From NCBI RefSeq assembly GCF_000022485.1, contig NC_012623.1:2320501-2384500 (forward strand): a stretch of DNA of 64,000 nt. Reading direction: 5' to 3'. Below are positions 1 to 64,000 of this stretch, piece by piece. The number at the start of each line of letters is the position of its first letter. Position 1 is the stretch's first letter. Under the pieces are notes generated by a model. That model was not told the DNA's origin, did no database searches, and was given only the letters and a program-made list of their open reading frames with translations. Source of the DNA: Sulfolobus islandicus Y.N.15.51. GTDB taxonomy: Archaea; Thermoproteota; Thermoprotei_A; Sulfolobales; Sulfolobaceae. A program made the position numbers and the translations under genes.

Positions 1-1140
1 CTCGGATTAGCGATAATATTAGACGTAGTTTATAACCACGTTGGGCCCGAAGGGAATTACATGGCCAAGTTAGGGCCCTATTTCTCAGAGAAATATAAAA
101 CACCTTGGGGTTTAGCATTTAATTTTGACGATGCTGGAAGTGATGAAGTTAGAAAGTTCATACTAGAAAATGTTGAATATTGGATAAATGAGTCTCACGT
201 TGATGGATTCAGACTTGATGCTGTTCACGCTATTATTGACAATTCTCCAAAACACATCTTAGAGGATATTGCTGATGTAGTCCACAAATATGGTAAGATT
301 GTAATAACTGAGAGTGATTTAAATGATCCTAGAGTTGTTAATCCTAAGGAGAAATGTGGATATAATACTGATGCCCAGTGGGTAGATGATTTCCATCATG
401 CAATCCATGCATTCTTAACTGGTGAGAGGCAAGGTTATTACAGTGATTTCGGTAGTCTAGATGACATAGTTAAATCATATAAAGAAGTCTTCGTATATGA
501 TGGAAAGTACTCTAATTTTAGAAGAAAAACTCACGGAAAACCGATTGGTGATCTAGATGGTTGTAAGTTCGTAGTTTACATTCAAAATCACGATCAAGTT
601 GGCAATAGGGGTGGAGGAGAGAGATTAATTAAACTAGTTGATAAGGAGAGTTATAAGATTGCTGCAGCACTCTACATGCTTTCACCATATATTCCGATGA
701 TCTTTATGGGAGAGGAATACGGTGAGGAAAATCCGTTTTACTACTTTTCCGACTTTTCTGATCCTAAATTAATACAAGGGGTCAGGGAGGGTAGAAAAAG
801 AGATAATGGTCAAGAGACTGATCCACAGTCAGACTCCACATTTAACGCCTCTAAATTAAGCTGGAAGGTAAATGATGACATTTTTTCATTTTACAAGACT
901 TTAATAAAAATAAGGAAAGAATACGGTCTAGCCTGTAATAGGAAATTGACCGTTGAAAATGGCAATCATTGGTTAACTGTGAAAGGAAATGGATATTTAG
1001 TAGTTTACGTGTTTTCCCAATCGATAATTGAAATGAAATATAGGGGGACTCTAGTTTTATCCTCCAATAACTCTTTCCCATCACAAATTGCAGAGAATAA
1101 GTATAAATTAGAAAAGGGATTTGCTTTATATAAACTTTAG
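1..1140 (+). CDS. treZ: Maltooligosyltrehalose trehalohydrolase, 5'-truncated by window edge
   Basis: This GH13 enzyme releases trehalose from maltooligosyl-trehalose made by TreY. The reading frame is open from base 1, so the gene starts upstream; the visible 379 residues cover the second half of the catalytic barrel and the C-terminal domain. All four alpha-amylase regions are present: DVVYNH, then [11 protein letters not shown] with the nucleophile Asp, then [10 protein letters not shown] with the acid Glu, then [11 protein letters not shown]. It lies 168 bases upstream of treX in the same direction. treX and treY follow, so the three genes form a cytoplasmic glucan-to-trehalose pathway. 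An internal ATG at base 61 is not a plausible start because conserved region I lies before it. Confidence 0.93.
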
Positions 1141-1182
1141 GGCAAGAGAGTTTAAAAATTCCTATAAACGACTATACTTTAG

Positions 1183-1272
1183 ATGATAAGTAAAAACAAA
1201 ATTGATGAGGAAGAGAGAAGGAGAAGAGAAGAAGTTAAAAGGTTAGTAATACTCTTATCAATGTTAAGATAA
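1183..1272 (+). CDS. Possible 29-residue basic/acidic small protein between treZ and treX
   Basis: This short frame reads MISKNKIDEEERRRREEVK followed by a hydrophobic tail (LVILLSMLR), stopping 36 bases before treX. A good TATA-like stretch (TTTAAAAATT, 1151-1160) lies at the right distance for a leaderless transcript starting at this ATG. The peptide would be a charged helix with a short greasy end. No family is recognised. It could be a real small protein or simply the spacer upstream of the treX promoter. Confidence 0.35.
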   Translation: MISKNKIDEEERRRREEVKRLVILLSMLR

Positions 1273-1274
1273 AG

Positions 1275-1286
1275 GTTTTTTTAAAC
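1275..1286 (+). promoter_or_regulatory. TATA box for treX
   Basis: A T-rich run ending in TTTAAAC lies about 26 bases before the treX ATG at 1309, the archaeal TATA spacing for a leaderless transcript. treX-treY can therefore be transcribed independently of treZ. Confidence 0.5.
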
Positions 1287-1308
1287 TCAAATAATAATAA
1301 ATATCACT

Positions 1309-3465
1309 ATGTCAGTATTCTTCAGAACTAGGGATAGACCTCTACGCCCTGGAGATCCATATCCATTAGGTTCAAATTGGATAGAAGATGAGGATGGAGT
1401 AAATTTTTCCTTATTCTCAGAGAATGCAGAAAAAGTTGAATTACTCCTTTATTCACAAACAAATCAAAAGTATCCAAAGGAGATAATAGAGGTTAAAAAC
1501 AGAACGGGAGATCTTTGGCATATATTAGTCCCAGGGCTGAGACCCGGGCAACTTTACGCATACAAGGTTTATGGTCCGTATAAACCGGCGTTAGGATTGA
1601 GATTTAATCCTAATAAGGTTTTAATAGACCCTTACGCTAAAGCCATAAATGGTAATGTGATTTGGAACGATGCAGTATTTGGTTATAAGATAGGAGACCA
1701 AAATCAAGATTTAAGCTATGACGAGAGGGATTCCAGCGAATATGTACCTAAAAGTGTTGTGATTAACCCATACTTTGAATGGGACGATGAGGATTTCATT
1801 AAGAGGAATAAGGTTCCATTAAAGGATACAGTAATTTATGAAGTTCACGTAAAAGGATTTACAAAACTTAGATTGGATTTGCCGGAAAACATAAGGGGAT
1901 CTTATGAAGGTTTAGCCTCAGAACAAATGATTAGCTATCTCAAAGATTTAGGGATTACTACTGTAGAATTAATGCCGGTTTTTCACTTCATTGATCAAAG
2001 ATTTCTGATAGATAAGGGGCTAACAAATTACTGGGGATATGACCCAATAAACTTCTTCTCCCCGGAATGTAGATATTCCAGTAGCGGCTGTTTAGGAGAA
2101 CAAGTATTCAGTTTCAAGAAAATGGTAAACGAATTACATAACGCAGGAATCGAGGTTATAATTGATGTAGTTTATAATCATACTGCTGAGGGAAATCATT
2201 TAGGACCAACGTTAAGTTTCAGAGGTATTGATAATATAGCATATTATATGCTCCAACCAGACAATAAAAGATATTATTTAGACTTTACCGGAACTGGCAA
2301 CACGTTAAATCTTAGCCATCCAAGAGTTATCCAGATGGTCCTAGATAGCTTAAGATATTGGGTTACGGATATGCATGTAGATGGCTTTAGATTTGACTTA
2401 GCAGCCGCTTTAGCTAGGGAATTGTACAGCGTTAATATGTTAAATACGTTCTTCATTGCATTACAGCAAGATCCAATATTGTCACGAGTAAAACTAATAG
2501 CTGAGCCGTGGGATGTAGGACAAGGAGGATATCAAGTTGGGAATTTCCCACATCAATGGGCAGAATGGAATGGAAAATATAGGGATTCTATAAGGAGATT
2601 TTGGAGAGGAGAAGCGTTACCCTATAGCGAGATTGCTAACAGGCTATTAGGTTCACCAGACATCTACTTAGGTAATAATAAAACACCATTTGCCAGTATA
2701 AACTACGTAACTTCGCACGATGGTTTCACATTAGAAGATTTAGTTAGTTATAATCAAAAACACAATGAGGCGAATGGATTTAACAATCAAGATGGAATGA
2801 ACGAGAACTACAGTTGGAATTGTGGTGCAGAAGGAACTATAAATGACCAAAACGTAATTATGTGCAGAGAGAAACAGAAAAGGAACTTCATGATAACGTT
2901 ACTTATTAGCCAAGGAACTCCCATGATATTAGGAGGAGATGAGTTAAGTAGGACACAAAGAGGAAATAATAACGCGTTTTGCCAAGACAATGAGATAACT
3001 TGGTTTGATTGGAATTTAGATGAGAGAAAATCAAAATTTTTAGGGTTTGTTAAAAAAATGATCCAATTTTATAAAGCGCATCCGGTATTCAGAAGGGAAA
3101 GATATTTTCAAGGAAAGAAGTTATTCGGCATGCCATTAAAAGATGTAACATTTTACACTCCAGACGGTAAGGAGGTTGATGAGAAAACGTGGAATTCCCC
3201 AACGCAAACTGTTATCTTCGTGTTAGAGGGGAGCGTAATGGATGAGATTAACATCTACGGAGAGAGAATTGCAGATGATTCATTCTTAATAATACTTAAC
3301 GCAAATCCCAATAACGTAAAAGTGAAGTTTCAAAAAGGTAAATGGGAACTAGTTGTTTGTTCTTATTTAAGAGAGATAAAACCAGAAGAAAGAATTGTAG
3401 AAGGCGAGAAGGAATTAGAAATTGAGGGAAGAACTGCATTAGTTTATAGGAGGATAGAACTATGA
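1309..3465 (+). CDS. treX: Glycogen debranching enzyme TreX (isoamylase type)
   Basis: GH13 alpha-1,6-glucosidase/4-alpha-glucanotransferase that debranches glycogen to feed TreY and TreZ. The 718 residues match the usual Sulfolobus TreX length. An N-terminal CBM48-type domain (about residues 15-150) precedes the barrel. Catalytic signatures are DVVYNH, DGFRFDLAAAL (nucleophile Asp about 363), IAEPWDVG (acid Glu about 399) and the TSHDG motif. The start ATG sits 26 bases downstream of a TATA box. The stop overlaps the treY start by four bases (ATGA), so the two are translationally coupled. Confidence 0.96.
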   Translation: MSVFFRTRDRPLRPGDPYPLGSNWIEDEDGVNFSLFSENAEKVELLLYSQTNQKYPKEIIEVKNRTGDLWHILVPGLRPGQLYAYKVYGPYKPALGLRFNPNKVLIDPYAKAINGNVIWNDAVFGYKIGDQNQDLSYDERDSSEYVPKSVVINPYFEWDDEDFIKRNKVPLKDTVIYEVHVKGFTKLRLDLPENIRGSYEGLASEQMISYLKDLGITTVELMPVFHFIDQRFLIDKGLTNYWGYDPINFFSPECRYSSSGCLGEQVFSFKKMVNELHNAGIEVIIDVVYNHTAEGNHLGPTLSFRGIDNIAYYMLQPDNKRYYLDFTGTGNTLNLSHPRVIQMVLDSLRYWVTDMHVDGFRFDLAAALARELYSVNMLNTFFIALQQDPILSRVKLIAEPWDVGQGGYQVGNFPHQWAEWNGKYRDSIRRFWRGEALPYSEIANRLLGSPDIYLGNNKTPFASINYVTSHDGFTLEDLVSYNQKHNEANGFNNQDGMNENYSWNCGAEGTINDQNVIMCREKQKRNFMITLLISQGTPMILGGDELSRTQRGNNNAFCQDNEITWFDWNLDERKSKFLGFVKKMIQFYKAHPVFRRERYFQGKKLFGMPLKDVTFYTPDGKEVDEKTWNSPTQTVIFVLEGSVMDEINIYGERIADDSFLIILNANPNNVKVKFQKGKWELVVCSYLREIKPEERIVEGEKELEIEGRTALVYRRIEL

Positions 3466-5648
3466 TAACAGGCACATATAGGCTGCAACTAAATAATGGA
3501 TTCACTTTTTATGATGTAATAGAAAATTTGGATTACTTTAAGGAATTAGGAGTATCACACCTATACCTATCTCCAATACTTAAGGCTAGACCAAGGAGTA
3601 CTCACGGTTACGATGTAGTAGATCATAGCGAAATTAATGAGGAATTAGGAGGAGAAGAGGGATATTTTAGACTAGTTAAGGAGGCTAAGAGTAGAGGTTT
3701 AGGAATCATACAAGATATAGTACCAAATCACATGGCAGTACATCATACTAATTGGAGGCTTATGGATCTGTTAAAGAATTGGAAGAATAGTAAATATTAT
3801 AACTATTTTGATCACTATGATGAAGATAAAATTGTCCTTTCAATTCTTGAGGACGAGTTAAATATCGTTATAGATAAGGGATTGATAAAAGTACAGAAGG
3901 ATAAAATAGAGTATAGAGGACTTATATTACCGATAAACGATGAAGGAGTTGAGTTCTTGAAAAGAATTAATTGCTTTGACAATTCATGTTTAAAGAAAGA
4001 GGACATAAAGAGATTACTATTAATGCAATATTATCAGCTAACTTACTGGAAGAAAGGTTATCCAAATTATAGGAGATTTTTCGCAGTAAATGATTTGATA
4101 GCTGTTAGGGTAGAATTGGATGAAGTATTTAGAGAGTCCCATGAGATAATTGGCAAGCTACTTGTTGACGGTTTAAGAATTGACCACATAGATGGACTAT
4201 ATGACCCTAAAGAGTATTTGGATAAGCTAAGACAGTTAGTAGGAAATAACAAGATAATATACGTAGAGAAGATATTGTCAATCAACGAGAAATTAAGAGA
4301 TGATTGGAAAGTAGATGGTACTACTGGATATGATTTCTTGAACTACGTTAATATGCTATTAGTAGATGGAAATAGTGAAGAGGAGTTAACTGAGTTTTAT
4401 GAGAGTTTCATTGGAATAGAAATCAATATAGATGAGTTGATAACGCAAAGTAAAAGATTAGTCGCAAATCAGTTGTTTAAAGGCGATATTGAAAGGTTAA
4501 GCAAGTTACTAAACGTCGATTATGAATATCTGGTAGATTTTCTAGTATGTATAAAAAAGTATAGGACATATTTACCATTTGAGGATATTAGCACGATAAA
4601 GCAATGCGATAAGGAGGGAAGGTTAAGGAATGAAAAGGGAATCATGAGACTCCAACAATACATGCCAGCAATCTTCGCTAAGGGCTATGAGGATACTACC
4701 CTCTTCATCTACAATAGGTTAATCTCACTAAACGAGGTGGGGAGTGACCTAAGAAGATTCAGTATAAGCATCGAAGACTTTCATAACTTTAACCTAAGCA
4801 GAGTAAATAGTATATCAATGAACACTCTTTCCACTCATGATAGTAAATTCAGTGAAGACGTTAGAGCTAGAATATCAGTACTATCTGAGATACCAAAGGA
4901 GTGGAAGGAGAGGGTAGCATATTGGCATGATTTGTTAAAACCAAATATTGATAAAAACGATGAGTATAGATTTTATCAAACACTTGTGGGAAGTTATGAG
5001 GGATTTGATAATAGGGAGAGAATTAAGAACCACATGATTAAGGTCATAAGAGAAGCTAAGGTACATACAACATGGGAAAATCCAAATTCAGAGTATGAAA
5101 ATAAAGTTTTGGACTTCATAGATGGCGCATTTGAGAGCAGTAGTTTTAGAAATGATTTTGAAAATTTTGAAAAGAGAATAGTTTATTTCGGTTATATGAA
5201 ATCATTAGTTGCAACGACACTTAAGTTCCTTTCGCCAGGCGTACCAGATATTTATCAAGGAACTGAAGTTTGGAGATTCTTACTTACAGACCCAGATAAC
5301 AGAATGCCGGTGAATTTCAAGAAACTAAGGGAATTATTAAATAATTTGACTGAAAAGAACTTAGAACTTTCAGATCCAAGAGTCAAAATGTTGTATGTTA
5401 AGAAACTGCTACAGCTTAGAAGAGAGTACTTACTAAACGATTATAAACCATTACCCTTTGGCTTCCAAAGGGGAAAAGTAACTGTTCTTTTCTCACCAAT
5501 AGTAACTAGGGAGATTAAAGAGAAGATTAATATAAGGCAAAAAAGCGTGAATTGGATCAGAAATGAGGAAATTAGTAGTGGAGAGTACAATTTGAGTGAG
5601 TTAATTGGGGAGCATAAAGTTGTTATATTAACTGAAAAAAGTGGTTAA
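3462..5648 (+). CDS. treY: Maltooligosyltrehalose synthase TreY
   Basis: GH13 enzyme that isomerises the reducing-end alpha-1,4 bond of maltooligosaccharides to alpha,alpha-1,1, producing maltooligosyl-trehalose for TreZ. It has 728 residues, typical for archaeal TreY. The start TYRLQLNNGFTF is characteristic of the family. Visible motifs are QDIVPNHMA, DGLRIDHIDGLYDP, YVEKIL and TLSTHDSKFSEDVRAR, then PDIYQGTE in the C-terminal part. The start is fixed by the ATGA overlap with treX. The 3' end overlaps the convergent tricorn gene by four bases. Confidence 0.96.
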   Translation: MITGTYRLQLNNGFTFYDVIENLDYFKELGVSHLYLSPILKARPRSTHGYDVVDHSEINEELGGEEGYFRLVKEAKSRGLGIIQDIVPNHMAVHHTNWRLMDLLKNWKNSKYYNYFDHYDEDKIVLSILEDELNIVIDKGLIKVQKDKIEYRGLILPINDEGVEFLKRINCFDNSCLKKEDIKRLLLMQYYQLTYWKKGYPNYRRFFAVNDLIAVRVELDEVFRESHEIIGKLLVDGLRIDHIDGLYDPKEYLDKLRQLVGNNKIIYVEKILSINEKLRDDWKVDGTTGYDFLNYVNMLLVDGNSEEELTEFYESFIGIEINIDELITQSKRLVANQLFKGDIERLSKLLNVDYEYLVDFLVCIKKYRTYLPFEDISTIKQCDKEGRLRNEKGIMRLQQYMPAIFAKGYEDTTLFIYNRLISLNEVGSDLRRFSISIEDFHNFNLSRVNSISMNTLSTHDSKFSEDVRARISVLSEIPKEWKERVAYWHDLLKPNIDKNDEYRFYQTLVGSYEGFDNRERIKNHMIKVIREAKVHTTWENPNSEYENKVLDFIDGAFESSSFRNDFENFEKRIVYFGYMKSLVATTLKFLSPGVPDIYQGTEVWRFLLTDPDNRMPVNFKKLRELLNNLTEKNLELSDPRVKMLYVKKLLQLRREYLLNDYKPLPFGFQRGKVTVLFSPIVTREIKEKINIRQKSVNWIRNEEISSGEYNLSELIGEHKVVILTEKSG

Positions 5649-8600
5649 AGTTGTTTTAATGCTAACTCTATTGCCGTATCTAATTGTGTATCACTATTAC
5701 TTGCATAATCCTCTGGCTTAATCTCAACAACTATGTCTGGATCTACTCCGTAATTCTCTATACCGAAACCTACATCCTCGAAGTTAACAGCAAACTCTGG
5801 TTGACTGATATAAGTATTATCAACTAATCTATATCTGGGTCTTATACCAACAACACCTCCCCAAGTTCTTCTACCAATAAGTACTCCTAGCTTGTACTTC
5901 TTGAACAAGAATGAAAAGATATCACCATCAGACCCAGCATGTTCATTAGTTATTCCCACTAAAACCTTAGGAGATGAGAAATACGGCATAGGTATTGGTT
6001 TTCCATTCCTAGGATGAACATAGCCAACCCTCTTTAAGAGTAGCTTCTCTAAGAGTAACCCTGAGATGAAACCACCCCTATTGAACCTAACGTCAACCAC
6101 TAATCCTTCTCTGTGAAATTCGGACATGAACAATCTGTAAAACTCAGCGAACCCTTGATACATCATATCTGGTATGTGAATATACCCTAACCTACCCTTA
6201 CTCTTCTCGTGAACGTATTCCCTATTCTTCTCAACCCAGTATCTATATATTAGAAACCTTTCATCTTTTAACACTTTAACCGTAACGCGTTTATTCTTAC
6301 CGTCATTAGTTATTACGTCAAGAATTACTTGATCCTTATTTACTAGATGAGAGTAAATGTTGCCGTTAGCCTCTTCCCCATCAATAGCTTTTATACAATC
6401 TCCGACGTTCAATTGAACACCAGGATCCCTTAATGGGCTCCTCTCATTCTCATTAGTGGAATCCCCAACGTAAATTTTTGTAATCTTGTAACATTTATTG
6501 TTCTCGTTATATTCAAACTCTCCACCTAAACCACCAACTGATAACGGTTCTGGAGTATCGTAGTCGTAAGCTGTCTCATAGGAATGGGAAGTCCTAGTCT
6601 CACCTTGCATCTCTTGAATTATATCAGATAACTCGAACCTAGTACTTACCCTATCTAAAAGTCTCTCGTATTTGGGTAAGACTGAATCCCAATTCTTTAA
6701 TCTCTCCTCATTCCAATAATTCTGCTTCATCAACTTCCACGTTTCCTTAAGCATTTGTCTCCATTCCTTTTCTGGCTCTACATAAACCTTGACTCTAGAT
6801 AAATCTATTACCCCACCTTTCCTTCCAGCTGAGTTAAAATCTGGTTTAGCATTAACGTCAAATAATCTTAGATTATCCTTGAGCATTAAAAGTATTTTAC
6901 TTTTATCGCTTGACAAGGAGAAGCTTGACACATTGTCTGCGTATAATTCCTTTGCCTTATTCTCTAGGTCATAAACTTCTAACCTACCAAATACATCTCC
7001 AGTCTGTGTCCTCAGCCCCCTTATTGGATAAGAGAATAGGAAGATCTTGTTGTTCTTAGCTCCAGCTATTTGAACGTAATTTTCCTCTTCAATCGGGAAC
7101 GGAATTACTCTATCTTCAATTCCCTCGATTACGACGTTTTTATCGTTACTACTAGACTCATCTAATGGCTGGTTAAATGGGGAATAATAATTTCCTAGAA
7201 CTACTAGGTATGGCTTAACAACCCTCTGGAAACTTAAATTAAATATTACCTTATCGTTAGTTGGGTCTAAATGCCTTGCAGCCAAAAAATATAAATATCT
7301 ACCATCTGGGTCAAATGACGGTGAAAAGTCATACCCATAGGGAGTTGTTATCCTAACAATCTTCCCGTCAATGCGGGCAAGCTTTATTGATTGAGTGTAA
7401 TAGCCTTCTGGAAAAGCGTAAGCAAACCACTCACCATTTGGATGCCAATCAAATTCTAAAATTAAGTCATATTCGCTCTTATCTATTAATCTGGCGTTAT
7501 CACTATCAATCTCGTAAACCCATAACTCAAGCTTATTGTTAGATAATAATATCTTCTTACCATCTGGAGAAACCTTGACTCTCTCTATCCTAGCAAAATC
7601 CCTATTTATTACCTTCTCATTTCCATCCTTACCTAAAATCACCAATTTATCATCATCGTTTACTCCTATCACATCACCATTAGGCAAAGCTTGAATCTGC
7701 CTATATTTTACACCTTGTTTCTTGCCCAACTGAACTGCGGGGCCATCCCACGGCCTCATTAAAAATGCCTTACCCCTACTTGTTAATGCTATATAATTAC
7801 CATTTACAACAGCCTCATTCATGTATTCTATCACACTAACGAATTTCGGTTGCCTCTTCTTCCTATCAGTAGGTAAGTCAATATCCAGTTTAGATAAGCT
7901 GTCCTTTTCTGGATCGTACAAATATATATCACCAGCGTTTTGAAAAACAATCCTCTTACCATCGCTATTTGCATTCCTACAATAGAAATCGGTGAAGTTG
8001 GTATGCCTCCTTAAATCCTTACCGTTCAAATCAACTGAATAAAGATTACCAACCCCTTCATGATTGGATAGAAAGTAAACCCTTTCTTTAACTATCATGG
8101 GCCAACTAACGTTACCATCTAAACTAACAAACTTCTCGAAGGTTTTACCACCATCACGGGAAATCCATAATTCACCCTTAGTTCCACCCTTATACCCTTT
8201 CCAATTTGGTAAATCTTGATAACCCCTTACAATTACTATTACATTATCCCTTTTTACAATATTGGATAACATGCCGAAAGGCAATTTCTCTGTCTCTCCG
8301 TTATTCACATCTGCCTTATACGCCTCATTCCATTGACCAAAAGGAGTGTGAAAGTCAGTTATTACAATAATCTCGTCCTCTGAAAGCCAATTAGCAACCC
8401 TACTATTCCTACTACCAAAATAAGTAACCCTCCTAGCTTGCCCATCTTCAACAACGTAAATATCTCCACCTTGCTTACCACTCTTAAGCCAAACAACAGT
8501 AAACGCAACTTTTCTACCACTTGGACTTATTTTAGGCCTTATGGAAACTCCTAAACCACTTGTTATCCTAAGCGGCTTCATGTCTTTTAAAGAAAGAAGC

Positions 8601-8671
8601 CAAACGTCATCGTCTGAAGTAAATGATATTAGATCCCCTCTAATGTCGGGATACATATAGTACGCTTTCAT
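5645..8671 (-). CDS. tri: Tricorn protease homologue
   Basis: Large cytosolic serine peptidase that degrades peptides released by the proteasome, in concert with aminopeptidases. The 1008 residues are slightly shorter than the Thermoplasma enzyme. The first 650 or so residues are WD40-like propeller repeats (recurring SPDGKKILLS and DPDGRYLYF type strands). Then come a C1 domain with the TRTSHSYETAYD segment supplying the catalytic Ser-His pair (about residue 696), a PDZ domain (GLGGEFEYNEN to NVGDCIKAIDGEEANG), and a C2 domain with the nucleophile in AGSDGDIFSF (about residue 910). It is convergent with treY. A TATA-like stretch lies at about 8685-8700 on this strand. Confidence 0.94.
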   Translation of the reverse strand: MKAYYMYPDIRGDLISFTSDDDVWLLSLKDMKPLRITSGLGVSIRPKISPSGRKVAFTVVWLKSGKQGGDIYVVEDGQARRVTYFGSRNSRVANWLSEDEIIVITDFHTPFGQWNEAYKADVNNGETEKLPFGMLSNIVKRDNVIVIVRGYQDLPNWKGYKGGTKGELWISRDGGKTFEKFVSLDGNVSWPMIVKERVYFLSNHEGVGNLYSVDLNGKDLRRHTNFTDFYCRNANSDGKRIVFQNAGDIYLYDPEKDSLSKLDIDLPTDRKKRQPKFVSVIEYMNEAVVNGNYIALTSRGKAFLMRPWDGPAVQLGKKQGVKYRQIQALPNGDVIGVNDDDKLVILGKDGNEKVINRDFARIERVKVSPDGKKILLSNNKLELWVYEIDSDNARLIDKSEYDLILEFDWHPNGEWFAYAFPEGYYTQSIKLARIDGKIVRITTPYGYDFSPSFDPDGRYLYFLAARHLDPTNDKVIFNLSFQRVVKPYLVVLGNYYSPFNQPLDESSSNDKNVVIEGIEDRVIPFPIEEENYVQIAGAKNNKIFLFSYPIRGLRTQTGDVFGRLEVYDLENKAKELYADNVSSFSLSSDKSKILLMLKDNLRLFDVNAKPDFNSAGRKGGVIDLSRVKVYVEPEKEWRQMLKETWKLMKQNYWNEERLKNWDSVLPKYERLLDRVSTRFELSDIIQEMQGETRTSHSYETAYDYDTPEPLSVGGLGGEFEYNENNKCYKITKIYVGDSTNENERSPLRDPGVQLNVGDCIKAIDGEEANGNIYSHLVNKDQVILDVITNDGKNKRVTVKVLKDERFLIYRYWVEKNREYVHEKSKGRLGYIHIPDMMYQGFAEFYRLFMSEFHREGLVVDVRFNRGGFISGLLLEKLLLKRVGYVHPRNGKPIPMPYFSSPKVLVGITNEHAGSDGDIFSFLFKKYKLGVLIGRRTWGGVVGIRPRYRLVDNTYISQPEFAVNFEDVGFGIENYGVDPDIVVEIKPEDYASNSDTQLDTAIELALKQL

Positions 8672-8880
8672 ATGATAATGTATAACTTTAAGTATATAGT
8701 GTTTTCCACTGTTTAGTTAAATCTTTCAATTTCTTTAGATATTGAACTCATTAAATTTTTCTGGGATTCAGAATCTATCGTTGCATTAAAGGTAAGTTTA
8801 ACATATCTAGATAAAAATTGAATCTATCCATAAAGCAGTTTTCCACAAAACTCTTTTACTCCAATTAGATCCTTTAGATT

Positions 8881-9516
8881 ATGAGACCTTATGTAATAAT
8901 ATTTAGCACGTTATCAATAGATGGTAGACTCGCAACGAAAACTGGTTATAGCGAATTAAGTTGCCCTTATGATAAGCAAAGACAACATGAGATAAGAAGT
9001 GAGGTTGATGCAGTAATGGTAGGAGCTAATACGGTAAGAGTAGACAACCCATCATTAACTGTAAAGTATAGTAAAAATAGGAGAAACCCCATTAGAGTAG
9101 TGGTGACTAGAAGTTTCAATCTAGACCCTTCATATAAGATATTCACCACACCACCCTCAACAATAGTCTATACTTCTAATTACGAAAGTGAAAAAGTTGA
9201 GGAATTTAATAGGAAAGGAGTAATTGTTAGGAAATTTCTTCATTTAGATGACCTTTTAGAGGACTTATACAACAGCTTCAACGTTAAAAGACTAATGGTT
9301 GAAGGAGGTGGACATTTAATATGGTGGTTTATAAGAGACAATCTTTATGACGAAATTAGAATAACAATTTCTCCTAGAATTTTTGGAAATGGAGTCAGTT
9401 TTGCACAAGGAGATGGGTTTATTGGTGAGGATTCGCCTAGGCTCACGTTAATTGATGCCAAAATTTGCGAATGTAGGAACGAAGTCCATCTTACGTACCA
9501 GAAATACATGGCATAA
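8881..9516 (+). CDS. Archaeal RibD/Rib7-type pyrimidinone-phosphate reductase
   Basis: This resembles 2,5-diamino-6-ribosylamino-4(3H)-pyrimidinone 5'-phosphate reductase, the NAD(P)H-dependent riboflavin-pathway step in archaea. The 211 residues form a single RibD C-terminal (DHFR-like) domain. Motifs are [11 protein letters not shown] at the start, [19 protein letters not shown], the nucleotide-binding [14 protein letters not shown] segment and a C-terminal [11 protein letters not shown] stretch. No deaminase domain is fused. It is a monocistronic gene with a short A+T-rich leader. The specific pathway role rests on family resemblance. Confidence 0.85.
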
Positions 9517-9689
9517 AAAATATTTAGATCATATTATTAGCGATTATTCGAAAGTTTTCTCCTAATCTATTGTATGTTGAATACTCAATAGAACATAAAT
9601 ATTTTGGTGAAAAATATTGCAAAATCCTTTGATTAGAATTAATATCTGTCTTTCTACAAGCAATATAGGAGGTTCTTATTCAATATCAG

Positions 9690-10146
9690 TGCTAAGCTTA
9701 GGCAAAGGATTCACCAATGGAGTGTTGTTAAATTCGTGGAAATGTTAAAGGCTCAAGCAATAGACCTTGTTGAGTTTTCTGAGGCTTACACTTCCTCCAT
9801 TAATCCCCTTGATGATAAGAAGTTGAAGAAGGATAAGCAGTTCAAGGAGATGATAGTCAAGGTTTTTAACCCCTACGTGATGACGGGCACTGCTCACGAG
9901 AGTGGGGGTATTAAAATATTCGAGGTGACTGCTAGATATTTGGAGAGTGATGAAGTTTTGTTAGAAAGGGATTCAATTGCTCCCCTTAATCTTGTAAAGA
10001 AGGTGGATGGGAGGGTAGTGGTGTTTTCCTCGACTAGCCCCAAGGAATTAAGGGTGAAGGTTTATGATCCCTTAAGGGGGCGTTCTATATAGGTGCTCGT
10101 GGTGGAATTAGAAGTAATTAAAAGTAAAGAGAAGTTACGCCACGGG
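9690..10146 (+). pseudogene. TnpB-like transposon protein, C-terminal remnant (copy 1)
   Basis: The open frame continues upstream of the first start-like codon (9736), back to about 9690. Its order of segments (KLRQRIHQW, a helical EMLKAQAIDLVEFSEAYTSS stretch, then a short C-terminal domain) resembles the end of IS605-type TnpB proteins, although no zinc ribbon is visible. A diverged second copy lies at 16457-17856 and shares the MTGTAHE and VDGRVV segments as well as the non-coding tail that ends in a TTACGCCAC sequence near 10131. Only the C-terminal third remains, so this is a relic. The TnpB assignment is by resemblance only. Confidence 0.5.
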
Positions 10147-10171
10147 TGAATACCTATTCATAGTTTAGTTT

Positions 10172-10195
10172 ATATACTATTATTTCATAGTATAT
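10172..10195. promoter_or_regulatory. Perfect inverted repeat over the promoter of the nucleotidyltransferase pair
   Basis: The arms ATATACTA and TAGTATAT are separated by eight bases and end four bases before the ATG at 10200. They overlap the likely TATA box and initiation region. This is the layout expected for an autorepressed toxin-antitoxin-like operon. Confidence 0.45.
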
Positions 10196-10199
10196 CTTA

Positions 10200-10487
10200 A
10201 TGAAGTTACAAGTTAATGGTAATTACATTTACATAACACTTTGGGATAAACAAGCAAAGAAGCCTAGGAGATTTTATCTTGGGAGAAAAGAGGATTTTAA
10301 AAAATTGGAAGAATTGTTTCGAGTAGCTAGAGAATATAGAATAACTAAGCAAGAAATTACTGATTATTTAGAATATTATTTTGACAAGAGGATAAATTTA
10401 ACTAAAATAGAATATGTCATTCTCTCCTTGAGTCTGGGTGTAGAGCTTTGGAAATTGAATGGAAATATAAGAATGCGTTTAGAATAG
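10200..10487 (+). CDS. Small protein, possible antitoxin partner of the downstream nucleotidyltransferase
   Basis: A 95-residue, charged, helix-rich protein with no family I recognise. It starts with a short beta-like segment (LQVNGNYIYITLWD) followed by PRRFYLGRKEDFKKLEELF and a predicted helical C-terminus. It overlaps the next gene by 40 bases. The promoter carries a perfect inverted repeat. Position, size and overlap suggest the antitoxin of a type IV-like (AbiEi/AbiEii-like) module, but the protein has no obvious winged-helix signature, so this role is inferred from context. Confidence 0.6.
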   Translation: MKLQVNGNYIYITLWDKQAKKPRRFYLGRKEDFKKLEELFRVAREYRITKQEITDYLEYYFDKRINLTKIEYVILSLSLGVELWKLNGNIRMRLE

Positions 10488-10996
10488 CAATTAAAGAGAT
10501 AAGAAGGTTTTATCCAGAATTTGCTATAATAGGAAGATTTGCAAGAAACTTTTACGCTAATCCTGAAACTACCCTCGATATAGATTTTATAGCGAATTTA
10601 GATGATGTCGAAAGATTGGCAGAATTCATAGAACATATATCATCTCATTATGAAATATTTCCTAATGACGTAGGACATTGGCAATATAAGATAATTATTA
10701 AAGGTGTAAGGGTTGACCTTGTAAAACCACCTCAATATAAGTTCGATGACGAGGTAATATCGAGGAGAAGAATAGTAAGAATTGAAGGAGTGGGCGAGGT
10801 TCCAATATTATCTCCGGAAGATTTAGTAACTCTTTATGTAGTAGCGTCTATAAATAGGGGAGTTAAAGATCTGATTAAGGCTAAAGATATAATTATCTAT
10901 TCTTTAGCAAAACACGACTTTAATGAAGATTATTTCCTGAGGAAATGTGAAGAAAATAGCGTAAAGGCGTTATGTTTGACTCTCCTCTCTAACTAA
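10448..10996 (+). CDS. AbiEii/MenT-like nucleotidyltransferase domain protein
   Basis: A 182-residue protein with a minimal nucleotidyltransferase core. The AIIGRFARNFY helix (counterpart of the GG/GS-R motif) is followed by TTLDIDFIAN, whose DxD aspartates bind metal. A third acidic strand is seen in KGVRVDLVKPP, and the PEDLVTLYVVAS helix is typical of AbiEii-like proteins. The start is a TTG inside the preceding gene. This family includes toxins that nucleotidylate tRNA or proteins, as well as uncharacterised housekeeping members. The compact two-gene layout favours a toxin-antitoxin role. Confidence 0.65.
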   Translation: MEIEWKYKNAFRIAIKEIRRFYPEFAIIGRFARNFYANPETTLDIDFIANLDDVERLAEFIEHISSHYEIFPNDVGHWQYKIIIKGVRVDLVKPPQYKFDDEVISRRRIVRIEGVGEVPILSPEDLVTLYVVASINRGVKDLIKAKDIIIYSLAKHDFNEDYFLRKCEENSVKALCLTLLSN

Positions 10997-11019
10997 TTAC
11001 GGACTTACATTACATTTAA

Positions 11020-11385
11020 CCCTAGACCCCAAATTCATCACCCCGAAAATAATTCAAGGGAGTTAAAAAGTGGATAAAATAATTTAACTAAATATTCTTG
11101 CAAAGTAGTAATATTATCTTGCAAGAGCAAGATAGTTAGGAGTAAGCGGAAGTCTTCCTTGCTCGTTGTCCCCTTGAGGAGCAAGTATAGTGTATAGATT
11201 AACATTGCTAGTACGAAGATGAACAAGCGGAATAGCCAACTCCTTGATGAGGTAAAGATTAAGAAAGACTTGATTAACTTGTATGATGTTTCTATTGGCG
11301 TCATAACCTTGTCATACCATTTCACAACAATACTCCTATTTACATCTAGATTTGTCCCCTTTGCCAAGTACTCCTTTTCCCTTAT
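11020..11385 (-). mobile_element. ISH3-like IS, 3' fragment with one terminal repeat
   Basis: This stretch is nearly identical to the right part (transposase C-terminus and end) of the complete element at 20553-21719. It starts with the terminal CCCTAGACCCC and runs through a transposase frame from 11038 (ending NSLELFSG). It stops abruptly in the KEYLAKG region where the IS110-type left end begins. It is therefore a remnant truncated by IS110 insertion or a later deletion. Confidence 0.85.
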
Positions 11386-11858
11386 ATAAAACATATTAGT
11401 CAGATCTTTGTAATATAGATCTAACTGGGGTGTAGGCCGTACTAACCCCTGGGAGTGAAGCTCGGTTGTTAGCTTGGCTACCTCCCAATTCGAACTGGAA
11501 GTTGGGCTTAAAGCCCGAATAAAACATAAGATTTGGAGGCCCCAGTTGCAGGAATAGATGTATCAAAAGACAAACTAGTCGTGTATTTCCAAGGTAAATT
11601 CTACGAGTTTACTAATGATAGGCAAGGTTTTGAGAGAGTAAAGCAAGTCTTGCAAAAGGGTTGTAAAGTCGGTATTGAGAGTAATGGAGTTTATCACATT
11701 AACTTGGCTAAATACTTGGGTAAGGAGTATGATGTTAGGGTTATTAATCTCTTAGTACTCAAGAAGTTTAAGGACTTTAGAGGTAAGAAGAGTGACAAGA
11801 ATGATGCTAAAAAGCTTGCAGAACTAGTTGCTAATATGGGTAGTGAGTTAACAAAATG
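11386..11858 (+). mobile_element. IS110-family element, left-end fragment
   Basis: The fragment begins with a conserved left-end sequence (CTTATATAAAACATATTAGTC minus its last base) that is also present, inverted, at 29451-29472. It contains a structured non-coding region and the N-terminal 108 codons of an IS110 transposase. It stops within the transposase where the truncated ureG sequence begins. The right half is missing, so the element cannot move by itself. Confidence 0.75.
11398..11517 (+). ncRNA. Candidate IS110 bridge RNA (copy B)
   Basis: Between the IS110 left terminus and the transposase start is a sequence that can fold into ordered hairpins. First comes a 5' stem with AGTCAGATCT and AGATCTAACT arms. 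Next is a GGGG...CCCC stem enclosing about 15 bases, then GGGAG...CTCCC enclosing about 26 bases, and last a GGGCTTAAAGCCC hairpin. IS110 elements are known to encode a bridge RNA with a target loop and a donor loop in this non-coding end. The 5' stem covaries with two other copies in this window (see 17615-17725 and 29359-29451). Loop roles are inferred. Confidence 0.55.
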
Positions 11859-11859
11859 A
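11533..11859 (+). pseudogene. IS110 transposase, N-terminal fragment
   Basis: The frame reads VAGIDVSKDKLVVYF, the DEDD/RuvC-like first motif of IS110 transposases. It continues through GIESNGVYHINLAKYL and RGKKSDKNDAKKLAELV, the second conserved block. After residue 108 it runs into unrelated urease accessory sequence. The C-terminal serine domain is lost, so this is a relic. Confidence 0.85.
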
Positions 11860-12352
11860 CGTAGTTTCACCACATGACGCAATAGTAATTTACAAGGAAT
11901 TAGTTGAAAAGGAAAAGTTGCTCCCAAAAGAGAATTTATTAGGTCTAGTAACTGGTGGTTGCCCTCACACAGCAATTAGAGAAGACCCGTCACTCAATTT
12001 AAGAGTATTAGAAGTACTTCAGAATAAGGAGATTGACATGGTATTTATCGAAAGTGGTGGAGATAACGTAATGTCAACTTTCAGCCCGCTCTTAGCTGAT
12101 TATACTATATTCATATTAGATACCTCTGCTGGCGATAAATATCCTGGAAAAGGTGGACTTGGAATTAGTGAAAGCGATTTGTTAGTAATAAATAAGATCG
12201 ACCTAGCCCCTTATGTAAATGCAAACCTAGAAAATATGAGGGAAGATGCCGTTAAGGTCAGAAAGCACAAGCCAACAGTATTCGTGAGTCTAAAGACAAT
12301 GGAAGGGATTGACGAGCTTATAAAAACCTTAGATAAGGAGTTAGGAATTTGA
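11855..12352 (+). pseudogene. ureG: Urease accessory GTPase UreG, N-terminus lost
   Basis: The reading frame opens right at the IS110 junction with NDVVSPHDA and contains hallmark UreG segments: the metal-binding [14 protein letters not shown], then FIESGGDN, and the G4-type NKIDLAP. UreG normally has about 40 more residues before the ND segment, including the P-loop. These are missing here, so GTP hydrolysis should be impossible. The first usable start is the ATG at 11918, deep in the protein. ureD follows with a four-base overlap (TTGA). No urease structural genes are present upstream; they were probably removed by the IS-mediated rearrangement. Confidence 0.85.
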
Positions 12353-12945
12353 AAAGTCACTTAGTGATTAGAAATAATGTCGTACAGAGCAGTGGTGTTC
12401 TAGGCGCTATACAAATAGGAGATAAGATGATAGTACTAACTAACCCCTCAGAAGTATTGGCTAATAACGACGAGTTAACATTTGACATTAATGTAAGGGG
12501 AAAGATACTCACTGATCAAGCGTATACTAAGGTTTTGAGTAGCTCCAATGTGAAAATAAGTGTCAACATGGAGATGGAGGATTCCTCTTACTTCCCTCAT
12601 CCCGTTCTATTCTACAATAATGCCAATTTTGAAATGGTCACTGAAATAAGGAGTAAAGGTAAGAATAGTGTTGTTGAAGCCTTCATTCTGGGTAGAAGAG
12701 GAAGTGGAGAGAAGTTCGTTAAGGGTAAGATTAACGCCATTACTAAGATATATTCTGAACACGGTTTGATAGCATATGATGTGTTTAGGGTAAACGATGA
12801 GGATTACCTCGACCTTATAGGTAATGATGCCTTGCTTACAGTTTATTATATTGAGGATGGCGAATTGGCATCGTTTACTAGGGAGATTTTGAGTTATAAA
12901 GATGTCTTTAAGGAGTGGAGTAAAATAACGGGAATATGGTTTTAA
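12349..12945 (+). CDS. ureD: Urease accessory protein UreD/UreH-like
   Basis: A 198-residue protein following ureG' with a TTG start overlapping its stop. Features seen are [20 protein letters not shown] near the N-terminus, then [11 protein letters not shown] (the family's TQSxTKV-like segment) and [15 protein letters not shown], consistent with UreD, the scaffold that delivers UreG and UreF to apo-urease. It is shorter than most bacterial UreD proteins but comparable with compact archaeal ones. With ureG beheaded and no urease genes nearby it is probably an orphan on its way to decay. Confidence 0.7.
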
Positions 12946-12991
12946 CTTGAGTCTAAATCTTTTTGTCCCTCCGTTTAAATTACTAATAATA

Positions 12992-13126
12992 ATGAGCATT
13001 GACATAAAGATTATAGAAGAGACGTTGAAAAGGGCAAATGAGATTATGGATTGGCATGTAGATCCATTAAGTAAGGAACCAGCTTATAAGATGTTAAAGG
13101 CTTCGATTAGAAAATTTCCTTATTGA
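12992..13126 (+). CDS. Possible 44-residue small protein
   Basis: An ATG preceded by a TATA-like CGTTTAAATT stretch at about -18 opens a 44-codon frame. It reads MSIDIKIIEETLKRANEIMD and ends near ASIRKFPY. It is amphipathic helical in character. No family is recognised. It could be an intact microprotein or the start of a lost gene, since decayed sequence follows. Confidence 0.35.
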   Translation: MSIDIKIIEETLKRANEIMDWHVDPLSKEPAYKMLKASIRKFPY

Positions 13127-13360
13127 GTGTATGATTCCATTAGAGCTTTTTAACCATGATAGTTTATTTTCTCTTAATGTTATTATGCCTTTAGTGATAC
13201 ATTAAGAGCTTTTTAATATATCTACTTTAACTACCAGTAAAATAAGGGAACTGTAAATGACAAATAAAAGATGATAAGAAATAATGAAAGGAACCCTTTT
13301 TAATTGATTAATAGATAGAAAGAATTGGGGAAGAAATATAATAGAAGAAATAAGAAATAA

Positions 13361-13528
13361 ACTCTTACAAAAAGTGACATAAATATTGTTAAACAAACCA
13401 TATCTACACTAGATAGATATGGGGAAGAAATAACTAAAAGAATGTACAATATACTCTTTACAAAATATCCAGAATTAAAAGAATTATTTAGAAATACATC
13501 GCCAGATCAACATAAGAAATTAGCCTAA
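13361..13528 (+). pseudogene. Globin (flavohaemoglobin-type) N-terminal relic
   Basis: An open frame without a start codon translates to LTKSDINIVKQTISTLDRYG, then EEITKRMYNILFTKYPELK, then ELFRNTSPDQHKKLA before a stop. The HGEEIT-like, FY.xLF and HPEL.xLFN-type pattern is the A-to-C helix region of bacterial single-domain globins and flavohaemoglobins. The rest of the haem pocket is absent. It lies in a decayed stretch between the urease relic and vapB. I recognise the family by motif; no database comparison was made. Confidence 0.6.
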
Positions 13529-13623
13529 AGTCCATACTATCCCGTTAAAGGAAGTGTATTAGTAAATATTAAATGAACTTGTCAATTGATGATAGTGCTT
13601 TTGACGTGGTTAGCATGTAGTAG

Positions 13624-13791
13624 TTCATTTTCAAAAGTGTTTTATGCCTCGATGATAAATTCGTTGTAGGTGACCGGACTGTTGTAGTACTCGATCTACG
13701 GTTCCATAAGCATGGGTACTACATGGTCCAGGCTCCCTTTGAGTATTACTCCACCTTTAAGTTGAAGAGAAAATTCAAAATTTGTCAGTAA
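13624..13791 (+). pseudogene. Unidentified protein fragment
   Basis: A stop-bounded frame of 55 codons without a convincing start reads FIFKSVLCLDDKFVVGD, then VVVLDLRFHKHGYYMVQAPF and EYYSTFKLKRKFKI. The composition is protein-like, unlike random A+T-rich sequence. It may be a piece of a TnpB-type protein, related elements being abundant nearby, but no diagnostic motif is visible. Confidence 0.35.
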
Positions 13792-14055
13792 TTTATTTTT
13801 CTTTTGAATAATTATCCACAAACTTATACATAGATTTATTCAATTATTTCCGCTTGGGACATTCTCCTACGGTTGCAAACTCAAGTCTATTAAAGGCGAA
13901 GCACGTAGTGCCTCTCAACTAAGATTAAAACTTTACCACGCCTCAAAGAGGCGAAACTTGTTCTTCATTTTGTAACACCTCTCCTCTTTTAATCTGCGAT
14001 ACAGTCTTCAATCTATATCGACAGATTTATATTTGCCATAAACGTAAAATATATT
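13792..14055. other. Non-coding stretch before vapB
   Basis: No gene is supported here. There is a small perfect hairpin, CGCCTC-AAA-GAGGCG (13939-13953), in a locally G+C-richer patch that resembles IS605-type element ends. A TATA-like TTTATATTT at about 14026-14034 is suitably placed for vapB. Confidence 0.4.
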
Positions 14056-14277
14056 ATGAAAATGGTATACAGTTTAAGGATAGATAAAGAATTACGTGAG
14101 GAGATGGAAAAGTACGACATAAAGTGGAATGAAGAGATAGAGGGTTTCATAAGGAAAAGGCTTGAGGAATTGAAAAAAGAGGAGATTCTAAAGAGGATTA
14201 ATGAGATCCTTTCAACCATGCCGGAAACTAATTCAAGTAGTGCGGAAATGGTGAGGGAAGATAGGGATAATAATTGA
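14056..14277 (+). CDS. vapB: VapB-type antitoxin
   Basis: A 73-residue protein. An N-terminal ribbon-helix-helix-like segment (MVYSLRIDKELREEMEKYD) is followed by helices (EEIEGFIRKRLEELKKEEIL) and an acidic tail ending MVREDRDNN, a standard ending for crenarchaeal VapB antitoxins. The product would bind DNA and neutralise the adjacent PIN-domain toxin. Its 3' end overlaps the PIN coding frame by 17 bases. Confidence 0.85.
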   Translation: MKMVYSLRIDKELREEMEKYDIKWNEEIEGFIRKRLEELKKEEILKRINEILSTMPETNSSSAEMVREDRDNN

Positions 14278-14662
14278 TGCTTCAGTTATAGCAAAATACG
14301 TGACTAAGGAGAAGGGATGGAATAGAATTACGGAGTTACTAAAGGATAGTGAAACTCTAGATCTGGCGCTAGTAGAAGTTTCCAATGTTATTTGGAAGAA
14401 AGTGGTGTTAACAAACGAGATTACTCTACAGGATGCCAATAAGGCGATTATGATTATTAAGGAATATCTACCTCAATTGCTGACTGTAAATAAAAGCGTT
14501 AAACTCTTGGAAAGAGCTATAGATATCTCTATAAGGGAAAAACTGACTATATACGACTCGCTATATATTGCCTTAGCGGAAAGCAAGAGAAGTAAATTAT
14601 TAACCAGCGATAAAAAGCAATATGAGGTTGCAAGAAAATACGTGGACTCGGAATTATTTTAG
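14261..14662 (+). CDS. vapC: VapC PIN-domain toxin with no canonical start before its first catalytic Asp
   Basis: The PIN frame is open from 14261 and reads IGIIIDASVIAKYV, then ALVEVSNVIWKK, IYDSLYIALAE and LLTSDKK, supplying the acidic residues of a PIN ribonuclease. The first ATG/GTG/TTG in frame is the GTG at 14300, which lies after the essential first Asp. An ATA codon stands at 14261, exactly where homologues would begin, right after an in-frame TGA. The gene may use ATA as a start, or it may be inactivated by an ATG-to-ATA change. It overlaps vapB as in intact modules. Confidence 0.75.
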   Translation: MGIIIDASVIAKYVTKEKGWNRITELLKDSETLDLALVEVSNVIWKKVVLTNEITLQDANKAIMIIKEYLPQLLTVNKSVKLLERAIDISIREKLTIYDSLYIALAESKRSKLLTSDKKQYEVARKYVDSELF

Positions 14663-14708
14663 ACTAAGACCTAAATTGTGCAGGAAAGAAAATTTTAACT
14701 GATAATAT

Positions 14709-14885
14709 ATGATAGTGTTACTTGATCTTACAAAGGTTTTGAAGACTATAGCTTTCACTAACGTTTATCACAAGATAAATAGGGTAATATATTCACCAGA
14801 AATATGTGTTTTGTTATTAATAAATAATAACAGTAAGAAGGGGAAGAAGTTTTCCCTGAAATATGGGAAAAGTGTATATATTTAG
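14709..14885 (+). CDS. Doubtful 58-residue ORF
   Basis: This frame starts MIVLLDLTKVLKTIAFTNVY and ends KYGKSVYI. It lies between vapC and the TnpB element. No family is recognised, and there is no strong promoter. It is kept only as a possibility. Confidence 0.2.
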   Translation: MIVLLDLTKVLKTIAFTNVYHKINRVIYSPEICVLLLINNNSKKGKKFSLKYGKSVYI

Positions 14886-14894
14886 CTGACTTTC

Positions 14895-14950
14895 TCACCG
14901 CCCTGAAAGGGCGATGATCCCCCTTCCAGAGGGATCATCGTTCCCACCAT
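14895..14950 (-). ncRNA. Candidate TnpB guide-RNA scaffold at the element right end
   Basis: Two perfect hairpins, CGCCCT-GAA-AGGGCG (14899-14913) and CGATGATCCC...GGGATCATCG (14912-14940), abut the 3' end of tnpB. TnpB proteins are known to use an RNA made from the 3' part of the gene and the right end, with flanking DNA as guide. A truncated copy of the same end survives at about 28110-28136. Confidence 0.45.
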
Positions 14951-16078
14951 CAATTCGGGTTTACATCTCTCATCTGGTGGGCAGACGAGAGGGCCAGAGA
15001 CCCCCTCCCGTTTAAATTCATAACTGCAATAACATCACGATCATTCTCATAACCACATGAACACCTAAACCAACGATATCCTTTTTCTTCCATCCTTTTA
15101 CCACACTTAGGACACGAAACAGAAGAATAGCTAGGGTTAACATACTGAACTAGAATACCGTGCTTTCTAGCTTGCCAAACAATCCAATATTGAATCCTAC
15201 GATACTGCATCAGATACAACTTATCCCTAAACTCCTTAGGTAATCTATCTACGTTCTTGACAAGATTCTTGAGACTCTCTAGCTTGATGACGTTGGCACC
15301 AAAATCTTCAGCAATTTCAACAAACCCACTTCCCCACTTTTCTAGCGAAATCCTCCTAGCCTTTTGATTGAAAGAACGAATCCTATGAAGGATCCTCTTA
15401 TTCTCCCTCCACCTCTTTGGGTACTTTCCTTGTAGGCTTTCAGCCAATGACTTCCAGTGATGAACCTCGTGCAAACGAGTTGAAATCCTAATATAATGTG
15501 TATTGTCCTTCCCTACAACTATCTCGCTCATGTTAATATCAACAGCAACACTTTCCTTTGGCTCAACATTCTCCAACGGTTTCTCAAAAACCACTTTTAG
15601 GAAAGCCTTCCCATCCTTAACCACTAGCCTCCTTCATCCTCTAGTTTACATACTCCCTCAAGTTCCTAGGATAACCTAGAATTGGTAGCCCTCCGACACC
15701 AGCAATCCTAACAGTCATTTTTTCGAAGTCCACATTATAACTTGCTTTAGGAGTTAGCCAAACTGTTGGCTTATATACTCTCGGAAACCTACCCTTTTTA
15801 GGATTATTGTACCAACCCTTGTACACTGAGAGGGCATCCCTATAACAATCCTCGGCAACCTTTGATGGTAGATTATATTCCTCTCTTAACCTCGTGTACA
15901 ACTCCTCATGGACTTTTCCTAACACTTTCTTTTCATTAGGATTTGGAACATTTTCTTTCAACCAGAATAGGGTGAAGCGTATTGCCTTTACATAGTTATT
16001 AACAAGGGCTAGGAGGGAATGAGATAGGGCGATCTTCATAGAAACAGTAGCTCTGATCGCCTTAATCCTCCTATCCAT
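14950..16078 (-). pseudogene. tnpB: TnpB RNA-guided endonuclease, split by stop and frameshift
   Basis: The N-terminal part (16078-15641, starting [15 protein letters not shown]) ends at a TAG after REYVN. The C-terminal part (15624-14950) resumes in another frame with [16 protein letters not shown]. All catalytic elements are present in the second part: RuvC Asp in VAVDINMSE, Glu in KLESLKNL, and the Asp in [17 protein letters not shown]...CSCG zinc ribbon lies between the last two. Reading across the junction needs both readthrough of the TAG and a frame change, so the gene is probably dead. It ends within the hairpin-rich right end. Confidence 0.85.
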
Positions 16079-16160
16079 TAAGGAAATTTAGAAAAAGAAG
16101 TATTTAAATATAAGGGGGCTATCCATCCCCGCTAGGGAGGCTTTCCTCCCCCTTAACCTC

Positions 16161-16456
16161 CAATTTTAGTAACAAACAGTGAAGCTAAAGTCTCAATTAA
16201 TAACGGTTAGAGAAGCTTAGGTCTGGCGTGAACGAGAAAATTAAGTGAAAATAGGAAGTAGGCAAGGGAAAAAGATATTGTTTTTCCGCTCTTCTCTTTC
16301 TTTGTTAATCGTTACAGCTAGTCCAATTATTACAAGTGAGACTGTAACGCTTCTACGTAACTACTAGTTAGTTTTAATCAATTCTAAATATCGTTTTGAT
16401 GTGAGTTTATGTTTATATATTATTACTAATGTGTTTTTTATTAATGATCTCCCAAC
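16161..16456. other. Intergenic DNA without a recognisable gene
   Basis: This is an A+T-rich spacer between two transposon relics. No coding frame or structured element could be supported. Confidence 0.4.
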
Positions 16457-16620
16457 TGATGACGGGCACTGCTCACGAGGTTCTTGGGGGTGATAAAAGT
16501 GTGGATGGGAGGGTAGTGGCGTTCAGTAATAAATCTTTCGCTCAAACTTCAAGCATAGTACTAGCTAACATTGCCACGTGGGTCCTTTCAACCCACGTGA
16601 CGATTCGGGAGAGGGCTTAC

Positions 16621-17595
16621 TTATTTAGGCTCATAAGGCCTATTATTATACCATACACTCCAAACAACCCTTGCCAACTTCCTAGCCAAAGCAACATACA
16701 ACTTCCTACCTTTCAACCTATCCTTGTGTGTCTCATAAAACTTCAATAAGGTTGGATTCCTAGAATAATTCCTCACTGCCAAAAAGTAGAACAAGCTACG
16801 CAAGTACTTATTACCCCTCTTGGAAATCCCCCTACTTATTACAGCTCTTCCACTCCTCTCAACTACGGGATCTAAACCGCAATAAGCCACAAAGGACTCT
16901 GGTTTAGGAAAACGCTTAACATCACCAACAATACCAATAATAATACCAGCTGCAAGCTTCCCAACATCTGATATAGTCAATAGGACATGATCTTGAGGAA
17001 CTTGCCCTTCAATCATCCTCCTAACCTCCTTCAACCTCTCTTGAATCTCAAGGAGGTTTTTAGCCAAGATTTTGATCTCCTCAAGCACTATTGGCGTGTA
17101 TTCAAGTTGGTAGAGCTCTTCTCGTGTAAAATCTCCTTTCGCAAGTCTTTCCAACCTATCCTTGTTTACCTTATCGTTATCACCTACTAAGAATTATGCC
17201 CTCTTTAACCTATTCTTGTATTTCGTCTCTATGTCCTTTAGGAAGAGTGTTGTCATTTCCTTTAAGGGGTTGTAATCTTACTCCTTAGCCTTGTTAACCA
17301 TGTTTTCTAATTTTTCTGCATCGTAAAAATCTGTTTTCTTTCCCCTAAGCTCTTTTTCTCCTGATAACACGTTTGGGCTGACTTGTAGTACTTTTATCCC
17401 TTTCTCCTTGAAGTATTGTGAAGGCCTTATTGCGTATACTCCGGTAGGCTCTAGGACTATTACGCAAGGTTTCATCTTGAGGATTTCCTCATAACCCTTC
17501 TTACTGTTCTCGTATCTTCTCACCCTCCCCCTGCTAGTTATTAAATGTTCTTTTGATATATCTATTCCTATTACCCCTACCTCTTTGTCACACCT
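16621..17595 (-). pseudogene. IS110 transposase with two in-frame stops
   Basis: The N-terminal RuvC-like domain (VIGIDISKEHL, VLEPTGVYAI, RGKKTDFYDAEKL) ends at a TAA (17278-17280). A second TAA lies at 17194-17196 in the same frame. After it comes the C-terminal Tnp_20-type domain (ISDVGKLAAGIIIGIVGDV, FVAYCGLDPVVERSG, ISKRGNKYLRSLFY) with the catalytic serine region. The frame is otherwise intact, so two nonsense mutations are the only lesions. No clear ATG marks the start. Confidence 0.85.
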
Positions 17596-17614
17596 ATATT
17601 CGTGAATTTTATCA

Positions 17615-17725
17615 CAATGTTCAGTCCGACGGTAGGGGTTAGTCACGCCCGTAGCCGAAGACTTTGCTTCAGAACTCACGTCGACCATGTTTCCCCAGTC
17701 GAGGAGAGTATTACTCTCCCCGACT
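17615..17725 (-). ncRNA. Candidate IS110 bridge RNA (copy C)
   Basis: On the minus strand the left end forms a 12-base-pair stem, AGTCGGGGAGAGT against ACTCTCCTCGACT, with loop AAT. A GGGG...CCCC stem then encloses an inner CTGAAG/CTTCGG hairpin. The 5' stem has a different sequence from copies A and B but keeps pairing and the flanking AGTC/GACT and GGGG. This base-pair covariation supports a structured RNA. Confidence 0.55.
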
Positions 17726-17972
17726 AATAAACCTATATAGGCGTTTCCCTCGACCAGCCCCAATGATTTAAGGGTGACAGTGTATGATCCCTTAGGAGGG
17801 GTGCCCGTGGCGGAATTAGAAGTAATTAAAAGTTAAGGATAAGTTACGCCACAAGTAAACACTACATACTATCCCAAGAAGTTCATTATAGGATCAATGA
17901 GTCGCTCTGGAAAATACTGAAAGCATCTTATTCACTAATTGATATGAAAGTTTACTAATAAAAAGGTTTACC

Positions 17973-19526
17973 TTAATCGTATACTGTCCTAGCTTGTTCT
18001 CTTATGAACGAGAGGAGATAATATGGACCTCCAGCATTCCTTCCAGTCCAACCCGAATCCTTCCAACCTCCAAATGGCTGTACTCCCGGCATAGCTCCAG
18101 TGGTAGATCCAGCAGTTCTATTAGCATAGACAACTCCAGCTTCAATATGGTCAAACAAATATTGTATCTCCTTGGGATCATCAGAGAAGATACCTGCAGT
18201 CAAACCATAATCAACATCGTTGGCGAGTTTCACAGCTTGTTCAAGGCTTTTGACCTCCTTTACTAGTAAGATTGGTACGAATAGTTCAGTCTTCCACAAT
18301 GGACTTGAGTATGGTAATTCCACAATTATCGTCGGCTCCACTAGATAGATCTTTTCATCATCAATTACCCTTCCTCCCACCAGTATTTTACCACCCTCTT
18401 CAACCGCTTGTTTAACATATCTTCTAAACTTCTCAATAGCCCCCTTATTTATTATTGGACCTAAAAAGGTCTCCCTCTTCCTCGGATCGCCTATTACAGT
18501 CTTCTCAACCTTTTCCTTTAGTCTCTTCAAGAACTCGTCATATATTGGACTCTCAACAAATACCCTAGAAGTCGCACTGCATTTTTGCCCTCCATACCCG
18601 AAAGCACCTTTAAAAGTACCTTCAATCGCCTTATTTAAATCGGCCTTTGCGGTAATTATTGTAGCATTCTTTCCGCCCAATTCGAGAACAGCTGGTCTTG
18701 GCTTCCTATTTATAAATGTCTTTAGCAATTTGTGTCCAACATCCCTAGAACCCGTAAATGCGAAACCGTCAACCTCATCCAAGGCTGGTGTTATAAGCTC
18801 TCCGGGTATTGTGACGTAATTTACTGCTTCAAGTGGGAATCCCGCTCTTCTCATAATGGTTACAAGCATATAGGCTGAAACGGGAGTATCTGATGACGGC
18901 TTCACTACTACTGTATTTCCAGTCAGTAGTGCTCCTAAAGTCATTGTTGCAGTGATGGCTAATGGAAAGTTGAATGGGGAAATTATTAACCAAGTACCAT
19001 AAGGTCTCATTACCGAAAATGCTTTTTCATTCTTGTATATCCTACCTTCCATCTGTCTTATGTATCCCCTATTATCCTCCAAAAGCTTAGCGTAATAGAG
19101 AAAGTAATCAATGGTTTCGTCTACTTCTGCTATTGCTTCATATCTGTTTTTACCGTTTTCGTAAGTTACTATTGCGGCAAACTCAAACTTTCTTCTCCTT
19201 AACTCCTCAGCTGCTTTATATGCAAACTCTACCCTATCTTTCCAATCTGAGTATTGCCAGTAATCAAAGGATTCCCTAGCAATCTTTATTGCGTTACGTA
19301 AATTATTACCATCATCCTTTTGAGTAATTGCGAAAGTTAAACTTGTGTCAACTGGAGTTTTAACTATATACTTGGATGAAAGTTTGATTTCGTCCTTACC
19401 AATCAAGATAGGATACTCCTTTCCAAGTTCAATATGATCTAACGCTCTTTCATATTCCTTATGAAATTCCTCCTCCCTTCTCTCCTCTACATATCTTTGA
19501 TAAGTTTTTTCATTTACAAATACCAT
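17973..19526 (-). CDS. 1-pyrroline-5-carboxylate dehydrogenase-type aldehyde dehydrogenase
   Basis: A 517-residue NAD(P)-dependent ALDH that would oxidise glutamate-semialdehyde/P5C to glutamate in proline catabolism. Seen are SPFNFPLAITATMTLGALL, the cofactor-binding FTGSRDVGHKL, the general base in LELGGKN, the nucleophile in GYGGQKCSATSRV and the family-typical end GRNAGGPYYLLSFIREQ. Length and C-terminus match the P5CDH subgroup rather than generic ALDHs. It starts with an ATG (MVFVNEKTYQ). It is divergently oriented from the next gene, with about 90 bases between them. Substrate is by family. Confidence 0.85.
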   Translation of the reverse strand: MVFVNEKTYQRYVEERREEEFHKEYERALDHIELGKEYPILIGKDEIKLSSKYIVKTPVDTSLTFAITQKDDGNNLRNAIKIARESFDYWQYSDWKDRVEFAYKAAEELRRRKFEFAAIVTYENGKNRYEAIAEVDETIDYFLYYAKLLEDNRGYIRQMEGRIYKNEKAFSVMRPYGTWLIISPFNFPLAITATMTLGALLTGNTVVVKPSSDTPVSAYMLVTIMRRAGFPLEAVNYVTIPGELITPALDEVDGFAFTGSRDVGHKLLKTFINRKPRPAVLELGGKNATIITAKADLNKAIEGTFKGAFGYGGQKCSATSRVFVESPIYDEFLKRLKEKVEKTVIGDPRKRETFLGPIINKGAIEKFRRYVKQAVEEGGKILVGGRVIDDEKIYLVEPTIIVELPYSSPLWKTELFVPILLVKEVKSLEQAVKLANDVDYGLTAGIFSDDPKEIQYLFDHIEAGVVYANRTAGSTTGAMPGVQPFGGWKDSGWTGRNAGGPYYLLSFIREQARTVYD

Positions 19527-19617
19527 GTGTAATATTTGATAGCTAGGGATATAAGACTATTCCACTCACATACTGACTAGGAAAAATATTTAATCTAATT
19601 TTTCTCGTTAAATATTA

Positions 19618-20211
19618 ATGAAAAAAGCTGAGTTATTATTTAACGCATACAAGAGTAGGAAGGAGATAGAACCCTTTCCCCTAACTGAAGATGAGGCTAA
19701 GAAGGTTAAGGAGGAATTTATAGAGATTCTTATAAATAGCGAGGGTTTAGGCGGGTACAAATTATCTGGTTTCGGGGAAGGAGTATTGACAAAGCCAATG
19801 ATAACCAGAGAAAATACGGTAGAATTGTGGTTTAGAAATCACAAGTTAGAAGTTGAGATAGTTACCCTAGTTGAAAACGGCGAAGTTAAAAGGACATTCC
19901 TAGGATTGGAAATTCCAGCTCCAAGGTTCACTACATGGGATCTCCCTTCACATTACATTGTTGCAGATAATATCTTTGCAGCTAGGTTGTATGTAGGACC
20001 AGAAATTGATCCTCCTTTCGGTTCATTTAAGCTTTATATAAACGATAAGTTCGTAGGAGAAGGTGAGCCAAAATATAAGCCAGAGGAAAAGGTTAAGGAG
20101 TACATGAAGGGTTACGTTTCCTTGGGAGTATTTATTGGCCCGACTAGCGTTAAAAAAGGAGATAAGATAAGGGTGGAGGGTAAGAAAAGTATAAGCGTAA
20201 GTCTAATATGA
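19618..20211 (+). CDS. Possible hydratase/FAH-like protein
   Basis: A 197-residue protein with an N-terminal helical stretch ([23 protein letters not shown]), then [18 protein letters not shown], which recalls the G-Y-K-V-G/L motif of 2-oxopent-4-enoate hydratases (MhpD/FAH superfamily). It is shorter than those enzymes, and the usual metal-binding acidic triad is not obvious. A TATA-like stretch lies just upstream and the start ATG is near-leaderless. It could be a small member of that fold or something else. Confidence 0.45.
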
Positions 20212-20552
20212 TTTGGAAATAGTTTTTTAATCTATCATTGAGGAAGCAAAGAGATATGATTGTAAGCGTTACAGCTGAGCTTGGCTTGGACATTGGTCAA
20301 AATTTCGCTGGAGGCCTAGGTATTCTCGAAGGGGATAAATTTTACGCTGCATCTAGATTAAGTATTAACTATACAGTAATTACGCTATTTTACAGAAGAG
20401 GCTACGTTAACGGAGAGGAAAAACAAAAAGAACTATTATCTAATTTAAATAAGGAATGGGAAAGTGAAATTACCCTTGGAGGTCAAAGAATAAAGGTTGA
20501 ATATTTGGCTTACACTTTAAATACTGCAAAAGCTATCTTTGCTAATCCATTA

Positions 20553-21719
20553 CCCTAGACCCCAAATTCATCACCCCGAAAATAATTCAAGGGAGTTAAA
20601 AAGTGGATAAAATAATTTAACTAAATATTCTTGCAAAATAGTAATATTATCTTGCAAGAGCAAGATAGTTAGGAGTAAGCGGAAGTCTTCCTTGCTCGTT
20701 GTCCCCTTGAGGAGCAAGTATAGTGTATAGATTAACATTGCTAGTACGAAGATGAACAAGCGGAATAACCAACTCCTTGATGAGGTAAAGATTAAGAAAG
20801 ACTTAATCAACTTGTATGATGTTTCTATTGGCGTCCTAACCTTGTCATACCATTTCACAACAATACTCCTATTTACGTCTAGGTTTGTCCCCTTTGCCAA
20901 GTACTCCTTTCCCCTACCATGATGTACTATTAGCCTAAATGTCGCTTTCTTACCATTTGACTTTACAGTATAATCTCCATCAAAATTCCTATGTATCCCT
21001 ACCTTACCCACGGGTACTCCAATGATGAAGTTAAACCTTGACAAGTAGTTGATCACATCCACTGAATAGAAACCAGCATCTAGTGTTACTAATTCTATTT
21101 CTAGGCCCAATGCTAGTATTTGTTGTATTAGGCTTTCAACTATCTTTAGTCTAGTCATTCCTTTTTCTACGCGCGTGAATGCTAGTATTAGTGTTTTTCC
21201 CTTTACTCTTGTGGTTGCTGTTGCGTAATTCCACGCGTAGCCTTTTTCTGACCCGCCTAGTCCTTCTACGGGTTTTCCCTTGTATTCTATTGATGTCCAG
21301 TCTATTGATATTTTTACACGTTTTCTTCCACCTAGTTCCTTAGCGGAAATCGTTTTGATCACGTTTAGCATTTGGTCTATTACTTGTGGTTGTTCTTCCA
21401 CGTAGTTTCTAACTGTTTGTGGTGATATGCCAAACTCTTTTGCCTTGTTTTCTACTGAATCTTTTGTTAGTGCTGCTGTTACAAGTGTTTTCTTGACTTC
21501 TTCTGCCTTTCTTCCCTTGAAGTTTATGATGGAAAATAATTTTTCCTCTATTTGTACTCGTATTTTAGGGGAGATGTAGTCTGGTGTTGTCAAGCGTTTC
21601 TCCCCTAAAGTAATACCAGACTACATCTCCCTTAACTTTTTCTCTAATTATAAAATTTTCTTGGTTAGAAAAAATTATACAATGCAATTATTTTTGTAAA
21701 ATGAATTTGGGGTCTAAGG
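20553..21719 (-). mobile_element. Complete ISH3-like insertion sequence (1167 bp)
   Basis: Terminal inverted repeats CCCTAGACCCCAAATTCAT (left) and CCTTAGACCCCAAATTCAT (right, reverse complement) are 19 bp with one mismatch. Target duplication ATTA lies at 20549-20552 and 21720-21723. One transposase is encoded on the minus strand. A 17-bp perfect inverted repeat (21569-21585 and 21615-21631) surrounds the transposase start. A truncated second copy lies at 11020-11385. Confidence 0.9.
20571..21593 (-). CDS. ISH3/IS4-like DDE transposase
   Basis: A 340-residue transposase. The helical DNA-binding N-terminus includes FGISPQTVRNYVEEQ. The catalytic core shows Asp in VKISIDWTSIEY, Asp in ELVTLDAGFYSVD and the Glu in TPIETSYKLIKS, followed by a hydrophobic C-terminal helix. 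The start appears to be TTG (MTTPDYIS). It is intact in length and in a complete element, so it is plausibly active. Confidence 0.88.
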   Translation of the reverse strand: MTTPDYISPKIRVQIEEKLFSIINFKGRKAEEVKKTLVTAALTKDSVENKAKEFGISPQTVRNYVEEQPQVIDQMLNVIKTISAKELGGRKRVKISIDWTSIEYKGKPVEGLGGSEKGYAWNYATATTRVKGKTLILAFTRVEKGMTRLKIVESLIQQILALGLEIELVTLDAGFYSVDVINYLSRFNFIIGVPVGKVGIHRNFDGDYTVKSNGKKATFRLIVHHGRGKEYLAKGTNLDVNRSIVVKWYDKVRTPIETSYKLIKSFLIFTSSRSWLFRLFIFVLAMLIYTLYLLLKGTTSKEDFRLLLTILLLQDNITILQEYLVKLFYPLFNSLELFSG

Positions 21720-22995
21720 ATTAAACACTAAGTTTAATGATCAACTTTACGTGGAGAATAGCGACGAGGAGAGGTTTTATAAATGTCTTCTATTAGCTAG
21801 GGTTGCGGAAAATTACATTAACGAAAGAATAGGATGGGATAAGGTAAAATACGTTGATATGCAAGAGGCTTGTCCAGCCTTCCTTCCACTCATAAGGTAT
21901 TTCCCCAGTTATAGAATTATAATTCATACACCTGCACCTTGGGGCCATCCCACCTTTCCTTCATATTTGTTTAAAAAGGAGTTCGGTTATGAGTTTCCTC
22001 TAGATCACGTGGTGATGACAGATATTGGACTTTCATCGTCAATAGAAGGTATTGTAGTATCGAAAAAGATGTTAAAACATGTTGGTAGAACTTTTCCTCA
22101 ACACATGTATAAAATAAGGGCAGTGACTAATGGAGTTGAAATTCCAAGATGGAGACATCCATTACTTAATGACGTTAAAGATCTGGACGACTTCATCAAA
22201 AAGAGGAAGGAAGTTAAAAGAGATATTATTAAGAAATTGGGAAAAGATACTGATAAACCTACCATAGCTTGGTTAAGGAGGATTACAGCGTATAAGAGAC
22301 CAGATTTCATTTTAAGACTAATTGATGATTTAAAGGACGACGTTTTCTTTATAATAGGCGGATTAGCTCATCCTAAGGATTATTCTGCTGTGGAAATGGA
22401 GAGAAGATTAAAGGAAATTTCTGAAATGAAAAACAATGTTATCTTTGTAAGGGGTGCTGATGCAAATTTAATGAAACTCGCCATATGGGCCAGTGATATA
22501 TGGACATTTACACCATTCTCCGGTTGGGAGGCCAGTGGTACTAGTTTCATGAAGGCAGGAATTAATGGAGTCCCATCTATAGCGTCTAGAGATGGTGCTG
22601 TCCCAGAGATAATAAGTGACGGCTATAATGGATGGCTTTTTGGTGAAGATAGGGAAACTCTCCTTCCATTGAACGTTTACGATGATAAAAAGGAGTATGA
22701 AGAGTTTCTCAAAAAGATCAAGTTAGCGTTAAGTCAATTTTACGAGGTGGGATATAACGCTTATAAGACGTTTCCGACCTATTGCGCCATGGATAGGCTC
22801 ATGAAAGAGTACGGATATCCTTAAATCTTAAGTGCCATCTAAAGAAGCTCAACACTTGTGTATAAATATAAATGGTTGAATTATTAGCCAATAATGAGTT
22901 CTCTAATTGACAGCATTTGATGATGGGCTATTAAATGATTGATTATAACTTGTTAAAAGGAAAACATTTATACTCTTAAATACTATAAATATAAC

Positions 22996-24810
22996 ATGAA
23001 GGTTAGTTTAGATTTTTTAAACGATTTAGTTCATGGAGATTCAGTAAAAAAATTAGAATCTCTAAATAATTATCGATTAATTGAATTTTTAAGTAACGTA
23101 ATTAAATTATGCGAACCGGATAGCGTATATCTTATAACAGGAAGAAATGAGGAGAAAGAGTATATAAGGAAAAAAGCTCTGGAAAGAGGGGAAGAGATTA
23201 AACTAAAGACTAGTGGGCATACCATACATTTTGATCACCCTTTAGATCAGGCTAGGGCCAGAGAAGATACGTTCATACTCACAGATTCAAAGATCCCCTA
23301 TGTTAATACTATACCTAGGAATGAGGGCCTAAATGAGATTCTAGGTTTACTTAAGGGGTCAATGAGGGGTAGAGAAATGTATGTGGGATTTTATTCTCTA
23401 GGTCCTAGAAATTCTCCCTTCCAAATTTTAGCAGTCCAAGTGACTGATTCTCCATACGTTATTCATAGTGAAAATATATTATATAGAAATGCATTTGGAG
23501 ATTTTAATAATAATAAGCAGTTTTTGAGATTTGTCCACTCAAAAGGAGAACTAGATATAAGAAAAAGGAGAATAATGATTGACCTAGCAGATAATACTGT
23601 TTATAGCATTAACACTACTTACGCCGGTAACAGTGTGGGCTTAAAGAAGTTAGCTTTAAGGTTAACTATAACTAAGGCAGCAGAAGAAGGCTGGCTCTCC
23701 GAACATATGGCTATAATAGGGTTCAATGGAGATAAGGGTATACATTACTTCACAGCATCATTTCCTTCTGGAAGTGGAAAGACTTCTACTTCCATGATTG
23801 GGAGTCTGATAAGCGATGACCTAGCGTTTATAAGGGAATTTGACGGTTTTCCTAAAGCAGTAAATCCAGAAATTGGAGTTTTCGGCATTATACAGGGTAT
23901 AAATGCTAGGGACGATCCAATAATATGGGAAGTTCTCCACAAGTCTGGAGAAGTGATATTCTCTAATGTATTAATGACTGAAGATGGCGATGTATACTGG
24001 GAGGGGAGTGAATTGCCAAAACCCGAAAGGGGATATAACTATGAGGGGAAATGGATTAGGGAAAGCGGTAAGCCAGCCTCCCATCCGAACGCTAGATTCA
24101 CAGTTCCTTTAACTTCATTCAAGAATTTAGATGGGAATTGGGATAATCCAAATGGTGTCGTTATAGATGGCATAATATTTGGCGTAAGAGACTACAGTAC
24201 TCTTATTCCAGTTGTTGAAGCCTTTTCATGGTCTCATGGAGTTGCGACTATTGGAGCTTCAATGGAGTCTGCTAGAACCTCAGCTGTAATCGGGAAATCC
24301 GATGAGTTAGAGTTTAATCCAATGGCGATTTTAGACTTTATGCCTATCTCGCTCAGTAGGTATTTAAGAAACTATTTGAATTTCGGTAAAAGATTAAGGA
24401 GGAGTCCTAAAATATTTGGGTTTAACTATTTTCTAAAAGATGAAAATAATAAATTCTTGAATTCAAAAGAGGACAAGAGAATATGGGTTAGCTGGGCTGT
24501 AAAGAGAGTGGAGGAAACTACTGATGCGATCTATACGCCTATTGGCTTCATACCATTTTATGAAGATCTAAAAGCTCTATACAAAAGAGTTTTAGGAAGG
24601 GAGTACAGTAAGGAAGAATATGAAAAACAATTTAAAATAAAATTGAAAAGATACTTAGAGAAAACAGACCGTATAATTGGGATTTACCTTAAATTTGATG
24701 ATATTCCCTCTGAGATTATTAGTGAGTTAGAAATGCAAAGAAAGAGAATTATTGATTATATTAGCAAATATGGTGATTCAGTATCCCCATTTAGATTAGA
24801 AAAAACTTGA
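22996..24810 (+). CDS. pckG: Phosphoenolpyruvate carboxykinase (GTP)
   Basis: This enzyme converts oxaloacetate plus GTP to PEP and CO2, the gluconeogenic entry step. The 604 residues match GTP-type PEPCK. Key segments are the P-loop [12 protein letters not shown], the DDLAFI metal-binding stretch, a substrate-binding [17 protein letters not shown] region near the N-terminus and [18 protein letters not shown]-like CATTTATACTC at about 22966 and the ATG at 22996 fit a near-leaderless monocistronic transcript. It stands next to the glycogen phosphorylase relic, consistent with a central sugar metabolism neighbourhood. Confidence 0.95.
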
Positions 24811-24855
24811 ATAGCTTTAAACTTGAGAGCTGTTTTATAAGATAAGTTAAGATTT

Positions 24856-25899
24856 TTATGGTATAAGTACTTGTCTTCCGACAGCTTTAAAATTCTCTAG
24901 ATTATCAATCGCCTCATTTGCTTCTTCTAGTTTCATGGTCTTAGTTATCATTGGTTTAACTTTACCAGCCTCTGCTAATCTCATTATCCCCAAAAAGTCT
25001 GATTGGTTTCCAACTAAACTGCCTACGAATTGTATTTCTGACAAAGTTATTAATGGTGCGTGAAAATGCAAATCCGCTCCGAATAATCCCACCATTATGT
25101 ACTTACCTTGTTTTGCCAAAGCTTTTGGATAAACTGAAAGCGTTTTCTCAGAGTTATTTAGGTCTATTACAGCGTCGATTCCCTTACCTTCGGTTATTCT
25201 CCTTATTTCCGCTAAGGGATCTTGAACTGACGCATTTATTACGTAATCGGCTCCAGCTCTCTTAGCAGTCTCTACTGCCTCCTCTCTCACATCTACACCT
25301 ATTATCGTTGCACCACCGACAGCTTTAGCTATCTGTACCGCCATTGTTCCTAGACCGCCACCAGCCCCTACTACTACTAATGTCTTAGTTGGGTCTAATG
25401 ATGCTTTTCTAACTGCCCTATATGTAGTTATTCCAGAACAAGTTAAAGGTGATGCTTCTACGGCATTAAGTCTTCTCAGCTTGTACATATATTTATAATG
25501 AGGTATTAACACATATTCTGCGTAAGCTCCATCAAAGTTAATTCCTAACCATCTAGGAGAATCGCACAAATGCTCTTCCCCTATTCTACAATAATAGCAA
25601 TTTCCTTCTCCCTGCCAAGGGTTAACTGCAACTAGATCACCCTTAGAGTATCCAACAACTTCATCTCCCATTTCCTCTATTTTTCCTGCGATCTCGTGAC
25701 CTAAAGTTACCGGCAATTTCACACCCAAATCTTCTACTATTCTTAAATTCCCAAATCTCCCTTGTCTCATGTGAACATCAGAATGACAAACTCCCGCAGC
25801 CTCTACCTTTATCAAAACTTGTGCTCCCTTAGGTTTAGGTATATCTATATCTTTTAAAACGAGAGGTTTTCCTATTTCTACTAATCTAACTGCTCTCAT
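24856..25899 (-). CDS. adh: NAD-dependent zinc alcohol dehydrogenase (SsADH type)
   Basis: A medium-chain dehydrogenase of 347 residues. The catalytic zinc ligands are in [10 protein letters not shown] and [10 protein letters not shown] structural-zinc-like lobe is in [15 protein letters not shown], where Glu replaces the first Cys as in the Sulfolobus enzyme. The NAD site is [19 protein letters not shown]. It is nearly the same as the characterised S. solfataricus ADH from memory, with scattered substitutions (for example in residues 14-19). It oxidises primary and secondary alcohols. Monocistronic. Confidence 0.95.
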
Positions 25900-26031
25900 G
25901 CTATCACATAAAATATAAATATGTTTAACACATTATTAAGCATTATAATGTTATTTAACATAATAGCTTTAGTGATAATCATCTAACGTATTATGATATT
26001 AAGATTTATATAGATGAATCTAGTCAAAACT

Positions 26032-26775
26032 TCATCGTGTTCGTTTTCTATTTATGAATTCATTCATTCTCTTTTTTGCGGAATCCCCCAATGACATCAA
26101 CGCCAACTCCATGACTGCATTTCTTATCTTCTCCTTATCGTTTTTCAACCAATACTTCATAGTCATAATAGAATTCGTATCAATACTTTTGATTTTCTCT
26201 AACTGTTTCTCAACTTCTGTATAAAGGTCTTCCCTTTTGACCACTATATCAACCAGCCCTATAGTTTTAGCCTCTTCAGCAGTTATTGAATCTCCAGTTA
26301 ATGCTAGCCTAGTAATTGATCTACCCAATATTGAATAACCTACTGATATTGCCATTGGCGGAATTAATCCCAACTTTCCTTCTGGAATTGAAAAAGTAGC
26401 GTCGTTAACTGAAATTATCACATCACAGAAAAGGAGTATCTCGCAACCACCGCCATAAGCAAGCCCATTAACTGCACATAATAATGGCTTCTTTAAATCC
26501 ACTAGACTTTCAATCGCGCTATATAAAGCGTTGAAGAAGTTTAGGGCATCTCTTTGATCCTTTAACTCTAACATGGCATTGATATCATCTCCTGCGGAGA
26601 AAGCTCTTCCATTGCCAGTTAAGACTATTGCTGAAATTGACTGATCGTCATTACAATCCCTCAAGTGTTTTGCTAAGAGACTCCAGCTTTCCTTATCTAG
26701 GGCATTTAACTTTTCTGGTCTATTTAATGTGATCCAACAAACGTCTTTTCTTCTTTCAGAGAGGATTTTTACCAT
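26032..26775 (-). CDS. Enoyl-CoA hydratase/isomerase family protein
   Basis: A crotonase-fold protein of 247 residues, likely acting on acyl-CoA intermediates of fatty-acid or amino-acid catabolism. Visible are ITLNRPEKLNAL, the oxyanion-hole segment NGRAFSAGDDINAML, and AVNGLAYGGGCEILLFCD with the second oxyanion Gly. Then comes FSIPEGKLGLIPP with the catalytic Glu position. Both glutamates of classical hydratases are not clearly present, so the exact reaction is open. Confidence 0.85.
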   Translation of the reverse strand: MVKILSERRKDVCWITLNRPEKLNALDKESWSLLAKHLRDCNDDQSISAIVLTGNGRAFSAGDDINAMLELKDQRDALNFFNALYSAIESLVDLKKPLLCAVNGLAYGGGCEILLFCDVIISVNDATFSIPEGKLGLIPPMAISVGYSILGRSITRLALTGDSITAEEAKTIGLVDIVVKREDLYTEVEKQLEKIKSIDTNSIMTMKYWLKNDKEKIRNAVMELALMSLGDSAKKRMNEFINRKRTR

Positions 26776-26895
26776 AATATGATATTTAGCAAAGGATATC
26801 TTAAATGTTGAGCTTTCAAATTATACTGTGAAGATTTTAAAATTTGAGATTAAAATAAAATTGAATAGTGCGCTGCTATGATATTGAATCTTGGC

Positions 26896-27800
26896 TTACG
26901 ATCTCCAAGCTAACCATACCTTTTTAAGGATAACACTTATATATAGAAAATCAAAAGTAAAAGGAACAAACAGACCAGCTAGAATGTTTACTAATGATAC
27001 GCTATACTTGCGTTCAAAGTTATCGTTCAATAACGTACCAATTACAACACCCAGTGGATCACCATATAGAATATAAGTGAAGTACAACATAGAATATAAG
27101 TGAAGTACAACGCAGGATTAGTAAAACCGTGAGAGCTAATAAAGGTAAAGATGGGATCAGAAAATAACGCATAACCCGTAAAATAGCTTAAGAACCAAAC
27201 GATAGTCATCATGAGGATTCCGAAATCCCAGCTTAACTTCATCTCCTTTTTGGCAATCCACATTGGAGATTCAGGCAGCCAAACCCTAGTAATTAACGCA
27301 ATCAGAGAAACTAGAAGTCCGGCCAAGAAAAGTAATCTCCATTCGCCTCCTAAGACTACTGCAATAGGTCCCACAATCAACGTTGTTAAAAAGCCAGAGG
27401 CTGTAACTAACCCAACTGCCCTACCTCTCCTTTCAGCAGATACGGTTTCTGATATATAAGTTGGCACTACACTGATTTCTCCTTCTATTCCTAATCCTAT
27501 AATGAATTCTGCTATGATTATCCATGAAAACGTTTGCGATAAAAAGCCGATTAGGGATCCTAATGATACAAGTCCCATGGAAGTCAATAGCCCAATTTTT
27601 CTTCCCTTGAATGATGATAGCAATCCGTTTATTACTCCACCAATTGCATATCCAATCATTTCAGCAGATAATGGTAAGTTAGCGATAACTGTAGAGACTT
27701 CAAACTGCTTTCTAGCGTAATTTATAATGTAAGGAACGTTGAATATATCCCAAAAGGTTAACGACATCCCGATTACCAAGACTACTAATTTCCAGTTCAT
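26896..27800 (-). pseudogene. MFS transporter, frameshifted by a 23-bp tandem duplication and truncated
   Basis: The N-terminal part (27800 down to about 27112) is a clear major-facilitator half: GYAIGGVINGLLSSFKGRKIGLL has the loop 2-3 motif, followed by several membrane helices and PESPMWIAKKEMK. A perfect 23-bp tandem duplication at 27066-27111 shifts the frame. Removing one copy continues into [20 protein letters not shown] and another helix. Even then the protein stops near 300 residues, well short of the usual 400-450, so the 3' end is also lost. Substrate unknown. Confidence 0.8.
27066..27111. repeat. Perfect 23-bp tandem duplication
   Basis: Bases 27066-27088 and 27089-27111 are identical and adjacent. 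Because 23 is not a multiple of three, the duplication breaks the MFS reading frame. It is probably a recent slippage or repair event. Confidence 0.95.
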
Positions 27801-27845
27801 ACTTTTTTCTGAAAGTTTAAAGTTTATAAAACTTACAAACTATAC

Positions 27846-28138
27846 TTGATACAATACCGTCGTTTGCAGTATTGGATTAAATGGCAAGCTAAAAAGCACG
27901 GCATGATTGTTGAGTTTGTTAATCCTAAGTACTCTTCTGTTTCATGTCCTAAGTGTGGTAAGAAGATGAAGGAAGTTGGTTATAGGTATTTCCTCTGTAC
28001 AAAATGTGGTTATAAGAATGACAAGGATGTTATTGCAATGGTTAATTTAAATAGGAGGGGGTCTCTGACCCTCTCGTCTGCCCACCAGATGAGAGATGTA
28101 AACGCTAATCGATGGTGGGAACGATGATCCCTCTGTAA
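27846..28138 (+). pseudogene. tnpB: TnpB C-terminal fragment with part of its right end
   Basis: The frame begins in the RuvC linker ([17 protein letters not shown]) and includes the zinc ribbon CPKCG...CTKCG and the last RuvC Asp in [11 protein letters not shown]. It ends like the element at 14950 ([12 protein letters not shown]). The right-end sequence GGTGGGAACGATGATCCCTCT follows and is cut at 28139 by the ISH3-like element. It is a relic of a sister element of the one at 14889-16160. Confidence 0.85.
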
Positions 28139-29358
28139 CGGTAGACCCAAAATCGTATTATGAAAAATAATTCTGACAGAATAATATCGATTCATGATAG
28201 ATAACAGGATTTATATGAGTATTAAGAATTCAATTGAAGAAAGGGTTTAAGGTGAGGGAGATGTGGTATTACCACGTGAGTAAGTGAGATGGTAACATCC
28301 GGTCTCCCTCACCAAAATAACATTCAACAAATAGGATATAAATTACTTTCCATGCTGAACTTCAAGGGAAAGAAAGGGGAAGAGGTGGCGAGAACCCTCA
28401 TCTCAGCGTGTCTATGGAACGATTCGGTGGAAAGCAAGTCGAGGGCGTATGGCGTGTCCCCACAGACCGTGAGGAATTACGTGGAGGAGCAAGGGGTGGA
28501 AGTTATTGAGAAACTCTTGGAAAGCGCCAGGAAGATATCCTTGAAGGTACTGAAGGGAGTAAGGGAGATAGACGTCTCAATAGACTGGACAACCAAGACC
28601 TGGTACGGGAGACCGGTGGGAGGGCTCGGGAGTTCGGAGGAGGGAAACTCTTGGAACTACGCAACTGCGACGACAAAGTTTAATGGGAAAGTGCTCCTAC
28701 TGGCCTTCGTCACTCAAGTCAAGGGGATGACTAAGGAAGAGATCGTGAAGGCCCTCGTGGAGCAAGTCGTCGCGATGGGGTTCAAGATAAGGTTGATAAC
28801 TCTTGACGCTGGTTTCTATACTGTTGATGTGCTCAATTTCATTTCACAGTTTAAGTATATAGTTGCTGTGCCTGTTGGGGACGTTAAGGTTTATGAGGAG
28901 TTTGACGGGGATTACACAACTAATAGTAAGAGGCATAGGAGGGATGAGCAGGTCAAGTTCAGGCTTCTCGTGTACAGCAAGGAAAAAGTGAGGAGAAAGA
29001 AGAAGAGTCTTGTTTATTTTGCTAGGGCTACTAACCTAGACCTATCCAAGAGGGAAGTGTTGGATTTGTATAATAAGGTAAGGGGTCCCATAGAGACCTC
29101 TTATAGGAACATTAAGGCTTTTCTTCCATTCACCAGTTCCACCAAGTTTGTTTTCCGCACGTTGATCTTCGTGCTGGCCCTTGTACTCTACTCCTTATAT
29201 ACCATATTCAAGGGGGAGGTGGGGAGAGAGGAGTTTAGATTATTATTAATTCTTTTATTTCCTGATTTATTCAATCCAGAGAATTTTACATTTAATGTAA
29301 TTGAAACACTTATTTACACTATAGATTTATTTTCAAGGAGGTGATTTTGGGTCTACCG
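28139..29358 (+). mobile_element. Second ISH3-like insertion sequence (1220 bp)
   Basis: It is bounded by perfect 16-bp terminal inverted repeats, CGGTAGACCCAAAATC (28139-28154) and its complement (29343-29358). The right repeat overlaps the transposase stop. The flanks are different relics (TnpB end on the left, IS110 left end on the right) and I see no target duplication, so one side was probably rearranged after insertion. An 11-bp perfect inverted repeat (28251-28261 and 28303-28313) brackets the transposase start. Confidence 0.85.
28289..29344 (+). CDS. ISH3/IS4-like DDE transposase (second type)
   Basis: A 351-residue homologue of the transposase at 20571-21593, clearly diverged. The N-terminal YGVSPQTVRNYVEEQ segment is followed by catalytic Asp in DVSIDWTTKTWYG, Asp in RLITLDAGFYTVDV and Glu in GPIETSYRNIKA. 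It is markedly richer in G+C than the flanking genes, suggesting more recent arrival. The frame is intact. Confidence 0.88.
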   Translation: MVTSGLPHQNNIQQIGYKLLSMLNFKGKKGEEVARTLISACLWNDSVESKSRAYGVSPQTVRNYVEEQGVEVIEKLLESARKISLKVLKGVREIDVSIDWTTKTWYGRPVGGLGSSEEGNSWNYATATTKFNGKVLLLAFVTQVKGMTKEEIVKALVEQVVAMGFKIRLITLDAGFYTVDVLNFISQFKYIVAVPVGDVKVYEEFDGDYTTNSKRHRRDEQVKFRLLVYSKEKVRRKKKSLVYFARATNLDLSKREVLDLYNKVRGPIETSYRNIKAFLPFTSSTKFVFRTLIFVLALVLYSLYTIFKGEVGREEFRLLLILLFPDLFNPENFTFNVIETLIYTIDLFSRR

Positions 29359-29451
29359 GAATTGGAGGAGGCCAAGCTCACCGACGGGCTTTAAGCCCAA
29401 GAGGCGAAACGGCCTACACCCCAGTCAGATCTGTGTAATACAGATCTGACT
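29359..29451 (-). ncRNA. Candidate IS110 bridge RNA (copy A), truncated
   Basis: On the minus strand the sequence has the same left-end start as copy B (CTTATATAAAACATATT, then AGTC) and a perfect 12-bp stem AGTCAGATCTGT/ACAGATCTGACT. GGGGTGTAGGCCGT and a GGGCTTAAAGCCC hairpin follow, then a segment similar to copy B. It is cut off at 29359 by the ISH3-like element, so the transposase of this IS110 copy is absent. Confidence 0.5.
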
Positions 29452-29472
29452 AATATGTTTTATATAAGAAAG

Positions 29473-29700
29473 TCAGATAATTGCCAAAACCGAATAAAAG
29501 TCAGCAATACTACAGTTTCTAGAGATCTTAAGAAATTGATAACAATGGAATCATAGAGAAAAGAAATAATGAGTATAGAATTTCCGATCCAATCATTAGG
29601 TATGCCTTGCTGGAAGAGGGTATCTGATCATTTTTCTCTTAATAAAATAATCATAACTAAGGTGAATTAGGTTTTTATTAGTTAGTTCAAAAATTAATTT
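29473..29700. other. Non-coding A+T-rich spacer
   Basis: No gene is supported. The only feature is a promoter-like A+T-rich stretch just before the pirin gene. Confidence 0.4.
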
Positions 29701-30579
29701 ATGATTAGGGGAATAGATGGTGTAATTAAAGGAAGAAATACCATGGATGGCGCTGGGGTTAAACTTTACAGAGTGTTTGGCGGACCAGATACTGTGGATT
29801 TAACAGATCCTTTCCTATTACTGGACTTCTTCGGCTCAAATAAGGTTGAGGAGTACATTAATGGATTTCCTTGGCACCCGCATAGGGGAATTGAGACTGT
29901 AACGCTATTATTTGAGGGAAAAGTGGAACACCAAGATAGTTTAGGTAATAAGGGAACAATATATCCTGGCCAGGTCCAATGGATGACTGCTGGAAGTGGA
30001 ATATTTCACCAAGAAATGCCAAAACCATTAGAGGGTACAGAGATTCCCAAGTATAATCAAGATCCATTCCTAGTAAGAGGATTACAGTTATGGATAAACC
30101 TACCATCTTACAAAAAGATGACACAGCCAGTATATAGGGATGTAAAAAGTGTTCCTAAAGAGAAGTTCGACTTCGGAGAAGTATCAGTCCTCGCGGGAGA
30201 GTTCGCTGGAATTGAGGGACCAGTTAAGGTGAAGAGTGATGTTGATCCGTCATACATTCACGTAAAATTGAACGGGGACATGAAGTTAAAGGTAAAAGAA
30301 GGATATACTGTATTAGCCTATGTGGTTGATGGTAGTGCCAGATTTGCACCCAATTCTCCAGGTATAGGAAAGGGAAATTTAGTAATCTTCACTAGGGAGG
30401 GGGATGAGATTAAAATTAGTGGAAATGCGAGCTTTATAGTATTATCCGGAAGACCTCTAAATGAGCCAGTAGCTTGGTATGGACCAATAGTTATGAATAC
30501 TGAAGATCAAATAATTGAAGCGTTTGACGATTTGAGAAAAGGTACATTCATAAGACATAAAGAGATACTATATGAATAA
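29701..30579 (+). CDS. Pirin family protein
   Basis: A two-cupin protein of 292 residues. The N-terminal cupin carries the metal-ligand pattern FPWHPHRGIETVTLL, then EHQDSLGN and SGIFHQEMP, as in bacterial pirins with quercetinase-like activity. The C-terminal cupin is degenerate. Possible roles include iron-dependent dioxygenase or regulator. The ATG start is close to an A+T-rich promoter. Confidence 0.88.
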   Translation: MIRGIDGVIKGRNTMDGAGVKLYRVFGGPDTVDLTDPFLLLDFFGSNKVEEYINGFPWHPHRGIETVTLLFEGKVEHQDSLGNKGTIYPGQVQWMTAGSGIFHQEMPKPLEGTEIPKYNQDPFLVRGLQLWINLPSYKKMTQPVYRDVKSVPKEKFDFGEVSVLAGEFAGIEGPVKVKSDVDPSYIHVKLNGDMKLKVKEGYTVLAYVVDGSARFAPNSPGIGKGNLVIFTREGDEIKISGNASFIVLSGRPLNEPVAWYGPIVMNTEDQIIEAFDDLRKGTFIRHKEILYE

Positions 30580-30591
30580 TATCATGCGTAA

Positions 30592-31648
30592 TGCTTTGTT
30601 GATCTCTTCAATTTATTTCATAAGCATGATATGATGCACTGAGAATTTTTCAGTAATTAATATTTATTTCAACGTTATTCGCAAGCTCACACCCTAATAC
30701 CCGGAGCTCTACCAACTAAAGAATTAGCCAAGTGGACCATCCATGCATAAGCCCAGAACTTGAGCTTAGCCTCAACCACTTGTCCTAAAAAACTTGTAGC
30801 CCTAACAGATTCCCCAAAAGTACGCTTCACAGCAGAGAATAAGGACTCAATCCTCCACCTAACACCGTAACCCCTCTCCTCCCTCCAACGATTATAACCC
30901 AACCTCTTGAACTCCCTTACAGCCTTTCTCCTAGCAGGATGACCGCGTCTAGTGGAGGCGTTCTCCCTAGGTGGAACAACAACCTCAACCCCAGTCTTGT
31001 AAACCTCATTAGCATCATAAGCTTTATCTCCATAAAACTTCTTGACCTTCTTTCCCTTATCTTGTAAATCCTTAACCGTCTTAACTGCAGTCTGAACCTC
31101 GTTGCTGGTTACTTCAGCGTTTATTACGTTGAATTGGTCCTTATCCATTACTATTTCGATCTTGAGGAATTTTGAGTCCTTGGTTTTTCCCCATTTTGCT
31201 ATAATGTATTGTCCTCCCTTGTTTGTGCTTATTCCCGTTGCGTCTGCTATTACTTCAAGTTGGTCATTTGCCTCTGGGAATTTTATGTTCATGTTTCTTA
31301 CTCTTTCCCATATTGTTGAGTAGTCTAGGCTTGTTGGGATGATTTTCAGTCTTTCTAATGCTCTCAATACTCCTTCTATGGCCCTATAAGGTAGGAACAA
31401 GTGCAGGAACGCTAGGAAGTCGTTGAACTCCTTTGGCGCCTTGTAGGTTTTCTTGGCATTCCTATTCTCTTCTGCTAGTAATTCCCACCAGTGTTGGAAG
31501 ACGTAGAAGGGGAACATTAGCTCGTATCTAGTTATAACGTTCTCGTCGTACTTGCTCCAATCCCTCTTGTACTTACTCTTTCCCATGAGTAATACTCGGT
31601 ATAATTATTTATAAATTTTTGTATAATTCTGAAGTAACCCACAAAGCA
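30592..31648 (-). mobile_element. IS5-family element, ISC1058-like, complete
   Basis: The unit of 1057 bp begins TGCTTTGTTG and ends in the complement of TGCTTTGTGG, giving short imperfect inverted repeats. It is flanked by the nine-base direct repeat CATGCGTAA (30583-30591 and 31649-31657). It contains one transposase gene. Length, family and duplication size fit ISC1058 as I recall it; the name is not verified. Confidence 0.85.
30687..31586 (-). CDS. IS5-family DDE transposase
   Basis: A 299-residue transposase. Catalytic Asp is in EVIADATGIS, Asp in FYGDKAYDANE and Glu in VRWRIESLFSAVKRTFG (the Y/R-E-K signature of IS5/IS4). A TATA box (TTTATAAATAATT on this strand) and the palindrome GAGTATTACTC sit directly before the ATG, giving a leaderless transcript. 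The intact frame in a complete element suggests an active copy. Confidence 0.9.
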   Translation of the reverse strand: MGKSKYKRDWSKYDENVITRYELMFPFYVFQHWWELLAEENRNAKKTYKAPKEFNDFLAFLHLFLPYRAIEGVLRALERLKIIPTSLDYSTIWERVRNMNIKFPEANDQLEVIADATGISTNKGGQYIIAKWGKTKDSKFLKIEIVMDKDQFNVINAEVTSNEVQTAVKTVKDLQDKGKKVKKFYGDKAYDANEVYKTGVEVVVPPRENASTRRGHPARRKAVREFKRLGYNRWREERGYGVRWRIESLFSAVKRTFGESVRATSFLGQVVEAKLKFWAYAWMVHLANSLVGRAPGIRV

Positions 31649-31657
31649 CATGCGTAA

Positions 31658-32400
31658 TACTTAATATTACTTTTTATGATTTTTTTAGAATCAATTACAG
31701 GATATTCTCTCAAAATTTAGGGGATATAATTGATATTATAAGATTAAAAAAGTTGATTTGATATTCGTAATGATGGGATTAAAGTTTTAGTGATCTTGAA
31801 ATACAAGGTCTCTTAAAAAAAGTATAATGTAAAAGTTAAAGAATATGCAGAAAGTTATAGGAGTTGAACTAAATCTTGAAGTTCATAAAGGAAGAGTAGA
31901 CAATATAGGAATTTCACATATAATAACGTGTACTATTCAATCTTAATAATGATGGAAATAAGTTAGTTTATAGTTCCAAATCTCACTATACATGATTTAC
32001 TTTTTGAGGACTTTTGTTTAAGCTAGAAACATTTTAGGAGCATATATCAAGTATGCTATATTGAGTCCGTCCTTGAGATTAGGTTATATACCATGAGTAT
32101 AAATTATATCCTAGATTAGCGACACCATTAGCATCATTAAAACTCTATTCTAACTTGTATCGCATCTAAATAGTATGTAATTATATATCAAAACTCCAGC
32201 CTTTTCTAGGTAAGATCTCATATTCTTTAAAATATATCTTCTTTATGTTAGACATGTTCACATGGACGTTGAGATAGGGATTAAAATTCATTATTACTTG
32301 GTCTTGAGCAGATTCAATATTCCATAAAAATGGCGAAGCATATAATGTCGTCACAGTATTATACAGCAATGCCATGCCATTAGTGTTTGTTTTATTTAGT
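31658..32400. other. Long non-coding A+T-rich region
   Basis: Nothing with convincing coding character was found. A minus-strand frame between about 32181 and 32400 (ending [10 protein letters not shown]) has some protein-like composition but no start of its own and no family resemblance. The region probably holds decayed sequence. Confidence 0.35.
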
Positions 32401-34074
32401 TTAAAGAAATCTCTTACTCCAAGGCATAACTGGAGGGACGAACTTATCCTCTGGCTCAACAATAACCTCAACTAAAGAAGGAGTATTCTTTATAGCCCTC
32501 TTTAACGTATCAGATATCTCTTCATCATTGGTTATCCCATACGCGGATAGTCCATACCCTTCAGCGATCTTAACGTAATCTGGACTTGAAAAATCAGTTC
32601 CAACAATGTCCTTACCCCTAGCTTTCATTTCAGCCCTTATCCAACCGTAACTTCCATTATTAAAGATTATAATAACCACATTAGCATTGACTCTCCTTAT
32701 GGTCTCTAGTTCACCAACTGAGAAACCGAAACTCCCATCTCCAGAAAGAGAGAAAATCAAAGAGTTAGGCCTTGCAAAATAAGCACCTACAGATGCTGGA
32801 ATTGAATAGCCAAGACCACCTAGACCATAGTTAAAAATGAAATACCTACCAACTTTTTTGGCCTTGTAGAAAGCAGCAGTGTAGATTGCGCTAACTCCGG
32901 GATCAGCTATTAATACAGCCTCTTCAGGTGATAGACTCCAAAGTTCCTTTATGAAACGTAACGGGTTTACTGCTTCTCTCCTCTCCTTACTAAGCCTATC
33001 TTCGAATGCACTTCTATCTAAAATAATGTTCTTTTTACCAATTTTTCCACTACCTTTAATTTCCTTAATCAACTCCCTCAATGTTACTTTAGCATCCCCT
33101 ATGAGGTTTATACTATCGTAATTATTCCCAGTCTCAGTCTCGCTAATGTCAATATGAATTACGGTTTTGCCTCTGGATGGTATAGTCCAGTTATAAGTAT
33201 TTGCTGAATCCGTATTACTTCCTATGAGAATTACAAGGTCTGATTTATCTACGATACTGTTCGAAAAATTTGCACCGCCCCTACCGCCAACCACACCTAT
33301 TGACAAGGGATGGGTTTCTGGAATACAACCCTTACCAGTTATTGTAGTCCCCACGAGAATTCCTAATAACTCAGCTAATTCAGTTACCTCATCCCACGCC
33401 ATTGAGTAAAGTGCTCCTTGACCGCAAATTATTACTGGAAATTCACTCTTCAAAATTAAATCTACGGCTTTCCTTATCATTTCACGATCCGCTAAAGGTC
33501 TTTGAGATGGATATTTCGAGAACTCCTTTTGGGCTTTAAGTTCAACGTTGCCTTCTAATTCATCTTCTAAAACATCTAGGGGTATTCTAATGTGAACTGG
33601 TCCAGGTTTTCCACTAGTACTTAATCTGAATGCTCTCCTTATAGCATGAGGTAATTCCTCAACATTATACACTGTTATAGTTTCCTTAGTTATCGGTCTA
33701 AATAGGGAAGCTTGATCTAATGCGGTCAAATAATTCTCCTTCTCTCCGTATAACGGTGTATCAGTAGTTATTACTATTAACGGTGTAGATGACTTATACG
33801 CTTCAGCAACTCCAGGGAGCATATATATTGAACCAACACTTGGGCCTTCAACAACTCCAGGTTTATAAGTTAGCTTTGCGTATGTGTCAGCCATGTAAAC
33901 TGCGTTTCTCTCATCTCTAGTGATTATGTGTAGTACTTCGCCTTCTTTAAGTTGATCATATAATGATATTGAGGATTCGCCCGGTAAACCAAATATGTGT
34001 TTAACGTCATAATCCTTTAACAGAGTCAAGAGAAGTTTTGAACCATTCATGAATATTAATGATTTCACACGCAT
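32401..34074 (-). CDS. Thiamine diphosphate-dependent enzyme, acetolactate synthase/decarboxylase-like
   Basis: A ThDP enzyme of up to 557 residues. The cofactor-activating Glu is in [14 protein letters not shown], a central Rossmann-like domain follows, and the ThDP-metal motif is [15 protein letters not shown]...NN. It could make or cleave 2-oxoacids (acetolactate synthase, benzoylformate or similar decarboxylase). It borders the aromatic-degradation island but lacks the regulon operator. Either the ATG at 34074 or the one at 34050 ([11 protein letters not shown]) could be used; the second fits a TATA-like stretch near 34075 better. The frame is complete. Confidence 0.8.
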
Positions 34075-34077
34075 AAA

Positions 34078-34093
34078 AAGTGTTTTGACACTT
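34078..34093. promoter_or_regulatory. Inverted repeat upstream of the ThDP enzyme
   Basis: AAGTGT-TTTG-ACACTT is a perfect inverted repeat placed between a TATA-like ATATTTATAAAT (about 34105-34116) and the first ATG. It could be an operator. Confidence 0.3.
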
Positions 34094-34139
34094 GAAGACC
34101 ATGATTTATAAATATTTTAGATGAAAAGGGACGTTATTA

Positions 34140-34613
34140 TCAATGAGAAATCAATATATCGTGTTTATCGTACCATTCCTTAAATCTCTTATATCTCTCC
34201 TCCACTGCTTTTTTCATGTATTCCCGTGGATCGAAATCCTCTAACCTGACCTTATTTATCGATACTATTTCCTCTATTTTAGTCTTATTAGCTAACGCAT
34301 CCACTGCTTCTTTTCCATATATTTCCTCTAACATCAGCCTACCCGTTTCTGTTGCATAGCCTATATTCCATTCTTCGTTAAAATCACTCTTGACTTCCAC
34401 GTTATAGTCTGGAAATGCCTTCATTAGTTTATACTTAACTTGAACTGCCATAAGATCTGCTAAGGTACACCCCTTATTAGCAGTGAAAATTAATCTAACA
34501 AAAACCCTATTGCCTTCAACTTTTATCTCTCTTACTAGTCCTAAGTCATATATATTTATTGGAATCTCTGGATCGTAAATTTGCCTTAAAATTTCCACAA
34601 TCTTATCTTTCAT
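34140..34613 (-). CDS. MIP18/PaaD-like (DUF59) protein
   Basis: A 157-residue protein whose first 90 residues are a MIP18-type domain: LRQIYDPEIPINIYDLGLVREIKV, then FTANKGCTLADLMAVQV with the conserved Cys. A longer helical C-terminal extension follows. PaaD-like proteins assist iron-sulfur or diiron-oxygenase maturation, including PaaD in the phenylacetyl-CoA oxygenase operon. It overlaps the preceding 67-codon gene by four bases. Placement beside monooxygenase genes suggests a maturation role. Confidence 0.8.
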   Translation of the reverse strand: MKDKIVEILRQIYDPEIPINIYDLGLVREIKVEGNRVFVRLIFTANKGCTLADLMAVQVKYKLMKAFPDYNVEVKSDFNEEWNIGYATETGRLMLEEIYGKEAVDALANKTKIEEIVSINKVRLEDFDPREYMKKAVEERYKRFKEWYDKHDILISH

Positions 34614-34813
34614 AATCCTATTCCTCCAAGATATTCACTATGAGCCTTCTTGATCTGCTTTATAGTATTATCATATTCTCCTTTGAGCACATCCCTAAAC
34701 CCTTCTGTAGCATTAAATGCCATCTCTTGCCAATCCTTTAGCCAAGGTTTGATAACGTCTTTTAAGCTTGGTTCCTTACTAAAAGCGTATTTGAACAGTT
34801 CTTGAGAGAGCAT
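34610..34813 (-). CDS. 67-residue protein of the monooxygenase island, unknown
   Basis: A small helical, tryptophan-containing protein (MLSQELFKYAFSKEPSLKD...PWLKDWQEMAFNATEGF). It is translationally coupled (ATGA) to the PaaD-like gene. No family is recognised. It could be a small subunit or assembly factor of the oxygenase. Before the IS insertion at 34885 it probably followed the beta-subunit gene directly. Confidence 0.65.
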   Translation of the reverse strand: MLSQELFKYAFSKEPSLKDVIKPWLKDWQEMAFNATEGFRDVLKGEYDNTIKQIKKAHSEYLGGIGL

Positions 34814-34962
34814 CCCAAGTGTAAATAATTCAATAAATCTATGTATAAGTTTATAGATAATAACTCAAAAGAAAGCATAAACTCTTGAGAAATTTTGAAT
34901 TTTCACTTGGAGTAAAATCTTGAGTAATACTTAAAGGGGACCGGGAAGACGTAGTACAAGGA

Positions 34963-35901
34963 TTGGGAGATATGAAACCTTGGATAGAATACTACAATCT
35001 CCCGGTCCCCTATGATAAACTATCATCAAGGCATAAAACTCTTTTGAAAATGCACTACATACTAATCACCTCAAAAGCACTATCATCACTAGACCTATAC
35101 ATACTTAGAGTACTCATCGTCATGATGATATGGCAATGCTCCTACAGAGATGTAGAAGCATACTATTACACGGACATTGTAGTAAGATGGTTTCTAGGAG
35201 AACGCAAGTCAAAATCCGAAAACCACAGAAGGGCAAAGAAACTTAGGGGAGAAATAAAGAAAGCATTCAAGGAATACGCAAAAGAACTTGAGGAAAAGCT
35301 AAGCAAACTAGAAAACTACTTGCCAAGTAGTGCCTTATACGGCAAAGTTAACAAACTCTGGGCAATAGATTCCAACATAATCGAAGTACCCTTCGGAAAG
35401 AGAAACAAGGAGACATTAAAGAAAAAGCTAGAACTCAACTTGAGACAAGGAAAGTTTAGGGAAGCAGCAAACTTAATTTACTACTATATGAGGGCTAAGA
35501 TTCATCGTAGATTTAAGGGTGAGTTTGCGAAGAAGAGGGGTAGGAGTTTCTTCGGCTTCAAGGTTTTATATGCTATTTCCCCAACCATGATTCTTCACGC
35601 AATTCAAGTTGAGTTTGCAAACTTTCCCGATAATAAGGTTGGTTTTGGTATGAGTGGTTATAAGGTTGTTGATAGGGGTTTCTTGGGAATGCCCTCAACT
35701 TGGATAATTGGTTTTTCTAGTTTTAGACGTTATGTTGAATTCTTTGGTATTTTCTTGAAGAGGTATTGGAGACCTTACGCTATTAACAAGGATATGGTTG
35801 AGGTTTTTGTTTACGTTATTGGAATAATTTACAATTCCTTGATTTACACTTCCGTGTTAGCAAAAGTTCCGCAAGAGGAATTTGTCAAACTCTCTAGTTA
35901 A
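34963..35901 (+). CDS. Transposase of the 34.9-36.0 kb insertion sequence
   Basis: A 312-residue protein. The helical N-terminus has an HTH-like IWQCSYRDVEAYYYTD segment. The catalytic-like core contains LWAIDSNIIEVPFG (first Asp), a basic GRSFFGFKVLYAIS stretch and a KVVDRGFLGMP segment that may carry the second Asp. I cannot place it confidently in a named IS family. The frame is intact. Confidence 0.75.
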   Translation: MGDMKPWIEYYNLPVPYDKLSSRHKTLLKMHYILITSKALSSLDLYILRVLIVMMIWQCSYRDVEAYYYTDIVVRWFLGERKSKSENHRRAKKLRGEIKKAFKEYAKELEEKLSKLENYLPSSALYGKVNKLWAIDSNIIEVPFGKRNKETLKKKLELNLRQGKFREAANLIYYYMRAKIHRRFKGEFAKKRGRSFFGFKVLYAISPTMILHAIQVEFANFPDNKVGFGMSGYKVVDRGFLGMPSTWIIGFSSFRRYVEFFGIFLKRYWRPYAINKDMVEVFVYVIGIIYNSLIYTSVLAKVPQEEFVKLSS

Positions 35902-35922
35902 CCCTAGGCTAGGGTTAACTAG
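35894..35922. other. Perfect 14-bp hairpin across the transposase stop
   Basis: CTAGTTAACCCTAG and CTAGGGTTAACTAG are separated by a single G, and the TAA stop (35899-35901) lies inside the first arm. It could block readthrough transcription or protect the mRNA end. Confidence 0.7.
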
Positions 35923-36059
35923 AATAATATGGGGTATGTTTGAAATTCATTTTTTCTCAACTATAAGTTATTTTATATTACAATAAAATATTAATCTTCC
36001 CTCATATTGAAAGATATAATTGACTTCTATTCTCAACTAGTTATAATATTGTTTTTCTA

Positions 36060-37052
36060 TCACATTATATTTATTGAATTATTTGCATTCTGGACACTCT
36101 CTTGAGCTTGGTGTCTATGCCTTAATGTATCGTTATAGAACGACATGTGAATGTGCCTAATCATCTCATCCCCCATTTTACTGAATTGTTGCGTTAGATG
36201 TTGGAGTGTTAGCTCATCTAATACGAATTTGACCGCTAAGTTAAACGCTACTAAGCTTTCTCCTACATCATATGTAGCTAACATTTTCTCCAATACTTCT
36301 CTTGTTAGTTGAAATAGTGGACTCTCCTCAAATATCTTTCTCGCTTCCTTTCCAAATCCTAAGCTTGGATATATAATATCTAGCATCTTTACTCTTTGTG
36401 CAATTCTTTGGACTCTTCTCATGTGGTCCATTCCCATAAATATGAATACGTTAGTTATAGAACTTGTAGGAGCCATACTAGCTAGATACATTGACTCCAT
36501 TTGCATGATGTGGAATACATACCTTAATGGATCGTAAACGTTCTTGTATAACTCCAGTACTTCCTCACTTAGGTTCCAATCGTATTTAGTATTTACAATT
36601 TCCTCATATATCTTATCTAAAAAGGTTTCATTATCATCTGCCATGGAGTTGTAGGTCCAATATGTAAGTTTGTATGGATCTTCATAGTCATGCCATTCTC
36701 CTCTTTCGAATAATGGCTTAATGAATGGTGAGTTGTCTCTAAAGTGTTTATACCATTTTTGAGTTATATGCTCTGTCCCTAGTTCAAATGGTCCCTTATC
36801 ATAGATGTAAGTAGGGGATCTTGGATCCGCCCAGTATGACAATGCATAGGTGACTATTTGATATTCCGATGGCTTTTTCCTTCCTAGTTTCTTCTCTAGC
36901 ATCGGCCAAGTTGACCAGACTCTTTTGTACCCCCTATATTCATAATCTCTGAAAAACCGATCACCTTCTACTCCACTTTTGAACGCTCCGAACATTTGTT
37001 TATACCTTCTATACCATTCCAAATCCTCTAATCTAGTCATAACCTTTTTCAC
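36060..37052 (-). CDS. Multicomponent monooxygenase hydroxylase, beta subunit
   Basis: A TmoE/ToMO-E-like structural subunit of 330 residues with the same helical fold as the alpha subunit but no diiron ligands. Recognisable are the RVWSTWPMLEKKLGRKKPSEYQ and ERGEWHDYEDPYKLTYW segments, then PTSSITNVFIFMGMDHMRRVQRIA, typical of toluene/phenol hydroxylase beta chains. It follows the coupling-protein gene by two bases, completing the operon before the IS. Confidence 0.9.
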   Translation of the reverse strand: MKKVMTRLEDLEWYRRYKQMFGAFKSGVEGDRFFRDYEYRGYKRVWSTWPMLEKKLGRKKPSEYQIVTYALSYWADPRSPTYIYDKGPFELGTEHITQKWYKHFRDNSPFIKPLFERGEWHDYEDPYKLTYWTYNSMADDNETFLDKIYEEIVNTKYDWNLSEEVLELYKNVYDPLRYVFHIMQMESMYLASMAPTSSITNVFIFMGMDHMRRVQRIAQRVKMLDIIYPSLGFGKEARKIFEESPLFQLTREVLEKMLATYDVGESLVAFNLAVKFVLDELTLQHLTQQFSKMGDEMIRHIHMSFYNDTLRHRHQAQESVQNANNSINIM

Positions 37053-37053
37053 C

Positions 37054-37401
37054 TCATAACTCCAAATACCATTTTAGATAATCCCCTCTTACAATGATCT
37101 TTCCTGCAAATGCACTCATCCTTACCTCAACCTCTCCTGGAAATCTAACTTCTCTACCCAACACTTCCTCTAGCGTACTTTTGTTTAAAACAAGTTCCCT
37201 TTCACCCACTATTCTTATGTATGAGCCTCTGTCGATAACTCCTTTGAAAGTATTTGGATTATCATCCGCTATAGCTTCAACTACACCGTAGCTGAACTCA
37301 TCTTTCGTAAGTACTGGACCTACAATATTTTGTGATAATTTACTTAAATCTGTTATTTGATATTTATCTAAAATTGATTCAAGAGTTAACTCCAAACTCA
37401 T
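37054..37401 (-). CDS. Monooxygenase coupling/effector protein (MmoB/TmoD family)
   Basis: A 115-residue cofactor-free protein that binds the hydroxylase and tunes electron transfer and oxygen activation. Family features are NIVGPVLTKDEFSYGVVEAI, then GSYIRIVGERELVLNKSTLEEVLGR, and the beta-rich end. It overlaps the Rieske gene by 23 bases in a different frame. It is encoded in the same operon as the hydroxylase subunits. Confidence 0.88.
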   Translation of the reverse strand: MSLELTLESILDKYQITDLSKLSQNIVGPVLTKDEFSYGVVEAIADDNPNTFKGVIDRGSYIRIVGERELVLNKSTLEEVLGREVRFPGEVEVRMSAFAGKIIVRGDYLKWYLEL

Positions 37402-37783
37402 TTATCACACCTCTTTGCCTATACATACCAAACCATTTAACCTTGAACTCGGAAACGGGAACAGACGGAACTTTAACAAAAATGTCATTACCTTCAACCT
37501 TCACATCCAAAGGAAAGAGGGAACTTCCCTCAGGATTTATGCTCTCTCCTGTCCTTGCATTATACTCCCATAAATGTACTGGGCATATGATTTTCTCCTC
37601 ACCGTCAAAAGAATTTGGCTCTATTAAACCTAACGCGTGGGCACACCTTGCATAATACGCCTTTATTTCTCCATTTATATTGACTACTAGAATTTCGTAT
37701 CTATTGACCTCTACTAACTTAGCCTCACCTTCATAAATATCGTCTAGTGTTAGCACTTTATGGAATTCTCCAGGGTAACTCAT
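37379..37783 (-). CDS. Rieske-type ferredoxin of the monooxygenase
   Basis: A 134-residue protein with a single Rieske [2Fe-2S] domain: ligands in RCAHALG (C-x-H) and IICPVHLWEYN (C-x-x-H). It corresponds to TmoC, carrying electrons from the reductase to the diiron centre. The start ATG follows the gamma-subunit stop by four bases. The C-terminus extends past the Rieske fold and overlaps the coupling-protein gene. Confidence 0.92.
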   Translation of the reverse strand: MSYPGEFHKVLTLDDIYEGEAKLVEVNRYEILVVNINGEIKAYYARCAHALGLIEPNSFDGEEKIICPVHLWEYNARTGESINPEGSSLFPLDVKVEGNDIFVKVPSVPVSEFKVKWFGMYRQRGVINEFGVNS

Positions 37784-37787
37784 AGTC

Positions 37788-38222
37788 TCACGCCCTTAAT
37801 TTACCCTCCCTTTCCAATCTTCTAACGATACTATATTTTTCAATCTCATCTGTAAATAGTACTGAAGGAGATCTTGGGGCTAACTTTATAGCCTCTTCAG
37901 TCTCCTTTATAATCTTGAATATATCATCGTTCTGATTCTCTGGCTTCCAGAACTCTTCCTTAGGAGGCCACCAGACTAACCAGAAAACGTCATATGGCTT
38001 TATTACGTCTCTAACTTTGGCATTAAGATCTAAGACTTGACCAGTAAAGTAGTTAACTAACCTTAAGTCCTTATCCTTCTTTTCCCATACTAACACGTTT
38101 ACTGTTAGACTCTTCAACATTTCAATAGCCTCTTCTACCGTAATGTTTGTTGGAAGTACAGCGGGTAACCACACTGTGCCTTCTTCTGGGACAAATACTA
38201 TGGGTACTGCTTCCATACTCAT
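37788..38222 (-). CDS. Monooxygenase hydroxylase gamma-like subunit
   Basis: A 144-residue protein whose first 95 residues resemble the ubiquitin-like TmoB subunit: TVEEAIEMLKSLTV, then LRLVNYFTGQVLDLNAKVRDV, then IKPYDVFWLVWW. A charged C-terminal extension follows and ends EKYSIVRRLEREGKLRA. It sits five bases after the alpha C-part gene. The assignment is by order in the operon and fold-level resemblance. Confidence 0.7.
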   Translation of the reverse strand: MSMEAVPIVFVPEEGTVWLPAVLPTNITVEEAIEMLKSLTVNVLVWEKKDKDLRLVNYFTGQVLDLNAKVRDVIKPYDVFWLVWWPPKEEFWKPENQNDDIFKIIKETEEAIKLAPRSPSVLFTDEIEKYSIVRRLEREGKLRA

Positions 38223-38227
38223 TTTCT

Positions 38228-39166
38228 TTACCCCTCCGTATATTTCTTTATCCTATTGAGGAAATCTTGATCTTTCTCTTTATATAATAATGCATATGCA
38301 CCGTCAGTAGGGTCTAGACCAGCCTCCCCTTCTTCCGTTTGTCCCATATTCCATATTACCTCTTCAAGTAGTCTCTTAGGATCCTTGTATACCTCTTCAG
38401 TAAACTGTATCATCCCCTCAAGTACTCTTTGTGTGTAAGTCCTTCTTCCAGCATATCTATCTGGTTCTTGATCAAAAATCCATAAGCATGCTGGACTATC
38501 AAACGTATATATCTTTCCCTTGTACTCTTTTAAGTAGATTCTTAAGTACTTTCCGTTTACAGGTGCTTGTATTGGTACCTGACAAACTGTACATAAATGT
38601 ACTGCAGTTAATGGTAATGGTATTTGTCCATCAATTATCTTCTTTATGTATAAGTCCCAAACTCTTCCGAAAAACTTCTCCCAGTGTGGGTATTTCTCGT
38701 TTAACCATTTTCTCTCATCAGGCGTTGGACCTCTAAATGCGACATTTAGAGTCCTTCTCCACGTATATAATCCTATAATAAAGTTATGATGCCAATGATC
38801 TAACTCTAATTCAAACCACTGCCAGTACCAAGGTAATCTTATCCCATAATCTTCTAGTAATCTCTTAAATTGGGCACCTACCCATTCTGTTATAAACTCC
38901 TTGTACGACATTATTCTAGCGTCTAGTGGAGTGAGGTAATCCATAGAAACTCCAGTTAATGCTCCTATTAGCCTAAGGGATAGCCAGAATCCTTTCGCTA
39001 TTAAATATTCTCCTGCCTCTTTATATGCTGGACCTTTTTCTCTCATTCTAACAGCAAATTCAACAGTGTTTCTATAATTTTTCATTAGTCCTTCTGAGAC
39101 ATTAGATAAGGCTTGCTTGACCTCTCCCCTAGTTTGACCTAAACCTCCCTCTCTACTCATCATCAT
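38228..39166 (-). CDS. Monooxygenase hydroxylase alpha subunit, C-terminal half as a separate protein
   Basis: A 312-residue protein matching the second half of TmoA-type alpha subunits. The WFELELDHWHHNFIIGLYTWRR helix is followed by a Cys-containing CTVCQVPIQAPVNG and the SPACLWIFDQEPDRYAGRR (YHS-like) segment near the end. No diiron ligands are in this half. It has its own ATG run (MMMSREGG), its own TATA box and two copies of the island operator. It is separated from the N-terminal half by 138 non-coding bases, so the split is a real two-gene arrangement. Confidence 0.85.
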   Translation of the reverse strand: MMMSREGGLGQTRGEVKQALSNVSEGLMKNYRNTVEFAVRMREKGPAYKEAGEYLIAKGFWLSLRLIGALTGVSMDYLTPLDARIMSYKEFITEWVGAQFKRLLEDYGIRLPWYWQWFELELDHWHHNFIIGLYTWRRTLNVAFRGPTPDERKWLNEKYPHWEKFFGRVWDLYIKKIIDGQIPLPLTAVHLCTVCQVPIQAPVNGKYLRIYLKEYKGKIYTFDSPACLWIFDQEPDRYAGRRTYTQRVLEGMIQFTEEVYKDPKRLLEEVIWNMGQTEEGEAGLDPTDGAYALLYKEKDQDFLNRIKKYTEG

Positions 39167-39199
39167 TTAGTCTTTTTTATACTTTTTAAGAATTGTTCT

Positions 39200-39207
39200 A
39201 ACAAGTT
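39200..39207. promoter_or_regulatory. Island operator AACAAGTT (alpha C-part, distal to start is next site)
   Basis: This site lies just upstream of a TATA box (about 39182-39192) for the gene ending at 38228. It pairs with the site at 39213-39220, centre-to-centre 13 bases. Confidence 0.7.
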
Positions 39208-39212
39208 TGATA

Positions 39213-39220
39213 AACATGTT
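39213..39220. promoter_or_regulatory. Island operator AACATGTT (alpha C-part, second site)
   Basis: This is a perfect palindrome within AAACATGTTT, tandem with the site at 39200-39207. It is the only promoter in the island with two sites. Confidence 0.7.
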
Positions 39221-39304
39221 TACAGTTTATAGTTTTTAAATCCTACTCATATGAGGTGTCTTTAAAAAGAGTAAGGTACAAAGGAAAAAAATTAAAAAAA
39301 TAAA

Positions 39305-40111
39305 TTAAATTTTCTTTTTCATCTCTTCATTCAACTTTGTCACGTCAACAAAGGTCTTTAGAACTGGGTGCCCTATTTGTGCGTGCCTAGATTCATCAGT
39401 CTGTATACTCTGAGTTGTTGAGGAAAACACGAAATCATTAGTCTTATTTGCCATTGCGGCATATGCTACAAATTGTAAATTGGTAAATCCAGTCTCAAAT
39501 GCAAAGGTAGTCATTAAGGCGAATTCTATTGCATTAGTCCCAGTAATAGTATCATCAAAGAACGATCTAGCTGCTATTGGTAACCAGCCGTCAACCCAGA
39601 ACATCTTATGTGCATAGGCGAACTTAGGACTAGCTTGTATACTATCATGAGATAATAAGATTTGCACTTGTGCGTGTCTTACCTCATCCATAGAACCGAA
39701 TGTGGATAAGTTTCTCCATTCACCGGCTTTCCCAAACCTCGCCATCCTTGCTTCTGCTATAGACGCAGTATATTCTGGTATAGGAACCGCAGTTATATGG
39801 AAACAGAAGGAGCCTTGATGATATGTCTTATCCAATTTCTTTACTAACTCTGCTCTTACTCCAGCCTCTCTTACCGAGAAAAGTCTTTGATCTTTCTCCT
39901 TTTGATTCTTTACATACTCCCTATATGTCACCTTATAGGGGGCATCATATAACTCGGCCCATACGTCTATCGGTAAATTCGGTATTCCACTCATATCTAC
40001 TGGAAATAGTTCTTCTTCTTTTACGTATTTCGGTGCCCACTCTAGCTTGTTCGCTAAATCATAATACTCATCTCTTGATGGTAGTTTAGGTTCTGCAGGA
40101 ACTGGTTTCAT
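39305..40111 (-). CDS. Monooxygenase hydroxylase alpha subunit, N-terminal diiron half
   Basis: A 268-residue protein containing the full diiron site of a bacterial multicomponent monooxygenase. Helix pairs are SIAEARMARF (Glu), MDEVRHAQV (Glu, His), FAFETGFTN (Glu) and TDESRHAQIG (Glu, His). The product hydroxylates aromatics such as toluene or phenol with oxygen. It ends after NEEMKKKI and the rest of the usual 500-residue subunit is encoded by the next gene. A TATA box (about 40131-40142) gives a leaderless start, with the island operator immediately upstream. Confidence 0.9.
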   Translation of the reverse strand: MKPVPAEPKLPSRDEYYDLANKLEWAPKYVKEEELFPVDMSGIPNLPIDVWAELYDAPYKVTYREYVKNQKEKDQRLFSVREAGVRAELVKKLDKTYHQGSFCFHITAVPIPEYTASIAEARMARFGKAGEWRNLSTFGSMDEVRHAQVQILLSHDSIQASPKFAYAHKMFWVDGWLPIAARSFFDDTITGTNAIEFALMTTFAFETGFTNLQFVAYAAMANKTNDFVFSSTTQSIQTDESRHAQIGHPVLKTFVDVTKLNEEMKKKI

Positions 40112-40150
40112 AAGTAGGTGTGTATCATTCGTATATAAAAATAATTCTTA

Positions 40151-40158
40151 AACATGTT
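40151..40158. promoter_or_regulatory. Island operator AACATGTT (alpha N-part operon)
   Basis: The site lies directly upstream of the TATA box (ATTTTTATATAC, about 40131-40142) of the monooxygenase operon. Confidence 0.7.
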
Positions 40159-40187
40159 CGAAAAAAGAAGTAACTTTATCCCCACAC

Positions 40188-41402
<1,215 letters not shown>

Positions 41403-41449
41403 CTTGATCTAGATTCAAAAACGGTAAAAAGTAATATTAAGCTTAATCT

Positions 41450-41457
41450 AACAAGTT
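41450..41457. promoter_or_regulatory. Island operator AACAAGTT (ferredoxin reductase)
   Basis: It is located upstream of the TATA-like CTTAATATT (about 41433-41441) of the reductase gene starting at 41402. Confidence 0.65.
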
Positions 41458-41579
41458 TGATGTATAGAGATTTTGAACTTAAAAAATCCTTGTGTTATTT
41501 AAAAAATAGAAGATGAAGTTTAAACCATCCTTGTACATTTTATATCTACATCAAATAGTTTATCTAATATTTTACAAAA

Positions 41580-41999
41580 TTATGATTCCAATTTTTTAAG
41601 AGCATTCTTGGCAATTTCCATATCTTGTTCCGCAGATCCGCCAGATATTCCTATTCCTCCTATTACTTGCCCTTTATAGACTATAGGAAATCCTCCACCG
41701 AAGATTATCAACCTAGGTATTTTAGGAAATCCCATTGCCAGTGGGGGGTTGTCTCTAAGCATGTTGTACCACTCGTGTGTTGGTATACCAAAACTTACCG
41801 CAGTCCACGCTTTATCTATGGCTATCTCTATGGTTAAGATTGGTGCACCGTCCATTCTCTTAAAAGCCTTCAACTCTCCTCCTTCATCTACTATTGCTAT
41901 AGAAACCTTCACTCCTAGCTCTTTAGCCTTCTTTACTGCCTCACTTATTAACATATCTGCTAATTCGTCTGATATACCTAACTTATTTAGCACATTCAT
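41580..41999 (-). CDS. GlcG/HbpS (DUF336) family protein
   Basis: A 139-residue protein of the HbpS/GlcG fold: KVSIAIVDEGGELKAFKRMD, then ELA-like IDKAWTAVSFG, and the glycine-rich IGGIGISGGSAEQDMEIAK ending. Family members bind haem or cobalamin or occur in aromatic-degradation operons with unknown function. It is divergent from the dioxygenase gene and shares one operator with it. Confidence 0.8.
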   Translation of the reverse strand: MNVLNKLGISDELADMLISEAVKKAKELGVKVSIAIVDEGGELKAFKRMDGAPILTIEIAIDKAWTAVSFGIPTHEWYNMLRDNPPLAMGFPKIPRLIIFGGGFPIVYKGQVIGGIGISGGSAEQDMEIAKNALKKLES

Positions 42000-42040
42000 G
42001 AATACTATCTAAATATAAGGTTGAATTAAGCTATACATAA

Positions 42041-42048
42041 AACTTGTT
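42041..42048. promoter_or_regulatory. Island operator AACTTGTT (dioxygenase and HbpS, divergent)
   Basis: It lies between divergent genes, seven bases upstream of the dioxygenase TATA box (42056-42066). It is also suitably placed upstream of a TATA-like GCTTAATTC for the HbpS gene. Confidence 0.7.
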
Positions 42049-42103
42049 TGAGTAGATTTTTTAATATGACAGAAAAAGAAGGAAAATAAGGTGAGTGTTA
42101 AAA

Positions 42104-43111
42104 ATGGTAAATAAGTTACTTTCCCAACTAGCTAGCGTAGAAATTCTAACGCCTAAAATCGACGATACATTATGGTTTTTCAAGGACATTTTGGGATTAT
42201 ATGAAGTTGGAAAGAAGGGTAAGTCAGTGTACCTAAGGGGTTGGGAAGATTGGTACACGTATAGTTTAAAGGTTACTGAATCTGATACCGCTGGGGTAAA
42301 GGAGATTGTATGGAGAACCTGTAGTGAAAAAGATCTAATTGATGCTATAAATATAGTAAACTCTAATGGATTAGGATTGGGATGGGATGAAGGAGAGCCA
42401 GATATGGGAATAGGAAGAGGTTACAAATTTATCTTGCCCAGTGGTCAAATTGGTAAACTTGTATGGGAAATGAAAACGTGGCGAGCTTCAGGTGAACTTA
42501 GATCGGGATATAAAGCTAGGCCTATGAAAAAGCCTACTAAAGGAGTTCAAGCAAAGGATCTGTCTCATATATTTATTTTCGCCTATAACGATGGAGCTCT
42601 TGCTAAGACCGTAGAGTTGTTGAAGAAGCTCACATTTAAAGTAAATGAAATATTGAAGGAAGGTGATAAGAAAATTGCGTATTGGATGGCAGTCAACGGT
42701 ACAGCACACGATTTAGCAATTGGTCTAGATCCTTCTGGAGTTCCGGCTAGACTAAACCATGTTACGTTTAATGTGGATTATTCAGATGACATACTTAGGG
42801 CTGCGGACTTTTACACTGATTACGGATTGGAAATTGTAGGAGGTCCTTTAAGACACGGCATAACAGATAGCAATTCACTTTATGTAAAAGAGCCTGGTGG
42901 TAACTTAATTGAAGTGTTGCATGGCGGTTACCTTAATGTTGTACCAGATTGGGAGCCAGTAGTATGGGATACTAACGAGGATGGAGACAGATGGTTATAT
43001 TATTGGGGACATGTAAAAGAAGCGTTCTGGCATGGTAGTCCCATTCCAGCTACTAGGATTAGTGACGAGTTAAAGGAGATAGTCAGACAGAAATTAGGAG
43101 CAAAAATCTAA
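42104..43111 (+). CDS. Extradiol ring-cleavage dioxygenase (catechol 2,3-dioxygenase type)
   Basis: A two-domain vicinal-oxygen-chelate enzyme of 335 residues. Metal ligands are His in KDLSHIFIFA, His in ARLNHVTFNVD and Glu in GGNLIEVLHGG. It would open catechols made from phenol or toluene by the monooxygenase. I choose the ATG at 42104: an AAGGTGAG ribosome site precedes it, and the TATA box at 42056-42066 predicts a short leader. The GTG at 42095 lies within that site. The island operator is directly upstream of the TATA box. Confidence 0.9.
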   Translation: MVNKLLSQLASVEILTPKIDDTLWFFKDILGLYEVGKKGKSVYLRGWEDWYTYSLKVTESDTAGVKEIVWRTCSEKDLIDAINIVNSNGLGLGWDEGEPDMGIGRGYKFILPSGQIGKLVWEMKTWRASGELRSGYKARPMKKPTKGVQAKDLSHIFIFAYNDGALAKTVELLKKLTFKVNEILKEGDKKIAYWMAVNGTAHDLAIGLDPSGVPARLNHVTFNVDYSDDILRAADFYTDYGLEIVGGPLRHGITDSNSLYVKEPGGNLIEVLHGGYLNVVPDWEPVVWDTNEDGDRWLYYWGHVKEAFWHGSPIPATRISDELKEIVRQKLGAKI

Positions 43112-43177
43112 TAATAGTTCAAATTATTATTTTTTTAACATAAATATGTTATCTTAAAAAATATCATATCTTTATAT

Positions 43178-43999
43178 TTATTTTAGATTTAGAGAGATTG
43201 CTTCTTCAATTTTCTTACTTATTAGTTGAGTAGTAGTTACTTTGAAATATAGTGTATAATGGTAACCGCCAATGGTTCTCTCAATTTCGAGCAAGTTAAC
43301 TTCATCATTAACGTATCCGCCTAACTCCACATTAGCTTTTCCCTTCCATATTTCTCCATATTTGGTCTCATCCCTAACTCTACTTACTATTTCGTATAGG
43401 TCAACTTCACCCTCACCCCTGCTTGGGAATCTCCTTATATTTAAGAATGGCCCGAAGTTTTTAAGAGGCAGCGACTCAGTCCTCTCCTCTAATTCGACTT
43501 GCATTCTAAACATTACACCTCCTCCCCTTACAGCATATCCTCCCATCTTTAGTCCTCTCTCTGGTTTATTGTACTTTGGAAGCAGATGGTGTAATTTAGT
43601 CATGGCAATTTTAGCTATTTTCTTCGGATATCCATCTAACCAACCTCTTACCAATGCCCAATCCTTATCTACCCACATGAATGGGAAATACAAGTAATTC
43701 TTTCCCTCAAAGTTGACCTTTAACCCAATAGCTCCCTCCATGTATTGTACTAAATCTGGATCTTGATACATGTAGTCCCAATTGTCCTCTGAGGTGGAAA
43801 TAAATTCGGCAATGTAAACCCAACCTTCACCGTCAGTTGATAGGAATCTTGGAATTACCTTTTCTGCAGATTCCTTAGTGAACTTTATATGAGCTCCAAT
43901 ATAGGTAACTCCATAATACCATGGCGGTTGAAATACAATTTGTGATTTGCCATTATTCGTGGGGGGTAAGGTGAAATTGGAGTTGTTATTTTTTGTCAT
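43178..43999 (-). CDS. Acetoacetate decarboxylase-fold protein
   Basis: A 273-residue ADC-superfamily protein. The [23 protein letters not shown] segment matches the region around the Schiff-base Lys of ADC. The start [18 protein letters not shown] and the [13 protein letters not shown] part also fit. In this island it may act on a ring-cleavage product as decarboxylase or hydratase. A longer frame begins at 44077, but the operator and a TATA box (about 44022-44030) lie inside that extension and predict a leaderless start at the ATG at 43999. Confidence 0.8.
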
Positions 44000-44040
44000 G
44001 GTTACTTCTACTTCTAGCCTAGTAAATAAGCATTCCATTA

Positions 44041-44048
44041 AACTTGTT
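44041..44048. promoter_or_regulatory. Island operator AACTTGTT (ADC-fold gene)
   Basis: It lies upstream of the TATA-like GCTTATTTACT for the start at 43999. Its position inside the longer open frame argues that the extension is not translated. Confidence 0.65.
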
Positions 44049-44087
44049 TCATGTTTTCCTATTTCACTTAAAAACATATCTCACTAA

Positions 44088-44888
44088 TTATTTCGAAATC
44101 CTAGATAGGATCTTTGTTCCTAATTGCTTAAATGACCAATTGAAGTAATACCCACCCTCAATCTTGTTTATCTTCAAAACTTCAAGCTCCTCATTTATTG
44201 AACCGTTTAATATCACCTCTCCTTCACCTCTCCACACCTCGCTAACTCTAAAGTCTGAGGAGATTACTTGTCCTAGCTCGTAAACATCTGTACCATCTTG
44301 GACAGCTGGGAATCTCCTAAATTGCACTATGGGATCAAAGGGTATTGGGGATTGCGAGACTTTTTCTCTTAGCGTTATTTTGATTCTTATTATCTCCTTA
44401 CCGTTCCTTAACGCATATCCTCCCATCTTTACGCCACTAGAAGGACCACTGTAACCGTCTAGAAGTTTATGAAATTCTGACATTGATATATAAGCTAATT
44501 TTTTAGGATAACCTAACAGCCACCCACGAATTAGCGGTAGATCTTTATTAACCCACATGAATGGGAAATAGGTGTAAATGTTACCATTATACTTGACCTT
44601 TAGGGCCACCGCAGCCTCCATGTACTTAGTCTCTTCAGGGTCTTCATACAACATCTCCCATCTATTTCCACTTACTGTGAAAATCTTAGCAACATATACA
44701 AATCCTTAGCCATCTACTATTTCCAATGGAGGAGATATTAAATCTAGAACTTTACCGAGATCAAAATGGACTTTTACCCCTATCATTTCTATTGCGTATA
44801 TCCATGGTGGAGGTGGAACTATTTGAGACTTGCCCGATTTAGTTGTTGGTAAACTAAATGTGCTATAATAAGGACGTGTTTCTTCCAT
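44088..44888 (-). pseudogene. Second acetoacetate decarboxylase-fold gene with one in-frame stop
   Basis: The frame is homologous throughout to the neighbour at 43178-43999 (SGKSQIVPPPPWIYAIEMIG; FMWVNKDLPLIRGWLLGYPKK). A single TAA at 44706-44708 falls where the paralogue has Glu (DGEGWVY versus DG-stop-GFVY). The same frame continues, so no indel occurred. It is probably an inactivating GAA-to-TAA change. An intact product would have 266 residues. The promoter with island operator and TATA box is preserved. Confidence 0.85.
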
Positions 44889-44926
44889 ATTGTTTTTTCT
44901 TTCCCTAGGTTAATAACCCTTTATAA

Positions 44927-44934
44927 AACATGTT
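44927..44934. promoter_or_regulatory. Island operator AACATGTT (ADC-fold pseudogene)
   Basis: It abuts the TATA box TTTATAAAG for the gene starting at 44888. The promoter is intact although the gene has a stop. Confidence 0.7.
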
Positions 44935-44956
44935 TCACATTAGAAAAGGGAAAAAT

Positions 44957-46042
44957 TTAGCTAAACTTATTAATAATAATTCTTCCTGCATTTTTGTACT
45001 CGCTCATTTCCTTGTAGGCATCATTGACATCATAGATGCTTATAGTCTTGTACGTAACTGGATCTAGATTAATCTTTCCTTCTTTCATTAATTTAAATAT
45101 TGTATCGAATTTTTGAGCTGGTAACATTAATACTCCTTGTATTCTGATTTCCCTTGCTACCACTAAATCTGCTGGCAATGGAAAAGTCTCTTTCCCCTTC
45201 ATCATAAGCCCCGCTAATAGTAATGTCCCATGCACTCTAAGGAGAGGTAAAAACGGTATGACAGCCTCTGGAATTCCTGTAGTATCATACACTACGTCCA
45301 CTGAACCATACTTCTTCATAATATCCTCTACTATTTCATTCAATTCTTCAGACTTACCAGAATATTTATAAGTCTCAATGCTACCTAATATTTTAGCTTT
45401 CTCTAAAGATCGTTCGTTAACGTCTACAGCTATTACTTTAGCACCAAGAGCGTTAGCTATTACTATACCACTCAAACCCATCCCTCCTGCTCCGATTGTG
45501 ACCACCATGTCACCGGGCTTTAAATTAGTCTTCATTGTAAACGCGTTCCATGAAGTTCCAAAACCACAAGAACTTAGAGCAGCCCACTCTGGCTTTATTC
45601 CATCTGGTACTTTAACTAGATCAATTGCTGACCTCTCTGGGACTAACATGTACTCAGCAAAGCACCCATTAATTCCATAACCAGCTATTACCAAGTGATC
45701 ACAAACATTTGAATCTCCTTCCATACAGTATTTGCATGTCCTATTATCTCCGGTAGAAGAAGCAGGCATGACTACCTTATCTCCATTTTTCAATTTAGCT
45801 ACACTCTCTCCGACCTCTACGACTTCTCCATAAACCTCATGACCTTGAGTTATTGGTAACTTACCACCACTCCACTGCATATATGCTACCAAAGCAGGAT
45901 CTCCACGCCATAGATGCCAATCTGATCTACATATTCCACAGCTTATCACTTTTAGAAGCACATCTCCTTTTCCAACTTTAGGAACTTCGAGATCCTCTAT
46001 CTTCAGAGGCTTTTGAAATTCCACTAATCTAGCTGCCTTCAT
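44957..46042 (-). CDS. Zinc-dependent alcohol dehydrogenase of the aromatic island
   Basis: A medium-chain dehydrogenase of 361 residues, distinct from the ADH at 24.9 kb. Catalytic zinc ligands are in SCGICRSDWHLWRG and TQGHEVYGEV. Structural zinc cysteines are in NRTCKYCMEGDSNVCDH. The NAD site is VTIGAGGMGLSGIVIANAL. It may oxidise aromatic or short-chain alcohols. ATG at 46042 is preferred over the TTG at 46045 since a TATA box (46063-46071) places the transcript start there. Confidence 0.88.
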   Translation of the reverse strand: MKAARLVEFQKPLKIEDLEVPKVGKGDVLLKVISCGICRSDWHLWRGDPALVAYMQWSGGKLPITQGHEVYGEVVEVGESVAKLKNGDKVVMPASSTGDNRTCKYCMEGDSNVCDHLVIAGYGINGCFAEYMLVPERSAIDLVKVPDGIKPEWAALSSCGFGTSWNAFTMKTNLKPGDMVVTIGAGGMGLSGIVIANALGAKVIAVDVNERSLEKAKILGSIETYKYSGKSEELNEIVEDIMKKYGSVDVVYDTTGIPEAVIPFLPLLRVHGTLLLAGLMMKGKETFPLPADLVVAREIRIQGVLMLPAQKFDTIFKLMKEGKINLDPVTYKTISIYDVNDAYKEMSEYKNAGRIIINKFS

Positions 46043-46081
46043 CAATAGAGATTTTATCTTACTACTAATATGGATTTCTCT

Positions 46082-46089
46082 AACATGTT
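46082..46089. promoter_or_regulatory. Island operator AACATGTT (alcohol dehydrogenase)
   Basis: It lies upstream of the TATA-like CCATATTAG (46063-46071) for the start at 46042. Confidence 0.65.
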
Positions 46090-46217
46090 TGATATGATAA
46101 ATAAAGTAAATTAGATTAATGAATTGATTTAAATCTCAATGAGTACCCCATTAATGTTTTTAAATAGAAACTTAATTTACTATGAAGAATTTGCTGGATT
46201 CCGTAATTTAAGATAGG

Positions 46218-46245
46218 GTGGCTTGTAATAAGTGGCTTGTAATAA
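46218..46245 (+). repeat. Two tandem 14-bp direct repeats upstream of the BAT-type regulator
   Basis: GTGGCTTGTAATAA occurs twice back to back, ending at the TATA-like AGTTTAAAAATT (46246-46257). Direct repeats abutting the TATA box suggest a binding site for an activator or for the regulator itself. It differs from the palindromic operator of the target genes. Confidence 0.6.
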
Positions 46246-46289
46246 AGTTTAAAAATTATTATCAGAAATTAGTATTATAGGTAAAATGT

Positions 46290-46976
46290 ATGAATGACAG
46301 ACTATTGGAAATTACGTTTTCAGTTGAACATGAGAACTGTTGGACTAATCTAGTTGGTAAATACATTGTGAAAACTTTGAGATTTTCTGTAGATACTGAG
46401 AGGAACTCTATTAGGTCCCTAATCGTTGTGGATAAAAAATACAAGGATTTAATGAATAAGATAAAGAGAAATAATAGTTTCATTGGATACTCATCAATTT
46501 CTCTCACAAATGACAATAAAAAAATACTTTTTGATTTCAGAAAGAGGTACAAAAATAGTGTAATGGACATTATAAACTCCGTAGATGGGATAATCTTAGA
46601 TGGATTTAAGTATGATGGAAAGGAATATTGGCGAATTTTATTGTATGAAAGTTACATTAATGAATTAAGGGAGAAGCTTAGGTCTAAAGGGAATGTGGAG
46701 TTTATTGGCTTTCACGAATTAAATGTAACTGAGGACGAACTGACTCCATATGAACTTAAAACTTTAATTTTGGCTTATAAAAATGGCTATTTTGATTTTC
46801 CCAGGAGAATTAAGTCTGATAAAGTATCTAAATTGATAAATATAAGTAAATCCACTTTCACGTACCATTTAAGATCAGCTGAGTCGAGAATAATTAAACG
46901 ATATATTGACGACCTAAAATTCTACAATGTAATTAACAACATATCGCAGCAAGAAGAGGAAAGAAAGGATAGCTAA
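46290..46976 (+). CDS. BAT-type (HTH_10) transcriptional regulator
   Basis: A 228-residue protein. Its C-terminal segment LTPYELKTLILAYKNGYFDF followed by SKLINISKSTFTYHLRSAE is the bacterio-opsin-activator HTH_10 domain. The N-terminal 150 residues are a ligand-sensing-like domain with no clear motif. It lies inside the aromatic island, divergent from the alcohol dehydrogenase gene, and is the only regulator there. It is the best candidate to bind the AAC(A/T)(A/T)GTT operators. Because those sites sit upstream of TATA boxes, activation is more likely than repression. Confidence 0.85.
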   Translation: MNDRLLEITFSVEHENCWTNLVGKYIVKTLRFSVDTERNSIRSLIVVDKKYKDLMNKIKRNNSFIGYSSISLTNDNKKILFDFRKRYKNSVMDIINSVDGIILDGFKYDGKEYWRILLYESYINELREKLRSKGNVEFIGFHELNVTEDELTPYELKTLILAYKNGYFDFPRRIKSDKVSKLINISKSTFTYHLRSAESRIIKRYIDDLKFYNVINNISQQEEERKDS

Positions 46977-47001
46977 AAAAGAAGAAGGGTAAAAATTAAT
47001 T

Positions 47002-48480
47002 TTACCATCTTGTTATTACTACCTTTTTATCTGTGAAGAAATCTACGCTATCTATTTGCCCATGCAGTACGCCAAAGAAGGATTCCTTTCTGCCTCCAAA
47101 TGGAAAGAACGCCATTGGCGCAGCTACACCTATATTAATGCCTATATTTCCGGCGTTGACCTCACGCCTGAACTTTCTAGCATAATAACCACTTGTGGTA
47201 AATATTGATGACGCATTACCATAATTGCTCTTGTTTATAATATCTATTGCCTCATCTAAACTTCTTAGATGAATTATTGACGCTACTGGTCCAAATATCT
47301 CCTCCCTTGCTATCGTCATTTCCGGTGTCACTTCATCAAATATAGTTGGACCCAGAAAATATCCATTGGGATAGTCAAGTACTTTTGCTTCCCTACCATC
47401 TAACAATAGTTTTGCTCCTTCTTCTATACCCTTATCTATATATCCTATTATCCTCTTTTTAGCTTCTTTTGTAACAACTGGGCCCATGTCTACACTTTCA
47501 TCCAAACCGTAACCTATCTTTAATTGTTTTGAAGCCTCTATGAACTTCCTCTTAACATCGTCATAAATATTACCTACTGCTACTAAATTAGCAGCTGCTA
47601 AACATCTTTGCCCTGCATTGCCAAAGAACGCTGAGATAACAGAGGGTATTGTCTTATTTAAATCAGCATCTGGCATTACTACGACAAAGTTCTTAGCTCC
47701 TGCTTGAACAATGGCCTTCTTACCGCTCTTCCCTGCATTTTCATAAATGTACTTTCCTACTCTCGTCGAACCTACGAATGTTACACCTTGGATTAATTTA
47801 TTCGTAAGGAACTCGTCAACTACATCCTTAGCACCGTGAACGACATTTACAACACCTCTAGGTAACTTGACCTCGTCAAAAATTTTAATAATAAAATCCA
47901 TTGGTACTGGAGTTATTTCAGAAGGCTTAATAACCACCGTATTTCCTAAAACTATTGCAAATGGTAAGTACCAGAAGGGAACCATTGTTGGGAAATTGAA
48001 TGGAGTTATAATTCCAAAAACTCCTAAAGGTTCCCTAACAACGGTTTCATCAATATCTTGAGATACTTGATCTAGATGTTCACCCTTATATAAAGTGTAA
48101 GCAACACTTATTGCAGCCTCAACGTTTTCTATAGTTCTCCTCATATCCCCTCTGGCCTCTTGGATGGTCTTTCCGTGGTTTTGAACTATTATCCTAGCTA
48201 TTGTTTCTGAATACTCCTCTAACTTATTCTTAAGCGCGAAGAGGTATTGTATTCTAGTAGTTATTGGGACTTCTCTCCACTTCTCAAATGCCTCTTGAGC
48301 TGATTGTATAGCCTCTCTAACTTCATCTTTAGCTGAGAATGGGACTTCAGCAATAACTTCATCTTTAGCTGGATTATATGCCTTACCTATTGTATCAGTT
48401 TTAGAATCTACAAGCTCACCGTTTATATATAGCTTCAGCCTTCCATAATTCTCCTTTACCTCTTCCAATACCCTACCCAT
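47002..48480 (-). CDS. CoA-acylating type (methylmalonate-semialdehyde) aldehyde dehydrogenase
   Basis: An ALDH of 492 residues from the proposed start. The nucleophile is in NAGQRCLAAANLV. AGAKNF replaces the usual ELGGK, so the general-base Glu is missing, as in methylmalonate-semialdehyde dehydrogenases that transfer the acyl group to CoA. Other segments are TPFNFPTMVPFWYLPFAI and FVGSTRVGKYIYE. It may handle aldehydes from ring cleavage. The frame opens at 48525, but that ATG lies within the island operator. A TATA box (about 48501-48513) points to a leaderless start at the ATG at 48480. Confidence 0.88.
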   Translation of the reverse strand: MGRVLEEVKENYGRLKLYINGELVDSKTDTIGKAYNPAKDEVIAEVPFSAKDEVREAIQSAQEAFEKWREVPITTRIQYLFALKNKLEEYSETIARIIVQNHGKTIQEARGDMRRTIENVEAAISVAYTLYKGEHLDQVSQDIDETVVREPLGVFGIITPFNFPTMVPFWYLPFAIVLGNTVVIKPSEITPVPMDFIIKIFDEVKLPRGVVNVVHGAKDVVDEFLTNKLIQGVTFVGSTRVGKYIYENAGKSGKKAIVQAGAKNFVVVMPDADLNKTIPSVISAFFGNAGQRCLAAANLVAVGNIYDDVKRKFIEASKQLKIGYGLDESVDMGPVVTKEAKKRIIGYIDKGIEEGAKLLLDGREAKVLDYPNGYFLGPTIFDEVTPEMTIAREEIFGPVASIIHLRSLDEAIDIINKSNYGNASSIFTTSGYYARKFRREVNAGNIGINIGVAAPMAFFPFGGRKESFFGVLHGQIDSVDFFTDKKVVITRW

Positions 48481-48520
48481 AGGTAATTCAAAATGATGAG
48501 TCGTTAATATATCTCTTTCA

Positions 48521-48528
48521 AACATGTT
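48521..48528. promoter_or_regulatory. Island operator AACATGTT (aldehyde dehydrogenase)
   Basis: It overlaps the ATG at 48525 and lies directly upstream of the TATA-like GATATATTAAC. This supports translation from 48480 instead. Confidence 0.65.
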
Positions 48529-48774
48529 TCAAACAGATAATGAAAAGATTATGTATAGTGACTTCTCTTTAAGCAAAAAATAAAAGATAATTCTAAATCC
48601 TTGACCTTGTTATGTATTTCTTTTCAAACTCTCCAATCTATAGTAAATACCATTGTGATTAAATAAAGAATTCAATAAAGTGTTTGTAATGAGAACTATA
48701 AAAGATAATTAACAGTAGCCATTGGAATAAATTTGAATTTTTACCATAAATCACTAGTTTATCATATTACAAGA

Positions 48775-49113
48775 TTACCAGAAGGATAAAGATATTTTAA
48801 GCCTTTTAGATAGTGATTGCCCTGTCATATTCAAGATGAAATCTAATACATAGTGGTAGAATGGGGCATTGTTCATAAGCTCTAGAATTCTATCGTCCTT
48901 AATATTGGCGTAAGCTATTCCCAAGGTCTCGGCGATTTTATCTGAATAAAATATGAGTCCACCTTCCGAGAGAATTTCATTTATTATATTAAATAGAATA
49001 TCTGGTTTATCTAATAAACTCATGAAATAGGTTCCAATTTTAACCTTTACGTCACCTTCAGACTTATAAAAACTCTCCAAAGCAACGTTTAAGTATCTTT
49101 CCTTTTTAGTGTA
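48775..49113 (-). pseudogene. 5'-truncated gene of unknown function
   Basis: The frame ends at 48775 and is open upstream to the edge of the IS6-like element, reading YTKKERYLNVALESFYKSEG, then KIGTYFMSLLDKPDIL, and ending LKISLSFW. It has no convincing start. The helical pattern recalls TetR-type regulators, but no helix-turn-helix can be identified. The 5' part was displaced or destroyed by the insertion. Confidence 0.45.
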
Positions 49114-49122
49114 GAGTGTGGA

Positions 49123-49918
49123 GGTAGTGTCGTCGTTAAGTTATTTATATTTGTATAACGAGTATTACTTATGGGTAGGAAGCCTGTATTTAGGCAAGAC
49201 GTTTCTTGTCCCTCTTGTGGTAGTCATCATGTTGTTAAGTGTGGTAGGCCTTTGGGTAGGCAGAAGTTTTTGTGTAGGGATTGTGGTAAGTACTTCTTGG
49301 GTGATGCTAGTTATCATCATCATTCTAGGAAGTTGAGGGAGGAGGCTTTGAGAATGTATGCTAATGGTATGAGTATGAGGGCTATTTCTAGGGTGCTTAA
49401 CGTACCTCTTGGTACTGTTTTCACTTGGATTAAGCGTTATGGTAGGAAAAAGCATGAGAAGTTGGTTGAGTTGTGGGGTAGGGCTAAGGAGCTGGTCAAG
49501 GGTAAGGTTGTTGCTAAGGTTGTTGATGAGATGTGGACTTACTTGTACAAGAATGCTAGGGCTTTTTACAAGTGGGTTTTCACTTGTTACGTGTACACGA
49601 AGCTGGGAGTTTACCTCATTTACTCTGTGGGGGATAGGGATGAGAGTACTTTCCTTGAGGTCAAAAAGTATTTGCCTGACGAGGGTAGATGGGTGAGCGA
49701 TGATTATAACTTGTACTTCTGGTTGAAAGACCACACGGTTGTCTCGCCAGTTAACCCGAACGAGTCCTTTCATTCCTCATTAAGGGATAGGCTAATTAGA
49801 TTCAAGAGAGCAACGAAGGCAGTAAATAGGAGCATTCGCACCATGATGTACTCCATAGCCCTAGTCTTATGGGAGAGAAGGTTAATCCCAGAATTTGTAG
49901 CTTAACGACGACACTATC
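49123..49918 (+). mobile_element. ISC796 (IS1 family), complete
   Basis: The element measures exactly 796 bp between 18-bp terminal repeats (GGTAGTGTCGTCGTTAAG left, GATAGTGTCGTCGTTAAG right, complement), with one mismatch. An eight-base target duplication AGTGTGGA lies at 49115-49122 and 49919-49926. It encodes one IS1-type transposase. Length and family agree with ISC796. The insertion lies in the terminal repeat of another IS. Confidence 0.92.
49171..49905 (+). CDS. IS1-family transposase
   Basis: A 244-residue single-frame transposase. The zinc-finger-like CPSCGSHHVVKCGR...CRDCGKYF N-terminus and the HTH ANGMSMRAISRVLNVPLGTVF precede the DDE core: Asp in VAKVVDEMWTYL, Asp in VGDRDESTF/SDDYNLYF and Glu in NPNESFHSSLRDRL. 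A TATA box (TTATTTATATTT) and the GTATTAC heptamer directly precede the ATG. Intact and probably active. Confidence 0.92.
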   Translation: MGRKPVFRQDVSCPSCGSHHVVKCGRPLGRQKFLCRDCGKYFLGDASYHHHSRKLREEALRMYANGMSMRAISRVLNVPLGTVFTWIKRYGRKKHEKLVELWGRAKELVKGKVVAKVVDEMWTYLYKNARAFYKWVFTCYVYTKLGVYLIYSVGDRDESTFLEVKKYLPDEGRWVSDDYNLYFWLKDHTVVSPVNPNESFHSSLRDRLIRFKRATKAVNRSIRTMMYSIALVLWERRLIPEFVA

Positions 49919-49934
49919 AGTGTGGACAACAATT

Positions 49935-50637
49935 TCATTCATTTGAAATATTTACATTTATTATCACCTTCTTATCTAACAAGTACGTTGGGGTGTAAAG
50001 GATGTTATATATTAGGAAGAATGTTGATAACCACCTAGTTATTATAAACTTGTTAGAATTCCAAGGAAAGTGGAAGTCCATTGATGCAAGCCTATGTTTT
50101 AAGCTTCTGAACCCTTGTTCTGCATAATCCCTCTCGTTGAACGTTACCTTCTCGTGTTCCACGTTTAACCATGAGAAGGCGTTGTATGCAGTTGCCCCAT
50201 CGTGCAAGTAAATTACCTTATCCACCCTCACTTTAAATATTCTCCTTGCTACTTCCTCAGCCCTCTTCATATTTGCCAGAACTACTAAGACATGTACCCC
50301 GCTCCTAACGCTAGTAACCATGAAGAAAGGTATTCCCTTGGTTTTGACGTCCCTAACAATCCACACGTAATAGTACTGGCCATTAGTTAGCCTTAGTCTC
50401 GTCAATCACGTAAACCCCGCTCAATGGCACAGCGTACCTCACGTAACTCAACCTCCTATGATAGTAAAGCAGAGTAGAGTGGGGTAACACGGCCCTCCAG
50501 GAGGATAATCCAGAAACGTAGTTAGCCAAGGCAGAGGCTACGGTCTCCCTAGAGTAAAACCTCGGGCTAAGGTTAATATACTCCATTAATATTAGTATCA
50601 CTTGGGTGAGCACGGGAACCTTCCACCTAGTTCCCAT
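49935..50637 (-). pseudogene. IS6-like transposase, single-base frameshift
   Basis: The first frame (50637-50383) ends just after the first catalytic Asp in GVYVIDETK. The second (50405-49935) continues LTNGQYYYVWIVRDVKTKGI, LHDGATAYNAFSW and FNERDYAEQGFRSLKHRL. Deleting one G in the AAGGCT stretch near 50390-50393 joins them as VIDETKLTNGQYYYVW, restoring about 235 residues, the usual IS6 size. This is either a mutation or a frameshift site. Confidence 0.8.
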
Positions 50638-50761
50638 AATCTCACCCTAAGTAATACCTCCCGTGCTCACCCTAAAAAGGTATTATCATCAACGTTCTAT
50701 TAATAAAGCGCAAACAATTCAAATAATTCATTTTAGATTAACAAAATTGTTGTCCACACTC

Positions 50762-51227
50762 CCATTAATGAGAGTTTCATTAATAAGCTGCAAATCCTAC
50801 TTTGATATGATTTTATTCAAAATTTATAGTAAATAAAGATGTCCCATGATACAATGACTTTCTCTCAATATAGTACATAGCGTATATCTATATTCTCTCC
50901 AAATTTTCGGAGATTTAAAAGTCATTTATAATGCGGAAAAATAAAAATAAATATAGTGTTTATTAATTTAACTTATATAAGTATTTATTTATTATAATAA
51001 TATATAATTTACGTATAAGATGGCTTAGATATTTATCATATTAATATATATTATATCATTCTTCATAATTGAATATAGTTCACAATGAAAAAATAAAATA
51101 TTATAATTATAATAATTTTTCAGTTTTGCTCAAGTAGAACAACATCTCTTGTGGAAGGCTACAAACAGTCTGTAGAAGTCTCAGTACACTTTACGCTGTA
51201 ATAAAGTATAAAATATTACAAAATTGA
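50762..51227. other. Extremely A+T-rich intergenic region
   Basis: No gene is seen. A more G+C-rich patch at about 51125-51200 includes small complementary segments (GGCTACAAACAGTCTGTAG), perhaps a small RNA or a relic. A TATA-like AAAGTATAAAATATT at about 51203-51217 serves the next gene. Confidence 0.35.
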
Positions 51228-52355
51228 ATGTATAATATGGCAGTAGCTATTTTTAACATGATTGTTGACGGAGAAATAAACGTTAAGAACGTTCAAAAAT
51301 TTTTCGATAATCTAATGATAGCAGCAGAAACGCTTTCTAAGACACATACTATCGAACCCTTAAAATCTCTATATGAGAAATACCGAGATGAAGTAAAGGA
51401 ACTAGAGGAGTTAAAAGGTAAAGACGATATTTTCTATTTTTCCTACCTAGTACACAAGGTATTTGATGACTATTTTAATAACGGCAAACTAAAGGGTTTA
51501 CTCGACGAGATCAGTAAGATCAAAATCGATAAAAAAGAGCTGTTAAAAAAGTTTGAAGAAAACGTCGGAGAGATTAAAGAAGATGAGAATTTAAAATTCC
51601 CAGTACTTTGGACCTTTAAGACATACGATTTACTTAGTCTAATGAAGAAGTTCAATTCAATTCAAGATAAAGAATTTGAGGCTGAATATATGGGACTAAA
51701 GGTTTATGTAACTATTAAACCCTTTGAAGGTGAGATAGGTCTCTATGATCCTTTCGTTTTCTTTACCAAGAATCGACCCAGACTAGGAATAAGGTTCGGT
51801 GAAATTGCTATAGATCCCTACGAGGTTAGGATACTACAGCTATATGAAAGCAGAGAACACTTTATATTACCTATTGTGGAGAAAACTTGCGGTAAATTAA
51901 CCTTAAAGACAAAAACCGCATTAACGATCAGCGATCCCCTAAAGTTTAAAAACACAGCGTATTTAACTAGAGCATTAAGATACTCCCACTGGGCATTAAG
52001 GACTTCAAAGTTATCGCTAAGTGAGGTTATTAACTATTTGCCATTCATCCTTAATTCAGTCAATAAGCCAAAAAGCTTTATTAAGAGTGTAATGGATTTA
52101 CATGATAGAATGGAGGAAGAAGGGGTAGATTTGGACTATATTAAGAAAGAAATCGAAACTTTAGGTTGGTATGGAATAAAGTTACCTAATAAACCTATCA
52201 GAAGAGAGGACAGAGGTCTCAATAAGCTAAAAGAACTCTATGACTTGTCTACAAAATTGGAAGATCCTATAGTACTATTAACACATCTCCTTATGACTAT
52301 AATATATGTCTACAAAGTCAATGGTTATGAGTATAAACAATTATTTGTAAGGTAA
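51228..52355 (+). CDS. 375-residue protein of unknown function
   Basis: No family is recognised. The first 150 residues are strongly helical and charged (EKYRDEVKELEELKGKDDIFYF; KKELLKKFEENVGEIKEDE). A central beta-rich part follows (AEYMGLKVYVTIKPFEGEIGLYDPFVFF), then a further helical half with few motifs (YLTRALRYSHWALRTSKLS). No signal peptide or membrane helix is apparent. A TATA box places the transcript start at the ATG (leaderless). It is isolated between mobile elements and a degraded ATPase gene, so it may be accessory DNA. Confidence 0.7.
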   Translation: MYNMAVAIFNMIVDGEINVKNVQKFFDNLMIAAETLSKTHTIEPLKSLYEKYRDEVKELEELKGKDDIFYFSYLVHKVFDDYFNNGKLKGLLDEISKIKIDKKELLKKFEENVGEIKEDENLKFPVLWTFKTYDLLSLMKKFNSIQDKEFEAEYMGLKVYVTIKPFEGEIGLYDPFVFFTKNRPRLGIRFGEIAIDPYEVRILQLYESREHFILPIVEKTCGKLTLKTKTALTISDPLKFKNTAYLTRALRYSHWALRTSKLSLSEVINYLPFILNSVNKPKSFIKSVMDLHDRMEEEGVDLDYIKKEIETLGWYGIKLPNKPIRREDRGLNKLKELYDLSTKLEDPIVLLTHLLMTIIYVYKVNGYEYKQLFVR

Positions 52356-52504
52356 TTTCAACTGATTCAAGGCTATCTTTATTAGAGAAGACTTATCTGT
52401 CCTTCTAAGCCCTAATACTAACATTAATGGTGTCCTTAACTCTTTAAATTTCTCTATTTCGTTTTCCCTATCGAAGAAATCTCTCCTTTCAGTTTTTGGG
52501 TAAG
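52341..52504 (-). pseudogene. Archaeal ATPase (PF01637-type), N-terminal relic
   Basis: The minus strand reads [20 protein letters not shown], then EKFKELRTPLMLVLGLRR, then TDKSSLIKIALNQLK before a stop. PYPKT.xxDFFDRE.EI followed by the P-loop GLRRTxKS is the standard start of crenarchaeal ATPases. The Walker Gly before Lys is changed to Asp. Only about 55 residues remain. The 3' end overlaps the stop of the convergent 375-codon gene. Confidence 0.7.
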
Positions 52505-52506
52505 GA

Positions 52507-53871
52507 TTAAATAGTACTTCTATCCCCAGAAGTTAAATACTTATATGCCAATTCGACATACTTGTCAGGGTTCATTATATCATCTGGATCAATTAACTTC
52601 TTTATCTGATACATTAAATCCAATACACTGACACCATTATGTTTAACTATTTGTTCAGCCATTAACTTAGCCTTCTGCACACCAATACCATGTTCACCAC
52701 TAACAGAACCCCCAAGCTCAATCGCCATTCTAGCTATTTCCTCAAATGCCTTTTCTCTTGCTACCTTATCCTCAATTATTATGTTTGGATGAAGATTACC
52801 ATCACCTATGTGCGAGATAACGTAGAATTTAGTATTATACTTCTCACCTATTTCTCTGAGTCTCCTTATAGCTTCTGGCAGTTTAGAAACTGGTACTACT
52901 ATATCTTCAGCGTAAAATACTTTTTTTGATTCAGCTTTCACTGCTATTGCAGCTTGTGATCTCACTGAATACAATTTCTCTGCCTCTTCGCCTTCAGTAA
53001 TCTTAATATCAACTGCCTTTCCCTCTAATACTTTCAACACATCATCTACACTATCTTCCTCTATTGAAATTAATAACATCCCTCCCTCTGTTTCCTTGAG
53101 GTTTGCAGTCAAGTGTTTATTTAACGCTTTGACTACATCAGCATCAACGTACTCTGACAGCTCTGGCAATATCTTATTCTTCCTCAAGCCTACTATAACT
53201 TCTCCAGCGGATTCAAAATCCTTTAACATTGCAGCTATCATAACCATCTTTCTCTTTGGAATTGGTATTATCCTCAACCAGATTTCCGTTACGATACCTA
53301 AAGTTCCCTCACTTCCAACGAATAAATGAACCAAATCATATCCGGCCCTATTCTTCCTCAATGGTTCTCCGACCTTAATTACCTCCCCATTTGGTAAAAC
53401 AACACGTAAAGATAATACCCATTCCCTGAATGAACCATGCCTTACACCCTTCATCCCTCCAGAGGATTCAGCTACGGCACCACCAACTGAGCATAAAAAG
53501 AAGCTTGCTGGATCTGGAGGTAACATAAAGCCTTTTTTCTCTAGTTCCTCGAAGAGGTCTATTAATTTAATCCCTGGTTGGACTCTTACGTACCAATCAA
53601 TATCGTTTATCTCTAAAATTTTATTCATTTTAGATAGGTCTACTAATATACAGTTTTTATCGCACGAAACAGCTCCGGTTAAACTAGTTCCTTGACCCCA
53701 TGGTATTATGGGTAATCTATTTTTCTTAGCAAATCTAACGATCCTAACGACTTCATCCTCATCCTTGGGGAAGAATACGGCTAATGGTCTTACTTTCTCT
53801 CCGGAAAAATCCTCCCTTTCCTCTACCTTTTGCTCGATATCTTTCAATTCGGTGAAATCCATAATAAACAA
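52507..53871 (-). CDS. FAD-linked oxidase, GlcD/D-lactate dehydrogenase type
   Basis: A 454-residue PCMH-type flavoprotein that oxidises a 2-hydroxyacid such as D-lactate or glycolate. The FAD-binding region has [15 protein letters not shown] and [22 protein letters not shown]. The C-terminal part has [16 protein letters not shown] and [18 protein letters not shown] with the metal/substrate histidines and catalytic Glu-His. Either ATG at 53871 or 53862 could be used. Monocistronic. The physiological acceptor is unknown. Confidence 0.9.
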
Positions 53872-53965
53872 TTATACGTGAGTTAATAAAAGGATTTTTA
53901 TGGGCAAATGAATAGCTTTGTCCCTTATATAATGCTCAAATTTATTCCTTAAAATTAAAAAGTTT

Positions 53966-54160
53966 TTATGGGGAAGTTAAATTTTTCCTCTTTATCCTTT
54001 CAAGCCTTATTAACTCACTTGCCTTACTCCTAAAATCGTTTATTCTAGATTTGATCAGTTTGGCATTTAAAAAACAAAGTGAAATATTAAAGTCTTTATC
54101 CATGACTACCTTACCTTTTTCTAACTGGATTTTTATTTTTCCCAGCCTTAGCTGGACCAT
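53966..54160 (-). CDS. 64-residue hypothetical protein
   Basis: A small basic protein (MVQLRLGKIKIQLEKGKVVM...ELIRLERIKRKNLTSP) with a beta-strand-like start and helical end. It has its own ATG preceded by a perfect palindrome at 54176-54189 and a TATA-like TTTAAATTC at about 54190-54199. No family is recognised. Confidence 0.45.
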   Translation of the reverse strand: MVQLRLGKIKIQLEKGKVVMDKDFNISLCFLNAKLIKSRINDFRSKASELIRLERIKRKNLTSP

Positions 54161-54175
54161 AACCCCGCAATATTG

Positions 54176-54189
54176 ATAACTTAAGTTAT
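54176..54189. promoter_or_regulatory. Perfect 14-bp palindrome upstream of the 64-codon gene
   Basis: ATAACTTAAGTTAT lies 16 bases before the ATG at 54160 and just downstream of a TATA-like sequence, where a bound protein would block initiation. Confidence 0.4.
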
Positions 54190-54199
54190 AGAATTTAAA

Positions 54200-54497
54200 G
54201 ATGTAAATACTTTACCATATATTATTACTGTGGCTTTTCTAAATAGTGTTGATAAAGGGACCTCTGCAGTGAAATCACTTCCTTTAACGTCAATGTTTAA
54301 CGCCCCAAATAAAGTTGGCATTAAGAAGTTGGGTCAGCAAATATTATAGGAAGCTTCTCGTCATAATCATTACCATAAATTTCTACTTTCTATTCCACAA
54401 GAGGAAATCTTTCTTTTCTATATAAACATTTTGTTCTCAATTTAGATAAGTGACTATACTTAAATAAAATGTATTAAATAATAAAAGAAATGCTTTT
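54200..54497. other. Intergenic region without supported genes
   Basis: A+T-rich spacer. No coding frame of note was found on either strand. Confidence 0.4.
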
Positions 54498-54962
54498 TTA
54501 CATGAAGGTGTTTGGCTTTCCACCCAACCTTTGAGACTCGTTTAAATATATATCTCTAGGATCAGCCAAATTTAAGGCTATCTTATACGCTGTGCTATTT
54601 TCACCAAACTTATCCCTCACCATTTCTAAATCTATCCTTCTTACCTCCCTTTCATCGGCAATCCCAACCACGTGTAAGTATTCGTGCAGTAGTATAACGT
54701 ACAAATACTCGTATTCATATCCCATTCTCTTAGCTCTCATATACTGCTCGTAGTTTACATATATTGTGTAATCGTTAGCTCTCACATATGCCAATACTTG
54801 AGGAGGGAGGTAATTAACAAACTCAACTAAAACGTTGGGAATTTCCCTTCCTAACTTCTTCCTTAGTTCTTCCTTAAGCTTTTCAGTTACAATATCTGTC
54901 ATAATGCCGAACGAAGGCATCAAATTAATCTTCTCATTGCAAACTAATTTAAGCTTTCTCAT
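54498..54962 (-). CDS. Small HExxH zinc metallopeptidase-like protein
   Basis: A 154-residue protein carrying VILLHEYLHVVGIADE, a zincin HExxHxxG motif with a following acidic residue. The long upstream extension of the frame (to 55142) covers the promoter and is not used; the ATG at 54962 starts MRKLKLVCNEK. The N-terminal part resembles an archaemetzincin-size fold without its extra cysteines. It is divergent from a coiled-coil protein gene 80 bases away. Substrate unknown. Confidence 0.75.
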   Translation of the reverse strand: MRKLKLVCNEKINLMPSFGIMTDIVTEKLKEELRKKLGREIPNVLVEFVNYLPPQVLAYVRANDYTIYVNYEQYMRAKRMGYEYEYLYVILLHEYLHVVGIADEREVRRIDLEMVRDKFGENSTAYKIALNLADPRDIYLNESQRLGGKPNTFM

Positions 54963-55041
54963 ACGCACAACAGAAGGGAAATTGACGGTTTTAATAAGGA
55001 ATGCAAAAAATAAATATAAATCCTCTACTACTTTGATTATA

Positions 55042-55365
55042 ATGCTTGAAGAATGGATAAAACAACTTGCCGATGCATTAGATAAGTTTGTGGCTGGTGA
55101 GCAATTAACAGAAGATGAGAGAATTATGGTAGCCTCTCTCATTTATGCAACACTGAAACACCTTAAGGATTTCGACGAGTGTAACGAGAAACTTAAAGAA
55201 GTTGAAGAAAAATGTAACAAAAACCTCGATGAGTTAGAAAAGAAATTAGACGAATTGCAAAAGGAATTAGACAAGAAAGAGGTGGAAGTGAAAGAGAAGT
55301 TGAAAACTTTGGACAATTTAATAAAAATAATGGAAGTAAATCCTAGATTATTACCTAAAAACTAA
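55042..55365 (+). CDS. Coiled-coil protein divergent from the metallopeptidase
   Basis: A 107-residue protein starting MLEEWIKQLADALDKFVAGE. It has a long heptad-like helix (EVEEKCNKNLDELEKKLDEL...KEVEVKEKLKTLDN) in the second half. A TATA box AAATAAATATAAAT at about 55006-55019 gives a leaderless start at this ATG; the longer frame upstream is not coding. Its function is unknown, but shared regulation with the peptidase is likely from the divergent layout. Confidence 0.7.
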   Translation: MLEEWIKQLADALDKFVAGEQLTEDERIMVASLIYATLKHLKDFDECNEKLKEVEEKCNKNLDELEKKLDELQKELDKKEVEVKEKLKTLDNLIKIMEVNPRLLPKN

Positions 55366-55422
55366 CTTTAAGCGACTCTGGGACAAAAACTTTAGATACC
55401 TCTTATTTTGTATTATGAACAC

Positions 55423-55551
55423 ATGAATAAGAAGTTAACTCAGAAGGACTTCGACGACTTCAAGGAGTCAATAGAGGACTTGATCAAGCTGTACAAGGAA
55501 AGTAGGCTCAGTAAGATGGAGAACACTGAGGAGAGCGAAGAGGTTAGCTAG
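55423..55551 (+). CDS. Small first ORF of the two-ORF IS
   Basis: A 42-codon frame (MNKKLTQKDFDDFKESIEDL...MENTEESEEVS) placed just inside the IS end, before the transposase frame. The transposase frame is open upstream of its first start and overlaps this ORF. This suggests translational coupling or frameshifting between them. No family is recognised. Confidence 0.45.
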   Translation: MNKKLTQKDFDDFKESIEDLIKLYKESRLSKMENTEESEEVS

Positions 55552-55552
55552 A

Positions 55553-55983
55553 TTAAGGAGGTTCGGTCAAGAGTTAAGGCAGGACATAGATGAAGCAGGG
55601 AAGTTCGTGAAGATCAAGGAAGAACAAGGGAGGAAGAGCAAGTTAACCCCACAAGAGAAGGCGTACATACTGATAATCAAGGAATACCTAGGGTTATCCA
55701 ACAGGGAAACCGCAGAACTGGCATCACTACTGAACCTAACGAAGGAGGAGATAAGCTACAAGACAGTAGAGAGACTATACTTCGACCCTGACGTCTTCGC
55801 CATTCTCTACAACCTGCTCTCAAAGACCGTTGGTGGCCTTAAGGTGGACGCGGTCATAGACGGGACAAGCTATTCCCTAGTAGTGACCAAGCATTACAGA
55901 AGTGAAAGGGAGAAGTCTAGGGAAGAGATGAAGGAAGGGAAGGACTTCGTGTACTCCTTCTTCATCTTTGACTTAGGCAGTAA
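55553..55983 (+). pseudogene. Transposase N-terminal half, cut by the IS256-type element
   Basis: The frame reads RLRRFGQELRQDIDEAGKF, then KLTPQEKAYILIIKEYLGLS, then a HTH-like NRETAELASLLNLTKEE and VDAVIDGTSYSLVV with a likely first catalytic Asp. It is interrupted after FIFDLGSN. The family is not identified. The remaining C-terminal coding sequence is absent. Confidence 0.7.
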
Positions 55984-57296
55984 CTGGGGCTACCAGTTAT
56001 AGTTGTGGTAGCAAAAGGTGAAAAATAATGACAAAAAGTAAAAATAACCCCGGAAGGAGTAATACCATAAGGGAGAGTAATACCATGAAGGTAATGGAAG
56101 AAATAAGAGAAAAGATAAGAAAGGCAATCAAAGAAGGAGTTAGCCTAAGGAAAATAGAGGAGATAATCTTGCAAGAGGCCATGATGGAAGAGAGGGAAGC
56201 CTACTTGGAAGTTGAGGACGACCACAAGAACGGGACCTACTTCAGATATCTGGGAACCGGAGACGGAGTATTAAGACTCAGAGTACCGAGAACCAGAAAG
56301 GGTGGCTTCAGACCCAAGATCCTTCCAGAGAAAGGACCAGCCCAGATTACGAGGACTTCCTCCAGCAGCCTATCAGGCATGACTCCAAGTCAAGGCCGTG
56401 TTAGCAGCCAAGGGAATACCGTATAGTGAGATCGTAATGGATCGGGTTGCCGAGAGAATATCCAACAAACTCAAGGAATACAAGAACCGCGAACTACCTC
56501 ACGATCTCCTAGCCCTTTACATCCATGTGAAGATCGTAAAGGTCAGAATCAGCGAGTCGATCATGGAGAGAGCCATTTACATTGCCATAGGAGTTGACTT
56601 AGAAGGGAATAAGTTCGTCTTGGACTACGAAGTTAGGGATAGGGAGGACCTTGACGGTTGGAAGTCCTTCTTGAGCGGACTCGTAAGCAGGGGAGTCAGC
56701 AGGGTTGACGTAATCGTGAGCGATGACTTCTCTGGACTCGATCGCGTCGTGTCCACGCTCTTTCCCTCCTCTCAACACCAGCTCTGTATAACACACATGG
56801 TTAGGAACCTCATGAGGGTCCTCCCGGACAAGGAGGAACTAATGATTAGAGTTAGGGATCTAAAGTCCTCCAGGAAGGTGGAGGAGGGAAGGAAGGCTAT
56901 ATTGTCCCTTAGCCAACTTGTCCAACCCTTTTCTCTAGCCCGAGCCAAGAGGCTTCTTGACGCTGCTGACAAGTATTGTTCCTTTCTCAACTTCCCCAGG
57001 GAGATTAGACACTACCTCTACACTAATAACACGTCGGAGAGTTTCAACTCGACCCTGGCTAGGTTTGAGGAGGAGCTCGGAGGTTACTTTCCCTCTCTTC
57101 GCTCCTTGGAGGTCTACCTCTACGTTTCGATCCATGAAAGTAATTCGCGTTGGAAGTTCAGGCCCATGTCGGTGATAAGGCATTACTCATATCATCTCAA
57201 ACAACTCCACGCTTCAAGGTTCCAGGTGAGTCTTGATGAAGACTTTTAACCTTCTGCTTACATATTTTCTTACACAACTATACTCAGTAGCCCCAG
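55984..57296 (+). mobile_element. IS256-family (Mutator-like) element, 1313 bp
   Basis: Ends match over about 24 bases: CTGGGGCTACCAGTTATAGT (left) and CTGGGGCTACTGAGTATAGT (right, complement), followed by TGTG. One transposase locus is broken by frameshifts. No target duplication is visible, in line with loss of adjoining DNA from the host IS. It is clearly richer in G+C than the surroundings. Confidence 0.8.
56028..57249 (+). pseudogene. IS256-type transposase with two frameshifts
   Basis: The N-terminal part (56028 or 56085 to about 56328) reads REAYLEVEDDHKNGTYFRY and RVPRTRKGGFRPKILPE. It shifts to a frame with SPDYEDFLQQPIRHDSKSRP, then shifts again near 56393 to AAKGIPYSEIVMDRV and the catalytic core. 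Core residues are Asp in AIGVDLEGNK, Asp in VIVSDDFSGLD and Glu in TNNTSESFNSTL. Two indels make it a pseudogene. Confidence 0.85.
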
Positions 57297-57358
57297 ATTA
57301 AAAATCTTGAAACGCTATATAAATTTAGAACCCATTAGACTAATTTGTCCCAGACTCG

Positions 57359-57667
57359 GTTTAGATATGTTCTTTATTATACCCCTAGCTATTGGAGACC
57401 TAACCACACTAAGATAAACTACATTTTTCGGACTAATGTCATCAATATAACTTTCTTTTACCGTTATAAGAGGTAAATGTTCTTGTATCATAAAAGTTAT
57501 TACGTAAACTAACTAATAAAATCTTGTCACATATTTCGCAGTAGAGAAATATCATATTTTAATCTGTATATAAAAATAATCTGGTTCAACCGCGTTAAAT
57601 ATCTTTATTATATTTCGTTTTAGGACAACTTTTTTTCCTACGAGTCGAATATTATTATTGTGATAAA
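57359..57667. other. Intergenic region with the por promoter
   Basis: No gene is seen. CTTTATTATATTT at 57603-57615 is a likely TATA box. A GTGAT Shine-Dalgarno-like site is placed before the ATG at 57668, so this operon has a leader of about 30 bases. Confidence 0.45.
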
Positions 57668-58216
57668 ATGACTCTTATTGAATTAGCTTTAAGGGGAAGG
57701 GGAGGGCAAGGGATAGTTACTGCTGGGGAACTTGTTACAAAGGCCATGGTTTTAGAGGATAAATACGCCCAATCCATACCCTTTTTCGGTGGGGAAAGGA
57801 GAGGAGCTCCAGTCGTATCATTTCTAAGGCTGTCAGATAAGCCGATACTTTTACATAGAGAAGTTTACAATCCAGACGGTGTTGCAATATTTGATACGTC
57901 ACTCATTCAAATAATTAACGTTACAGAGGGACTCAAAGAAAACGGTTTCTTACTACTAAACACAAATACGCCTAATAGAATTTGGAAAAGTGAGTATATT
58001 GTTGACGCTACAAGTATTGCTAAAGAATTAGGGCTAGTCGTAGCTGGATGGGCTGTTGTTAATACCGCGATGATAGGAGCTTTAGTGAAAATCTTGGGGC
58101 AACCTTCCTTACACTCGTTGGAAGAGGCTGTAAAGGAAGAATTCCCGGGAAAGATAGGGGAACTCAATGCGGAAGCGGTTGAAATGGGATACAAGGGGGT
58201 GAAAAGTGTTGATTAA
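57668..58216 (+). CDS. porC: 2-oxoacid (pyruvate):ferredoxin oxidoreductase, gamma subunit
   Basis: A 182-residue gamma subunit with the typical start [20 protein letters not shown] and [17 protein letters not shown]. It helps bind coenzyme A in the four-subunit enzyme that oxidises pyruvate or related acids to acyl-CoA, reducing ferredoxin. First gene of porCDAB; it overlaps porD by 11 bases. Confidence 0.92.
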
Positions 58217-58475
58217 AGTCCCCATGGGAGTACCAGTAGCTAGGCCAAGGATAGGATCTGCGGGAAAAACTGGATTATGGAGAGTTGAGAAACCAGTAAT
58301 TGATTACAATAAGTGTACTAAGTGTAGACTTTGCGTAATTTATTGCCCAGAAAATACTATTGATCTCCTAGAGAACCTCTATCCTCAAATTGATTATGAT
58401 TATTGTAAAGGTTGTGGTGTTTGTGCACAAGTTTGCCCACCTAAGGCAATAGATATGGTTAGGGAGGTGAAGTGA
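58206..58475 (+). CDS. porD: 2-oxoacid:ferredoxin oxidoreductase, delta subunit (2[4Fe-4S])
   Basis: An 89-residue ferredoxin-like subunit with two CxxCxxCxxxC clusters: [16 protein letters not shown] and [16 protein letters not shown]. It passes electrons from the ThDP site to external ferredoxin. The start GTG lies within porC. Confidence 0.93.
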
Positions 58476-58478
58476 ATT

Positions 58479-59636
58479 ATGCAAGTTTTAAAGAGGAAAA
58501 CTTTAGCTTTAGTTGGTAATCACGCAGTTGCTTATGCTGTTAAGCAATCTAAACCTCAAGTTTTAGCGGTGTTCCCAATAACTCCTCAAACTACAATGCT
58601 AGAGAAAATTTCCGAATACATAGCTTCTGAGGAATTAAATGCTGAGTTAATAAAGGTGGAAAGTGAGCATTCTGCGTTGGCTTCAATTTATGGTGCTGCA
58701 TTGGCTGGTGCTAGAGTTTTCACTGCAACGTCTTCTCAAGGACTACTATACATGACTGAGATGATATATTGGGCTGGAGGTCAAAGAGTCCCTATGGTTG
58801 CTGCAGTTGCAACTAGGGCAATTGCAGAGCCTTGGAGTATTTGGGATGATCATCAAGATTTCCTAAGTAAGAGAGATGCAATTTGGATTCAAATGATGGC
58901 AGAAAACGTTCAAGAGGCTTACGATATGACAATACAAGCGTTTAGAATTTCAGAAGATGAGAGAGTAATCTTACCAGTCATGATGGGATTTGATGGCTTC
59001 ATATTAACTCACACAATGGAAAGGATTGAGGTATTAGAGGATGGTGAGGTTGACAACTTTTTACCGCCTAGACAATTTAACCTAATTGACTTCTCTGATC
59101 CTATTGGTGTTGGACCAATCGCAACTCCAGAGGATTACATCAAGTATAGGTATGAGGCTATGAAGGCCATGGAAAGAGCTAAAGGGGTTATTGAGGAAGT
59201 AATGAATGAATACGAGAGGATAAGTGGAAGGAAACAAAACGGTTTAGTTGAGTGTTATAAATGTGAAGATGCCAAATACGTTTTCGTTACCATGGGAGCG
59301 TGGAGTGGTGACTGTAAGGTTGCTGTGGATAGACTAAGGGATGCTGGGGTTGAGGCTGGATTGCTCAAAATCAGGGTATTTAGACCATTCCCAAAGGAGA
59401 AAATAGAGGAATACTTAAGGTCAATGAAAGGTGTAATAGTTCTCGATAGAGCTTATTCGTATGGTTCTGGGGGGATTTTAGCAAATGAGATAAAAGCTAC
59501 ACTTTATGGCTATAGAGTACCAGTTTACAGCGTAATAGCAGGTATTGGTGGAAAGGACGTTAGGCCACGTCACTTCCAAAAGGTGATTGAAGACCTAATC
59601 AACGATAATTTGGAAGAGGAGAGGTGGTTGTTGTGA
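58479..59636 (+). CDS. porA: 2-oxoacid:ferredoxin oxidoreductase, alpha subunit
   Basis: A 385-residue alpha subunit. Segments are [20 protein letters not shown], then [26 protein letters not shown] and [16 protein letters not shown], all typical of the pyrimidine-binding chain. A strong GGAGGTGA ribosome site stands before the ATG. The stop overlaps the porB start. Confidence 0.93.
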
Positions 59637-60526
59637 GTAGTTTAGTTACACCTAAGAGGATACCCAAGTTCTATAGAGGTAATGCTGCTTGTCCGGGTTG
59701 CCCAATACCTAAAGAGTTAGATGTACTCCTAGAGGTTTTAGGAAATAAAACCGTTCTAGTCGTTCCAGCCTCATGTACCACAATAATAATGGGAGATACA
59801 AGTGGAATGCCTTCAACTGTCCCAGTGATACATAGTGCATTTGGTGCTCCCGCAGCTATAGCTTCCGGCATTGTTAGAGCTTTAAGGACTAGGGGAGATA
59901 AGGATGTAATAGTAACCGTATGGGCTGGTGATGGTTCTACTGGAGATATAGGATTTGCATCATTAAGCGGTGCTGCAGAGAGAAATGAGGATATCCTTTA
60001 CGTATGTTATGATAACGAAGCGTATATGAATACTGGAATTCAACGTTCAAGCTTGACGCCAAAAGGCGCATGGACAACGACAACTCCAGAAGGTAAGAGG
60101 GAATATAAGAAACCCTTACCATTCATAATTGCAGAACATAAAGTACCATATGTAGCTACTGCTTCAATTGCTTACATATACGATTATGAAGCCAAGGTGA
60201 GGAAAGCTAAGCAAATTCGTGGATTTAGATATTTACACTTATTATCCCCATGTCCGCCCGGATGGCGTTTCGACTCTAAATTGACTATTGACACTGCGAA
60301 ACTTGCAGTTGAGACTGGAGTTTGGCCACTCTTTGAAATAGAAAATGGTGAGTTTAGATTGACTAGTGTAAGTAAGACACTACTTGACAAGAAGAATAGG
60401 AAACCAGTAGCGGAGTATTTAAAATTGCAAGGAAGATTTAAACAGCTCACTGAAGAGGAAATAAAGGGTATACAAGAGGAAATCGATGAGATGTGGCAGG
60501 AAATTAAAAAACTAGTTAAGAAGTAA
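59633..60526 (+). CDS. porB: 2-oxoacid:ferredoxin oxidoreductase, beta subunit (ThDP-binding)
   Basis: A 297-residue ThDP subunit. The proximal cluster cysteines are in [13 protein letters not shown]. The ThDP-Mg motif is [13 protein letters not shown], and [13 protein letters not shown] follows. I choose the GTG at 59633, giving a four-base GTGA overlap with porA and leaving the GAGGAG ribosome site upstream; the frame could also open at 59624. Confidence 0.92.
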
Positions 60527-60534
60527 AATATTTT

Positions 60535-61080
60535 TTCTTTTTCTTTTAACACTAACTGAATCAATCTCATTCAATATTGGATCAACAATCTTATACTCGC
60601 CATCCACTTTTGAGACAAAGTTAAAATTAACTAGCGTAAACGTTCCCCAAAATATCTAAAAACTGCTTAGATGCAAAGGATAACTCTTGCACCTCATCGA
60701 ATGCAATAACTATCTCATCTGAAGAGTTAGGAGTTTCTATTAAACTATTTACAACTCTTCTTCTACCTCCTCTAATTTCAATTCCCGCCGAAGTTACAAG
60801 GAAGTTAATGTTAACTTTAAACCTTACGAAATTCTCTCTTTGTTGATTTCTGAGACTAAAATCGATAGAAGTGAATTTAGACTCCTTATTCCTTGTAAAT
60901 TAACGTAAATACCGGGTATTTTTCTCCTTTTCCCTATCTCATTTGTAACAAACTTTCATGAATGATGTTTTCCAATCTCTCTTTGACCACTAATTATTAT
61001 CCAATTTTTAGAGAGAATTTATGAAATACAATATTTAACCTCATTCTCCCTTCCTATAAGCTCTTCTATAGTTTCCTTTA
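60535..61080 (-). pseudogene. Archaeal ATPase (PF01637-type) pseudogene
   Basis: Pieces in different frames on the minus strand include the P-loop NWIIISGQREIGKTSFMKV, then IPGIYVNLQGIRSLNSLLSIL, the Walker B segment EIVIAFDEVQELSFASKQF and the C-terminal NFVSKVDGEYKIVDPILNEI. Together they follow the order of crenarchaeal AAA-type ATPases. Several frameshifts and stops make it non-functional. It is convergent with the por operon. Confidence 0.65.
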
Positions 61081-61470
61081 GATAAAGATCGAATATCAAC
61101 TGTACCCACAACAGTAACTGGTGAGACTACAGTTAAATATCTTTAGTAGAAGAATAAAGCTTTGTTCATAAACCTCCAACTCTTACCTAAATGATTACTT
61201 CCTATGTTTTATTCGACTTACTCTTCCACTTAAATTATAGTCTAGAAGGATTTCCATATTATTAGTATTTCCAGTCATTTGAAGAAAATCCTCAGTCTTT
61301 CTAAATCGTTATGATAACTTAAACATTTAGAATTATTTACCTATAAATCCATTTGATTTTTCCCAACTCGAACGTAGAAAGTGCCATGACCATATATGAT
61401 AAGGAGAATTGAGATTTTGAATATCTACTATACAAAAATGCTTAAATATTATGAGACGTTATTATAGAAC
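61081..61470. other. Intergenic region upstream of sixA
   Basis: No gene is supported; it may hold the decayed start of the ATPase pseudogene. GCTTAAATATT at about 61440-61450 is a TATA box positioned for a leaderless transcript at 61471. Confidence 0.4.
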
Positions 61471-61956
61471 ATGATAACTTTAATCTTGGTGAGGCACGGA
61501 GACGCTGAACCGCAAGTTGATGGTAAAGACGATAAGGATAGAAGACTAGTGAAAAAGGGAGTAAAGCAAATGAGGAGAGTTTCGAATTTCTTGGAGGAAT
61601 TGGGATTTAATGTAGATCGAATAATTTCCAGCCCATACTTAAGAGCATATCAATCTGCTGAAGTTATATTAGAAGAACTATACGATAATGATAGCGAGAA
61701 AAAAGTAGAGACTTTGGATGACTTAACTCCAGATAAGGAACCCTCTCTATTTCTTGAAAAGCTTAAGGATTTCGCTGATAACTCAACTATTCTCGTCGTA
61801 GGCCATGAACCGTATCTGTCAAATTTCGTAAAGGCAATAAGTGGAGGTAACGTTGAGATTAAGAAAGGTGGAGTTGTAATTGTAGATTATGATCTGAAGG
61901 AAGGGAGAGGAGTTTTGAAAACTCTCCTCAGCCAGAAAGTTCTAAAGCTGATTTAG
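61471..61956 (+). CDS. SixA-like histidine phosphatase
   Basis: A 161-residue histidine-phosphatase-superfamily protein. The catalytic RHG motif is in LVRHGDAEP, a second Arg in ISSPYLRAYQSAEVI, and the distal His in VVGHEPYLSNF. The size fits SixA (phosphohistidine phosphatase). The stop is directly followed by the ppx start. It heads the operon sixA-ppx-tmk-tmk2. Confidence 0.88.
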   Translation: MITLILVRHGDAEPQVDGKDDKDRRLVKKGVKQMRRVSNFLEELGFNVDRIISSPYLRAYQSAEVILEELYDNDSEKKVETLDDLTPDKEPSLFLEKLKDFADNSTILVVGHEPYLSNFVKAISGGNVEIKKGGVVIVDYDLKEGRGVLKTLLSQKVLKLI

Positions 61957-63213
61957 ATGATCTCAGCAGTTATAGATTGCGGCTACAATTCCTTTAGAAT
62001 GGTAATTTACCAGGTTTTTCGTAATGGAACGTTCAGGATGATTGGTTCCTCTAAATCATATGTTAGAATAGGAGAAGGATTAAAGGAAGGAGACATTATC
62101 TCTGAGGAAAAGGTGGCGAAGGCAGAGAGGGCTTTTATGATTTTTAAAAGGATATTAAACGGTGTAAATGTCAATGAAGTTAAAATAGTTGCAACTAGTG
62201 CATTTCGATATGCGTCCAATGGTAACGAAGTTAGATATAGACTAAGTAAAATAATAGAAAATGAAGTCAGAGTGATTTCCGGGGAAGAGGAAGGGAGATA
62301 TGCTGCCTTGGGTATCCTAAACACGCTCCCAATTTCTGAAGGGGTATTCTTTGAATTAGGTGGAGGATCATTGGAAATAGCTGAAGTTAGTTCGGGAAAC
62401 ATAATTAGAGTACATCAGTTGCCAATTGGAGCGTTGAAGCTAGTTAACCTTCCAGAAAGGGAAATTAGGAAAAAAGTATCCGATGAGCTCTCTACTACGA
62501 ACATTAAAAAAGCAAATTTCATAGTTGGTTCTGGAGGTAACGTTAGAGCACTAGCTAAACTTGACCTTAAGTTATCCTCTTTTCCAATTAAGTCAATACA
62601 TGGTTATTCGCTCTCTTCTAAACAAATTAGTAAATACGCCTCCCTTTTACCTTCTCTAGATATTGATAGTAGACAATCCCTTCCGGGAATAAGTAAAGAA
62701 AGGGCTTTAACTATACATTCGGCATCAGTTATTATTGACGAACTTGTAAAGTATTTCACTGGAAGTTATATAGTTGTCTCCCTATTCGGTATGAGAGAGG
62801 GAGTACTGACTGAAGGTAAGAGTTTAGATAAGATGAGTTGGTTGGAGGAAATATCGTATTCTAATGCTATTGATCCTCCACCTATTGAGATCTTTAAGGA
62901 AGTTATAAGTGAGGTCGATAGCAAATATTCTTTCTATGTCGCATCATCAGCTCTATTATCGTTAATCTTCAAGATGGTTGGATACTTCAATCCATTTAGG
63001 GCTTGTTATAGATTTATCAAGGAATCGGTTTTACCTGGTTTTACTCTAAATGAAGCGTTACTAGTTGGTTTGATTTGTGAGGCTGCTGGTGGGAAAGTTA
63101 AGAACAAACAAGCTAAGTTACTAAAGGAGGATATTACCAAAAAAGAAATATTAAGTTTTGGAAATATAGTGAAGAATAGTATTGATAAGTACGTCGCTGG
63201 TGTGAGATTATGA
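61957..63213 (+). CDS. ppx: Ppx/GppA-family phosphatase (exopolyphosphatase-like)
   Basis: A 418-residue ASKHA-fold phosphatase acting on polyphosphate or (p)ppGpp-type substrates. Motifs are [14 protein letters not shown], then [23 protein letters not shown] and [14 protein letters not shown]. The C-terminal half is an HD-like helical domain. It starts immediately after sixA and overlaps tmk by four bases (ATGA). Confidence 0.9.
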
Positions 63214-63851
63214 AAGGTTTGTTAATAGCTTTTGAGGGTATAGATGGTTCTGGTAAGTCTAGTCATGCGGTATTACTCAAAGATTGGATTGAAATGAGAA
63301 GAGACGTTTACCTAACTGAGTGGAACTCATCTGACTGGATCCACGATATAATAAAAGAAGCTAAAAAGAAGAATACGCTCACACCCACAACCTTTAGCCT
63401 TATTCATGCGACTGATTTTTCAGATAGGTATGAAAGGTTCATTTTGCCAATGCTTAAAAGTGGATTTGTTGTTATATGCGATCGCTACATATACACTGCT
63501 TACGCTAGAGATGTGGTTAGGAACGTGGACTTTAATTGGGTGAAGAAACTGTATTCCTTTGCGATAAAGCCTAATTTTACCTTTTACATAAGGGTCACAC
63601 CAGAAGTCGCCTTGGAGAGAATTAAAAAGGCTAAGAGGAAGATAAAGCCACAAGAAGCTGGAATTGATATATTAGGTGAGCTTCCATTGGAAGAGGGCTT
63701 TTTAAAATATCAAGGTATGGTTGTAGAGATTTACGATAAAATAGCTAAAGAGGAAAGCAATTTCATAACGATAGATGGAAATAGACCACTAAAAGACGTT
63801 CAGATGGACATAAGAAAGATTTTGGGTGAATACATTGATAATAGCCTTTGA
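63210..63851 (+). CDS. tmk: Thymidylate kinase 1
   Basis: A 213-residue dTMP-kinase-family protein. P-loop [15 protein letters not shown], the DR motif in [14 protein letters not shown] and a LID-like [15 protein letters not shown] segment. It phosphorylates dTMP to dTDP. A second paralogue starts within its last codons. Confidence 0.9.
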
Positions 63852-64000
63852 AGGAATTGAAGGATCTGGTAAAACATCTCATCTAGAAGCTACAAAAAAG
63901 TATTTGGAGAAACAAGGATACGGAGTAATTACATTTGGATTACAGAAGTCAAAATTATTAGGAGAAAGAATAACGCAAGTTAAGAGAAATATATTATTTG
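63835..64000 (+). CDS. tmk: Thymidylate kinase 2, 3' part beyond the window
   Basis: The frame opens with TTG at 63835 (17-base overlap with the previous gene) and reads [20 protein letters not shown], a second thymidylate kinase P-loop start. Sulfolobales carry two Tmk paralogues. The sequence runs off the window after 55 codons. Confidence 0.85.

What the first reader, a model, noticed from the sequence alone, without database searches (positions are those of the whole stretch)
39200..48528. A shared palindromic operator defines an aromatic-degradation regulon
Nine copies of AAC(A/T)(A/T)GTT (mostly within AAAC..GTT(T/A)) lie at 39200, 39213, 40151, 41450, 42041, 44041, 44927, 46082 and 48521. 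Each is immediately upstream of the TATA box of a gene in the monooxygenase/extradiol dioxygenase island, covering every transcription unit from the alpha C-part to the aldehyde dehydrogenase. The fixed position upstream of TATA points to an activator. The BAT/HTH_10 regulator at 46290-46976 is the only regulator in the island. An eight-base motif this degenerate should occur by chance about once per several kb, so nine in under 1 kb of promoter DNA is striking.
Basis: partly seen in the sequence, partly recalled or inferred. Interest (0 to 1): 0.82.

Follow-up and report, generated by a model that had tools for sequence, protein, structure and literature searches.

The report
Archaeal aromatic-degradation genes sharing Ara-box-like switches
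In this heat-loving archaeon every promoter in a phenol/toluene-degradation gene island carries the same short DNA palindrome at the same distance from the TATA box, very probably the landing site of the activator encoded inside the island; the palindrome turns out to be a version of the 'Ara-box' already known from the sugar genes of these organisms.

Summary
All nine AACWWGTT copies are where stated. Eight of them form 14-bp palindromes (TNRAACWWGTTWNA) with a TATA box at one fixed spacing, and they serve nine promoters; the box at 39213 lacks these features and is not conserved. Genome-wide the 8-mer occurs once per 7.9 kb. The 14-mer plus spaced TATA has 14 genome hits against 1 in a reversed control; ten of the 14 lie in the island. 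In orthologous islands of two congeners and one other genus with rearranged gene order the box is kept at every comparable promoter. In the other genus its AAC and GTT bases are 48/48 identical while flanking DNA is 38-52% identical. Orthologues of these genes are induced 10-384-fold by phenol in S. solfataricus (PMC7820114). Its activator XylR (saci_2116) is also an HTH_10 protein, so the island regulator (46290-46976) is a paralogue of a proven Ara-box activator. Because pentose genes of this genome carry the same 8-mer, the 8-mer alone does not define an aromatic regulon; the outer T...A pair may. Best reading: an HTH_10 activator switching on the meta-cleavage regulon. Binding, inducer and cross-talk are untested.

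The parts
39197..39210 (-). operator of tmoA C-part (38228-39166); TATA block 39183-39188
   Evidence: 14-mer TCAAACTTGTTAGA; conserved in G136, G146, G119
39213..39220 (.). extra AACATGTT, probably not an operator
   Evidence: no outer T...A, no TATA at +12, absent from G136/G146 islands
40148..40161 (-). operator of tmoA N-part (39305-40111); TATA block 40134-40139
   Evidence: TCGAACATGTTTAA; conserved in G136, G146, G119
41447..41460 (-). operator of ferredoxin reductase (40188-41402); TATA block 41433-41438
   Evidence: TCAAACTTGTTAGA; conserved in G136, G146
42038..42051 (.). bidirectional operator shared by HbpS-like gene (41580-41999, -) and catechol 2,3-dioxygenase (42104-43111, +); TATA blocks 42024-42029 and 42060-42065
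   Evidence: TAAAACTTGTTTGA; same divergent arrangement in G136, G146 and G119
44038..44051 (-). operator of acetoacetate-decarboxylase-like gene 1 (probable start about 43999); TATA block 44024-44029
   Evidence: TGAAACAAGTTTAA; conserved in G136, G146, and in G119 at another chromosomal place
44924..44937 (-). operator of acetoacetate-decarboxylase-like gene 2 (44088-44888); TATA block 44910-44915
   Evidence: TGAAACATGTTTTA; conserved in G136, G146; G119 has ACAAACAAGTTTTA
46079..46092 (-). operator of Zn alcohol dehydrogenase (44957-46045); TATA block 46065-46070
   Evidence: TCAAACATGTTAGA; conserved in G136, G146, G119
48518..48531 (-). operator of aldehyde dehydrogenase (start probably 48480); TATA block 48504-48509
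   Evidence: TGAAACATGTTTGA; conserved in G136, G146, G119
46290..46976 (+). HTH_10 (bacterio-opsin-activator-like) regulator, 228 aa, proposed activator; SSO1219 by position (inferred)
   Evidence: PF04967 E=8.8e-21; orthologues 92, 89 and 63% identical in the three other islands; model: two beta-alpha-beta-beta-alpha-beta repeats + C-terminal HTH, pLDDT 77.8
38228..39166 (-). monooxygenase alpha C-part (YHS domain), first gene of the unit running down to at least 36060
   Evidence: S. solfataricus Sso1228, 384-fold on phenol (PMC7820114)
39305..40111 (-). monooxygenase alpha N-part (Phenol_Hydrox)
   Evidence: Sso1227 73-fold
42104..43111 (+). catechol 2,3-dioxygenase-like extradiol dioxygenase
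   Evidence: Glyoxalase/dioxygenase superfamily; Sso1223 31-fold; mRNA only on phenol in strain 98/2 (PMC3859572)
47002..48480 (-). aldehyde dehydrogenase
   Evidence: Sso1218 382-fold

Best explanation
The boxes are operators of the Ara-box type. The HTH_10 protein encoded in the island (46290-46976), whose own gene is not preceded by the box, probably binds the 14-bp palindrome TNRAACWWGTTWNA as a dimer when an aromatic substrate or intermediate is present. From its fixed place, with the box centred about 18 bp upstream of the TATA block, it would help recruit TBP/TFB/RNA polymerase, so that all meta-cleavage units (monooxygenase, reductase, extradiol dioxygenase, aldehyde and alcohol dehydrogenases, ADC-like genes, and in trans a fumarylacetoacetate-hydrolase-family gene like Sso2941) are switched on together. 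Shown here: motif, spacing, conservation, co-occurrence with the regulator, kinship of regulator and XylR. Published for S. solfataricus orthologues: phenol induction. Inferred: that this protein binds, that it activates, and the ligand.
For: (1) Eight operators at nine promoters with identical spacing. (2) In island G119 (other genus, genes split over three places and reordered) all 8 comparable promoters keep the box: AAC/GTT 48/48 bases identical, flanks 38-52%. (3) The 14-mer + spaced TATA exceeds its reversed control clearly in the four genomes holding a >=63% orthologue of the regulator (14 v 1, 18 v 2, 13 v 1, 10 v 3) and not in most of those without it (2 v 6, 6 v 5, 6 v 7, 8 v 2, 3 v 0, 2 v 1). 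(4) AACATGTT is the Ara-box; mutating it or deleting XylR abolishes activation (PMC7264815). XylR is an HTH_10 protein: one search hit at G042 1.937 Mb; place next to the CUT2 transporter and 54.6-54.9% identity to the other orthologues. (5) Orthologous genes are phenol-induced 10-384-fold in S. solfataricus P2, some with p above 0.01. (6) The FAH gene with Sso2941-like neighbourhood (88-fold on phenol), far from the island, carries a box with the same spacing in own, G136 and G146.
Against: No binding or expression data for this regulator. Other HTH_10 proteins (11 full or partial in this genome) could bind the same box; in G131 an ADC1 orthologue has TCAAACTTGTTTGA although the best match to the island regulator there is only 35% identical, with a hydroxyphenylacetate-type HTH_10 in the neighbourhood. 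The 44% relative in G084 has no such boxes around it. The FAH box has core TA, as at the hydroxyphenylacetate transporter promoter, so it may belong to that regulator.
Confidence: 0.74

Rival explanations
1. The island belongs to the pentose (XylR) regulon, or XylR and the island regulator both act on it, because the boxes are Ara-boxes.
For: Same 8-mer and similar TATA spacing at 2,5-dioxopentanoate dehydrogenase/KDA dehydratase, arabinose dehydrogenase/arabinonate dehydratase and a sugar-binding-protein gene of this genome.
Against: xylR of this genome is broken into three reading frames while the boxes remain intact. The outer T...A is present in 10/10 aromatic-type promoters of this genome, but in 1 of 5 pentose boxes looked at. 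The main-text table of phenol-induced genes lists no pentose genes. A genome with XylR but no island shows no marked excess of the 14-mer (G042, 3 v 0).
Confidence: 0.1
2. A different HTH_10 paralogue (the hydroxyphenylacetate-type, C1:1644571-1645203) or several paralogues jointly control the island.
For: Its neighbouring MFS promoter carries TTAAACTAGTTTAA with the same TATA spacing, conserved in G136, G146, G050 and G042; recognition helices are alike (KSTFTYHLRSAE v KVTFLYHLRNAQ).
Against: Island boxes never have core TA; the island regulator is kept next to the island in four genomes, including one rearranged; the paralogue is also present in genomes without any island.
Confidence: 0.09
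3. The box is a general strong-promoter element (BRE-like or upstream element), not a regulator's operator.
For: Fixed spacing to TATA.
Against: Outside the island only 4 hits of the 14-mer + TATA pattern in the genome, although a genome of this size must hold many hundreds of promoters; palindromic, unlike BRE, which lies directly at TATA; published Ara-box is inducer- and XylR-dependent.
Confidence: 0.04
4. The box binds a repressor, released by phenol.
For: Regulation of the orthologues is inducible; palindromic operator.
Against: The place upstream of TATA/BRE leaves TBP/TFB sites free; the closest proven relative is an activator.
Confidence: 0.03

Closest known systems
Ara-box / XylR (saci_2116) pentose regulon of Sulfolobales (PMC7264815; Brouns 2006 and Peng 2009 as cited there)
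   Same: Core AACATGTT palindrome upstream of TATA at similar spacing; divergent genes sharing one box; regulator of the same HTH_10 family
   Different: Regulator only 22% identical and in another clade; core AACATGTT or AACTTGTT here; outer bases T...A instead of mostly G/C pairs in the pentose boxes; aromatic instead of sugar genes
Phenol meta-cleavage cluster Sso1218-Sso1234 of Saccharolobus solfataricus (PMC7820114, PMC3859572)
   Same: Same genes: ALDH, ADH, two ADC-like, C23O, reductase, split tmoA, tmoB-E; inducible by phenol
   Different: The words regulator, promoter, HTH and Ara-box do not occur in PMC7820114; here operator and candidate activator are proposed
Bacterio-opsin activator (Bat)/HTH_10 proteins of haloarchaea (PF04967; from general knowledge)
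   Same: C-terminal HTH_10 domain; local activators
   Different: No PAS/GAF sensor found by Pfam; N-terminal part modelled as two ferredoxin-like repeats

Membership tests
HTH_10 regulators (PF04967) | HTH_10 domain over curated cut-off | tested here: met
   73.9 bits v cut-off 23.1, residues 151-203
XylR orthologues | Orthology to saci_2116 (about 50% identity between genera) | tested here: not met
   22% identity; separate clade; the own-genome xylR orthologue is elsewhere and frameshifted
Ara-box | AACATGTT core | tested here: inconclusive
   exact in 4 of 8 operators (40151, 44927, 46082, 48521); the other four have AACTTGTT/AACAAGTT
Ara-box | Place just upstream of TATA | tested here: met
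   A/T block at +12..+17 in 9/9 promoters
Ara-box | Required for induction by arabinose/xylose through XylR | not testable with these tools
   needs a reporter assay
Phenol-inducible regulon | Orthologues induced on phenol | tested here: met
   published RNA-seq in S. solfataricus P2, PMC7820114; orthology by gene content and order, not by reciprocal search
Regulator-operator pair | Direct binding and dependence | not testable with these tools
   only co-occurrence shown

The most novel reading that the evidence does not exclude
HTH_10 paralogues of Sulfolobales read one common operator architecture, a 14-bp palindrome TN(A)AACWWGTT(T)NA at fixed distance from TATA. By changing the central WW and the outer base pair after gene duplication they split it into separate pentose, phenol and hydroxyphenylacetate regulons: an archaeal family-wide operator code with built-in or avoided cross-talk, of which the Ara-box is only one case.
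Probability: 0.4. Interest if true: 0.68.

Novelty: new variant of a known kind. Interest (0 to 1): 0.57.

Why it matters
Phenol and toluene degradation in hot acid is strongly induced, but I found no named regulator for it in the papers I could search. This gives a precise operator, a candidate activator, a predicted member in trans and single-base tests. It also turns the Ara-box, widely used in Sulfolobus expression vectors as a pentose element, into one member of a family of operators, so cross-talk between carbon-source promoters becomes testable.

Tried and rejected
Window ADH as the Ara-box gene SSO1300/D-arabinose dehydrogenase: recalled link dropped; best solved matches are other alcohol dehydrogenases and the AraDH-like gene lies elsewhere (L091). 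HTH_10 paralogue L007 in the pentose cluster as XylR: rejected, 21% identical to saci_2116; the true orthologue is the frameshifted gene at C1:488939-489616. Lrp-like neighbour in S. acidocaldarius as XylR: rejected, best own-genome match 36% and it does not fit the gene count from saci_2120. Chance: rejected by shuffles and footprinting. Fold search for the sensor domain: only weak matches (5m86 TM 0.43; the rest look spurious). Naming the relatives through genome contigs: two scans found nothing. Not tested: whether the phenol-induced Sso1120-1135 heterodisulfide reductase cluster carries a box.
Full report
Observation. All nine AACWWGTT sequences are present at the given positions. In the window there are 22 matches against 7.65 in shuffles; in the genome (window = C1:2320501-2384500 of a 2.85-Mb genome) 360, one per 7.9 kb, against 279 for the reversed pattern. 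Nine in 39200-48528 compares with 1.2 expected (P about 4e-6). Oriented by gene, eight boxes show one layout: box, then an A/T-only block at +12 to +15, nearly always to +17. The box at 42041 serves two divergent promoters, catechol 2,3-dioxygenase and an HbpS-like gene. Upstream segments of all nine units contain box + 11 nt + WWWW; shuffled segments give 0.05 on average and never more than 2. The box at 39213 is an exception (no TATA spacing, no outer T...A, not conserved) and should be dropped.

Over 34 promoters of four genomes the invariant pattern is T-N-R-AAC-WW-GTT-W-N-A, with T at -10 and A at +3 in 34/34; adding the remaining G119 promoters gives one exception at T. TNRAACWWGTTWNA-N8-WWWWW has 14 matches in this genome against 1 for the reversed control; ten are strand-matches within the island (nine real promoters and one antisense), four lie elsewhere.

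Conservation. Islands with an orthologous regulator exist in two congeners (G136 92%, G146 89%) and in one species of another genus (G119, 63%). In the congeners every one of the promoters keeps the box, including the shared divergent one. In G119 the genes are rearranged into three places, yet all eight promoters that can be compared have the box: AAC and GTT 48/48 identical, upstream flank 43%, spacer 52%, downstream 38% identical. Central WW varies (69%), as expected of a palindrome core that tolerates A/T. In genomes without a close orthologue of the regulator the full pattern is mostly at background level: 2 v 6, 6 v 5, 6 v 7, 8 v 2, 3 v 0, 2 v 1.

What it is. AACATGTT is the Ara-box of Sulfolobales, required for arabinose/xylose induction, with XylR (saci_2116) as its activator (PMC7264815). 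That paper does not place XylR in a Pfam family in the passages read. Here G042 has a single contig of 2,225,959 bp, the size I recall for S. acidocaldarius DSM 639. In it the gene four positions beyond the CUT2 pentose-transporter ATPase, that is saci_2116 by count, encodes a 231-aa HTH_10 protein. Its orthologues in G136 and G146 are 54.6-54.9% identical, matching the 'around 50%' of the paper. So the island regulator, an HTH_10 protein, is a paralogue (22% identical) of the one activator proven to work through this motif. Pentose genes of the same genome carry Ara-boxes with similar spacing: 2,5-dioxopentanoate dehydrogenase and 2-keto-3-deoxyarabinonate dehydratase (sharing one box), an arabinose-dehydrogenase/arabinonate-dehydratase pair, and a sugar-binding protein. 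These gene names rest on sequence reading and neighbourhood, not on a family search. A second paralogue, next to a hydroxyphenylacetate-type cluster (C1:1644571-1645203), goes with TTAAACTAGTTTAA before its neighbouring transporter gene, and a near-identical box stands there in five genomes.

Function. In S. solfataricus P2 the orthologous genes are induced on phenol: Sso1228 384-fold, Sso1218 382, Sso1220 346, Sso1229 163, Sso1221/1222 77-82, Sso1227 73, Sso1223 31, Sso1225 9.7; Sso1223, 1225 and 1227 had p above 0.01 (PMC7820114). In strain 98/2 the dioxygenase mRNA is seen only on phenol (PMC3859572). The strongest induced catabolic gene outside the cluster, Sso2941 (88-fold, FAH family), has a neighbour Sso2942 annotated as a glyceraldehyde dehydrogenase large chain. 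The own-genome FAH gene with that kind of neighbour (C1:312419-313279) carries a box at the same spacing, AACTAGTT in own and G136, AACTTGTT in G146. It was sought because of the published induction and supports a regulon member in trans, with the caveat that its TA core resembles the hydroxyphenylacetate box. The identification with Sso2941 rests on family and neighbourhood.

Mechanism proposed: an HTH_10 dimer, whose gene lacks the box, binds the 14-mer when an aromatic ligand is present and aids TBP/TFB/RNAP at the TATA about 18 bp downstream of the box centre. The AlphaFold2 model (pLDDT 77.8, pTM 0.59) shows two beta-alpha-beta-beta-alpha-beta repeats before the HTH, a fold type used by ligand-sensing domains; H14, W18 and E112 are invariant in 15 family members. 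The PDB fold search gave only weak matches. Ligand and dimerisation are guesses.

What separates aromatic from pentose control? In this genome the outer T...A is in 10/10 aromatic-type promoters; of five pentose boxes looked at (own/G146 KDAD-DOPDH, S. acidocaldarius KDAD-DOPDH, AraDH, binding protein, S. acidocaldarius xylF) only xylF has both. The comparison was made after the fact and the pentose sample is small. Also, xylR of this genome is split over three reading frames, so the island boxes are unlikely to be kept by XylR here, unless the frameshifts are assembly errors.

Verdict. Direct binding remains to be shown.

Noticed in passing
G000:C1:488939-489616 (L090 about 12940-13617, - strand): The XylR orthologue of this genome is split over three reading frames (85-97% identical pieces), while G136 and G146 have intact genes: pseudogene or assembly error.
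   Followed up: partly
window 44706-44708: ADC-like gene 2 has an in-frame TAG at codon 61, otherwise 86% identical to the intact 267-aa G146 protein; the G136 copy is interrupted by an insertion (L078 about 7172-8566). It is broken independently in two relatives.
   Followed up: partly
L078:4737-5863: In G136 a transposase-like ORF (4768-5781) lies between the alcohol dehydrogenase operator and its gene, about 1.1 kb apart.
   Followed up: no
L222:4572-9812 (G000:C1:1644571-1649811): Hydroxyphenylacetate-type cluster (MFS, flavin reductase, extradiol dioxygenase, HpaB-like) with its own HTH_10 regulator and a TTAAACTAGTTTAA box; a similar box stands before the orthologous MFS gene in G042 (L223:8822).
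   Followed up: partly
L083:3920-9273 (S. acidocaldarius-like G042): Rieske ring-hydroxylating dioxygenase cluster with an HTH_10 regulator 36% identical to the island's and an AACATGTT box before a nearby alcohol dehydrogenase (5011): possible further paralogue regulon.
   Followed up: no
G000:C1:291215-291241 (L018): 14-mer with core TA and TATA spacing before a 267-aa gene (reads like an XdhC/CoxI-type protein), kept in G136 (C1:2672803): possible extra regulon member.
   Followed up: no
window 38228-40111: The monooxygenase alpha subunit is encoded as two separate genes (N- and C-part), each with its own operator and TATA; same in G136, G146 and G119.
   Followed up: partly
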